Source: an uncultured bacterium (lineage in GTDB: Bacteria; Bacillota_I; Bacilli_A; RFN20; CAG-826). Taken from it: 44,330 bases of DNA. The notes beneath the pieces were generated by a model that ran no database searches, was not told where the DNA came from, and saw only the letters and a program-made list of their open reading frames with translations. Shown here piece after piece: positions 1-44,330 of the stretch. The position numbers and the translations under genes were made by a program. Location: the NCBI GenBank assembly GCA_949297055.1, contig CASFRI010000008.1:1-44330 (forward strand), in the 5' to 3' direction. Positions within the stretch are counted from its first letter, which is position 1, and each line of letters starts with the position of its first letter.

Positions 1-5
1 TCCAT

Positions 6-32
6 TTAGCACTTGTCAATATAGAGTGCTAA
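6..32. promoter_or_regulatory. CIRCE operator (HrcA binding site)
   Basis: The inverted repeat TTAGCACTT-N9-GAGTGCTAA matches the CIRCE consensus TTAGCACTC-N9-GAGTGCTAA with a single mismatch, in the ninth base of the left arm. CIRCE is bound by the heat-shock repressor HrcA and normally precedes groESL, hrcA-dnaK or clp genes. On the minus strand a perfect TTGACA (-35) lies at 19-14, overlapping the operator, and its -10 would fall off the left edge. The regulated gene is therefore most likely a leftward heat-shock gene outside the window, not the rightward phosphodiesterase, whose start is 110 bases away. Confidence 0.9.
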
Positions 33-142
33 AAATTACTTGAATAAATTATATATAATTTAAAATTTTTAAATTTTATGTTTTAATTCGTAAATAAAAT
101 CTTTGATTTTAAAAATTAACATAAATCATGTAAGATAGAAAC

Positions 143-580
143 ATGAAAATCTTAGTAGTAAGCGATACGCATGGTGAAGTTGATAATTTAAGGAAAGTAT
201 TAACAAAACACCCAAATATGGATTTATATTTGCACGCTGGCGATAGCGAACTTTCGCCTGAAGAACTTTTCCCTTTCATCACAGTCAAAGGTAATAGAGA
301 TTATTTATTTGATATTCAAAAGGAATATATTCACCCCACTCCTTTCGGCAATTTAATCATGCGTCACATCTTACAATATTCATTAAATGATCTTTACGAT
401 AAAAATATTAAGATTGTCATCTCGGGTCATACGCATAAATTAGATTACCGTGTCCATGATGGCATTTATTTTATCAATCCGGGTTCTTTAGATTATCCAA
501 GAGATGGAAGTTTAGGAAGTTACGCTATCATCACACTTGAAAGCAAACAAATTCAAGTAAAATTTTACGAAGTAGAATAA
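143..580 (+). CDS. YfcE/MJ0936-family metallophosphoesterase
   Basis: A small calcineurin-like phosphodiesterase, 145 aa. The full set of metal ligands is visible: D8 and H10 in SDTHG, D34 in HAGD, N51 in KGNRD, H75, and H96/H98 in SGHTHK, followed by NPGS. Members such as E. coli YfcE and B. subtilis YsnB hydrolyse model phosphodiesters with divalent metal; the physiological substrate is unsettled. The protein is a little shorter than the usual 150-180 aa, and the region around H75 is compressed. The start is fixed because MKILVVSDTHG aligns with family N-termini. There is no SD; a TAAGAT box sits exactly 6 nt before the ATG (see the leaderless finding). Cytoplasmic, apparently a single-gene unit. 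Confidence 0.88.
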   Translation: MKILVVSDTHGEVDNLRKVLTKHPNMDLYLHAGDSELSPEELFPFITVKGNRDYLFDIQKEYIHPTPFGNLIMRHILQYSLNDLYDKNIKIVISGHTHKLDYRVHDGIYFINPGSLDYPRDGSLGSYAIITLESKQIQVKFYEVE

Positions 581-696
581 ATTGAAACTACTAATTTTCT
601 ACTTAAATAATATAGTTTTATGAAAGTCAAAAAAAATTGAGCAAAACACTTCTAATATAACTATATATTTATATAAAATATGACTTGCAAAAATTA

Positions 697-729
697 ACTT
701 CTTTTTATAGAAGTAGGCATTCTTTTTTT
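697..729 (+). terminator. Weak hairpin plus T-run between the phosphodiesterase gene and nrdD
   Basis: ACTTCT (697-702) pairs with AGAAGT (709-714) around a 6-nt loop; a run of T follows at 722-729, separated by seven bases. It could be a weak terminator for the upstream gene or an attenuator in the nrdD leader, just before the SD GAGGAGG. The stem is short and AT-rich, so the call is tentative. Confidence 0.3.
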
Positions 730-747
730 ATCACCTGAGGAGGCATT

Positions 748-3147
748 ATGATCAAAGTAAGAAAAAGAGATGAATCGATTGTAGAATTTGACTTAAATAA
801 GATTAAAAACGCGATAGAAAGAGCGTTCAAAGCAGAGAACAAATATTATGATGATAATATTATTAGTTTATTAGCTCTTAACACAACTGCGGTGTTCAAC
901 AATAAAATTAAAGATGACATCATCGATGTCGAAGATATTCAAGACGCAGTCGAAATTGCTTTAATTCAAGGCGGCTATATCGATATTGCTAAATCTTATA
1001 TTATCTATCGTAAAAGACATGAATCTTTAAGACAAATTAAGAAGACGGAATTAGATTACGCTCAAACGGTTAATGATTATTTAAAAATCAATGACTGGCG
1101 TGTCAAAGAAAATTCCACTGTCACTTATTCCGTCGGTGGTCTTATTCTTTCTAACTCTGGAGCGATGACTGCCAATTATTGGCTATCAGAAATTTATGAT
1201 TCTGAAATCGAACAAGCTCACCGTAGTGGGGCTATCCACATCCACGACTTGTCGATGCTTTCCGGTTACTGCGCTGGTTGGTCATTAAAACAACTCATCC
1301 AAGAAGGTTTAGGCGGGGTGCCGGGTAAGATTACTTCTTCCCCAGCTTCTCACCTTTCTACTCTCTGTAATCAAATGGTCAACTTCCTAGGTATCATGCA
1401 AAACGAATGGGCGGGTGCGCAAGCGTTCTCAAGCTTTGATACTTACCTTGCGCCTTTTGCCAAAAAAGATAATTTAACTTATAAAGAAGTAAAGCAATGC
1501 ATCCAATCTTTCGTTTACGGCGTGAACACTCCATCACGTTGGGGAACGCAAGCACCATTTTCTAACATTACTTTAGATTGGGTCGTTCCTAACGACATGA
1601 AAAATATGCCTGCTATCGTCGGGGGTAAAGAATGTGATTTCACCTATGGTGATTGTAAGAAAGAAATGGACATGGTCAACCGTGCCTTCATCGAAATTAT
1701 GATCGAAGGTGACGCGAATGGACGTGGCTTCCAATATCCTATTCCTACTTATTCTATTACTCGTGATTTCGATTGGTCCGATACTGAAAATAATAAGTTA
1801 TTATTTGAGATGACTGCGAAATATGGTACCCCTTATTTCTCAAACTACATCAACTCCGATATGGAACCAAGCGATGTGCGTTCGATGTGCTGCCGCCTTA
1901 GACTCGATTTAAGAGAATTAAGAAGAAAATCTGGTGGCTTCTTTGGAAGTGGCGAATCGACTGGCTCAGTTGGTGTCGTCACGATTAACTTACCGCGTAT
2001 TGCTTATCTTGCTACGGACGAAAATGATTTCTTTGAACGTTTAACTAAACTTATGAATTTAAGTGCTAGATCTTTAAAAATTAAAAGAGATACGATCACT
2101 CGTTTATTAAACGCTGGATTATACCCCTACACTAAGCGTTATCTTGGTTCATTTAATAACCACTTCTCCACGATTGGGCTTGTAGGTATGAATGAAACTT
2201 GTTTAAACGCTAGATGGTTAAAATGTGACTTGACGCACGAAGAAGCGCAGGATTTTGCGGTCAAAACGCTAAATTTCATGCGTGAAAAACTTAAAGATTA
2301 CCAAGAACAATATGGTGATTTATATAATCTTGAAGCCACGCCCGCTGAATCGACAGCCTATCGTCTTGCTAAACATGATAAGAAACTTTATCCTGACATC
2401 ATCACCGCTTCCGATGATAATAAGACTCCATATTATACGAATTCAAGTCACTTACCAGTTGGCTTCACCGATGACATTTTTAAAGCATTAGATATCCAAG
2501 ATAAACTTCAACCGCTTTATACTTCTGGCACCGTCTTCCATACCTTCTTAGGTGAAAAGATGCCTTCTTGGCAAGCGACGAAAAACTTAGTAAGAAAAAT
2601 TGCTTATAACTATAAACTTCCTTATTACACTATTTCTCCTACTTATTCAGTATGTAAAGAACATGGTTACATCAAAGGCGAAGTTTACGAATGTCCACAT
2701 TGCCACGAAAAAACTGAAGTTTATTCTCGTATTACTGGTTATTATAGACCAGTGCAAAATTGGAACGATGGTAAAGCACAAGAATTTAAGGACCGTAAAA
2801 CTTACGTCGTAAGTCCAAAAAGCGTAGAAAATATCAAACTTAATCGTAACTTAGATTGTCATAAAGAAAACGAACATTACATTTCTACAAATGACGCTAA
2901 GACAAATAAATCGCTTCTTTTATTCACGACAAAAACTTGCCCTAATTGTAAGATTGTTAAAATGATGTTAGATAAAAATCATATTCCTTACACTCTTATC
3001 GACGCCGAAGAAGAAAAAGAAAAAACTTTATCTTATAACATTAAACAAGCCCCAACCTTACTTGTTCCAAGTAAAGATGGAGACGGCTACGTCTATTATC
3101 AAAACGCCTCCAACATTAAAGGCTACATCGATTCGATGAAAAATTAA
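748..3147 (+). CDS. nrdD: Anaerobic (class III) ribonucleoside-triphosphate reductase with C-terminal glutaredoxin domain
   Basis: Reduces ribonucleotides to deoxyribonucleotides without oxygen using a glycyl radical. An ATP-cone occupies about residues 3-95 and the NrdD barrel about 110-700. Visible motifs are GYCAGW and MCCRLRLD (candidate active-site cysteines), a metal knuckle C636-x2-H639 and C649-x2-C652, and the glycyl-radical segment RITGYYRPVQ with G664 as the radical glycine. Residues about 718-799 form an extra domain with C731-P-N-C734 and a downstream TLLVP cis-proline segment, typical of glutaredoxin/NrdH-like folds. The SD GAGGAGG is strong. The gene for a thioredoxin-reductase-like flavoprotein follows after 5 nt, and the radical-SAM activase gene lies just beyond on the other strand. 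This suggests that the fused glutaredoxin domain, rather than formate, re-reduces the active site; that is inferred. Confidence 0.97.
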   Translation: MIKVRKRDESIVEFDLNKIKNAIERAFKAENKYYDDNIISLLALNTTAVFNNKIKDDIIDVEDIQDAVEIALIQGGYIDIAKSYIIYRKRHESLRQIKKTELDYAQTVNDYLKINDWRVKENSTVTYSVGGLILSNSGAMTANYWLSEIYDSEIEQAHRSGAIHIHDLSMLSGYCAGWSLKQLIQEGLGGVPGKITSSPASHLSTLCNQMVNFLGIMQNEWAGAQAFSSFDTYLAPFAKKDNLTYKEVKQCIQSFVYGVNTPSRWGTQAPFSNITLDWVVPNDMKNMPAIVGGKECDFTYGDCKKEMDMVNRAFIEIMIEGDANGRGFQYPIPTYSITRDFDWSDTENNKLLFEMTAKYGTPYFSNYINSDMEPSDVRSMCCRLRLDLRELRRKSGGFFGSGESTGSVGVVTINLPRIAYLATDENDFFERLTKLMNLSARSLKIKRDTITRLLNAGLYPYTKRYLGSFNNHFSTIGLVGMNETCLNARWLKCDLTHEEAQDFAVKTLNFMREKLKDYQEQYGDLYNLEATPAESTAYRLAKHDKKLYPDIITASDDNKTPYYTNSSHLPVGFTDDIFKALDIQDKLQPLYTSGTVFHTFLGEKMPSWQATKNLVRKIAYNYKLPYYTISPTYSVCKEHGYIKGEVYECPHCHEKTEVYSRITGYYRPVQNWNDGKAQEFKDRKTYVVSPKSVENIKLNRNLDCHKENEHYISTNDAKTNKSLLLFTTKTCPNCKIVKMMLDKNHIPYTLIDAEEEKEKTLSYNIKQAPTLLVPSKDGDGYVYYQNASNIKGYIDSMKN

Positions 3148-3152
3148 CGTTT

Positions 3153-4070
3153 ATGAAAGTAGATGTCATCGTCGTTGGGGCTGGCCCAGCCGGTTTAAAT
3201 GCCGCTTTAAATTTATTACGTAACGATAAAAGCGTCCTCATCTTAGAAAAAGAAAGTCTAGGCGGACAAATTGCTAAATCACCAAGAGTTGAAAATCTTC
3301 CAGGTATCAAAGAAATTTCTGGTCTTGAATTCATCGATAATTTTTTCACCCAAGTGATGGATTTAGGTGCTGAATTTGAATTAGAAAATGTTTTAGCTAT
3401 CGATAAAATAGATGGTGGTTTTGAAGTCACTACTGATGGAAATAAACATCAAGCAAAAGCTGTTATACTCGCTAACGGGGTAAGCCACCGTAAAATTGGT
3501 GTTCCTAAAGAAGATGATTACGTTGGCCATGGTTTATCATATTGTGCGACGTGTGATGGAGCGTTTTTCGCTAATGAAGATGTCATCGTCGTTGGAGACG
3601 CTAATACAGCTTTACAATACGCCAATATGCTCGCCCTTACTTCTAACAAAGTTTATCTAGTAGCGTTATTTGATAAATTATTCGCTGACTTATCTTTAAT
3701 CAAAAGAATGAAAGCGAAAGATAATATCGAAGTTTTTTATAACTATAATTTAAAAGAACTAAAAGGTGAACCTGACTTTAATGAAGCTATCTTTGAAAAC
3801 ACTAAGACGCACGAATTACGTTCTTTTAACGCTAAAGGGATTTTTATTGCCGTCGGTCAAGAACCACATAATGAAGCATTTAAAAATTTGATTAATTTAA
3901 ATGAAAAAGGTTTTATTATTACAAACGAAAGAATGATGACTAATGTTCCAGGTATCTTCGCTATTGGGGATACACGCGTCAAAGAAATTAGACAAGTAAC
4001 CACCGCCACCAGCGATGGTTCAATCGCGGCTTTCTTTTGTTTAGATTATCTTGATTCACTCGAATCATAA
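3153..4070 (+). CDS. trxB: Thioredoxin-reductase-like FAD flavoprotein with degenerate NADPH motifs
   Basis: 305 aa, the usual TrxR length. The FAD motif GAGPAG (9-14), redox-active C131-A-T-C134-D and the C-terminal GIFAIGDTR with the RQVTTATSDG segment are all intact. The NADPH-binding part is not: the usual GGGDSA is GDANTA (148-153), and the HRRDxFRA phosphate-binding segment is ALFDKLFA (171-178), with no arginine pair. Loss of both motifs is a mark of the pyridine-nucleotide-independent, ferredoxin-linked thioredoxin reductases known from some clostridia, so the electron donor may be ferredoxin or flavodoxin. The ATG lies 5 nt after the nrdD stop without a clear SD, which suggests translational coupling. 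Likely partner: the glutaredoxin domain of NrdD. The 3' end overlaps convergent nrdG by 25 nt. Confidence 0.88.
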   Translation: MKVDVIVVGAGPAGLNAALNLLRNDKSVLILEKESLGGQIAKSPRVENLPGIKEISGLEFIDNFFTQVMDLGAEFELENVLAIDKIDGGFEVTTDGNKHQAKAVILANGVSHRKIGVPKEDDYVGHGLSYCATCDGAFFANEDVIVVGDANTALQYANMLALTSNKVYLVALFDKLFADLSLIKRMKAKDNIEVFYNYNLKELKGEPDFNEAIFENTKTHELRSFNAKGIFIAVGQEPHNEAFKNLINLNEKGFIITNERMMTNVPGIFAIGDTRVKEIRQVTTATSDGSIAAFFCLDYLDSLES

Positions 4071-4750
4071 CCTCGCGTTTCAATATTTAAATTTGGGTAT
4101 CTATCGATAATTTCTTTAACTTTATGATAAGGAAATGGGTGGAGCCCATTTTTTATATTTCTTCCTCTATCTTCGAAATGTTGGAACACTAATTTGGGGA
4201 ATGGCTTTAAATATTCGATCATTCTCACTAACGTTTCTTCATCATGAAGTTCATCTACTAAAGTCGTTCTAAATTCATAATTAATAGAACTATTTTTTAA
4301 TAGGTTAATCGTTTCCTTAATCGGTGTTAAATCAGGCGCTTTGCCAATCGCTATATTATATTTATCATCTAGAGATGATTTGATATCCATCGCTACGTAA
4401 TCTAAAAGATGATTATCTAATAAATCTTTCACTACTTCAGGTCTTGTCCCGTTCGTATCTAATTTAATTAAAAAGCCTAATGCTTTTACTTGTTTAATAT
4501 AATTTTTAAGTCTTGGCTCTAAGCTAGGTTCCCCACCGCTAAAACAAACTGCATCTATTTTATTAACACGTTTTTTTAAATCTTCGATGATCGTTTCAAA
4601 TGACATTTCATCTTCTTTTAAGACGTTCGTAACGATGATCGAATTATGACAAAAAGGGCAACGAAAATTGCAGCCGCTAAAGAAGATGGTATAAGTTAGG
4701 TAACCATCGTAATCTACGAGCGATAAATTAGAAACACCTGCGATAGCCAT
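4046..4750 (-). CDS. nrdG: Anaerobic ribonucleotide reductase activating protein, radical SAM
   Basis: Generates the glycyl radical on NrdD from S-adenosylmethionine. 234 aa. The cluster ligands are C27-x3-C31-x2-C34 (CNFRCPFC), and SGGE (71-74) is the SAM-binding motif. The N-terminus (MAIAGVSNLSLVDYDG) aligns with the NrdG2-type activases, so this start is firm. These activases need a low-potential donor such as flavodoxin or ferredoxin. There is no SD; TATAAT lies 6 nt upstream of the ATG inside a palindrome. It is encoded opposite to nrdD-trxB, with convergent 3' ends that overlap by 25 nt, so it is transcribed separately from its substrate. A pyruvate-formate-lyase activase is the alternative, but the nrdD context favours NrdG. 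Confidence 0.92.
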   Translation of the reverse strand: MAIAGVSNLSLVDYDGYLTYTIFFSGCNFRCPFCHNSIIVTNVLKEDEMSFETIIEDLKKRVNKIDAVCFSGGEPSLEPRLKNYIKQVKALGFLIKLDTNGTRPEVVKDLLDNHLLDYVAMDIKSSLDDKYNIAIGKAPDLTPIKETINLLKNSSINYEFRTTLVDELHDEETLVRMIEYLKPFPKLVFQHFEDRGRNIKNGLHPFPYHKVKEIIDRYPNLNIETRGYDSSESR

Positions 4751-4768
4751 ATCACTATTATAGTGATA
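4750..4768. promoter_or_regulatory. Palindromic operator over the nrdG -10 box
   Basis: A perfect inverted repeat, TATCACTAT-T-ATAGTGATA (9-bp arms, 1-nt centre), reaches the first base of the nrdG start codon. On the minus strand its middle reads TATAAT (4762-4757), a consensus -10, ending 6 nt before the ATG. A repressor bound here would block the promoter. If transcription starts about 7 nt after the -10 the mRNA is leaderless. No good -35 is visible. The sequence does not resemble the NrdR box. Confidence 0.55.
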
Positions 4769-4798
4769 AGTAACTTAAGAAAAAAGATTAATAATCAA

Positions 4799-6436
4799 TC
4801 ATGCACTAAAAGGGACAAAAGTTGCATCATTATATGAAAATGAAGTCGTTCCAATATTATAAATTTTTAAACCGACATTTTTAGCGGTCAAACTAAGACC
4901 ATAACTATCCCCACTCGCGTAGAATAATTGAAAATATTCCATCTCATAGTCGTAATTTAATCTAATATTAAAAGCAACTTTATTAATATCGATAATCTTA
5001 CTTTCTTCATCGAAGAATGGATAAAGTGGATCTAAACCTAATAAGCGACCACTCGCCTTATCTAGACCACCATAAAGGCCACCTTCTGTCGCATAAGCTG
5101 AATAACGATAAAAGAATAAATTTTGATTAAAATCGACTTGATTAAGAGCGTAGACATCGCTTGCGATACTTTCATTACTTAAACCATGTAGATAAGTGAC
5201 ATCATTTTCACTAATGACTTCTACCGGCATCAAACCTAAATCATCTATTTGAGCGTAAGTTTCAATCGTTTCTGGATTACCCGCTATGCTAAGATTTTTT
5301 AATATTTCAATGCCATCAGGCGTAACTTTCATTTGATGATTGATGTCTCCACCTTCACCTATCACTTCGATGTCGATAGTGTAATTTTTATTTGCTAAAG
5401 CTTCTAGCATGGCTGGAACCGCTATTTCTTGTTCTTCAGAAAGTGCGACAAGTTTTTCTTCAACGGGTGAACTTATCAATCGTGGAGCCCCTGTCTGGTG
5501 CTTAGAATTAAATGTACCTAACATTTCAAATTCAATCAAATCGAGCGTTACACCGTTACAACGTAATGTATCAAGAAAGCCTAAATCATCATAGGTAATA
5601 ACAATGTCTGAAATAAGAGCGACATTGCAATTATAAACAGCATTAAAGAATTTAACTTTTTTGTCATTTGAAGCTCTTATAAGCAATGTATTATCATCAG
5701 TGAAACTCATATCGCTAGAATTAAAATATTTAAATGGGGAAGAAGCCACCTCATCAAAGATGAGAGGATTTCCTAATTCATCCAAAATAACATCATTATG
5801 TAAGACGTTATTGCTATCTAAATAATTAGTAATTGCATAGCCATTTTCATCTGCGAAAAAAGAAGAAAATTCATCGAGAAAAACATAATTTAACAAAGGA
5901 ATTCCGTCGCGTAACAAAGTGTAAAAACTTACTCTTGAAACTTGTCTATGATACTGCTTATAATCGCGGTTATAGTAATAGGTATCGACGTAATATTGTT
6001 CGTTAGAGTAACCGCCGCTAGAGTATTCTCTCACAATAGCGGAGAACGCTAAGTCGTTAGTGAGCCCATCTAAGATATCGCTATAAGATGGATTAACAAC
6101 TATTTCTAATTTCGTTTCTAAAGTCGTTTTATTATTGTGCTCATCTCTTCCTTCTGTGGAAGCTGTTATGGTAGCTTTTCCTTTATGTAAGGCTTCAATA
6201 TTGCCGAAAATATCGATGCTTACAACATTGTAATTAGATGAATGCCAAGAAATATCAGAGATTGTTTTTTCTTCGTCATAGCATTTCAATCTTTGCACAT
6301 CGCCAATTTCTAAGTACATCGTCGATTGCCCTTCATCTATTATGATATTAGAAGGCAAATTCATCACGTCTTCATTAGAACAGCCAATGAGGCTAAACAA
6401 AATAATGGGGCATAATAAAAATTTTAATTTAGTCAT
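4799..6436 (-). CDS. Lipoprotein with N-terminal Ig-like (BIG2-type) domain
   Basis: 545 aa of unknown function. The signal peptide ends in a lipobox, LIGC, with the lipidated cysteine at residue 19. Residues about 30-115 look like one bacterial Ig-like (BIG2) domain: EIGDVQRLKC, then WHSSNYNVVSID and GKATITAS. The rest (about 120-545) has no motif I recognise; it is rich in Tyr, Asp and Asn and is probably mostly beta-strand. It is the last gene of a five-gene minus-strand cluster of exported proteins and overlaps the preceding gene by 8 nt. The SD (GGAGGGG, 6 nt before ATG) is strong. Expected on the outer face of the membrane. Confidence 0.85.
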   Translation of the reverse strand: MTKLKFLLCPIILFSLIGCSNEDVMNLPSNIIIDEGQSTMYLEIGDVQRLKCYDEEKTISDISWHSSNYNVVSIDIFGNIEALHKGKATITASTEGRDEHNNKTTLETKLEIVVNPSYSDILDGLTNDLAFSAIVREYSSGGYSNEQYYVDTYYYNRDYKQYHRQVSRVSFYTLLRDGIPLLNYVFLDEFSSFFADENGYAITNYLDSNNVLHNDVILDELGNPLIFDEVASSPFKYFNSSDMSFTDDNTLLIRASNDKKVKFFNAVYNCNVALISDIVITYDDLGFLDTLRCNGVTLDLIEFEMLGTFNSKHQTGAPRLISSPVEEKLVALSEEQEIAVPAMLEALANKNYTIDIEVIGEGGDINHQMKVTPDGIEILKNLSIAGNPETIETYAQIDDLGLMPVEVISENDVTYLHGLSNESIASDVYALNQVDFNQNLFFYRYSAYATEGGLYGGLDKASGRLLGLDPLYPFFDEESKIIDINKVAFNIRLNYDYEMEYFQLFYASGDSYGLSLTAKNVGLKIYNIGTTSFSYNDATFVPFSA

Positions 6437-7136
6437 AGAATACCCCTCCTATATCAGTACAATTAGAATAATCCGCTTCTACTTGTTCAAATGTTTCAAA
6501 AGTAAATGTTTGTTCATAGTTATATTTTTCGCAACTATAAGATTGAGACATTAAACCAAATTCATTAAATAGCCAATCATAGGAGTAAGACGTATAGTTG
6601 ATACCAATATGTTTCGTATCTTCATTAAAAGAAACACCTGTTTCATTGTTTAGAAGTTCTCTTACTTCGTAAATTTTGTCATAAGAATAATTAGTGTAAT
6701 CTCTAAGCATTAAGGGAATATATCTAATAGAATATTCTTCAAACTTTTGATCGAATTCTTCTTCACTAGAACATTCTTTGATGAAATACCGATTGAGACC
6801 ATAATCAGTCTTTATGACGAATAATATGTCTAATTCGTTCATCTTATAAAGCCACACTTCCATGAAGGAATCACCTTGTGTGGTAAGTTCATGATAATAA
6901 TGATTATTTAAATCGTAATCTTGTCTAACATGCGCTTCAGGTGAGCCATTAGAAAAAGTATAAATAGTTGAAACGTTTACTAAACTTTGTTTATTATCTA
7001 GATCTAAGGCGCCTTCAACATCACCTAAATGCGCCATTGCATCATAATAAGCAAATAAATAATCTAGGCTTGGATCTTGGTTTTCACACCCAGCAAGCGG
7101 AAGCAATAAAGTCAAAAATAACACTAATCTTTTCAT
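6429..7136 (-). CDS. Lipoprotein of unknown function
   Basis: About 235 aa from the start chosen here. The open frame continues upstream, but only the ATG at 7136 (or one three codons earlier at 7145) gives a proper signal peptide, MKRLVLFLTLLLPLAGC, with lipobox LAGC. A GGGAG SD lies 11 nt upstream of this ATG and only 2 nt from the alternative, so 7136 is preferred. The upstream gene stops at 7138, giving tight coupling. The mature part is acidic and tyrosine-rich with no motif I can name. It overlaps the next gene by 8 nt, so the two are cotranscribed. Confidence 0.75.
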   Translation of the reverse strand: MKRLVLFLTLLLPLAGCENQDPSLDYLFAYYDAMAHLGDVEGALDLDNKQSLVNVSTIYTFSNGSPEAHVRQDYDLNNHYYHELTTQGDSFMEVWLYKMNELDILFVIKTDYGLNRYFIKECSSEEEFDQKFEEYSIRYIPLMLRDYTNYSYDKIYEVRELLNNETGVSFNEDTKHIGINYTSYSYDWLFNEFGLMSQSYSCEKYNYEQTFTFETFEQVEADYSNCTDIGGVFYD

Positions 7137-7137
7137 A

Positions 7138-7626
7138 TTATTCATAACTCCCATACTTCCAATACAAATCAAAATATTCGTATATTTTTTTGTATAATTC
7201 GATATCACTACCACTAGAGGTAGCCCCTGAATTTAACTCATTTCTAGTTGCAGGATAAGAAGTGATAATAACTTCTGGGAAGCCATTAAATGGAGGTTTC
7301 GTTCCGTTTTCAAGCCGCTCATTCAAAATTTCCTTCATAATTGGGAATGGACAAGGATAATATTTTTGACAGTAGTAAGTATCTGCGGGATTTGCCCTTG
7401 ATCCAGACATTCCGCCAGTGACTAATGCACTTTCCCAAGTATGATTATATTCCCAACATAATAAATAAAATCTATTTGGTAAAAGATAAATTTCTGCATA
7501 ATAATCATAATTGTGATATTCCCTCTCACCAAAGAAACCAGTGATAATTTCTTCCTGCATCGTAGGCGAGCACCCAACGAGTAAAAAAGGAATGGCTAAA
7601 AATTTAAATAGACTTGTTTTTTTCAT
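7138..7626 (-). CDS. Small lipoprotein of unknown function
   Basis: 162 aa. The N-terminus MKKTSLFKFLAIPFLLVGC ends in lipobox LVGC, so the mature protein should be anchored to the outer leaflet of the membrane. The mature region is tyrosine- and proline-rich with a few cysteines (WEYNHTW, YYCQKYYPCPFP). No family was recognised. The upstream gene's TAG stop touches this ATG (TAGATG), with SD GGGAGGG inside the end of that gene, so translation is clearly coupled to the large peptidase-like protein. It may act with that enzyme, but this is only positional. Confidence 0.75.
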   Translation of the reverse strand: MKKTSLFKFLAIPFLLVGCSPTMQEEIITGFFGEREYHNYDYYAEIYLLPNRFYLLCWEYNHTWESALVTGGMSGSRANPADTYYCQKYYPCPFPIMKEILNERLENGTKPPFNGFPEVIITSYPATRNELNSGATSSGSDIELYKKIYEYFDLYWKYGSYE

Positions 7627-10059
7627 CTAATCCCTCCCTACAATGCTAATAGCATAATAGCCAATTAAAATATCATACATTAAGTATGGACGTCTATTCC
7701 AAGGTACTTTGTCTATCGATTCTTCATAGTTATATGAATGTCTAATACAATCATCGGGATCATAAATAACATTATCTGCATAATCTAAATTCGTAACTGG
7801 AGCAGAACCAAATTTGTGAGACCATGTACCATCACTATTTTGACGATAAAAATGCGCGTCCTGTTTGGTTGTATTAACGTACAAGGCAATTTTATAATAC
7901 CCCTCGGGACATTTTTCGTATTTTTCAATTTTTCTAACTGAAAACGAATAAAGTCGACTATCAAACCATAATATTTGATAGGCTTTATCATAAGTTAAAT
8001 TACTAATCGTTGTGCCACCTGCAAATGGTCCGTCTGTTATTCCACCAAAAGTTGTTGTCGATTGATAATTTATAGCATAAGCATAACAGTTGCTATTGTC
8101 TCTTATTAAATCATCGCTGTTCCACTCATCTGGTTCATAAGGAAGTTCACTTCCAGATAATGGCATGTAGTCATCAATACTATAGAAAATCAAATCGCCA
8201 ATGCAAATTCTTCCACGGTTATCATCATTCGTTGGAGTATCATTAACCTTTGCATAGAACTTAATCATATCGACGGGTTCATTAAATTCAATTAAAAATT
8301 TGTCAGGATTAGTTCGATCTGTGGTTAAATTTGTAGAATTAGAGAGCAAATCCAACTTAGTAACCCAATTTGAACCATCGTAATATTGTAATTTAGCTTC
8401 ACCGTTATTCGCATCCAGTTGCTCATAAGAATAACTTCTCCAGTGAGCTAAACTCACTTCTAACTTAATAATAGGTGTATCAAACTCATAAATGATGTAT
8501 GCGTTATTAAAATTTACTCTTCTAGGTGATAAAACAACATATTCATTATGAATATAACCAGTTCTATATCTCCTGGTTGTAAAAGTAAAATCATCTATTG
8601 CGTGATTTTTACTCGTTTCAACACTTGCATAAGCATCAGGAAAACCATATTCGTTTGGAGAGATCCTAGGTAGGAGTAAATGAGTGGTAGGTAGTGAAAA
8701 AGTTCTCGAACAATAGTAGTTATATAAATCTCCAAGAACATAACCATTTGAATTCAAACCGGTATTTCGAAAGTTAATTGCAATATCTATCTTATAAGAG
8801 TAATCATCATCAAAATAATCATTTAATTCTATCCACTCATCCATTGAAAGAGTTAATGATTTACTCATATAATTAACTGTTTTAGTTAAAACAGCGCGCA
8901 AATTCGAAATTAAGATGAATTGTATCTCAAAATAAACGTCTACATCTACGAAAGTATACCAGTTAGAATCAATGAGGGAAATCCATCCATACGTAGGGGC
9001 AAAATCCAAATAATTATTCTCTATTGCCAGTTCCCTAGGGACTATATAACTACATGAACAGAAGGCAGCATCATTATCGGCTACGTAGTTATTACTATGT
9101 GAGTGAGTTGCATTTTCAATTTCTAAATAAATAAAACCAGTAATTTGTTTGTACCCTAGGTCGGTAAAATTAGCATGTGATAAGGCTGTTCCGTCGGTGT
9201 CACTACCCCAACCAGTGTGAACGTATAAATCGTATTGCAGGTCATCTTCCTCATAACCATAGTCATACGCGATCATAGCATGACTTGATTTATCCTCGCC
9301 TTTATCAGCAAAAATTACGACTGGAATACCACTTGTAACTAAATCTATAACAGCTTGTTTTCTATCTTGCACAGATGGAATCGTATCTTCGTTAAAATAT
9401 TCAACCGTATACATAAGGTGATTTAACGTGAAATAGGTTGATAAAAGTCCAGCTAGATTAGAACAAGTAAGGCCAAATGAAACAGAAGTATCAAAAATTA
9501 AATCTCCAAATTTTTTGATAGCTAAATCAATCAAATAAGATTGGAAATATTCATCTTTATTGTCTTCAACAAACTCTAAATATTGATTATTTGTGAGTTG
9601 GTTTACTTCACTACTGGGCTCGAATTTAATACCAGGCGAAAGAGTGTCTAAACTAGGTAGGCCCTTATCGACGTTATCACTGTTTTCCTTAGTGAATGAA
9701 CTTACCGCATCGTATTTTTCAAGAATAATTCTATCGCTCCAGAAAGTATCATAATACGATAAAAGCATACCTGCGGCTACGTAGGCACAAGTGCCATGAC
9801 TATTATTAGCAAAGTTCGTTTTTAGATTGTTAAAATAATAACTTGAATAATAATTAGTTTGAAATACACCCGGCTGATTATTGACACTATTTTCGTATAG
9901 TTCACTAATATCTGGGTCACTAATTTTGGCGTAAGCCACTAATGATTCATTAAAAATAGATGAGGAATCAAATTTTGATTCATCAAAATTAATTCCGGCT
10001 AAAAGAAGAGCAAAAGAGAGTAAACCACATGCGGTTTTAAGGAAATTGTTATTTTTCAC
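7627..10059 (-). CDS. Large exported protein with two probable thiol-peptidase modules
   Basis: 810 aa, starting at GTG. The N-terminal signal sequence (hydrophobic core about 10-22) has no lipobox, so the protein is secreted or uncleaved. Module 1 (about 75-315) is papain/C39-like: nucleophile C91 in HGTCAYVAAGMLLSYYDT, H260 in SSHAMIAYDYGY, and HTGWG (281-285). The middle (about 460-640) looks like a beta-sandwich (DGSNW, RICIGDLIFY). The C-terminal module (about 650-810) has C658 in NSNCYAYA, H736 in DAHFYRQNSDG and H748 in WSHK, a pattern resembling CHAP/NlpC-type cysteine hydrolases; this second assignment is weaker. There is no SD; TAAAAT lies 6 nt before the GTG. It is the second gene of the exported cluster. 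Targets could be peptidoglycan or protein. Confidence 0.8.
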   Translation of the reverse strand: MKNNNFLKTACGLLSFALLLAGINFDESKFDSSSIFNESLVAYAKISDPDISELYENSVNNQPGVFQTNYYSSYYFNNLKTNFANNSHGTCAYVAAGMLLSYYDTFWSDRIILEKYDAVSSFTKENSDNVDKGLPSLDTLSPGIKFEPSSEVNQLTNNQYLEFVEDNKDEYFQSYLIDLAIKKFGDLIFDTSVSFGLTCSNLAGLLSTYFTLNHLMYTVEYFNEDTIPSVQDRKQAVIDLVTSGIPVVIFADKGEDKSSHAMIAYDYGYEEDDLQYDLYVHTGWGSDTDGTALSHANFTDLGYKQITGFIYLEIENATHSHSNNYVADNDAAFCSCSYIVPRELAIENNYLDFAPTYGWISLIDSNWYTFVDVDVYFEIQFILISNLRAVLTKTVNYMSKSLTLSMDEWIELNDYFDDDYSYKIDIAINFRNTGLNSNGYVLGDLYNYYCSRTFSLPTTHLLLPRISPNEYGFPDAYASVETSKNHAIDDFTFTTRRYRTGYIHNEYVVLSPRRVNFNNAYIIYEFDTPIIKLEVSLAHWRSYSYEQLDANNGEAKLQYYDGSNWVTKLDLLSNSTNLTTDRTNPDKFLIEFNEPVDMIKFYAKVNDTPTNDDNRGRICIGDLIFYSIDDYMPLSGSELPYEPDEWNSDDLIRDNSNCYAYAINYQSTTTFGGITDGPFAGGTTISNLTYDKAYQILWFDSRLYSFSVRKIEKYEKCPEGYYKIALYVNTTKQDAHFYRQNSDGTWSHKFGSAPVTNLDYADNVIYDPDDCIRHSYNYEESIDKVPWNRRPYLMYDILIGYYAISIVGRD

Positions 10060-10093
10060 AACTTTATTTTAACAAAATAACAAATTAATTGCA

Positions 10094-11998
10094 TTAGAAA
10101 CTAATTCTAGTTGTTTCAACGTATGGTGTAGGATTACAAGCATTAAGATTATCACTAGAAAGAATTCCTCCACCAGTGATATTACCAAACTTTTCTCCCC
10201 AGCCTTGATGGTAATTCAAGTATTCTTGGAAATCGTTATAGTAATTGTTCGTGTAGAAAACATATCTATCTTTAGGAGCAACCGGTGCGCCACTATCCGC
10301 ATAATATTTAGAGTAGACAATTCTTGCTCCGCCTCTTTCGATACGAGTGCCATCATTATAAATTCTATTAGGTCTATTTGGATCTGCATCCGTTCCAGTG
10401 GTACCAATATCTACTTCATAGTATATTAAATTTCCGCCACTGCTAGAAATACCCGGCAAATCAGGCATATATGAAGCGTTTCCTTCAAATTCACCGCCAC
10501 TTAATCTAAGATATTTGCCCCAAGGTGAATCACTAGGTTTCGCGGTAGTGGATTCCTCATAATTTCTTGGTGCCTCTCCAAAAGCATAGATATAGGATGC
10601 AACATCTTCTAAAGTGATATAGGCACCACCATAATATATTTCATATATCTTATTTCCATAACAGTCGTAGAGATTGTAAATTGTATTAGAAACTTTTAAT
10701 TCGTATTCCATGTACATAGCTTTGTCGTTATGCGCTAAGTAGGCGTCTTTCCTATATTGATATTCGGCTATCGTTGGCTCTTGATCAGGCACTTCAAGAT
10801 CACCGTACATGTAGTCGTAAAGATAACGACTATAATCATCCTCGGGAGTGTTACATCTTTCATAATTATTATAAAAATCTTCTTCACTCATATCTTTGTA
10901 TAGATCTTCTGGTATGGGTACTTCTGGTTCATTTAAAAGTACTTCCACTTCTATACTATTGGACATATGGCCTAAGTCATCATATAGATAAAATGAAGAT
11001 TTTCCTAAAGCTAAAGCCACAACATGATGATTTTGAAAAGCATCTAATGAATATTCAAACATACCTTCTACTTCTGATTGACATTGTAAAGAGTCGTAAT
11101 CTAGTTCAATGAAAGTAGTAATAAAGATTTTAAAACCTCGATGCCAACCCATGATAGGTTCATAATGATTATGTTCGATCAAAAAGTCATAAATTTCTAA
11201 GGTAACAATGTTTGAAACAACATCATCGTAAGTTGCTTGAATAGTAACTGTTCCTCTTTTTAAAGGATTAATTGTCGTTCCATCAATTTCTATCAAGTCA
11301 TTACCGTCGATAATTTCATACGTTAAAACATCTTCATAATAGTAAGGGTCGGCAGTCGGTAACAATACTGCAAAACCACCTACACATACAACATCCTTTG
11401 ATAACGCTAGAGATAGGGATGTTAATGGTTCAGAAGAAACGATGACTTCAATGGTGTCGCTAGAGCCATTATCTAACGATAAAGTAATGGTGGTTGTTCC
11501 ATCTTTTAATCCACGAATCGTTACGCTATCGCCAAGCATATTTATCGCTTCCACTATTTCCGCATTAGAACTGATGAAAGAAACTTCGCCTTCATTATTT
11601 TTCGTTTCAAAGAATATTTGTGCTTCTTCTAGCATATGGATCTCAATTGGACCATCAGTAAGAATATCAATAGTCGCGGGTCTAGGAATGACATTGATTT
11701 CGATGCTATCGCTAACGTCATCTGAAGAAGCGCTAATGACGCTTTGACCGACATTTAAAGCAACGACGAGTCCATTTTCATCGACGCTTGCGACGTTAGG
11801 AACGCTAGATTCAAATGAAATAGGGCTAACGAGATTTTTACTCATTATATCTAACTGATAATTTTGGCCAACTTCCAAAGTAACTTCCTCTCCATTAGTG
11901 ATGCTAATGGATGGAGGAATAGGAACATCGCAAGAAGTGACGATAGGAAAAATGACGAAGGAGAATAAAGCGACGAATAATATATTAAATTTTTTCAT
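10094..11998 (-). CDS. Lipoprotein with three Ig-like domains and a barnase-like C-terminal domain
   Basis: 634 aa. The signal peptide has lipobox VTSC (C23). Three BIG2-like domains follow (about 30-104, 107-188, 190-270), each with the typical NGLVVALNVGQSVISA-like ending. The C-terminal domain (about 455-600) resembles bacterial guanyl-specific ribonucleases (barnase family): YITLEDVASYI...APRNY at its start, then YYEVDI with E528 matching barnase E73, R555-x3-R559-IVYS matching R83/R87, and FYTNNYYNDF where the catalytic H102 position is Y586. The general acid is thus replaced, so activity is doubtful. There is no SD; TAAAAT lies 6 nt upstream of the ATG. It is first gene of the exported cluster. 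The Ig domains probably extend the C-terminal domain from the cell surface. Confidence 0.82.
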   Translation of the reverse strand: MKKFNILFVALFSFVIFPIVTSCDVPIPPSISITNGEEVTLEVGQNYQLDIMSKNLVSPISFESSVPNVASVDENGLVVALNVGQSVISASSDDVSDSIEINVIPRPATIDILTDGPIEIHMLEEAQIFFETKNNEGEVSFISSNAEIVEAINMLGDSVTIRGLKDGTTTITLSLDNGSSDTIEVIVSSEPLTSLSLALSKDVVCVGGFAVLLPTADPYYYEDVLTYEIIDGNDLIEIDGTTINPLKRGTVTIQATYDDVVSNIVTLEIYDFLIEHNHYEPIMGWHRGFKIFITTFIELDYDSLQCQSEVEGMFEYSLDAFQNHHVVALALGKSSFYLYDDLGHMSNSIEVEVLLNEPEVPIPEDLYKDMSEEDFYNNYERCNTPEDDYSRYLYDYMYGDLEVPDQEPTIAEYQYRKDAYLAHNDKAMYMEYELKVSNTIYNLYDCYGNKIYEIYYGGAYITLEDVASYIYAFGEAPRNYEESTTAKPSDSPWGKYLRLSGGEFEGNASYMPDLPGISSSGGNLIYYEVDIGTTGTDADPNRPNRIYNDGTRIERGGARIVYSKYYADSGAPVAPKDRYVFYTNNYYNDFQEYLNYHQGWGEKFGNITGGGILSSDNLNACNPTPYVETTRISF

Positions 11999-12004
11999 AA
12001 TTTT

Positions 12005-12010
12005 ATTTTA
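12005..12010 (-). promoter_or_regulatory. -10-like box (TAAAAT) before the exported-protein cluster
   Basis: On the minus strand TAAAAT stands 6 nt before the ATG at 11998 and no SD lies between. A partial TTCAAA -35 is 17 nt further upstream. In such AT-rich DNA the match may be chance; it is listed because the same arrangement recurs at other unit-leading genes. Confidence 0.3.
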
Positions 12011-12047
12011 TAACTAAAAGATATTAATTTGAAACTTGTCCATAAAA

Positions 12048-12071
12048 AAAGAAGGATAAAAATCCTTCTTT
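12048..12071 (-). terminator. Rho-independent terminator after yccF
   Basis: GAAGGAT (12051-12057) pairs with ATCCTTC (12062-12068) around an AAAA loop, extended by A/T pairs on both sides. In the minus direction a run of seven T follows the stem, the usual form of an intrinsic terminator. It ends the yccF transcript. The plus strand also has a short T-tract after the stem, so it may work both ways. Confidence 0.85.
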
Positions 12072-12089
12072 TATTCAAAAATGGCTTTC

Positions 12090-12451
12090 TTATTTTGTAA
12101 AATCATTACCTAATGGTAATAAAATGAAATGTGCCATCTTGAACCATTGACGGCCGAAAGGGATGCCGATGATGGTAATGCAATAAATGACACCAATGAA
12201 TAAATAAGTGCCATTGCCCAACCGAATAAAATTGCCCAAATGATATTAAGAACAGCTTTTAATCCAGATGGTTTCACTTTTGTGACGGTCTTTCCAAAAG
12301 GCCAAATGGTAAATCTAGCCATTTTAAAAAGTTGAAGTCCGACAGGAATACCAATGATCGTGATACAAAATATAGCCCCTACAATAAATTGAGCAATAGC
12401 CATTTCGATCCCACCAAAAATAAACCATAAGATGTTACCTATTGTCTTCAT
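12090..12451 (-). pseudogene. yccF: yccF (DUF307 membrane protein), frameshifted
   Basis: YccF-family inner-membrane proteins contain two similar halves, each with CITIIGIP followed by FKMA and WPFG-like residues. The first half is intact from the ATG at 12451 (SD AGGAGG, 11 nt upstream). After ALIY the original frame runs into unrelated sequence and stops at 12110. In the neighbouring frame the expected second half is perfectly readable (FIGVIYCITIIGIPFGRQW, then FKMAHFILLPLGNDFTK) and ends at a stop at 12090, just before the terminator. A one-base deletion in the TTATTTATT stretch around 12198-12208 explains this. It is either a genuine inactivation or a sequencing/assembly error. No slippery heptamer supports programmed frameshifting. 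Confidence 0.85.
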
Positions 12452-12654
12452 AATGCATTAAACCTCCTATCACTAATTATAATTTATGATGTCTTGAATA
12501 CTAGTCAAAATTAAGTGTTAAGAATTTGAATTGCTAATGTAAGTAAGAAAGACAAGCAGTCTCATTTTTGTATAAGTTATCTTAAGTAAAGAGCCTTTAA
12601 CTTGACTAAATATAGCATTATTTGCATACTATTATTCTATAAAGGAAATAAAAA

Positions 12655-13131
12655 ATGAAATTAAACGAATATATTCAAATTAGAAGAAAGGAATTAGGCT
12701 TAACACAAAAAGACGTCGCGGACGCCTTAAACTATACAGTGCAGGCTATTTCAAAATATGAAAAGGGATTATCGTCTTTATCCTCTTCTTCTTTAGCCCC
12801 GATGGCGAAAGTTTTAAAAGTTGATGTCGATTCTTTATTACGTTGCGAAAGTAAGAAAGAAAACGATTTCGCTGAAGTGCAAACTTTCTCCCCTACTTTA
12901 TTTGCAAAGAACTTTAAATATTTAAGAGAATCGAAAAAATTAACGCAAAAAGAAGTAGCGAATCTTTTAAAAATTCCTTATCAAAGTGTCTTCAACTGGG
13001 AAAAAGAAAAAAGTGTCCCTAAGACACCTGCTCTCATTGGCATTATGGAATTATTTGATGCTTCCGCTGCCTCATTGATGTTTTCTTCAATTAAGGAAGA
13101 AAAACGTAAAGAACAATATTTAAGATCATAA
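12655..13131 (+). CDS. XRE-family regulator with two helix-turn-helix domains
   Basis: 158 aa. Two HTH_3/Cro-CI-type domains lie in tandem: about residues 5-60 (LGLTQKDVADALNYTVQAISKYEKG) and about 83-140 (KKLTQKEVANLLKIPYQSVFNWEKE). A tandem arrangement in one chain could let a monomer or dimer contact two adjacent half-sites. No ligand-binding domain follows. An AAAGGA SD precedes the ATG. The gene is convergent with the flavodoxin/ferredoxin gene (6-nt overlap of 3' ends) and divergent from yccF, sharing a roughly 200-bp upstream region with it. Targets are unknown. Confidence 0.88.
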   Translation: MKLNEYIQIRRKELGLTQKDVADALNYTVQAISKYEKGLSSLSSSSLAPMAKVLKVDVDSLLRCESKKENDFAEVQTFSPTLFAKNFKYLRESKKLTQKEVANLLKIPYQSVFNWEKEKSVPKTPALIGIMELFDASAASLMFSSIKEEKRKEQYLRS

Positions 13132-14058
13132 AACTTCATCTTCTTTAAATTCGATTGGTAAAGGAATGTTATGCTCTCGTAAGAGGGCATTTTGTTCTCT
13201 AAAATATTTCTTAAATAATTTGAAGTAACCTTTCGTTTTATTATTGATGAAATTAGGATTGATACTTTCGTCTTGTTCTAACTTCTTAAAATTGTATGCA
13301 CCATTAACTCGCCAATGGGATAACATGCCAAGACGGACGGCATCTTGTGGACAAAACATCGAACAACGCATGCAAACTGTGCATTTGGTATTAAATTTAA
13401 TTTTACCTTTCTTATTTCGATAAATCGCCTTCGTCGGACAAGAATTAATGCATAAATTACAGTTATTGCATTTCTTTTTATTAACGTGAACATAAAAAGC
13501 TTTATTGACGTAAGGAACGACGTAAACAAGCCTTGCCACGAAAGATAAAGGTCTTTTATACCAAGCGTAATTCGTACCTTCATTTTCCTCATTTTGAATT
13601 TGCAACGCTAATAACTTACAAAGCGATTTTAAATAGAGATAAAGTTGTTTTGCTAAAGCATCTTTATAGCGGAACATGATGTTATAAGGCATGAGTAAAT
13701 GTTTATCTAAAATGAGTTCAAAATTTCTTTTTTTAAGACGCTTCGCGAGTCTTCTAGAGGCGACATCATTCCACATGAATGGTTCGCCTGATGTACGGAA
13801 GAAAAATAATTTTTTCTTATCTTTTGGCGTTTCGATCTTTTTAACAAACTTTGGTACGACTTGGGGAGGATTAAATCCGTAAATAGGAAAACCTATGCCT
13901 ACGACATCGTAAGCATTCACGTCGCACGAAGTAATATCACCTTCCATTTTTTTAATGTCAACTTCGTAATGTAACTTCTCTAATTCGTCTTTAAGAAAGG
14001 AAGCCGCTAAATAGGTATTTCCAGTTCCTGAAAAGACGTAAAGCAAACATTTAGGCAT
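13126..14058 (-). CDS. EFR1-type flavodoxin plus 2[4Fe-4S] ferredoxin fusion protein
   Basis: 310 aa. The N-terminal flavodoxin-like domain (about 1-160) carries the FMN phosphate loop SGTGNT (10-15) and GIGFPIYGFNPP. The C-terminal domain (about 193-250) has two classical 4Fe-4S motifs, CNNCNLCINSCP and CTVCMRCSMFCP. Such fusions are soluble electron-transfer proteins of anaerobes; their partners are usually unknown. It could supply low-potential electrons to enzymes such as NrdG or the atypical thioredoxin reductase in this genome, which is speculative. The SD AAGGA lies about 10 nt before the ATG. The next gene upstream (epimerase-like) is only 21 nt away, so they may be cotranscribed. Confidence 0.9.
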   Translation of the reverse strand: MPKCLLYVFSGTGNTYLAASFLKDELEKLHYEVDIKKMEGDITSCDVNAYDVVGIGFPIYGFNPPQVVPKFVKKIETPKDKKKLFFFRTSGEPFMWNDVASRRLAKRLKKRNFELILDKHLLMPYNIMFRYKDALAKQLYLYLKSLCKLLALQIQNEENEGTNYAWYKRPLSFVARLVYVVPYVNKAFYVHVNKKKCNNCNLCINSCPTKAIYRNKKGKIKFNTKCTVCMRCSMFCPQDAVRLGMLSHWRVNGAYNFKKLEQDESINPNFINNKTKGYFKLFKKYFREQNALLREHNIPLPIEFKEDEVL

Positions 14059-14079
14059 AGGTTTAATTTCCTTAACTAA

Positions 14080-15108
14080 TTATTTTTTATCTTTTTCAAA
14101 GAATGAACCATTAGGATAACACGCTCTTGCGGTTTCTCTAATAGCTTCATCTAATCCCCCGCGAGTAAGATGAAGTTCATTCGCGACTTTATCTAACACT
14201 GCTTCTGGAATGACGACGTCACGAGTCATAATATCTTTCATGATGTAGCCAAAATCTAAACCTGGTTCTAAACCTTTTTTAAGTTCAGCTTTCATGACAG
14301 CTTTTCCGCCCATGACAATGAAACATCTCGGTGCGTTATGAACTTTGTGTGGTTTCTTACCTGTTCCTTTGTAAAGTTCATCTAACATCGTGTTTAGCAT
14401 GTAATGATAATCTTTATTTTCATCACCGATTGGATAACGCATACCATCTTTTCCATAAAGAATTGCACCGACACCAGATTCAGCAATATGTTTAACAGTA
14501 GTCATCGTCGTTTTTCCTTTCGGGAAGAAAAGCATACTCTTACCTTTGATGAAACGATTTAAGAAAACGTCTCTCCAAAGAGGTGAACGACCATGAACTG
14601 TTCCAAAGATGTAAGGAAGCTCAAGAACCACTACTTCCATCTTACCTTTTTCTTCATTTACTTTCTTAGCTTGATCCACTCTTGCGCGAACGTAAGGATG
14701 ACGTTCATATAATTTAAGTTCAGGCATCTCGCGATCAAAGTAAGCAAAATAAGAATTGTAAAGAACGGATTTCTTCACACCTGCGTCTCTTGCGGCTCTA
14801 AAAACTTTTGAAGCATCTTCCACTAAATGTTGATGGAAAAATTTATCAGCTGGAGCTTTTGGAGTGACTCGATCATCTGGTCCAACAGAATAAATCATGT
14901 AATCGTAGCCTTTTAAGGCTTTAGCGATTTCTTCTTGCGAAGCTTTGAATACATCGAGGATGTGAATATCTACTTTCTTTTTAAAATCTTCATCGACTTC
15001 CGCATCATCGACTGATAACGAAGAAACTTCAAAACCATGTTCTAAAGCTTCTAAGGCGGTGTGATGGCCAAGTAAACCAGTCCCACCAATAATCATAAGT
15101 TTTGGCAT
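14080..15108 (-). CDS. NAD(P)-dependent epimerase/NmrA-like Rossmann protein
   Basis: 342 aa from the ATG at 15108; the open frame extends 15 codons further, but SD AAAGGAG sits 9 nt before this ATG and MPKLMIIGGTGLLG puts the Rossmann motif GGTGLLG at the usual place. Atypical extended SDR features: D-rich beta-2 region, YSVGPDDR, NSYFAYFDRE and YVRARVDQAK as a possible active-site segment, then ELPYIFGTVHGRSPLW. The substrate is not evident; NAD-dependent epimerase/dehydratase or NmrA-type sensor are both possible. It is probably the first gene of a two-gene unit with the EFR1-type protein. Confidence 0.8.
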   Translation of the reverse strand: MPKLMIIGGTGLLGHHTALEALEHGFEVSSLSVDDAEVDEDFKKKVDIHILDVFKASQEEIAKALKGYDYMIYSVGPDDRVTPKAPADKFFHQHLVEDASKVFRAARDAGVKKSVLYNSYFAYFDREMPELKLYERHPYVRARVDQAKKVNEEKGKMEVVVLELPYIFGTVHGRSPLWRDVFLNRFIKGKSMLFFPKGKTTMTTVKHIAESGVGAILYGKDGMRYPIGDENKDYHYMLNTMLDELYKGTGKKPHKVHNAPRCFIVMGGKAVMKAELKKGLEPGLDFGYIMKDIMTRDVVIPEAVLDKVANELHLTRGGLDEAIRETARACYPNGSFFEKDKK

Positions 15109-15235
15109 AATATTTAACTCCTTTATCCAAACACTAACAACATAATAAAACAATTAATTCCATAAAAAAATAAATTTTTAACTAAATTTTGTTTAATATC
15201 TTAACAATGTGTAAAAAGATTGTAATTAATTTTTA

Positions 15236-17209
15236 TTATTGGCTCTTTAATTCAAAAAGAATATCACGTATTGCAATAGCTTTTTCAAAATCGTAATTTT
15301 TCGCTGCTTCACGCATCGCTTTTTCTAAGCGCTTAATTTCCTTATCTAATTCCGATTTTGTCATCTTCGCGCGTTTCTTAGCGACATCTTCTTCATCTTT
15401 TTCATAATAATGAATCGGAGCAAAAATTTCTTTTTTAATTGTTTGAGGTACGATACCAAATTCATCGTTATAAGACATTTGAATATTTCTTCTACGATTC
15501 GTTTCTTCTATCGTTTCATTCATGCTCTTGGTCATATTATCAGCATACATAATAACTGTTCCGTGTACATTTCTTGCAGCTCTACCAACAATTTGAATAA
15601 GAGATCTCGTCGACCTTAAAAAGCCTTCCTTATCCGCATCCAAGATGGCGATTAATGAGACTTCTGGAATATCTAATCCTTCTCTTAATAAGTTAATACC
15701 CACCAAAACATCATATTTACCTTTTCTTACTTCATAAATTATTTGACTTCTTTCCAAAGTTTTCGTCTCGTTATGTAAATAAACTGTCTTAATATCTCGA
15801 TCTTTTAAATATTTTGATAAATCTTCTGCCATGCGAATTGTTAGGGTACAGACGATGACTCTTTCCCCTACTTCGATTCGTTTTTTAATTTCATAAATTA
15901 AATCATCAATTTGACCTAAAGTAGGTCTTACAATAATTTTTGGGTCCACTAAGCCGGTCGGGCGAATAATTTGTTCAACGACCTCTTGATGAGATTTTTC
16001 TAATTCGTAATCCCCTGGTGTGGCGGATGTACAAATAGTTAGAGGCATTAATGATTCGAATTCTTCAAAAGATAAAGGTCTATTATCTAAAGCGCTAGGA
16101 AGTCTAAAGCCATATTCGACAAGCGTTAATTTTCTTGATCTATCGCCATTGTACATCCCCCGTATTTGCGGTAAGGTAACGTGCGACTCGTCGATGACTA
16201 ATAAAAAATCTTTAGGAAAATAATCTAGAAGACAAAATGGTCTTTCTCCTTCTTTTCTTCCATCGATATGGCGCGAATAATTTTCGATGCCAGGACACAT
16301 CCCAAATTCTCTTAAAGATTCGATATCTTGTCTTGTCCTAAGTTCTAATCTTTCTTTCTCTAATGGTTTATTTTCTTTTTCAAAAAATTTTAATCTTTCT
16401 TTTAATTCTTCTTCGATGCCTTTTAAAGCTTTATTAATTCTTGCTCTAGTGGATGCGTGTTCATAAGCTGGGAATACAAAATAAGCATTGAGCTTTTCTT
16501 TGACGACACCGGTAAGTGAATCAACACTGTGGATAGATTCGACTTCGTCCCCAAAAGTATCAATTCTTATGACTATTTCGTCGCTATTAGGAGGCATGAT
16601 TTCAATAATATCTCCCCTTACTCTAAAACTACCTGGTTTAAGTTCCATGTTATTTCTTACGTATTGAGCGTCCACTAGCATCTTAAAAATATTTTTTCTA
16701 TCTAGTGTTTCTCCGACGCGAATTGAAAACACTAAGTCACGATATTCTTGTGGATCAGTTAGACCATAAATTGAAGCAACACTTGCGACAATAATTGTAT
16801 CTTTTCTTTCAAGTAGCGAATTAATAGCGCTCGTCCTAAGCATTTCAATTTCTTCATTCATCACAGCGTTTTTATCGATGTGCGTATCCGTTTTAGGAAG
16901 GTAGGCTTCAGGTTGATAAAAATCGAAGTTGGAGACGAAATATTCGACGCGATTATATGGAAAAAGCTCCTTAAATTCCGCGTAAAGTTGTCCCGCAAGA
17001 GTTTTATTATGTACTAAAACTAAAGTGGGTTTTTGTACTTTTTCAATGACATTTGCGACGCTAAAAGTTTTACCGGTTCCTGTCGCACCTAAAAGAACTT
17101 GAAGACGCTTTCCTTCCTCGATTCCTTTCACTAAAGACGCGATAGCGGTAGGCTGATCACCTGTTGGCTTATAAGAAGAAACAATTTGAAAAAGATGTTC
17201 TTCGTTCAT
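15236..17209 (-). CDS. uvrB: Excinuclease ABC subunit B
   Basis: Damage-verification helicase of nucleotide excision repair, 657 aa. Visible: Walker A GATGTGKT (41-48), the beta-hairpin region with YFVSNFDFYQPEAYLP, DESH Walker B, the helicase motif NLLREGLDIPE and QIVGRAARN. The C-terminal UVR domain (about 620-655, LDKEIKRLEKAM...YDFEKAIAIRD) binds UvrC and UvrA. Its usual companion uvrA is not adjacent here. The start lies 2 nt after the yitT stop with only a weak AAAG, so it is probably translationally coupled, as last gene of secA-prfB-yitT-uvrB. Confidence 0.98.
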   Translation of the reverse strand: MNEEHLFQIVSSYKPTGDQPTAIASLVKGIEEGKRLQVLLGATGTGKTFSVANVIEKVQKPTLVLVHNKTLAGQLYAEFKELFPYNRVEYFVSNFDFYQPEAYLPKTDTHIDKNAVMNEEIEMLRTSAINSLLERKDTIIVASVASIYGLTDPQEYRDLVFSIRVGETLDRKNIFKMLVDAQYVRNNMELKPGSFRVRGDIIEIMPPNSDEIVIRIDTFGDEVESIHSVDSLTGVVKEKLNAYFVFPAYEHASTRARINKALKGIEEELKERLKFFEKENKPLEKERLELRTRQDIESLREFGMCPGIENYSRHIDGRKEGERPFCLLDYFPKDFLLVIDESHVTLPQIRGMYNGDRSRKLTLVEYGFRLPSALDNRPLSFEEFESLMPLTICTSATPGDYELEKSHQEVVEQIIRPTGLVDPKIIVRPTLGQIDDLIYEIKKRIEVGERVIVCTLTIRMAEDLSKYLKDRDIKTVYLHNETKTLERSQIIYEVRKGKYDVLVGINLLREGLDIPEVSLIAILDADKEGFLRSTRSLIQIVGRAARNVHGTVIMYADNMTKSMNETIEETNRRRNIQMSYNDEFGIVPQTIKKEIFAPIHYYEKDEEDVAKKRAKMTKSELDKEIKRLEKAMREAAKNYDFEKAIAIRDILFELKSQ

Positions 17210-17211
17210 CT

Positions 17212-18201
17212 TTATTTTTTCCTTTTACTTTTCTTGCGTTTAGAATGGTCTTGAAAGCCTTCACCATAGACCGCTTCTGATGAAGTATAAGTAACGAAGG
17301 CAAAAGGGTCAATACGCGCAATGCCTTCTTTTATCTGAGCGTATTCACGTCTAGAAAAGACGACTTTAATCATCGTGTGCTCTTCTTGTTTATAGCCGCC
17401 TTTAATAATAACAATTGTGGTGCCTCTTCCAACTTCATCTTGTAAAAAACGATTAATTTCTTCCCAATCCGTCGAAATAATTTCAGCAATTAAGGAAGTA
17501 TGCATCACTTTGATATAAATGATTTCAATCATCAAAGCCGTGACAAAAGCTGAAATGACCCCAACGAGACCTTGAACAAGGTTATTTGGAATTAAAAACA
17601 TCCCGAAAATAATAATTGTCGCATCGATGACAAAAGAAGCAATTGATTGACGAATGTGTAAATATTTTCTTGCAATAAATGCAAGAATATCGACTCCACC
17701 AGTCGTTCCATTACCAAGAAAAGTTAAGGCACAGCCTGAGCCGACAAAAACACCACCAAATAAACCACACAAGATAATGGTACCAGTATCCGCTAAAGCG
17801 GGGTCAGGAACAATTTGATGAATTAAAACTTCATCAAACCACGGTACACGATAAAAAAGCATCAACGCTAAAGGATAGACGATTGTAGCTACTAAAGTAT
17901 TAAAAGAGAATTTGACACCTAAGAAAATGAGTCCTATAAAAAATAAAACCCACTGAGCAATTAAAATAATTGTATCGAACCAACCTTCACCAAAGAAATG
18001 AGCGAAGATAATAGCAATACCGCTAAGCCCACCAGCAACAATGTTTAATGGCTCTAAAAATATGACTGTGCCAAAGGCTAATAAAAAACTACCTAAAATG
18101 ATAAGTAAAATATGGAAGATAAATCTTTTTGCATCTCTTTTAGAACGAGGAAGTAAATCTAAGATATCCGCTTTAGCGTTTTTAAAATATTTTTTAAGCA
18201 T
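17212..18201 (-). CDS. YitT-family membrane protein (DUF161/DUF2179)
   Basis: 329 aa. Five to six hydrophobic segments occupy about residues 28-220 (for example [22 protein letters not shown] and the glycine-rich [13 protein letters not shown]), followed by a soluble DUF2179-like domain (about 225-310: [17 protein letters not shown] and [17 protein letters not shown]). A lysine/arginine tail ends the protein. Family function is unknown, and it is common in Bacillota near secA-prfB. The SD GGAGG precedes the ATG inside the end of prfB, and the genes overlap by 8 nt, so it is cotranscribed and coupled. Confidence 0.92.
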
Positions 18202-19304
18202 TATCTTTAACCTCCTTCTCTAGCATGGCGGTGATGAAGCCATCAATTTCACCGTCCATCACTTTATAAACATCGCTTTCTTCATAACCTGTGCGATTGT
18301 CTTTCACTAAAGTATAAGGACAGAAGACGTAAGATCTAATTTGACTTCCCCACTCAATATTTTTCTTATCTCCAATTATATCATTTAAATTCTTTTTCTT
18401 AATTTCAAGTTCACGTTCGTAAAGTTTAGCTTTAAGCATGCGCATCGCATATTCTTTGTTGGCTAGTTGACTACGTTCGATTTGACACTGCGTGACAATA
18501 CCAGTCGGTAGGTGCGTTATACGCACAGCGGTTTCAACTTTATTGACGTTTTGACCACCTGCGCCACCACTTCGATAAGTATCGATACGTAAATCTTTTT
18601 CATCAATTTTTATATCAATATCACCTTTAAATTCTGGGGTGGCGGTGAAAGAAGCAAAAGATGTATGTCTTCTTTTATTCGCATCGAAGGGGGAAATTCT
18701 TACGAGACGATGCACACCTTTTTCACATTTTAATAACCCGTAAGCATTTTTACCTTCCACGCGGAAAGTTACTGATTTAATGCCAGCTTCATCTCCATCT
18801 TCATAATTTAAAATAGCGACTTTAAAATGATGCTTTTCTGCATATCTTGTATACATGCGGTAGAGCATATCAGCCCAGTCTTGCGATTCTGTTCCTCCTG
18901 CCCCTGGATGAATTTCACAGATGGCGTTAAGATGATCATATTCACCTTGAAATAAAATATTTAAGCGGAACTCATCAAAATTTTTCTTAAATTTTTTCCA
19001 TTCACATTCAATTTCATTCATCATAGATGAATCATTTTCATCCACTAAGGATAAAAGATCGCTTAGAGTCTCGCTATCATCGATTAAACGATGATAATTT
19101 TCAACGATATCTTTTAGCTCGTTCAATTCGTCGATGACTTTGACTGCCACATTTCGATCATCCCAAAAATGATCATCATTTACTTGTTCATTTAATTTTT
19201 CAATCTGAGTTTCTAATTTAGGTAGGTCAAAGTGAATCACCTAACTTTTGGATGATTGTCTTATCTTCAATTAAAGATGTTTTAATCGTATTTAAATCTG
19301 CCAT
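18194..19304 (-). CDS. prfB: Peptide chain release factor 2, with programmed +1 frameshift
   Basis: Recognises UGA and UAA. The coding sequence begins at ATG 19304 ([15 protein letters not shown]) and reaches CTT TGA C at 19232-19226, where +1 shifting past the in-frame UGA joins it to the long frame ([11 protein letters not shown]), giving 369 aa. After the join SPF (about 204-206) is the stop-codon-reading motif and GGQ (about 249-251) the peptidyl-hydrolysis motif, both at the positions known in E. coli RF2. The start is 5 nt after the secA stop with no SD, suggesting coupling. Reading only the long frame from MIHF would miss the 25 N-terminal residues. Confidence 0.96.
19226..19244 (-). 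promoter_or_regulatory. prfB autoregulatory +1 frameshift site
   Basis: On the minus strand AGGTGATTCA-CTT-TGA-C: the shift codon CTT at 19232-19230, the in-frame UGA at 19229-19227 as codon 26, and an SD-like AGGTG 5 nt upstream of CTT. It is the classical RF2 feedback loop: low RF2 stalls at UGA and favours slippage to UUU. The SD-like element is weaker and one or two bases further away than in E. coli. Confidence 0.93.
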
Positions 19305-19308
19305 AAAA

Positions 19309-21708
19309 TTATTTTTTATCTTCGCTAGAAGGGTTTTCTTCTTTCTTCTCTTCTGGTTTTGGCTCTAAGTTAATTTTAGCGTTCAATAAATTTAAAACCG
19401 TATCAGTAGAAGCAGTTTCAAGCATTTCTCTATAATGGTCATAACCTTCATTAACGTAAGCTTGTAATGGGTTCGTTCCACCATAACTTCTTAAACCAAT
19501 AGAATCGCGAAGTCTCGCCATTGTGTCAATATGTTTCGTCCAGTTACGGTCGATACAAATTAAAGCAATTTCTCTTTCCACTTTGTCAGCAATTTCCTTC
19601 GGCCATTCATCTTTACGTTTGAGATAACGACTATATAAGGCTTCGCCTAAATCTTGCCCTACTTCTTCAATGGGTGCTTCATCATAAAATTGTGGTTTGA
19701 TGCTACCGTCAGGAAGGAAGCGTGGCTCACATTGTTTTTTAAGAAGTTCACCTGAAACAAGGTGTGGGTTATCAGGCATCAAAGATTTTTTGGCTAAGAA
19801 TAGACCAGTGTTCGTAAAAAATTCACGTAAAGTTTCTTCGATGCTACCGCCGAGTAAGATGCGGTCACGAATATCATAAATTGCTTGTCTTTGTTTACTT
19901 AAAACATCGTCGTAATCAAGTAAGTTCTTACGAATGTCAAAGTTTTGACCTTCGATACGCTTCTGAGCGGAAGTCGTGATGGAAGTCATCATCTTACTTT
20001 CGAGTGGTTCATCTTCGTTTCCTTTAAAGACTGAACGTAGTCTTTCAGAGAAAGCATCACCAAATCTAACAATTAATTGGTCGTCTAAAGATGTATAAAA
20101 TCTAGAGAAGCCTGGATCACCTTGTCGACCACTTCGACCTCTTAACTGATTATCGATACGCCTTGATTCATGTCTTTCCGTTCCAAAGACGCATAAGCCT
20201 CCTAATTTCTTCACTTCATCATCAATCTTAATATCGGTACCGCGACCAGCCATGTTGGTCGCTAAGGTGATGGCGCCTTTTTCACCAGCGTGAGAAATAA
20301 TTTCAGCTTCTCTAGCGTGATTTTTAGCATTCAACACTTCGTGTTTTAAGCCAGCTTTAGTAAGTAGGTTAGAAACTTCTTCACTCGATTCGACAGAAAC
20401 TGTACCGATAAGAATCGGTTGACCTTTTTCATGTCTTTCTTTCACTTCGTTAATTAAAGCACGTAGTTTGGCATCGTGACTTACGTACATATAATCCACT
20501 GCATCGATACGCTTGACTGGTAGGTTAGGTGGAATTTGTACAACGCGCATGTTATAAATCTTACGGAATTCTTCTTCTTCCGTCTTGGCGGTACCGGTCA
20601 TACCAGATAACTTCTTATATAATCTAAAGAAGTTTTGATAAGTGATAGTCGCCATCGTGACCGTCTCTTGTTTAATCTTGACGTTTTCTTTAGCTTGGAT
20701 AGCTTGATGTAAACCATCAGAATATTCTCTACCTTTCAAGATACGGCCAGTAAATTGATCGATGAGTTGAATTTCATTATCAGCATCCACCATGTATTCG
20801 ACGTCGCGTTGCATGATGTAATTAGCCTTTAGGGCTTGATGGATTCTATGCACGAGGTCAGTGTATTGTGGATCATAAATATTTTTGACGCCAAACATAC
20901 GACAAGCCCTATCGTTACCGGCATCAGTTAAAGAACAAGTTTTCGATTTAATATCAATGGTAAAATCCCTGTCTTTTTTCAAAGTTTTGACAAATCGGTC
21001 CGCGACCGTATATTGCGAAGGTGCAGCCTTTGCCCCACCAGAAATGATAAGAGGCGTTCTACTTTCATCGATTAAGATGGAGTCAGCTTCGTCGATGACA
21101 GCATATTTTAATCCTCTTAAAACACGCCTATCAGCGTTTTGTACCATGTTATCTCTTAAGTAATCGAAACCTACTTCTGAATTCGTCGTATAAGTGATGT
21201 CACATAAGTAAGCTTCTTTCTTTTCAGAAGGCGTTAATTCTCGCAAATTACATCCGACAGTTAAGCCTAAGAAGCGATAAATTTGGCCCATCCATTCAGC
21301 GTCACGTTTCGCTAAGTATTCGTTGACAGTGACGACGTGCGCCCCTTCACCGTTTAAAGCGTTAAGATAAATCGTCATCGTCGCAGTTAAAGTTTTACCT
21401 TCACCGGTTTTCATTTCAGCCACATCGCCATCATGGAGCACGAGCGCACCCATAACTTGGACTTTATAAGGGAATTGGCCTAAGGTTCTTCTTGCAGCTT
21501 CTCTTGCCACAGCGAAAGCTTCATATTTAATATCTTCTAATGTTTTACCGTTTTTTAATAGTTCTTTAAAATATGGTGTCTTAGCTTTTAATTGTTCATC
21601 ACTAAGATTTTTCATTTGTTCTTCGTAGGCTAAAACTTTATCAGCTTTTTTGCTATAACGTTTAATTCTTCTACGATCGAAACCTAAGATTCTTTCAATT
21701 GCACTCAT
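19309..21708 (-). CDS. secA: Preprotein translocase ATPase SecA
   Basis: Motor that pushes preproteins through SecYEG. About 799 aa from ATG 21708; a GTG three codons upstream keeps the frame open, but SD AGAAGG lies 8 nt before the ATG and MSAIERILGFDRR fits the family start. Visible: MKTGEGKTLTATM Walker A, DEADSILIDESRTPLIISG, MAGRGTDIK, RGRSGRQGDPG. The C-terminus ends in a lysine/glutamate-rich tail without the zinc-binding CxCx8CH motif, as in other species with a shortened tail. It heads secA-prfB-yitT-uvrB and is needed for export of the lipoproteins encoded at 4799-11998. Confidence 0.98.
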   Translation of the reverse strand: MSAIERILGFDRRRIKRYSKKADKVLAYEEQMKNLSDEQLKAKTPYFKELLKNGKTLEDIKYEAFAVAREAARRTLGQFPYKVQVMGALVLHDGDVAEMKTGEGKTLTATMTIYLNALNGEGAHVVTVNEYLAKRDAEWMGQIYRFLGLTVGCNLRELTPSEKKEAYLCDITYTTNSEVGFDYLRDNMVQNADRRVLRGLKYAVIDEADSILIDESRTPLIISGGAKAAPSQYTVADRFVKTLKKDRDFTIDIKSKTCSLTDAGNDRACRMFGVKNIYDPQYTDLVHRIHQALKANYIMQRDVEYMVDADNEIQLIDQFTGRILKGREYSDGLHQAIQAKENVKIKQETVTMATITYQNFFRLYKKLSGMTGTAKTEEEEFRKIYNMRVVQIPPNLPVKRIDAVDYMYVSHDAKLRALINEVKERHEKGQPILIGTVSVESSEEVSNLLTKAGLKHEVLNAKNHAREAEIISHAGEKGAITLATNMAGRGTDIKIDDEVKKLGGLCVFGTERHESRRIDNQLRGRSGRQGDPGFSRFYTSLDDQLIVRFGDAFSERLRSVFKGNEDEPLESKMMTSITTSAQKRIEGQNFDIRKNLLDYDDVLSKQRQAIYDIRDRILLGGSIEETLREFFTNTGLFLAKKSLMPDNPHLVSGELLKKQCEPRFLPDGSIKPQFYDEAPIEEVGQDLGEALYSRYLKRKDEWPKEIADKVEREIALICIDRNWTKHIDTMARLRDSIGLRSYGGTNPLQAYVNEGYDHYREMLETASTDTVLNLLNAKINLEPKPEEKKEENPSSEDKK

Positions 21709-21812
21709 GGGATGCACCTTCTTTCATCTATAAAATTAATATTAATTTTGCGTTACGTCTACTTATATTAACAAATACTAAGTAATATTACTATTTATTT
21801 AAGTTAACTTAC

Positions 21813-22139
21813 TCATTTACGACTGTATTTTTCATCGTTAAAGCTCGTAACGTCATCAACGTATCTTTCCACCTTCATCTTCAAATCATATTTCTCTCTT
21901 AACTTAGAAATTTCATCCATGAGAGGTGAAAGATGATGTTTATCTAAGGCTTCTTGATTCGCCCATTTATCGATGAGAAGAACGACTTCTTCATTTTCCA
22001 AAGGAAAATAATAATCGTATTTTAAATTACCTTCTTCTCGTCTAATTTTATCCACTAAGCCTAATGAATACATCTCTTCGACAAATTTACGTGCACTTTT
22101 GTTTTTACCTTCGTAATAGATGTTAATTGTAATAGCCAT
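21813..22139 (-). CDS. Antibiotic-biosynthesis-monooxygenase-fold (YgiN-like) small protein
   Basis: 108 aa. The pattern ITINIYYEGKNKSARKFVEEM...EEGNLKYDYYFPLENEEVVLLIDKWANQEALDKHH matches the dimeric ferredoxin-like ABM fold, with the characteristic W and the H near the end of the core. Members include quinol monooxygenases and haem-binding proteins; the reaction here cannot be told from sequence. The SD AGGAGGG is strong. It lies 55 nt downstream of the ATPase gene and 104 nt ahead of secA. Confidence 0.85.
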   Translation of the reverse strand: MAITINIYYEGKNKSARKFVEEMYSLGLVDKIRREEGNLKYDYYFPLENEEVVLLIDKWANQEALDKHHLSPLMDEISKLREKYDLKMKVERYVDDVTSFNDEKYSRK

Positions 22140-22194
22140 ATAACCCTCCTTTATATTAATACGTTAAACCTAATAAAATGCGAGTATAAATTTC

Positions 22195-23553
22195 TCACTT
22201 TAAACAAAAACTTAAATAGAACGGTAAGTAAGTTAAATTATTTTCATACTTCAGTGGCTTAGGTGAAATGCAGTAACGATGAGAGATATTTTTAGAATAT
22301 TTTTTTTCAAATAAATCTAATGACTTAGTGGCAAAGCTACGACTAGATTTAACTTCGATGGGAATAATTTTATGGCCCTTTTGAACAAGGAAATCTAGTT
22401 CGTAATAATGCGGAGTGTTATTGCCATTTAAGTCAATCCAAAGATGATAGTAAGGAATGAAATTATTAGCCACGAGCGATTGAGTAATGGCAGTTTCATA
22501 TAACATTCCTAAATTTAAATGCGTATCGTCTAATATTAATTTTCGATAGATGTTATCTTGATCGTTATGCCCTCTTGCGTAAATTAAAGAAGTAAATAAA
22601 CCGACATCAAGTAAATATAATTTAAAATGCGTATCGTCTTTACTAAGCAAGAAACCGCCCTGTGGGTCAAGACAACGATAGACAGGGATGACGATTTTAG
22701 ATTCGATTAATTTATTCATGCTATTTTTAAAGGTATAAGAATCCACCCTAGATGAAATAGAAGAATTTTTAAATTTGAAAGAATGCTTCGTTAACATAGT
22801 AGGAATTTGTAAGTAGATGCTATAACAGAAAGTACCGTAAGTTTGATCGATCTTTTTTAAGTCTTCTTCGTAAAGTTTTAAGATGTTAGATTTCAAACGT
22901 TCCACCAAAAAGAAGTCTTTGCTAGTGATGTAGGCTAATACAGCTTGGGGCATCCCACCAATAGAAAGATACGAACGATAAGTTTTCATAAATTTTTGAT
23001 GTAAATGATGGGGAATTTGCTGGTGATTTTTAAATGTTTCTTTTAATACTTCTAATTCGTAAGATTGATCGATCGCTAATAAAAATTCTTCGTAATCGAG
23101 CGGATACATTTGTATCGCTTCTTCTTCGGAAGGTAACAAAATATCTTTAGTGTTTTCTTTGATGCTTACAAGTGAGCCAGTTTCGATGTAATAATATCTT
23201 GCATCATTTACAAGTGCTTTGATCGCTTGTCTAGCTTTCGGACAGAATTGCACCTCATCAAATATGATTAGACTGCCCTTCCTTAAAGGCTTATGGTCCA
23301 AAGCTAAAAATAAATCGCGAAAGAAATTTTCAATGTTTGATAAATCATTAAAAATAGCTTTGAATTTATCGTTTAAAAGTGAGAAGTCGATGAGCGTATA
23401 TTCAGGAAATTCATTCTTAGCAAAAGTTGTGGCCACGAACGTTTTACCCACTCGCCTTGCCCCTTCAATCAGCAGAGCGGTTTTGCCTTTTGAGCTTTCT
23501 TTCCACTCCTTCAGTTTAGAGTAAATTTTTCTTTGAAACACAATTTTTTTCAC
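22195..23553 (-). CDS. AAA_14/DUF4143 ATPase
   Basis: 452 aa. The N-terminal P-loop domain has GARRVGKTFVA (Walker A), IIFDEVQFCPKAR (Walker B) and a sensor-like IETGS. The C-terminal part (about 360-440) ends in the DUF4143 pattern YELDFLVQKG..IIPIEVKSS, which resembles a nuclease-fold core (E-D-x-EVK), though enzyme activity is not established for this family. Start: GTG at 23553 has its SD (GGAGG) only 1-2 nt away; the next in-frame GTG, at 23541, lies about 13 nt downstream and would begin MFQRKIY, close to usual family starts. Function unknown; such genes are scattered and often horizontally acquired. Two direct repeats precede it. Confidence 0.88.
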   Translation of the reverse strand: MKKIVFQRKIYSKLKEWKESSKGKTALLIEGARRVGKTFVATTFAKNEFPEYTLIDFSLLNDKFKAIFNDLSNIENFFRDLFLALDHKPLRKGSLIIFDEVQFCPKARQAIKALVNDARYYYIETGSLVSIKENTKDILLPSEEEAIQMYPLDYEEFLLAIDQSYELEVLKETFKNHQQIPHHLHQKFMKTYRSYLSIGGMPQAVLAYITSKDFFLVERLKSNILKLYEEDLKKIDQTYGTFCYSIYLQIPTMLTKHSFKFKNSSISSRVDSYTFKNSMNKLIESKIVIPVYRCLDPQGGFLLSKDDTHFKLYLLDVGLFTSLIYARGHNDQDNIYRKLILDDTHLNLGMLYETAITQSLVANNFIPYYHLWIDLNGNNTPHYYELDFLVQKGHKIIPIEVKSSRSFATKSLDLFEKKYSKNISHRYCISPKPLKYENNLTYLPFYLSFCLK

Positions 23554-23596
23554 ACCTCCATTTTAGCTATTTTTTATCTTTTTAAAAGAAAATCTT

Positions 23597-23648
23597 ACAA
23601 AATTTCACTAGTTCATTTTTCTGATTTCGACAAATTTTCACGAGTTCA
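23597..23648. repeat. Pair of 19-bp direct repeats upstream of the AAA_14 ATPase
   Basis: ACAAAATTTCACTAGTTCA (23597-23615) and ACAAATTTTCACGAGTTCA (23630-23648) differ at two positions and are 33 bp apart start to start, about three helical turns. A further GAACTC in inverse orientation lies at 23669-23674. The arrangement suits cooperative binding of a regulator in the gap between comFC and the ATPase gene. Confidence 0.6.
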
Positions 23649-23681
23649 AATGAAAAAAGTTAAGTCCAGAACTCAAAACGT

Positions 23682-24347
23682 CTATTTTTCAATGAGCGTT
23701 GTTTTTGCCACAACTAAGATCTTGATTTTTTTGACATTTTCTTCCTTTAATATTTCCACCATGGCTTTCAAAGTGGAACCAGTCGTCATGATGTCATCGA
23801 CGAGCAAGATCTTTTGATTTTTTAAGTTGAAGTTTTCTTTTAATTTAATATACTTACTAACTTCTTTTCTTTCTTCTACATTTAATTCCACCTGTTTAAT
23901 AGAACTCGTTTTTATAAAAGGGTCTATGATAGGAAGATGAAGCACTTTGAACATCTCTTCCACTGGACGAAAGCCTCTTTCTAAATCATGCGTTTCATGC
24001 GATGGAGCAATTGCAACTTTATATCCTAAATAACGATATTTTAAATGAATATATCGCTCTAAAAATATCGGCCCTAAAGCGATATCTAGATTAGTCTTAA
24101 ATTGATAAATTAATGAACGAATAAAATCGTCGTAATCATAAATCGCTAAGGCTTTACATCCTTCGAATTTAAAATGTTTAAAAGCAGGTTTAAATTTAGA
24201 AAAACAATGATGACAAATGTGCACTTCTTCTAAATTCATAAGTAAACCATAACGCTTCAAAGGTTTTAAACATAATCTACAGATATTCGTTCGCGGCTTC
24301 GATGTCTTTTTTGGCTTCAACCATTTCAATATCGATACGATGTCCAA
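23682..24347 (-). CDS. comFC: ComFC-type phosphoribosyltransferase-fold protein
   Basis: 221 aa. The N-terminal zinc ribbon has C23-x2-C26 and a second pair CHHC. The PRPP-loop is ILLVDDIMTTGST, diagnostic of the ComFC/GntX family, which takes part in DNA uptake during competence. No ATG or GTG can start this frame before the zinc ribbon; a TTG at 24347 can, and a strong SD (GGAGGGGAGG) ends 9 nt upstream of it. Both lie inside the 3' part of comFA, giving a 71-nt overlap, so translation is tied to comFA. The start is somewhat uncertain, but the SD spacing is good. Confidence 0.88.
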   Translation of the reverse strand: MDIVSILKWLKPKKTSKPRTNICRLCLKPLKRYGLLMNLEEVHICHHCFSKFKPAFKHFKFEGCKALAIYDYDDFIRSLIYQFKTNLDIALGPIFLERYIHLKYRYLGYKVAIAPSHETHDLERGFRPVEEMFKVLHLPIIDPFIKTSSIKQVELNVEERKEVSKYIKLKENFNLKNQKILLVDDIMTTGSTLKAMVEILKEENVKKIKILVVAKTTLIEK

Positions 24348-25419
24348 GAAATATTACCTCCCCTCCTTCATGTCCCATCTTCCTTCCTACTCTTCCCGCG
24401 ATTTGCACGAGTGCGTAACGGTTGTATAAAGGGTGATGCGCGTCGAAAACAATTACTTGCAAATCTTTGATAGTCACACCTCTTTCTAAGATAGAAGTCG
24501 TACATAAATACATATATTTACCATCTTTAAAATCTTGGACTTTTTGCATCCTTTGCTCATCTTTAGAAGACACAGAAGTTCCGTTTGGAACAAATAATTT
24601 TAAAAAGGAGTGTAGTTTTTTACTCATCTCAATCGTCGGAGAAAAAACAAGGCATGGTAAATGAGCTTTTTGATATTTTTTTAATTTGTAAATTAAAATG
24701 ATGTATTTAATAATTCCTACGGACCAAATTAATTTAGGAACAGGAATAGCTTTTTTATGAAATCTTACGAACAATTCTAAAAAAGTTGAATGTTCGTTTT
24801 GAAAAGAAGCAATCAAATTTTCATCTGGAGTGGCAGACATGTAACAATAATTGCCTCTTACACTATTTAGGGCGATATGTTCTAAAGTTTCATTGCCTTT
24901 AAAAGGAAAAGCATCTACTTCGTCAATAATTAATAAATCAAAATATTTTTTATAGCGAAATAATTGATGTGTAGTAAGTAAAATAATGTCACCATATAAT
25001 TCGCTCGTATGTCCACCATAAAGAGCGATAATTCTTGCTTTTTTAAATGCTTCTTTAAATCTAGGTAATAATTCTATAACAACATCTTTTCTAGGTGTAG
25101 CAAAACCTACGTGCATATGTTCTTTTAGGACATATGCGATCGTTTCATAAACAATTTCGGTTTTGCCCGCGCCACACACGGCGTGAATTAAAGTATTTTT
25201 ATGTTCTTTAAAAGAATTTAAAAAACGCGTCGAAATATCTTTTTGTTCCTTACTTAAATCATAAGTTAAAGTTACATCATCTTCTTTAACTTCAAAACGC
25301 TCATTAGAGGCAACTTCGCCTTGAAAAGAGATGCAACGACGACAATATATGACTTCGCCGCGCTTAAAAAAATAAGTTTCATCATCATTCCCACAGATGG
25401 GGCAAATAAAATGGTCCAC
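24277..25419 (-). CDS. comFA: ComFA-type DEAD-box helicase (competence)
   Basis: 380 aa, shorter than B. subtilis ComFA (about 460). A zinc ribbon comes first (CPICG, CRRC), then superfamily 2 helicase motifs: GAGKTE (I), DEVDAFP (II), SATPD (III), ILERGVTIKD (V) and QIAGRVGRK (VI). ComFA powers entry of transforming single-stranded DNA. The start is GTG, 20 nt after the rpiB stop, with no SD. With comFC it suggests a competence system, although no comE or comG genes are in the window. Confidence 0.92.
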   Translation of the reverse strand: MDHFICPICGNDDETYFFKRGEVIYCRRCISFQGEVASNERFEVKEDDVTLTYDLSKEQKDISTRFLNSFKEHKNTLIHAVCGAGKTEIVYETIAYVLKEHMHVGFATPRKDVVIELLPRFKEAFKKARIIALYGGHTSELYGDIILLTTHQLFRYKKYFDLLIIDEVDAFPFKGNETLEHIALNSVRGNYCYMSATPDENLIASFQNEHSTFLELFVRFHKKAIPVPKLIWSVGIIKYIILIYKLKKYQKAHLPCLVFSPTIEMSKKLHSFLKLFVPNGTSVSSKDEQRMQKVQDFKDGKYMYLCTTSILERGVTIKDLQVIVFDAHHPLYNRYALVQIAGRVGRKMGHEGGEVIFLGHRIDIEMVEAKKDIEAANEYL

Positions 25420-25439
25420 ATATAATTAATACGTGGATT

Positions 25440-25895
25440 TTATTTCATATGTTCATTTTCGTAAGTCTCAATTAAATCGACTCGTCTTCTGTGCCTTCCT
25501 TCCAAACAAGAAGTGGTAAGGAAAATAATCGAACGATTAATTATATCTTCTTCGCGCATGAAACTCGCGCCAAAAGCAATCATATTCGCGTCGTTATGTT
25601 CGCGCAATAAAGCTGCGACATCATCGTTATAACCAACTCCTGCTCTAATGCCTTTAACTTTATTTGCTGCAATCATAATACCTTCGCCGCTCGAACAAAT
25701 TAAAATACCAAAGCTTTTATTTTTGATAACTTCTTCCGCGCATCTAAAAGCGAAATTAGGGTAGTCGCAAGACGTCTTATCGAACGTTCCAACATCGACC
25801 ATATCGAAACCTTCTTGAATGAGAGCTTTTTTGACAATTTCTTTCTTTTCAAAGCCTGCATGATCTGAAGCAATAAATATTTTTTTAGTAGTCAT
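25440..25895 (-). CDS. rpiB: Ribose-5-phosphate isomerase B
   Basis: 151 aa, the usual size. Interconverts ribose 5-phosphate and ribulose 5-phosphate in the pentose-phosphate pathway. Visible: D11-H12 in SDHAGF, catalytic C67 in ICSSGEG, GVGYNDD, H100 in REHNDAN, and the C-terminal GRHRRRVDLI. A related galactose-6-phosphate isomerase role is less likely, because no lac genes are near. The start overlaps the end of sua5 by 11 nt. Part of prfA-prmC-sua5-rpiB-comFA-comFC. Confidence 0.94.
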   Translation of the reverse strand: MTTKKIFIASDHAGFEKKEIVKKALIQEGFDMVDVGTFDKTSCDYPNFAFRCAEEVIKNKSFGILICSSGEGIMIAANKVKGIRAGVGYNDDVAALLREHNDANMIAFGASFMREEDIINRSIIFLTTSCLEGRHRRRVDLIETYENEHMK

Positions 25896-26493
25896 ATTTT
25901 GTTAAAACCTCCTTAATTTCCGTCTCTTTTATTTTTCCAAGACGAATGATTTTCATTTTGTTATCACTGACATCGACGATGGTCGAAGGCATTTTTGAAA
26001 CAATCTTTCCGCTAGCGATTTCCTTCACTTCATCTTCTTTAAAATAAAGTCTAACTTCCTCTTCGCTAAGGGCGGGTGGCATATCAGCCTTATTCGCGCT
26101 AGGCACAAGTAAAGGCTTAGAAACATATTCGATGAAATTTCTTAACGTTTCATCCCCACTTACGCGAATTCCAATTTTTGAAGTACCCAATGTCACTTGC
26201 CATGGTAAATCTTCTCTAGCGTTTAATAGCAAAGTTATTTCACCTGGTAAGAAATGCTTAATTAAAATTTTAGCTAAATCATTTAAAATAGCAAATTTTT
26301 CAATATCTTCGACTTTAGCTAACATTAAAGTGAAAGGTTTATCAGGTCGACGTAATTTAATTTTCACCAAAGTGTCAAAGGCTATTTTATCATCATATAA
26401 AACCGCTAAGCCGTAGACCGTTTCAGTAGGAAGAGCAATAACTTGATGATTAAATAATGCTTCTTTTAATTTTAAAAATTCTTCTACTTGCAT
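25885..26493 (-). CDS. L-threonylcarbamoyladenylate synthase (Sua5/YrdC/TsaC)
   Basis: 202 aa, one YrdC domain without the extra C-terminal Sua5 domain. Makes threonylcarbamoyl-AMP from threonine, bicarbonate and ATP, the first step of t6A37 modification of ANN-decoding tRNAs. Visible: PTETVYGLA (22-30), K-x-RP-x-x-KP (KLRRPDKPFTLML), PSANKADMPPA. Its start overlaps prmC by 10 nt. This position after prfA-prmC is the standard one in Bacillota. Confidence 0.93.
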   Translation of the reverse strand: MQVEEFLKLKEALFNHQVIALPTETVYGLAVLYDDKIAFDTLVKIKLRRPDKPFTLMLAKVEDIEKFAILNDLAKILIKHFLPGEITLLLNAREDLPWQVTLGTSKIGIRVSGDETLRNFIEYVSKPLLVPSANKADMPPALSEEEVRLYFKEDEVKEIASGKIVSKMPSTIVDVSDNKMKIIRLGKIKETEIKEVLTKYDY

Positions 26494-27329
26494 AAGTGAA
26501 TGTGAACGAACCTGTCATGACCGGACATATCTTTCTTAAATTCTATTGTAAACGCATTAAAAGTCTCTAGGCAAAGCTTATGCATTATTTCGTTTTGATC
26601 ATGATGTATTTCTAAATAAATATCCAAATTATCCTTCGTAATATGATTTACTTGTTCAAAAAGTTTTTTATATAAAATATAACCAGGCTTAATAAGATAA
26701 GCATGTTTTGGTTCATTTTTAAAGACGATGGGTTCGACATCTTCTTCATTTTCGATGTAAGGAAGATTTGCGACGACGACATCAACTTTCATTTCTCTTT
26801 CAATCAAAGGATTTAATAAATCACCTAAATAAAATTCAACTTTTGCGTCTAACATCGCTGCATTATGCATCGCCACTTCTAAAGCTTTTTCATCATCATC
26901 GATGGCTAGAAGATGTAAATTCTTTATCTTTTTTGCTAAAGAAATTGCAATCGCTCCACTTCCTGTGCCCACATCAACAATAGTTAGAGGCTTTTTTATC
27001 TTAGAATATTTTTTGATGAGCAGGTCCACTAATTCTTCAGTTTCAGGGCGAGGAATTAAAACGCGAGAGTCAACGTAAAATTCGTTACCTAAAAAAGAGC
27101 TATGACCTAATACATATTGAATAGGTAAGCCATTACTAACTTCATCTAATATATTAGTTATTTCTTTTAAAGAAGAATCCGAAATTTTCTTTTCAAATTT
27201 TAAAATGAGGTTCCCATGATTTTTAATCTCTAAAATTTCTTGCATCGCTAAAGAGATGCTTGCTTCACTTATATTTTCATTTTTTGAATATTTATTTTTT
27301 AAAAAGAAAAAGGCTTCTTTAATTGTCAT
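26484..27329 (-). CDS. prmC: Release factor glutamine methyltransferase PrmC
   Basis: 281 aa. Methylates the GGQ glutamine of RF1 and RF2, both encoded in this window. The N-terminal helical domain is followed by LIPRPETEELV, the SAM motif VDVGTGSGAIAI (118-129) and the active-site motif. The latter reads N188-L-P-Y191 instead of the canonical NPPY; one C-to-T change (CCT to CTT) would account for this. NLPY serves the same role in adenine dimethylases such as KsgA, so activity is plausible. The gene overlaps prfA by 4 nt. Confidence 0.94.
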   Translation of the reverse strand: MTIKEAFFFLKNKYSKNENISEASISLAMQEILEIKNHGNLILKFEKKISDSSLKEITNILDEVSNGLPIQYVLGHSSFLGNEFYVDSRVLIPRPETEELVDLLIKKYSKIKKPLTIVDVGTGSGAIAISLAKKIKNLHLLAIDDDEKALEVAMHNAAMLDAKVEFYLGDLLNPLIEREMKVDVVVANLPYIENEEDVEPIVFKNEPKHAYLIKPGYILYKKLFEQVNHITKDNLDIYLEIHHDQNEIMHKLCLETFNAFTIEFKKDMSGHDRFVHIHLCK

Positions 27330-28417
27330 AAGCCTATTTCCTCTTCTAATCTTTTTTGAATGTCCGCATGAATTAAGGCATTAATAATTTCTTCTAAATC
27401 GCCTTCCATCACACGATCTAATTTTTGAATAGTTAAGTTAATACGATGGTCTGTAACACGATTTTGTGGATAGTTATAAGTTCTAATTTTTTCGCTTCTA
27501 TCACCAGTTCCAACTTTAGCTCTTCTTTCTTTACCGATTTTTTCTTCTTGGTCATCGACCATCTTTTGATAAATTTTAGCTCTTAACATACGCATACAAA
27601 TTTCTCTATTTTGTAATTGCGATTTTTCCGTTTGACAACTTACGACAATACCAGTCGGAATGTGAGTAATTCTAACCGCTGATTCGGTTTTGTTGACGTT
27701 TTGCCCACCCGCTCCTTGAGAACGATATGTATCCATACTTAAATCTTGCGGATTAATTTTGACTTCAATTTCTTCCGCTTCTGGCATTACTAAAACTGTC
27801 GCTGTTGAAGTGTGAATTCTTCCCGCGGCTTCAGTCTTGGGTACGCGTTGAACGCGATGCGCCCCACTTTCAAATTTAAGCTTAGAATAAACGTCTTTTC
27901 CTTTAATACTGAAGGCTACGAAAGCAAAGCCACCAGCTTCAGAAGGATTTTCATCAATTAATTGTACTTTCCAATTGTTCTTTTCGGCGTATTTAATATA
28001 CATTCTAAATAAATCGCCAGCAAAGATGTTGGCTTCATCTCCCCCTGCTGCGCCTCTAATTTCGACAATAATATTTTTGTCATCATCAGGAGATTTAGGA
28101 AGAAGTAATATTGTTAACTCGTCGACAATATTTTCCATTTCTTTTTCTAATCTTTTTACTTCTTCTTTCGCAAGCGAGGCAATATCGTTATCGGAATCGT
28201 GGCTTAACATTTCAGCTTCTTCTAAATCTTTTTCGTCTTTTAAATATATGTCATATTTTTCACAAGCTGGTTCTAAACTTGCTCTTTCTTTAGAAAGTGA
28301 ACGAAAAGCTTGGATGTCTTTAGTTACACTTTCATCCATGAGTGAATTATCTATTTCCTCTAAGCGACGTTTCGTCACTTCGAGTCTTTTTTTCATACTA
28401 TCTTCCATCATTGGCAT
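27326..28417 (-). CDS. prfA: Peptide chain release factor 1
   Basis: Terminates at UAA and UAG. 363 aa from the first ATG. Visible: the GAGGDEANIFAGDL region, the PKT stop-codon motif (RVPKTEAAGR) and the GGQ loop ([14 protein letters not shown]). The N-terminus offers ATGs at 28417 and 28396; MKKRLEVTKRRLEEID from 28396 aligns best with other RF1s and has GGAAG 5 nt upstream, whereas 28417 would be essentially leaderless from the promoter described below. It heads an operon with prmC, sua5, rpiB, comFA and comFC. Confidence 0.96.
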   Translation of the reverse strand: MPMMEDSMKKRLEVTKRRLEEIDNSLMDESVTKDIQAFRSLSKERASLEPACEKYDIYLKDEKDLEEAEMLSHDSDNDIASLAKEEVKRLEKEMENIVDELTILLLPKSPDDDKNIIVEIRGAAGGDEANIFAGDLFRMYIKYAEKNNWKVQLIDENPSEAGGFAFVAFSIKGKDVYSKLKFESGAHRVQRVPKTEAAGRIHTSTATVLVMPEAEEIEVKINPQDLSMDTYRSQGAGGQNVNKTESAVRITHIPTGIVVSCQTEKSQLQNREICMRMLRAKIYQKMVDDQEEKIGKERRAKVGTGDRSEKIRTYNYPQNRVTDHRINLTIQKLDRVMEGDLEEIINALIHADIQKRLEEEIGL

Positions 28418-28424
28418 AGATTAA

Positions 28425-28453
28425 ATTCTAGCATAAAGTTATTAAATCACCAA
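28425..28453 (-). promoter_or_regulatory. Promoter of the prfA operon
   Basis: On the minus strand TTGGTG (28453-28448), a 17-nt spacer, and TAGAAT (28430-28425) with the extended -10 dinucleotide TGC just before it. Transcription would start around 28418, at or next to the first ATG of prfA. Confidence 0.6.
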
Positions 28454-28534
28454 AGTTAAAAAGAAGTTTACTTTATATTGATGAAAGTTAATTCTAAATT
28501 TCTATCTTTTTGTTCCCTATAATAAAGTTTAATT

Positions 28535-28543
28535 TGTTATAAT
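28535..28543 (+). promoter_or_regulatory. Extended -10 promoter candidate for glf
   Basis: TGTTATAAT gives a perfect TGn-TATAAT extended -10 about 140 nt upstream of glf, with no good -35. A second TATAAT is at 28518-28523. The region 28418-28686 between divergent prfA and glf holds no gene that I can see; it contains this promoter, the prfA promoter and the inverted repeat at 28643-28659. Confidence 0.45.
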
Positions 28544-28642
28544 TTTATGTAAGTAGGAATCTATTTTTAAAAAAATCAAGTATTTAAATCTTTGATTAAA
28601 AAGAAGTAAACTAACTAAGTAAAACTAAGAAAGGAAGAAAAA

Positions 28643-28659
28643 TTTATCTTAAAGATAAA
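28643..28659. promoter_or_regulatory. Inverted repeat in the glf leader
   Basis: TTTATCTT-A-AAGATAAA, 8-bp perfect arms with a one-base centre, about 28 nt before the glf start. It could be an operator or a small RNA hairpin near the ribosome site. AT-rich sequence makes chance possible. Confidence 0.35.
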
Positions 28660-28686
28660 ACTCATGATTCTTAAGAAGGTAATATT

Positions 28687-29787
28687 ATGTATGATTATTT
28701 AGTTGTCGGTAGCGGCCTTTATGGCGCGGTCGTGGCAAATGAACTTAAAAAAGCTGGTAAGTCAGTGTTAATTATTGAAAAAAGAAATCATATTTCTGGG
28801 AACGTCTACACCGATTTAAGAGATAACATCCACGTTCACGTTTACGGTGCACATATTTTTCATACCTCGAATGAAAAAGTTTGGAATTATGTAAATAAAT
28901 ACGCAAAATTTAATAACTTCATCAATTCACCGCTAGCGTATTATAAAGGTGAATATTATCATATGCCTTTCAATATGAATACGTTCCATGAAATATGGGG
29001 CGTCACTACACCAGAAGAAGCTAAATCAAAAATTGAAGAAGAAAAACAAAAAGAAAATATTAAAGAAATCACAAATTTAGAAGAGCAAGCTATTTCTCTT
29101 GTTGGAAGAACAATTTATGAAAGACTTGTCAAAGGCTACACTGAAAAACAATGGGGTAGAGAATGTAAAGATCTTCCTTCTTTTATCATCAAAAGACTTC
29201 CTTTAAGATTTGAATATAATAACAACTATTTTAATGATACCTATCAAGGTATTCCTCTCGGTGGATATACAAATCTTGTAAAAAACATTATTGGCGATGT
29301 AGAAGTCAAATTAAATGAGGATTATTTAGAGAAAAAAGAATATTGGAATTCCAAAGCCAAGGTAATAATTTACACTGGTGCAATCGATGAATATTACGAT
29401 TATAAATTCGGAGAATTAGAATATCGTTCTTTACGATTTGAATTAGAAAGAATTGAAAAAGAATATTATCAAAAAAATTGTGTGATCAATTACACGGAGG
29501 CAAACGTTCCTTACACTCGTATCATCGAACATAAATATTTTCAAGATGATAAATCTAATGTTACTTGGATTACAAAAGAATATCCTGCGGATTATAAAAA
29601 AGGAATGGAAAAATTTTATCCAATCAATGATGAAAAGAATAACAACTTATACAAAAAGTATGCAGAGCTCGGTCGTTTTGAAAAAAATATCTTTTTCGGT
29701 GGACGTCTAGGAAAATATAAATATTTTGATATGGACGATGTCATTGCTGAAGCATTAAATGACGTTAAAGAAATTTTAAAAATGTGA
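28687..29787 (+). CDS. glf: UDP-galactopyranose mutase
   Basis: 366 aa. FAD enzyme that interconverts UDP-galactopyranose and UDP-galactofuranose for surface glycans. Visible: FAD motif VVGSGLYGAVVANEL at the N-terminus, the GAHIFHT segment, YTEKQWGRECKDLP, and the C-terminal GRLGKYKYFDMDD, where a conserved arginine contacts substrate. SD AGAAGG lies 7 nt before the ATG. The next gene is a DUF4422 protein 25 nt downstream, so the two form a glycan unit. Implies galactofuranose in a capsule, teichoic-like polymer or glycolipid. Confidence 0.96.
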   Translation: MYDYLVVGSGLYGAVVANELKKAGKSVLIIEKRNHISGNVYTDLRDNIHVHVYGAHIFHTSNEKVWNYVNKYAKFNNFINSPLAYYKGEYYHMPFNMNTFHEIWGVTTPEEAKSKIEEEKQKENIKEITNLEEQAISLVGRTIYERLVKGYTEKQWGRECKDLPSFIIKRLPLRFEYNNNYFNDTYQGIPLGGYTNLVKNIIGDVEVKLNEDYLEKKEYWNSKAKVIIYTGAIDEYYDYKFGELEYRSLRFELERIEKEYYQKNCVINYTEANVPYTRIIEHKYFQDDKSNVTWITKEYPADYKKGMEKFYPINDEKNNNLYKKYAELGRFEKNIFFGGRLGKYKYFDMDDVIAEALNDVKEILKM

Positions 29788-29812
29788 TAATTTTAAAGAG
29801 GGTATTAAGATT

Positions 29813-30517
29813 ATGGAAGATGAAAAAAATGTCAAACTCTATGTTGTTTCTCATAAAAAATTGAATAAGAAATATTATCCAGAACGAGAAATTATTTACG
29901 TTGGAAACAATAAGGATAAAATATGTTCTCCCACGGATGTACGTGACGATAAAGGCGATAATATTGCTGCAAAGAATTATACATATTGCGAATGCACCGC
30001 TATCTATTACATTTGGAAAAATGTTAAGTGCGATATTGTCGGAATCGAACATTATAGAAGACTTTTTTATAACTTTTTTAAGCTGAGAAGGAAAAAATAT
30101 TTTGTCAACAAACTTAAAAAATATGACTTCATCGTCATGAAAGAATATCCATTTCTTCCAACCATTAAAAAACAATTTATCGACGGACATGGAGTGGAAG
30201 CCTATAACATTTTTAAAGAAGCAATTGAAAAAGAAGTTCCAGACTATTTAGAAGCTTTCAACAAAGTGATGAATGGACATCATATTGCTTGGTGTAATAT
30301 GTTCGTAACTACAAAAGAACATTTTGATAAATACTGCGAATTTCTTTTCAAAGTTCTCACTTATATTGAAAAGAATTTTGAAATACCAAAAGATCCCTAT
30401 CTTGCAAGACTAATTGGCTTCATTAGCGAACGTCTTCTTAGCATTTATTTAGTAAAGAATAACTACAAAGTTTGTCATTCATTCGTCTTCTATTCTAAAA
30501 GATACAAAAAGAGTTAA
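29813..30517 (+). CDS. DUF4422 putative glycosyltransferase
   Basis: 234 aa. The sequence VVSHKKLNKKYYP...VGNNKD..., VRDDKGDNIAAKNYTYCECTAIYYIWKNVKCDIVGIEHYRRLF matches DUF4422, found in capsule and exopolysaccharide clusters. The HYRR motif and DDxGDNI are its hallmarks; a GT-A-type transferase role is generally assumed. SD GAGGG. Directly after glf, so a galactofuranosyl transfer role is likely but unproven. The gene pair is isolated; no other glycan genes are in the window. Confidence 0.88.
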   Translation: MEDEKNVKLYVVSHKKLNKKYYPEREIIYVGNNKDKICSPTDVRDDKGDNIAAKNYTYCECTAIYYIWKNVKCDIVGIEHYRRLFYNFFKLRRKKYFVNKLKKYDFIVMKEYPFLPTIKKQFIDGHGVEAYNIFKEAIEKEVPDYLEAFNKVMNGHHIAWCNMFVTTKEHFDKYCEFLFKVLTYIEKNFEIPKDPYLARLIGFISERLLSIYLVKNNYKVCHSFVFYSKRYKKS

Positions 30518-30642
30518 ATAAGTTATTAAACAATTTCTAACATTTAGTTTAAAACATTCATTTTTGTCATATAAAATTATCGTTCAAATAAAATCAAGTC
30601 TCATTTTTTTAATATTCATATTAATTAAGTTCAAATTTTATG

Positions 30643-30648
30643 TATAAT
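30643..30648 (+). promoter_or_regulatory. -10 box immediately upstream of dnaX
   Basis: TATAAT ends 9 nt before the dnaX ATG at 30658, and no SD lies between. The transcript would have a leader of about 2-3 nt. A good -35 is not seen. Confidence 0.5.
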
Positions 30649-30657
30649 GATATACGT

Positions 30658-32364
30658 ATGGCATATAAAGCATTATATCGAACTTATCGACCCACAACTT
30701 TTTATGAAGTAGTTGGACAAGAACACATTGTCCGCACTTTGAAAAACGCTCTTAAAGAAAATAAAATCGCTCACGCATATCTTTTTGCTGGTCCAAGAGG
30801 AACTGGTAAAACGACGATGGCAAAACTTCTTGCCAAAGCTTTAAATTGCGAAGAAGGTATTGGCCATCAATGTAATAGATGCTCTAATTGTCAAGCTATT
30901 AATGAAGTATCGCATCCTGACGTCATCGAAATTGACGCCGCGAGCAATAATGGTGTCGATGAAGTAAGAGATTTAATTGATCGCGTAAGATATTTACCTA
31001 TCAAAGGAAGATATAAAGTTTACATTATCGACGAAGTCCATATGATGACAAGCGGAGCGTTCAACGCCTTACTTCGTACATTAGAAGAGCCACCCGCTCA
31101 CGTCATTTTCATTCTTGCCACGACTGAACCACATAAAATACTTCCAACTATTTTATCTCGTTGTCAAAGATATGATTTTGCTAAAGTAAGTGATAAAGAT
31201 ATTAAAAAACGTTTAACTTATGTTTTAGAACAAGAACAAGTAACTTATGAAGAAGACGCTATCGACATGATTATTTCCCTTGCTGATGGTGGAATGAGAG
31301 ATGCGTTAAGTATATTAGATCAACTTCTTGCTTATTCTGGTCACACATTAACAAGTAAAGATGTCCTCGATGTCTTTGCTTTAACTAGTAAAGAAGAAAA
31401 ATTGAAACTTATCAATTTCATCATGCACGGTGATGTAGGTGAAACTTTAAAAATGTTTAGAGAATTTGTCGAACACGGAAACGATATTAGAAAACTTTTA
31501 GGAGACCTTCTAGATATTATTAAAGACATTTACACATATCGCGTTACCGGGGAAGCAAGTTTACTACTAGTTTTAAACGAAAAAGAAGCTTTAAGTTTTG
31601 AAAATCTCGCTAATGAAGATGAATTATTAACTATGTCTTCTACTTTATTAGAAGCACAAAGTGAGATGAAAAATGTTGCTAATGCTCGTTCATTATTAGA
31701 GATTTCTTTACTAAAACTTACGAATTTAAAGCACAAATTGCCGCAAAACTCAAACGAAATAGAAGATGAATTCGTCGTAGTGAAGAAAAAAGAAGAAGTA
31801 AAACCACTAGAGGTTAAACCTATCATCCAAGAAATTCCACTAGAGCCAAAGATTGAAGAAATTAAGCCTACAGTTCAAGAAGATATTGAGTCTGAACCAA
31901 TGCATTTATTTAACGAAGATGAAATAATTGTCGACACGAATAATTTTGACCCAGAAGAAAGTTATCATATCGATGAAGAAATGATCATAAACGCTATGAT
32001 CAAGGGTGATAAAGAATTGAAGAAAAATATAATTTCTAGATGGGATGAATTAAATAAATATTTATCGAGCCCAACTCTTGGTAAATATGCCTCATTATTA
32101 AAAGATGCTAGACCTTACATCGCCACTAAGGAACTTTTATTTTTGGAATATGATTTAGATTTAATTGCTAATAGAGTGAATTTAAAAAATAATCAAAAGA
32201 CCATCTCTAATCTTATTAAAAAGATTACTAATAAAGAATTTTTCGTTTACGCTCTAACGCGTGCTGAAACGATTGCTTACGTCAAAAAATTCCGCGACTT
32301 ATCGCAACTTGGCAAACTTAAAAAGGCTGATGAAGTCACTTTAGATTTAAAGGAGATTAAATAG
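30658..32364 (+). CDS. dnaX: DNA polymerase III subunits gamma and tau
   Basis: 568 aa. Clamp-loader ATPase. Visible: MAYKALYRTYRPTTF, Walker A GPRGTGKTT, zinc ligands in CEEGIGHQCNRCSNC, IIDEVHMM, and the arginine finger SRCQRYDF. The C-terminal tau part (about 390-568) follows an acidic linker. An ATG six codons earlier (30640) is in frame, but it covers the -10 box and adds residues that no family member has, so 30658 is taken. It leads dnaX-ybaB-recR-tmk-holB-yaaT-rsmI. No dnaX frameshift signal is evident. Confidence 0.97.
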   Translation: MAYKALYRTYRPTTFYEVVGQEHIVRTLKNALKENKIAHAYLFAGPRGTGKTTMAKLLAKALNCEEGIGHQCNRCSNCQAINEVSHPDVIEIDAASNNGVDEVRDLIDRVRYLPIKGRYKVYIIDEVHMMTSGAFNALLRTLEEPPAHVIFILATTEPHKILPTILSRCQRYDFAKVSDKDIKKRLTYVLEQEQVTYEEDAIDMIISLADGGMRDALSILDQLLAYSGHTLTSKDVLDVFALTSKEEKLKLINFIMHGDVGETLKMFREFVEHGNDIRKLLGDLLDIIKDIYTYRVTGEASLLLVLNEKEALSFENLANEDELLTMSSTLLEAQSEMKNVANARSLLEISLLKLTNLKHKLPQNSNEIEDEFVVVKKKEEVKPLEVKPIIQEIPLEPKIEEIKPTVQEDIESEPMHLFNEDEIIVDTNNFDPEESYHIDEEMIINAMIKGDKELKKNIISRWDELNKYLSSPTLGKYASLLKDARPYIATKELLFLEYDLDLIANRVNLKNNQKTISNLIKKITNKEFFVYALTRAETIAYVKKFRDLSQLGKLKKADEVTLDLKEIK

Positions 32365-32366
32365 TT

Positions 32367-32666
32367 ATGAACATGCAACAATTGATGATGCAAGCCCAAA
32401 AAATGCAAAAAGAATTGGAAAGAAAACGCAAAGCGTTAATGGAAAAAGAATTCAGCGTTTCTAAAGGCGGTGCGGTTAAAGTTACTGTATTTGGTAATCG
32501 CCACATTCATTCTCTTGAAATTGATGAAGAAGCACTCGACAAAGATAGTAAAGAAATGCTTGAAGAAATGATTGCTTTAGCCATTAATGAAGCAATGGAA
32601 CAAATCGATGAAGAAGAAGCTAAAATTTCTTCTGCTGCAGCAGGTGGATTAGGCTTAGGTTTTTAA
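32367..32666 (+). CDS. ybaB: YbaB/EbfC nucleoid-associated protein
   Basis: 99 aa. Small dimeric DNA-binding protein almost always found between dnaX and recR. MNMQQLMMQAQKMQKELE begins the long N-terminal helix, followed by the ISKGGAVKVTVFGNRHIHSLEID-like sheet and a glycine-rich tail. SD AAGGAG lies inside the end of dnaX. Confidence 0.97.
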   Translation: MNMQQLMMQAQKMQKELERKRKALMEKEFSVSKGGAVKVTVFGNRHIHSLEIDEEALDKDSKEMLEEMIALAINEAMEQIDEEEAKISSAAAGGLGLGF

Positions 32667-32669
32667 CTT

Positions 32670-33272
32670 ATGGATGAACATTTATCTACCATCACTGCGT
32701 TAATTAATGCTTTAAAATCTTTTCCCGGTATCGGCACGCGTCAAGCCACACGTATGGCTTACGATATTTTGAAGATGGATGATGAACAAGTAGATAATAT
32801 TGTTAAATCAATTACCGAAACGAAAGAGAAAGTACATACTTGCCCTCGCTGTGGCTTATACACTGATAAAGAAATTTGTGACATTTGCGAAGATGAAAAT
32901 CGTGACCATGGTCAATTACTTATCATCTCTTATCCAAAAGATGCTTTATCTTTTGAAAAAAATCATACGTTCAATGGCATTTACTTCGTTTTAAATGGCT
33001 TACTTTCCGCAAGTCAAGGAAGAAGCGTCGAAGATTTACATCTTGATAAATTAATTGAACGAATTCACGAAGAAGGCGTAGAAGAAGTTATCATCGCTAC
33101 AGATCCGACAATCGAGGGTGAAACAACTGCTTTATATATCGCTAATGCATTAAGTAAGGAAAATGTAAAAATCACTCGTTTAGCTTATGGCTTACCAATA
33201 GGAGCGTCTTTAGATTACGCTGATTCACTAACTTTAGAACGAGCGTTAAAAGGTCGTACCAAAATCGAATGA
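32670..33272 (+). CDS. recR: Recombination mediator RecR
   Basis: 200 aa. Works with RecF/RecO in loading RecA at gaps. Helix-hairpin-helix FPGIGTRQATRMA, zinc finger CPRCGLYTDKEICDIC, and the Toprim domain (LLIISYPKDAL, VIIATDPTIEGETTALYI). It starts 3 nt after the ybaB stop with no SD, suggesting coupling. Confidence 0.97.
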   Translation: MDEHLSTITALINALKSFPGIGTRQATRMAYDILKMDDEQVDNIVKSITETKEKVHTCPRCGLYTDKEICDICEDENRDHGQLLIISYPKDALSFEKNHTFNGIYFVLNGLLSASQGRSVEDLHLDKLIERIHEEGVEEVIIATDPTIEGETTALYIANALSKENVKITRLAYGLPIGASLDYADSLTLERALKGRTKIE

Positions 33273-33285
33273 GAGGAGAATAGTT

Positions 33286-33912
33286 ATGTTCATCACTTTT
33301 GAAGGCCCAGAAGGAAGTGGCAAGACTAGTGTCATCCACCGCTTATATGAAACTTTACTAAGTTTAGGTTACGATGTCATTTTGACAAGGGAACCAGGTG
33401 GAACCCCTATTGCAGAAGAAATTCGAAATGTTATTTTAGATAAGAAAAATGTCAATCTTGATCCACGAGCGGAAGCTTTACTTTATGCAGCAAGTAGAAG
33501 ACAACATCTCGTCGAAAAAGTTTGGCCCGCTATCAAAGAAGGAAAAATTGTCATTTGTGATCGCTTTTTAGATTCTTCATTAGCCTATCAAGGTGGAGCA
33601 AGAAATTTAGGAATTGATAACATTTTAAATGTGAATTTGTTCGCTACCGAAGGTTTTTATCCTGATTTAACCATTCTATTAGATATCGATCCAAAGTTAG
33701 GTTTAGAAAGAATTGCGCACAATAAAAACCGTGAAGTTAATCGTCTCGATTTAGAAAAATTAGATTTTCATAACTTAGTGAGAAAAACATTTTTAGATTT
33801 ATCTAAGAAATACGAAAATAGATATTATATTGTCGATGCTTCCAAAGATTTAAATACTGTTTCAGAAGAAGTAAATCGCGTCGTCATCGCTAGATTAGAT
33901 TTGAAGAAGTGA
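33286..33912 (+). CDS. tmk: Thymidylate kinase
   Basis: 208 aa. Phosphorylates dTMP to dTDP. P-loop FEGPEGSGKTS, LTREPGGTPIAEEIR and DRFLDSSLAYQG are all present. SD GAGGAG lies 7 nt before the ATG. Complements NrdD in dNTP supply. Confidence 0.97.
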   Translation: MFITFEGPEGSGKTSVIHRLYETLLSLGYDVILTREPGGTPIAEEIRNVILDKKNVNLDPRAEALLYAASRRQHLVEKVWPAIKEGKIVICDRFLDSSLAYQGGARNLGIDNILNVNLFATEGFYPDLTILLDIDPKLGLERIAHNKNREVNRLDLEKLDFHNLVRKTFLDLSKKYENRYYIVDASKDLNTVSEEVNRVVIARLDLKK

Positions 33913-34898
33913 ACACTGAATTATATTTAAGAAATTATCAACCCTATATTTATAAAACTTTATCTCATGCTCTTTCAAGTCGTGCATTATCGCACGCCTA
34001 TCTATTAAGTGGCGAAGCAGGTATTCCTTTACTTCCGGTCGCAAAGTTTTTTGCTAAATCGATAATTTGTGATAATCCTTCTCCTTTTGCTTGCGAAAAG
34101 TGTTGGACGTGTTTACGCGTAGACGAAGGTAATTATCAAGATTTAATCATTTTAGATGGGGCAAATAAAAGCGTTAAAAAAGAAGATGTTTCTCGTATTG
34201 TAAATTCTTTTTCTTACACCGCCAAAGAAAGTAAAGGAGCCTTAATTTACGTCGTCCATCTTGTCGAAAATATGACTGTTGAAGCCATTAACGCTCTTCT
34301 TCGTTTTTTAGAAGAACCGGTCGATAATGTTTATGCTATTCTAACAACTGAAAATGAAGAAAGAGTTTTACCCACTATTATTTCTAGAACGCAAGTTTTG
34401 CGCTTCAAATTAATTGAAGGAAGAAAAGTAATTGAAGACGCAATGCACGAAGGGATAAGTGAAGAAGACGCCCAACTACTTTCATATTTTTATAACGACG
34501 CGAATGAGATTAATGCCTTCAAAGAGACTGACCGTTACGATTTATTAAAATCACTATTCAAACAATATTTAAAAGAAATGATAAGAGGAAGGGGCGAAGC
34601 TGTCTATTTTGCTCAAACCAGTTTAACGACGAACATTAAAAATAAAGAAGATGTAAGATTTTTCTTAGATTTAATGATCGAATTTTTTCATAATCTTAAC
34701 GAAGCTAAATTTTCTAATTCTTACGTTCTTTCCTCTTTTAAGAGTATAATAGATGCATTAAATGATAAATTAGACCACATAAGTGAGTCTTTATTACTCT
34801 TATTCGAACTAAGGAAAAACGTCGAACTAAATGTCAACGTTCCCCTCCTTTTCGATAAGATGACTTACGAGATAACGAAAGGTATGAAAAAAGTATGA
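33909..34898 (+). CDS. holB: DNA polymerase III subunit delta'
   Basis: 329 aa, GTG start overlapping the tmk stop by 4 nt (GTGA). Clamp-loader AAA+ protein without a working P-loop (SGEAGIP), as is normal for delta'. Zinc-like cysteines appear in CDNPSPFACEKCWTC; INALLRFLEEP and SRTQVLRFK are the sensor/arginine regions. Confidence 0.93.
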   Translation: MNTELYLRNYQPYIYKTLSHALSSRALSHAYLLSGEAGIPLLPVAKFFAKSIICDNPSPFACEKCWTCLRVDEGNYQDLIILDGANKSVKKEDVSRIVNSFSYTAKESKGALIYVVHLVENMTVEAINALLRFLEEPVDNVYAILTTENEERVLPTIISRTQVLRFKLIEGRKVIEDAMHEGISEEDAQLLSYFYNDANEINAFKETDRYDLLKSLFKQYLKEMIRGRGEAVYFAQTSLTTNIKNKEDVRFFLDLMIEFFHNLNEAKFSNSYVLSSFKSIIDALNDKLDHISESLLLLFELRKNVELNVNVPLLFDKMTYEITKGMKKV

Positions 34899-35737
34899 GT
34901 GATGAATTAAATCAAGAAAAATATCATGTCCTCGTCCATTTTGATCGTAGCGATCGTTCTTATTATTTTCTTACGAATGACACCTCTTTAAAAATTGGTG
35001 ATGCAGTCATATGCGAAACGATAAGAGGCATTGAACTTGGTAAAATATCTTCTTCTTTAGTGAAAGATGAGGACGAAAATAGTGAATTAAATTACATTTT
35101 AAGAAAAGCTATTGAATTAGATATCGAGCGTTACGAAGAAAATATTAAAGACGCTGAAGAAGCATATAAAATTGCTTTAAAAGAAGTTCATAAACTTAAT
35201 CTTGCTATGCGCGTGACTGGAGCTGAATACACATTAGATAGAACGAAATTACAATTTGATTTTTCCGCGGACGAAAGAATTGATTTTCGTGAACTTGCGC
35301 GTCGTTTAGCTTCTATTTTTCATACGCGTATCGAATTAAGACAAATCGGTCCACGTGATAGGGCTCGCTTCATAGGCGGTCTTGGTATCTGCGGTTTAAG
35401 ATTATGTTGTTCTTTATTCTTAAATGAATTTGATGGAATTTCCATCAATAGAGCTAAAAATCAAATGCTAGCCTTAAATATTCCAAAGCTTAGTGGTCAA
35501 TGTGGTAAACTTATTTGCTGTTTAAAATATGAAGATGACCAATATAGCGAGATGAAAAAACTTTTCCCTCGCGTTGGTGAAAAAGTAAAAATTGAAGATA
35601 GCCTTTTTAGTGTTACAGGTATCAACATTCTTTCCTATAGCGTTAAACTTGAAAGCGAAGATGGCGTTAAGATTTTAAGTCTTGATGAATTTAAAGAACT
35701 TAAAAGTAAGGTAAAAAATAATGAGACGAGGTCTTAA
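34895..35737 (+). CDS. yaaT: PSP1-domain protein YaaT (RicT)
   Basis: 280 aa. Conserved Bacillota protein. In B. subtilis RicT acts with YlbF and YmcA on RNase Y-dependent RNA processing, sporulation and competence, with Fe-S clusters in the complex. The cysteine-rich core CGLRLCCSLF...SGQCGKLICCLKYE is present. The ATG overlaps the holB stop by 4 nt. Confidence 0.94.
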   Translation: MSDELNQEKYHVLVHFDRSDRSYYFLTNDTSLKIGDAVICETIRGIELGKISSSLVKDEDENSELNYILRKAIELDIERYEENIKDAEEAYKIALKEVHKLNLAMRVTGAEYTLDRTKLQFDFSADERIDFRELARRLASIFHTRIELRQIGPRDRARFIGGLGICGLRLCCSLFLNEFDGISINRAKNQMLALNIPKLSGQCGKLICCLKYEDDQYSEMKKLFPRVGEKVKIEDSLFSVTGINILSYSVKLESEDGVKILSLDEFKELKSKVKNNETRS

Positions 35738-36578
35738 TTATGCTAAAAATAATGAACGACTTTATATCGTCGCGACACCAATTGGTAATTTAAACGAGCT
35801 TTCGCCACGCGCTTTAGAAGTTTTAAATGAAGTCGATATGATTGCCTGTGAAGATACGCGCGTCACGGGTGTTTTGCTTAAACACTTTAATATTAAAAAA
35901 GAGTTATTATCATTACATGAACATAATGAAAAAATGATGTCTATACGTATCATTCATCTTATTAAAGATGAAAATAAAAAGATAGCTTACGTTTCTGATC
36001 AAGGTTTCCCAGGCATTTCTGATCCTGGTTCCTTACTTATCAAAGAAGTTTTAAAACAAGAAATAGATGTCATACCTATCTCTGGCCCATGTGCTTTAAT
36101 AAACGCTCTTGTGGGTTCTGGCTTAGATACATCACACTTCTACTTTCATGGTTTTTTAAGTGCTAAAAATAAAGTGAGAAGAGAAGAACTTTTAACGCTT
36201 AAAAGAAAAGAAGAAACACTCATTTTTTATGAAGCCCCACATCGCTTAAAAGAGACGATTGCTGAAATGCTAGATGTCTTAGGAAATAGAAGAGTTTGCC
36301 TCGCTAGGGAATTAAGTAAAATTCACGAAGAATTTATTCGCGGAAATTTAGAAGAAATGCACCTATTATTGCAAGAAGAAAATTTAAAAGGTGAATTTGT
36401 GATCGTTCTAGAAGGTGCGAATAATGAATCCTCTATCATTCATAGCGATGAAGATATCTTACGTTACGTCAATTCTTTAGTGGACGTAGGAATGTCAACA
36501 AAAGACGCTATTGAAAAGGCTAGCGAATATTTAAAAATTAAGAAAAATTACATTTATAAGTTATATCATCAAGGCTAA
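35721..36578 (+). CDS. rsmI: 16S rRNA (cytidine-1402-2'-O)-methyltransferase
   Basis: 285 aa. 2'-O-methylates C1402 in the decoding centre. Tetrapyrrole-methylase fold: LYIVATPIGNLNELSPRALEVL, ACEDTRVTG, VSDQGFPGISDPG, FYEAPHRLKETI. The ATG at 35721 lies inside the end of yaaT (17-nt overlap) with AAGGT 8 nt upstream. Last gene of the operon. Confidence 0.95.
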   Translation: MRRGLNYAKNNERLYIVATPIGNLNELSPRALEVLNEVDMIACEDTRVTGVLLKHFNIKKELLSLHEHNEKMMSIRIIHLIKDENKKIAYVSDQGFPGISDPGSLLIKEVLKQEIDVIPISGPCALINALVGSGLDTSHFYFHGFLSAKNKVRREELLTLKRKEETLIFYEAPHRLKETIAEMLDVLGNRRVCLARELSKIHEEFIRGNLEEMHLLLQEENLKGEFVIVLEGANNESSIIHSDEDILRYVNSLVDVGMSTKDAIEKASEYLKIKKNYIYKLYHQG

Positions 36579-36600
36579 ATAATTGGATTTAGCCGTTATT
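36573..36600 (+). terminator. Terminator hairpin between rsmI and the P-II-like genes
   Basis: GGCTAAAT (36573-36580) pairs perfectly with ATTTAGCC (36587-36594), with loop AATTGG, then GTTATTTTCT. The stem contains the stop codons of both converging genes (rsmI TAA, P-II-like TAA). The T-tract is imperfect. Confidence 0.55.
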
Positions 36601-36915
36601 TTCTCTATTAATATGAAAACCCATCGCATCGCTTACAGGCACGCTGAAAGCGATACCGTGTCCAGCAGTATCAAGCCCGCAATTGTCATTGAGGGCTTTT
36701 AAAATAGCGTCTCTTTTACTTCTTTCAGTAACGATTAAGACTAATTCTTTATCTTGTTGAACTGGCATATCTAAAACTTTTTCAATGCCTTTCCTACCTG
36801 TTCCTTTTGCAGTCAATATTGTTCCGCCTCCGGCACCTTGTTCTTTCGCTGCGTTCATGACGATATCTGAATAACCAGGGTTGACGATACATATAATTAA
36901 TTCTTTATTTTCCAT
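36589..36915 (-). CDS. P-II-like signalling protein (first of a pair)
   Basis: 108 aa. Ferredoxin-like P-II fold suggested by LIICIVNPGYSDIVMNAAKEQGAGGGTILTAKGTG (the GAGGGT-x2-x-GTG nucleotide-binding loop) and KELVLIVTERSKRDAILKAL. No T-loop tyrosine (GlnB Y51) is visible, so uridylylation is unlikely. Such P-II-like proteins often accompany DUF1538 membrane proteins, but none is present here. It overlaps the upstream gene by 11 nt; SD GGAG/AGGA precedes the ATG. Confidence 0.78.
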   Translation of the reverse strand: MENKELIICIVNPGYSDIVMNAAKEQGAGGGTILTAKGTGRKGIEKVLDMPVQQDKELVLIVTERSKRDAILKALNDNCGLDTAGHGIAFSVPVSDAMGFHINRENNG

Positions 36916-37315
36916 TGTCTTTTTCCTCTCCTAGTCCATACATAAAATACTTGTAAGCTTTAAAATTGATAATGCTACTTAAATCTACGCTGAAGGCGAC
37001 ACCTTTCGTACGTTTAGAAACGATAAATTGTTCTCTAGCGTAATAAAATAAATCATTGAGATTCCTCTTTGGCGCGATAGCGATGACGATATCTTTTTTT
37101 ACTTGGCTCAAGCCAAGCATTTGATACATTTCTTTGGTCGCCGTTCCTTTTGCAGATAAAGTAAGAACGTAATGACATAAATTTTCATTGATAAAGTTAT
37201 TCTTATAAATAGAAGCTAAACCATTATTGACGATGACGATAAATAACACTAGTTTTTTATCATCCTCGTCGTAGAGAACACTATTTCTTTTTTGATTATT
37301 ATTTCGTTCTAGCAT
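36905..37315 (-). CDS. Divergent P-II-like protein (second of a pair)
   Basis: 136 aa. A second, more divergent P-II-like chain: LVLFIVIVNNGLASIYKNNFINE, HYVLTLSAKGTATKEMYQMLGL, KKDIVIAIAPKRNLNDLFYYAREQF. The glycine-rich nucleotide loop of its neighbour is replaced (CHYVLTLSAKGTA), so ligand binding may be lost or changed. It has an N-terminal extension of about 20 polar residues. No SD; TATAAT lies 9 nt upstream of the ATG. Probably forms a hetero-oligomer with, or regulates, the overlapping P-II-like gene; inferred. Confidence 0.68.
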   Translation of the reverse strand: MLERNNNQKRNSVLYDEDDKKLVLFIVIVNNGLASIYKNNFINENLCHYVLTLSAKGTATKEMYQMLGLSQVKKDIVIAIAPKRNLNDLFYYAREQFIVSKRTKGVAFSVDLSSIINFKAYKYFMYGLGEEKDNGK

Positions 37316-37336
37316 AGTAATTTAATTATAAACCAT

Positions 37337-38260
37337 TTACTTTTTAAACATAGTTAAAAAAACATCCGGTATCTTCGATTTAAAATCGTAGACCTTTTCT
37401 GATAAAGGATGCTTAATCTTTAGTTCGTAGGCGTGTAAACCTAATCTTTTAATCGGGTTAGGAGGATTTCCATATTTATCATCACCAATGACAAAATGCC
37501 CTCTTGCTCCTAGTTGCACACGAATTTGATTTTTTCTTCCAGACATAATTTCTACATCCAGTAATGAATAATCTTCATTTTCTTTTAATACTTTATAATG
37601 CGTCGTAGCTTTTTTTGCTCCTCTAAGTCTTGCATTATCGACGTACATTAAATCTAGATTATTCTTATGAAGATAATCCACTAAAGTGTCTTCCTTCTTT
37701 TTCATCTTGCCAGTCACTATAGCGTAATATCCTCTTTTAATAACTAAATCATTCCATTTATCTTGAAAAGCTTTTGCAACATCTAACTTTTTAGCAAACA
37801 CTAACACTCCACTAGTGTTTTTATCTAAGCGATGGATGACATATGCCTTCGCATGCTTATCTTTTCTCATCAAATACTTCGAGACTTTTGCATAGCTTGT
37901 AGCAATTTTTTCTTTGTCGCTAGCGACAGATAATAAGCCAAAAGGTTTTTCGATAGCAATAAGATAATCATCTTCATAAATTTTATCGATATTATCTTTG
38001 ACTAATTCTTTGTTCACTGGTCTTTTTTTCAAAATAATTAATTCGTCATGAACATTAAGTAAATAATCAAATTGATGAATTGAAACACCATTTACTAACA
38101 CTTGGCCATATTTCAAATATGACTTTAAATTATTACGAGAGACCCCTTTCACATTATCGCGTAAATAATCTAAAAGTGGTGTCTTATGCGTGACGACATA
38201 AGATTTATAATCGTCTTGCTCTAATGTATGCTTGTTGAAACGATCTTTATTTTTATTCAT
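37337..38260 (-). CDS. RluA-family 23S rRNA/tRNA pseudouridine synthase
   Basis: 307 aa. An N-terminal S4 RNA-binding domain (LRDNVKGVSRNNLKSYLKYGQVLVNG region) is followed by the RluA catalytic domain: VIHRLDKNTSGVLVF with the catalytic aspartate, then SGRKNQIRVQLGARGHFVIGDDKYG. Resembles RluD/YlyB-type enzymes; the target uridines cannot be told. No clear SD. Confidence 0.93.
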   Translation of the reverse strand: MNKNKDRFNKHTLEQDDYKSYVVTHKTPLLDYLRDNVKGVSRNNLKSYLKYGQVLVNGVSIHQFDYLLNVHDELIILKKRPVNKELVKDNIDKIYEDDYLIAIEKPFGLLSVASDKEKIATSYAKVSKYLMRKDKHAKAYVIHRLDKNTSGVLVFAKKLDVAKAFQDKWNDLVIKRGYYAIVTGKMKKKEDTLVDYLHKNNLDLMYVDNARLRGAKKATTHYKVLKENEDYSLLDVEIMSGRKNQIRVQLGARGHFVIGDDKYGNPPNPIKRLGLHAYELKIKHPLSEKVYDFKSKIPDVFLTMFKK

Positions 38261-38369
38261 GCTTTATAAGTTTATCATAATTACTTAAAGACATCTTTCT
38301 TTTTAAAAGAATATTTAAAAATTTGTTAAAAAGTAATACACTTTTCATTACGAAAGAAGGTGAATGTTC

Positions 38370-41288
38370 GTGCGTATTGGTCTAGATATTGGTTCCACAA
38401 CAATTAAATGTGTCGTCTTAGACGACGATTTTAAAGTTATTTACAAGACTTACGAACGTCACTTCGCTCACATCAAAGAAAGCATTATCAATGCTTTAAA
38501 GAAAGTAAAAGAACAAAATATTATTCAAAATGAAGTTTACCTTGCTATGTCAGGCTCAGCTGGAATGGGCATTGCCAGCAATGCGGAAATTCCTTTCGTC
38601 CAAGAAGTTTATGCGACAAGAGTATGTGCAACGAAATACTTAAAAGATGCTTCATGCATCATCGAACTTGGTGGCGAAGATGCGAAGATATTATTTTTAG
38701 AAAATGGGCTAGAAGTAAGAATGAATGGCACTTGCGCTGGCGGCACAGGCGCGTTCATCGATCAAATGGCAACATTATTAAATATAAGCGTCGATGAATT
38801 GAACGTTCTTGCTTCGAAGCATGAAAAAATTTATAACATTGCATCTCGTTGTGGTGTCTTTGCTAAAACTGATGTCCAACCTCTTTTAAATCAAGGCGCT
38901 TCTAAAAGTGATGTCGCGGCTTCTATTTTAAAAGCTGTCGTCAATCAAACTATTGGAGGACTTACTCAAGGTAGAGAAATAAAAGGTAATGTCATTTATC
39001 TAGGCGGCCCTTTAACTTTCTTAGACCAACTACGCGCAAGTTTTGATGAATCCTTGTATTTAAAAGGTAATTTACCGGAAAATTCGTTATACTTCGTCGC
39101 TATTGGGGCAGCTCTTTGTAGTAATGTTTTACATTCATTAGATTATTTTATCGAACGTCTATCTAGTTATGAAACTGAAGGTAATTATCGTTACTATCCC
39201 CCTTTATTCAAAGATGAAAAAGAATTAAGCGAATTTAGAAATAGACACGCTCAAAATAAAGTAGAAATTAAATCATTAGATAATTATGATAAACCAGTTT
39301 ATCTAGGTATCGACTCTGGTTCCACCACTCTTAAATTTATCTTGATCGATGATGAATATAACGTTAGGTACGCTAAATATATGTCTAACGAGGGTAATCC
39401 TGTATCACTTATGAAAGATGCTTTAATTGAACTTTATGAAAAGTATCCTTACGTCAACATTAAAGGTGCAGCCTCGACTGGCTATGGTGAAGAATTGATG
39501 ATTAATGCTTTTAGTCTAGATGGTGGTCTAGTGGAAACTATGGCTCACTTCATTGCAGCAAAACATTTCATGCCTGACGTAAGTTTTGTCATCGATATCG
39601 GTGGCCAAGATATTAAATGCTTTAAAATCGATGATGGCGTCATCTCTGACATTTTCTTAAATGAGGCTTGCTCTAGTGGCTGCGGTTCATTTTTACAAAC
39701 TTTCGCCAGTGCCTTAGGCTATAAAATGGAAGATTTTGCTAAAATGGGCTTATTAGCCAAAAAGCCAGTTGACTTAGGTTCAAGATGCACAGTCTTCATG
39801 AATTCAAGTGTCAAGCAAGCTCAAAAAGATGGAGCAAGTATTGATAACATATCCGCAGGGTTATCAATTTCAGTTGTAAAGAATGCTTTATATAAAGTTA
39901 TTCGCGTCGCCGATAAGCATTCGCTTGGAAAGAAAGTTGTAGTCCAAGGCGGAACATTTTTAAATGAAGCTGTTTTAAGAGCTTTTGAAAAAGAATTAGA
40001 TTTAGAAGTCGTATGCCCTAATATCGCTGGTGTTATGGGTGCCTTTGGGGCGGCAATGCATGCGAAAAAATTACATCTTAACAATTCTTCAATTTTAAAA
40101 CTTGATGATTTAAAAAATTTCAAGCATCAAATTAGAACTTATACCTGTGGGCTTTGTAATAACAAATGTTCTCTTACTTTAAATACATTCCAAAATAATA
40201 AATCTTTCATCTCTGGTAATCGTTGTGAACGCCCTCTTGCTAAAAAAGTAACCGGCGATGAATATAATATTTATTCTTACGTTCAAAATATCTTATCAAG
40301 TTATCAACCAATCGAAGGAAAAAGAGATATTGATATTGCCATCCCGCTCGTATTAAATATGTATGAACTTTATCCTTTCTGGTTTGCTTTCTTTACAAGT
40401 TTAGGCATGAGAGTCCACCACTCTGGTTTTTCTAACGTTAAGGTATATTTAGAAGGACAAACAACTATTCCTAGCGATACAGCTTGCTTTCCAGCAAAAC
40501 TTGTACACGGTCACATTCACAAATTAGTGAAACAAGGTTACAAAATTATTTTTTATCCTTGTATGTCTTATAACATCGATGAACAAAAAGGCGATAATCA
40601 TTACAATTGTCCGATTGTCGCTTATTATCCTGAAACAATAAAAAATAACGTAGATGAAATACAAAATATTACATTTATTAAAGATTATATATCTTTAAAC
40701 GATGAAAAATTTTTCATTAAAAAAATGTATAACATGATTAATAAAAAAATCACAAAAGTATCAAAAAAAGAAATTAAAATAGCAACTAAAAATGCTTTTA
40801 TTGCTTATAAAGAACACCTTTCATCCATTAGAACTAGAGGGCAAGATATTATTAACCGGGCAAGAAAAAATCATAAGCCTATCATCGTTTTAGCAGGTCG
40901 CCCCTACCACGTTGATCCAGGAATTAATCACGGTATCGATAAATTAATTGTGGGGATGGACGTCGCTTGTTTAAACGAGGAATCAATTTCTCATCTTGTC
41001 GCTAAATTTAAGACTAACGTCATGAATCAATGGACGTATCATGCAAGACTTTATGCCGCGGCAAAATATATTGCTACATTCGATGATATGAATTTAATTC
41101 AACTTGTTTCTTTTGGTTGTGGTTTAGACGCTATTACAAGTGATGAAACGAGATTATTGCTCGAAAGTGAAGGAAAAAATTATACCCAGATTAAAATTGA
41201 TGAAATTACAAATCTTGGGGTAGTAAAAATTAGGCTTAGATCACTATTAGAAGCGTTGAAAGAAAGGAGTGAAAGAAATGAAAAATGA
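38370..41288 (+). CDS. 2-hydroxyacyl-CoA dehydratase-type activator with two tandem ASKHA domains (BcrA/BadF + DUF2229)
   Basis: 972 aa from GTG 38370, which is 9 nt after SD AGAAGG; an ATG two codons earlier is only 3 nt from it. Two ATPase domains follow one another (about 1-250 and 308-560), each starting with GxDxGSTTxK. Each has the paired cluster cysteines of HgdC: C122/C161 (CAGGTG, SRCGVF) and C434/C473 (CSSGCG, SRCTVF), both 39 residues apart. They could jointly hold one 4Fe-4S cluster within a chain. A cysteine segment (TCGLCNNKC) and a DUF2229 part complete the protein. Such ATP-driven reductases deliver very low-potential electrons; the substrate is unknown. The partner gene overlaps by 11 nt. 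Confidence 0.9.
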   Translation: MRIGLDIGSTTIKCVVLDDDFKVIYKTYERHFAHIKESIINALKKVKEQNIIQNEVYLAMSGSAGMGIASNAEIPFVQEVYATRVCATKYLKDASCIIELGGEDAKILFLENGLEVRMNGTCAGGTGAFIDQMATLLNISVDELNVLASKHEKIYNIASRCGVFAKTDVQPLLNQGASKSDVAASILKAVVNQTIGGLTQGREIKGNVIYLGGPLTFLDQLRASFDESLYLKGNLPENSLYFVAIGAALCSNVLHSLDYFIERLSSYETEGNYRYYPPLFKDEKELSEFRNRHAQNKVEIKSLDNYDKPVYLGIDSGSTTLKFILIDDEYNVRYAKYMSNEGNPVSLMKDALIELYEKYPYVNIKGAASTGYGEELMINAFSLDGGLVETMAHFIAAKHFMPDVSFVIDIGGQDIKCFKIDDGVISDIFLNEACSSGCGSFLQTFASALGYKMEDFAKMGLLAKKPVDLGSRCTVFMNSSVKQAQKDGASIDNISAGLSISVVKNALYKVIRVADKHSLGKKVVVQGGTFLNEAVLRAFEKELDLEVVCPNIAGVMGAFGAAMHAKKLHLNNSSILKLDDLKNFKHQIRTYTCGLCNNKCSLTLNTFQNNKSFISGNRCERPLAKKVTGDEYNIYSYVQNILSSYQPIEGKRDIDIAIPLVLNMYELYPFWFAFFTSLGMRVHHSGFSNVKVYLEGQTTIPSDTACFPAKLVHGHIHKLVKQGYKIIFYPCMSYNIDEQKGDNHYNCPIVAYYPETIKNNVDEIQNITFIKDYISLNDEKFFIKKMYNMINKKITKVSKKEIKIATKNAFIAYKEHLSSIRTRGQDIINRARKNHKPIIVLAGRPYHVDPGINHGIDKLIVGMDVACLNEESISHLVAKFKTNVMNQWTYHARLYAAAKYIATFDDMNLIQLVSFGCGLDAITSDETRLLLESEGKNYTQIKIDEITNLGVVKIRLRSLLEALKERSERNEK

Positions 41289-42549
41289 ATTAGAACGCGA
41301 AGACTATCTATTGGATATATGTGACTTCACTCCTGAAATGAAAAAGACGCATACAATTCTAATTCCCGCTATGCTGGAATTTCATTTTAAACTACTCGAA
41401 GCAGCTTTAAATTCACTAGGTTATAAAACTGAAATTCTAACGAATAACGATACGCACGTCGTCACGACTGGCTTACGTTATGTTCACAATGATACTTGTT
41501 ATCCTGCCTTATGCGTCATCGGCCAATTTATCGAAGCGTTAAAAGTTAGAAATGATTTAGATAAAATAGCGCTTATTATTACTCAAACTGGTGGTGGCTG
41601 TAGGGCGACAAATTATGTACCTTTATTAAGAAAAGCACTTAAAAAAGCTGGTTTTGAAAATATACCAATTATCGTTTTAAATCTAGGAAATTTAAGAGAA
41701 TCTAGAGGCATTAAATTAAACTTAAAATTTTTATCAAAACTTGTAGCCGCTATTACGTATGGTGATGCTTTAATGTATCTATATAATAAGACTAGAACAT
41801 ACGAATTGACGAAAGGAAGCACTTATCACTTAGTGAACACTTGGTTAAATAAATTAGGTAATTTAATTAAGAAAAATAAAGGTAGTAAAAAGCGTGATTT
41901 AAAGAAATATTTACCACAAATTGTGGATGATTTTAATAAACTATCTATAAAAATGAAGCCTTCTCCTAAAGTTGGCATCGTCGGAGAAATTTACGTAAAA
42001 TATTCACCGATTGGCAATAATCATTTAGAAGAATTTTTAGTTAACTCCGGTGCAGAAATTAATGTTCCTGGTCTTTTCGGTTTCGTCTTATATTGTTTAC
42101 AAAATTCAATTTATGATTATGGCTACTATGGCGGTAAACATTTAAAGTTAAGAATCACTAATGTGCTCATCAATTATTTAGAAAAAAGAGAATTACTAAT
42201 TATTAAAGCTCTTAAAAATTCAAAATTTGGTTCATTCACTCCTTTTAAGGAAATGAAAGATTATTCTAGAGGCATAATTAAGCATGGCGCGAAAATGGGT
42301 GAAGGATGGTTACTTACAGCTGAAATGATCGAACTTATCGATAATGGCTTTTCTAACATTGTTTTAACTCAACCTTTTGGTTGCTTGCCTAATCACATAT
42401 GCGGAAAAGGAGTCATGAAAAGAATTAAAAGTTTACATAACGACGCAAACATTGTCGCTATCGATTACGATTCAAGTGCTTCTAAAGTCAATCAAGAAAA
42501 TCGCATCAAATTGATGCTTGCCATCGCTAAAGAAAATATCGAAAAATAA
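41278..42549 (+). CDS. 2-hydroxyacyl-CoA dehydratase-like (HgdB/DUF2229-related) protein
   Basis: 423 aa from ATG 41278 (SD AAGGAG, 8 nt upstream); a GTG three codons earlier is closer to the SD. Conserved cysteines occur in HNDTCYPALCVIGQF, TQTGGGCRATNY and QPFGCLPNHICGKGVMKRIK, likely ligands of a 4Fe-4S or double-cubane cluster. In many Bacillota this segment is fused to the activator in a single protein of about 1400 aa; here it is a separate, overlapping gene. No acyl-CoA metabolism genes lie nearby, so the substrate is unknown. Confidence 0.86.
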   Translation: MKNELEREDYLLDICDFTPEMKKTHTILIPAMLEFHFKLLEAALNSLGYKTEILTNNDTHVVTTGLRYVHNDTCYPALCVIGQFIEALKVRNDLDKIALIITQTGGGCRATNYVPLLRKALKKAGFENIPIIVLNLGNLRESRGIKLNLKFLSKLVAAITYGDALMYLYNKTRTYELTKGSTYHLVNTWLNKLGNLIKKNKGSKKRDLKKYLPQIVDDFNKLSIKMKPSPKVGIVGEIYVKYSPIGNNHLEEFLVNSGAEINVPGLFGFVLYCLQNSIYDYGYYGGKHLKLRITNVLINYLEKRELLIIKALKNSKFGSFTPFKEMKDYSRGIIKHGAKMGEGWLLTAEMIELIDNGFSNIVLTQPFGCLPNHICGKGVMKRIKSLHNDANIVAIDYDSSASKVNQENRIKLMLAIAKENIEK

Positions 42550-42897
42550 TTAATCTTTTCTCAAGAAAATATAGACGACTCCAGGATTAGCAATTCTTTT
42601 ATCGACGTCAGGAATCATCTTTTGCAATTTAGCTGATAATCTAGAATGATGAAAGCTTAATTCACTTCCTCGAATATAATCGACTATCTCGCCATAATAT
42701 TTTAAAGTGTAAAGCCTTTCTAACACTTCATCTAAAATACGATGTGTCCCACCTTTAGAGCCATAGCCTGTCACTACTTTAAAGACATGAGCGTTTCTTT
42801 CTTTAGCGTATTCTAATTCACTTTCAAAAACATCCATGGCTTCACCAACGAAAGGATGGCCTTCGTGAATATCTACTTCGTAGATATAATAGTTCAT
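42550..42897 (-). CDS. Small Smr-domain protein
   Basis: 115 aa. The Smr fold is suggested by VDIHEGHPFVGEAMDVFESELEYAK and VVTGYGSKGGTHRILDEVLERL, matching the DxH...EA and TGxGs-GGT motifs of Smr/MutS2 C-terminal nicking domains. Stand-alone Smr proteins are linked to RNA/DNA cleavage in translation quality control or recombination. It overlaps the membrane protein gene by 4 nt (ATGA), so the two are cotranslated. Confidence 0.82.
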   Translation of the reverse strand: MNYYIYEVDIHEGHPFVGEAMDVFESELEYAKERNAHVFKVVTGYGSKGGTHRILDEVLERLYTLKYYGEIVDYIRGSELSFHHSRLSAKLQKMIPDVDKRIANPGVVYIFLRKD

Positions 42898-43982
42898 TTA
42901 GACATCCTTTCCATCAAATAATTCATCAATCTTTTCAAAGTATTGCCAAGTGGCATCAAAACCAAAAGCAAGATGAAATTCAAAACAAAAATAATTAGGG
43001 AAGAAGTTAAATATGTCATATCAAAAGATTCAATGCTACTGAATATGTGCATATCGACAAAAATGTAATATAAGCCAAAAGAAGCAAGGAAAGAAATGAC
43101 GTGTATTGCTAAAATAAAAAGCAATAAATAAATTAAACCTACGATATTATTTTTTCTTTGATAGTGGCTTATGAAGCCATAACTTGTATAAAGTAAACAC
43201 ACATTGCCAAACAAATAGGCGATGATAAAAATCCAACCAATTATATCTCCTTCGGGATTAGATAAAATCGTTTGAGCGCTCAACATGGAAAAATAAGCGA
43301 TGATAGTGAAGATTAAAGTAAATAATAACCAAATATATTCTTTTTTCAAATGAGACCAAATGTAAGTTTTGCCTTTTTCAAAAGAAACTTTTTTAGTCTT
43401 ATTTATGTTCAAGGCGGGAGCCACAACTTTTTCTTCACTAACTTTGATAGTAACGGTATCAAATTCTTCGGAAGCAAAATGTGAACTATTCATTAAATAG
43501 ACATCAAAATTATAATGATAACGCTCAAATATTGCTTCGATCACGCTACGATTTTTTAAATTGATATCTTTTTTTAAATCACAAGTTAAATAACACACAT
43601 GTTCGTCTTTGGAAAGATAAGAAAACACATCTAATACTTTCATAACTTTTTGTTTGTCATTTAAGATGATACGATTTCTAAAATACGCTAAGTCTGTCGC
43701 TAAATGTCTTTGATAATCTTTTAAATCGTCATTATCAATTAGAGATACGATATTAAATTCGATAATATTTTCAATAGTTATATTAAAAGATAAAAGCCTT
43801 ACATTCTTATCTTTTATAACATCTTTTTCTTCGATTAAAAATTTTAATGCATTTAATTCATTTTCTTGCTTAGGTAAATTTAAATTTAAAATTTGAAAGT
43901 AAGGTGTTTCTTCTTTAGAAAGATGATGAACACCGTGAGAGTATATTTTATTGTCGTTTTCTTTTAAAGATAAGGAAATCAT
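42894..43982 (-). CDS. Membrane protein of unknown function
   Basis: 362 aa. A soluble N-terminal half (about 1-205) is followed by four hydrophobic segments (about 217-240, 250-270, 282-305, 325-345), each with a typical Leu/Ile/Phe-rich core. No signal peptide and no family I recognise; the soluble part alternates strand-like and helix-like stretches (SLSLKENDNKIYSHG, VCYLTCDLKKDINL). No SD. Coupled to the Smr gene. A topology with the soluble half inside is likely from basic residues before the first segment. Confidence 0.72.
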   Translation of the reverse strand: MISLSLKENDNKIYSHGVHHLSKEETPYFQILNLNLPKQENELNALKFLIEEKDVIKDKNVRLLSFNITIENIIEFNIVSLIDNDDLKDYQRHLATDLAYFRNRIILNDKQKVMKVLDVFSYLSKDEHVCYLTCDLKKDINLKNRSVIEAIFERYHYNFDVYLMNSSHFASEEFDTVTIKVSEEKVVAPALNINKTKKVSFEKGKTYIWSHLKKEYIWLLFTLIFTIIAYFSMLSAQTILSNPEGDIIGWIFIIAYLFGNVCLLYTSYGFISHYQRKNNIVGLIYLLLFILAIHVISFLASFGLYYIFVDMHIFSSIESFDMTYLTSSLIIFVLNFILLLVLMPLGNTLKRLMNYLMERMSK

Positions 43983-44156
43983 CTATACTATTTAATCATG
44001 AATTAAACAAAGGCGCAATTTTTTAAATTGTTAGATGACAAATTCAACGCAACGATTAATAAAAGATATTGATATGTGTCTTCTTTGCTTGCTAAATTGG
44101 TTAGATAATTTGCTTTAGTACCACCAATTTATTAGGAACTCTCCTTATGCCAATAG

Positions 44157-44330
44157 TATCAAGATATTAAGTTTGATGTCGTATTTGTTGATCCACCAAG
44201 AAAAGGTTTAAGTTTAGATTTTATCAATGCAATAAAAGAAAGTTTGCCTAAAAAGATTATTTATATTTCTTGTCATCCTGCGACTTTAGCAAGAGACGTT
44301 GAATTATTAAAAGATTATTACGAAGTTAAA
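44157..44330 (+). pseudogene. RlmCD/RumA-type rRNA m5U methyltransferase C-terminal fragment, 5'-truncated
   Basis: The frame reads FDVVFVDPPRKGLSLDF, then KKIIYISCHPATLARDVELLKDYYEVK and runs off the right edge. VDPPRKGL and SCxPATLARD (catalytic nucleophile cysteine) are hallmarks of the TrmA/RumA uracil-5-methyltransferases (SCNP here is SCHP). Immediately upstream in the same frame are stops (TAG at 44154, TAG at 44133, TAA at 44106) and no ATG, GTG or TTG start precedes the motifs; the SAM-binding and TRAM domains are missing. So this is a remnant. The 43983-44156 stretch before it holds no gene I can recognise. Confidence 0.8.

Follow-up and report, generated by a model that had tools for sequence, protein, structure and literature searches.

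Barnase is among the best studied enzymes, and barnase folds are also used as toxin tips. The active-site residues of the family include a general base Glu (E73), two phosphate-binding arginines (Arg83 and Arg87), a general acid His (H102) and a Glu that recognises guanine (E60). Barnase H102A has been used as a catalytically inactive form of the enzyme (PMC5773518). In mycoplasmas, membrane nucleases serve the acquisition of nucleotides at the cell surface, and MslA is cited as a polynucleotide-binding lipoprotein (review PMC12115388).

Here we describe a surface lipoprotein with a C-terminal barnase-fold domain, encoded on a contig of 44,330 nt from an uncultured bacterium; this whole stretch of DNA is referred to as the window. 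The source assembly is a 1.06-Mb draft genome in 59 contigs that is 97.85% complete. What is new is a natural barnase that has lost its general acid, inside a widespread and poorly annotated family of surface-anchored proteins.

Layout of the lipoprotein and its barnase-fold domain

The features of the gene are collected in Table 1. A signal peptide is visible in the translation, as is the lipobox cysteine that the preliminary description had pointed out, and the residue numbers and codons it rested on are exact (the TAC codon corresponds to plus-strand positions 10243–10241). Judged from this Cys23 lipobox the protein is a surface lipoprotein. The same description counted three BIG2-type domains, of which Pfam recognised two, the whole protein scoring 39.7 bits against a curated cut-off of 22.8; the third, and a fourth, are likely Ig-like by eye and gave no Pfam match. 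The repeat pattern suggests that one or two Ig-like repeats are probably present beyond the two recognised Big_2 domains. The C-terminal domain comprises ∼250 residues.

Table 1. Features of the lipoprotein gene in the window.
Feature	Coordinates	Strand	Basis
Whole gene, 634-aa surface lipoprotein	10094..11998	-	ORF list and translation; intact, no internal stop
Signal peptide and lipobox	11930..11998	-	Lipidated Cys23 at 11930-11932, predicted from motif in sequence MKKFNILFVALFSFVIFPIVTSC
Big_2 Ig-like domain 1, residues 31-101	11696..11908	-	PF02368, E 4.9e-10 in whole protein, 6.8e-7 for segment alone
Big_2 Ig-like domain 2, about residues 105-192	11423..11686	-	PF02368, segment alone E 0.0011; second stretch in whole protein
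Probable further Ig-like repeats, about residues 192-360	10919..11425	-	Pattern by eye; segments gave no Pfam match
Family-specific extension preceding the barnase core, residues 387-450	10649..10840	-	Conserved in closer relatives
Barnase-fold core, residues 451-616	10151..10648	-	Barnase profile matches; AF2 model pLDDT 91.9; Foldseek barnase/binase
E528 = barnase E73 (general base), GAA	10415..10417	-	Glu in 187/187 distinct order-level sequences
R555 = R83, AGA	10334..10336	-	Arg in 187/187
R559 = R87, AGA	10322..10324	-	Arg in 187/187
Y586 at H102 place (general acid), TAC	10241..10243	-	His in 186/187; Tyr here only
Y587 = Y103	10238..10240	-	Tyr in 187/187
M511 at E60 place (guanine recognition loop), beside 3-residue deletion	10466..10468	-	107 close sequences: 99 Glu, 5 Gln, 2 Leu, 1 Met (here)
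T484 at probable K27 place, aligned one residue off barnase	10547..10549	-	Lys/Arg in 97/107; Thr also in nearest relative L003

The neighbors of the gene encode further lipoproteins and a putative cysteine peptidase. Five secreted or lipoprotein genes stand in a row on the minus strand between positions 4799 and 11998 of the window. The product of 7627–10059 matches DUF7689, the model for a Mycoplasma putative cysteine peptidase staying below its cut-off, and 4799–6436 encodes another Big_2 lipoprotein.

Direct Pfam and NCBIfam scans gave no barnase match for the window protein, and a single-sequence search of the PDB with it returned Ig-like and chance matches only. Family profiles, in turn, were searched against PDB sequences. 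A profile built from 27 sequences (A1) matched only barnase and binase constructs up to E = 1, with a best E-value of 3.5e-4. With a second profile, made from 123 core sequences (A2), the best barnase/binase E-value was 6.3e-7, and two RNase Sa-type chains ranked next at E 0.6–0.8. Checked individually against the Pfam ribonuclease profile PF00545, the window protein had no match of its own, but 15 of the 27 members of A1 did, the best at 5.2e-10.

The fold was examined with AF2 models. The model of the whole C-terminal part (247 residues; pLDDT 87.5) had no significant Foldseek match, RNase Sa coming first at a probability of 0.47. The barnase fold was resolved after this by trimming to the core (residues 451–616) and using a deeper alignment. 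The core model gave 16 Foldseek matches in the PDB at E ≤ 0.001, all of them barnase or binase constructs, with a probability of 1.00 and TM-scores (by target) of up to 0.67. As in barnase, a helix is followed by five strands. The barnase-like domain proposed in the preliminary description is therefore borne out by the family profiles, by the relatives that match PF00545 and by the modeled structure. The barnase pattern in the window protein is confirmed to be far beyond chance, and both homology and fold are established by computation.

Distribution of the family and its active-site residues

A single-sequence search with the C-terminal 248 residues was positive in 22 of 95 genomes. Relatives were detected in 90 of the 224 genomes of the GTDB family and in 115 of the 279 genomes of the order, and the core profile matched in 75 of 395 genomes drawn from the class. 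Named records with relatives are MAGs called Bacilli, Acholeplasmatales, Clostridia or Oscillospiraceae, many of them from gut samples; viral contigs contained neither a relative nor the Tyr-variant motif. The window's genome also encodes a second kind of barnase-like protein (L001, G000:C46:20088-23318; a 735-codon frame) with its His intact, and this is the only kind in the three sister species of the same genus. A surface-anchored barnase family without barstar is common, and poorly annotated, in small-genome gut Bacilli, and members also occur in some Clostridia.

When the family was aligned to its profile, the equivalents of E73, R83, R87 and Y103 were present in all 187 distinct sequences and that of H102 in 186, part of this set having been gathered with a DNA pattern that includes the histidine. 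In the subset obtained by whole-genome profile search, which is free of that pattern, His was found in 129 of 130 sequences. Apart from the window protein, all members of the order-level set have the full barnase catalytic set. The window protein retains the general base and both phosphate-binding arginines (E528, R555, R559) and has Tyr586 in place of the general acid, a substitution that the preliminary description had read correctly and that is unique among the 187 sequences. The guanine-recognising Glu is also absent by alignment, Met511 standing there beside a 3-residue deletion. Class-wide, the core profile yielded 228 sequences with His, one with Tyr (the window protein) and one with Leu, in a tandem-barnase protein; a second Tyr variant was sought in this set and none was found.

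The class-wide search also returned barnase-like proteins of other families (L289, L290, L291 and L294 in G354, G561, G602 and G390, and also L274, L285, L292 and L293). Several of these have two tandem barnase domains. They keep the Arg and mostly the His, have Ile, Thr, Ser, Gln, Lys or others at the catalytic E73 place, and in one domain have Leu at H102.

Seven active-site places were scored in 107 close sequences. No departure was seen in 95 of them, one in 11 and three in the window protein. Thr484 is common to the window protein and its nearest relative (L003); Met511 and Tyr586 do not occur in L003. These substitutions, like the conservation of the catalytic set in the relatives, are established computationally.

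The window gene lies on a long branch (0.60 vs. a median of 0.18) and its ORF is intact, which suggests that selection has probably maintained it over most of that period. We also considered relaxed selection over the whole domain. Among 97 close rows the window protein departed from the conserved columns more often than any other sequence (7 of 67); in the broader set of 107 rows other long branches had 7–8 departures and the window protein 4, and the argument was dropped. These 4 departures compare with about 2 expected, no extreme excess on a branch of this length.

Possible functions of the family and of this copy

The family most likely consists of surface RNA-scavenging RNases, judging from domain layout, conserved residues and gene content. 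Its members would be outward-facing, lipid-anchored RNases on a stalk that cut extracellular RNA, the pieces of which the cell would then import. In the 97.85% complete genome of the window no match to pyrB (aspartate carbamoyltransferase) was found, and searches for purF gave sub-threshold, glutaminase-type fragments only, which fits a need for nucleotides from outside. A search of the genome for nucleoside-binding Bmp proteins found none. In about 21 Clostridia loci, genes for a SurE 5′-nucleotidase (PF01975) and a DHH/DHHA1 (NrnA-like) protein lie within three genes of the barnase lipoprotein, all in one clade and on the strand opposite to the barnase gene; this neighborhood again fits nucleotide salvage. 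If so, RNA would be a nutrient of bacteria that apparently lack nucleotide synthesis of their own. In the Clostridia loci L129–L192 we also noticed several large secreted proteins near the barnase lipoprotein. One of them (L192_7) has a nuclease-like motif by reading; a truncated piece of it had no Pfam match.

For the copy in the window we favor, with moderate confidence, the reading that it belongs to such a scavenging family but has lost its cleavage activity or retains very little of it, and that it may only bind RNA. With Tyr586 and Met511 in place of the general acid and of the Glu that reads guanine, cleavage has most likely been lost to a large extent; the title of one PDB entry among the Foldseek matches likewise calls H102A barnase inactive. 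The domain would still fold and may bind RNA through its two arginines and the tyrosine. The protein may persist as an RNA binder on the cell surface or may be on its way out, and the second barnase-like protein of the genome, with its intact His, could do the cutting. The preliminary description had left two options, a binding-only fold or an enzyme with altered chemistry; the fold, the residues and the missing His all held up, and both options are still live.

The second of these would mean that the protein is still an RNase in which Tyr586 (or Arg559/Tyr587) protonates the leaving group, with a base preference changed by the replacement of E60 by Met. We regard this as unlikely. The pKa of a free Tyr is poor for the general-acid step, and the His is never replaced in 186 relatives; on the other hand, the equivalents of E73, R83, R87 and Y103 are all kept and the ORF has stayed intact despite the long branch. 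RelE, whose fold is distantly related to that of the microbial RNases, has Arg81 where the general acid His would stand, and its Tyr87 acts in catalysis (PMC2807027). The H102A form of barnase is regarded as catalytically inactive (PMC5773518). We are slightly more doubtful still that this is a natural surface RNase of barnase fold that cuts RNA with Tyr for the general-acid His and an altered base preference. It is very unlikely that Tyr586 is a consensus error of the metagenome assembly, or a rare allele, in a species that really has His. Such a change from CAC or CAT to TAC would take one or two bases at most, and a single copy of the species was compared. However, consensus errors are rare and one falling exactly on codon 586 would be improbable, and the same copy carries a second, independent active-site change (Met511 with the 3-residue deletion). 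A single consensus error thus cannot explain the state of this copy.

Presentation on an Ig stalk had also been likened to a contact-dependent effector or adhesin. This received no support: the lipobox is N-terminal, no toxin-delivery module was recognised, and the family, its catalytic residues all conserved, occurs throughout the order in genomes that lack barstar. The absence of a barstar-like immunity gene, which had been stated earlier, holds for the whole assembly of the window's genome, where barstar (PF01337) had no match; control genomes and one relative genome (G061) do match. The barstar of G061, the only one in the 58 genomes searched, lies directly downstream of a short lipoprotein barnase (L210, G061:C64:2600-4600), so a pair of this kind was within reach of the search. 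This arrangement, together with the use of barnase folds as toxin tips, speaks for an effector of the contact-dependent or polymorphic-toxin type whose immunity protein escaped recognition. Against it stand the lack of barstar in the window's genome and in 57 of the 58 genomes, the lack of a delivery module, the missing catalytic His, and 79 loci in which no small partner gene recurs beyond a 58-aa ORF found in four. We therefore consider a toxin role highly improbable. Under the preferred reading, a scavenging family with a copy that cleaves little or not at all, the natural loss of the His is a direct test of what the barnase fold can do without its general acid.

Comparison with known systems

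The window protein resembles barnase and binase (PF00545, guanyl-specific secreted RNases; PDB 1a2p and 1gou) in fold, in the order of its elements, in the residues corresponding to E73, R83, R87 and Y103 and in the signature VA.Y...F..P.NY. It differs from them in being lipid-anchored on Ig-like repeats, in its additional N-terminal extension and long loops, in the lack of a barstar and in the replacement of E60 by Met and of H102 by Tyr. Of the barnase-like surface lipoproteins of the same order (for example L003, L004 and L007), the nearest reach up to 58–59% identity over the C-terminal 247 residues. These lipoproteins share the layout of lipobox, Ig-like repeats, extension and barnase core, but all of them keep the catalytic His.

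The G061 protein (L210) is likewise a lipoprotein with a barnase core (hhalign probability 99.2). Unlike the window protein, it has the catalytic set complete and a barstar gene directly downstream, and a short Ser-rich linker takes the place of the Ig repeats. The membrane nucleases and nucleic-acid-binding lipoproteins of Mycoplasma are, as far as known, different proteins. They offer an analogy of role only, namely the acquisition of nucleotides at the surface of auxotrophic bacteria with small genomes.
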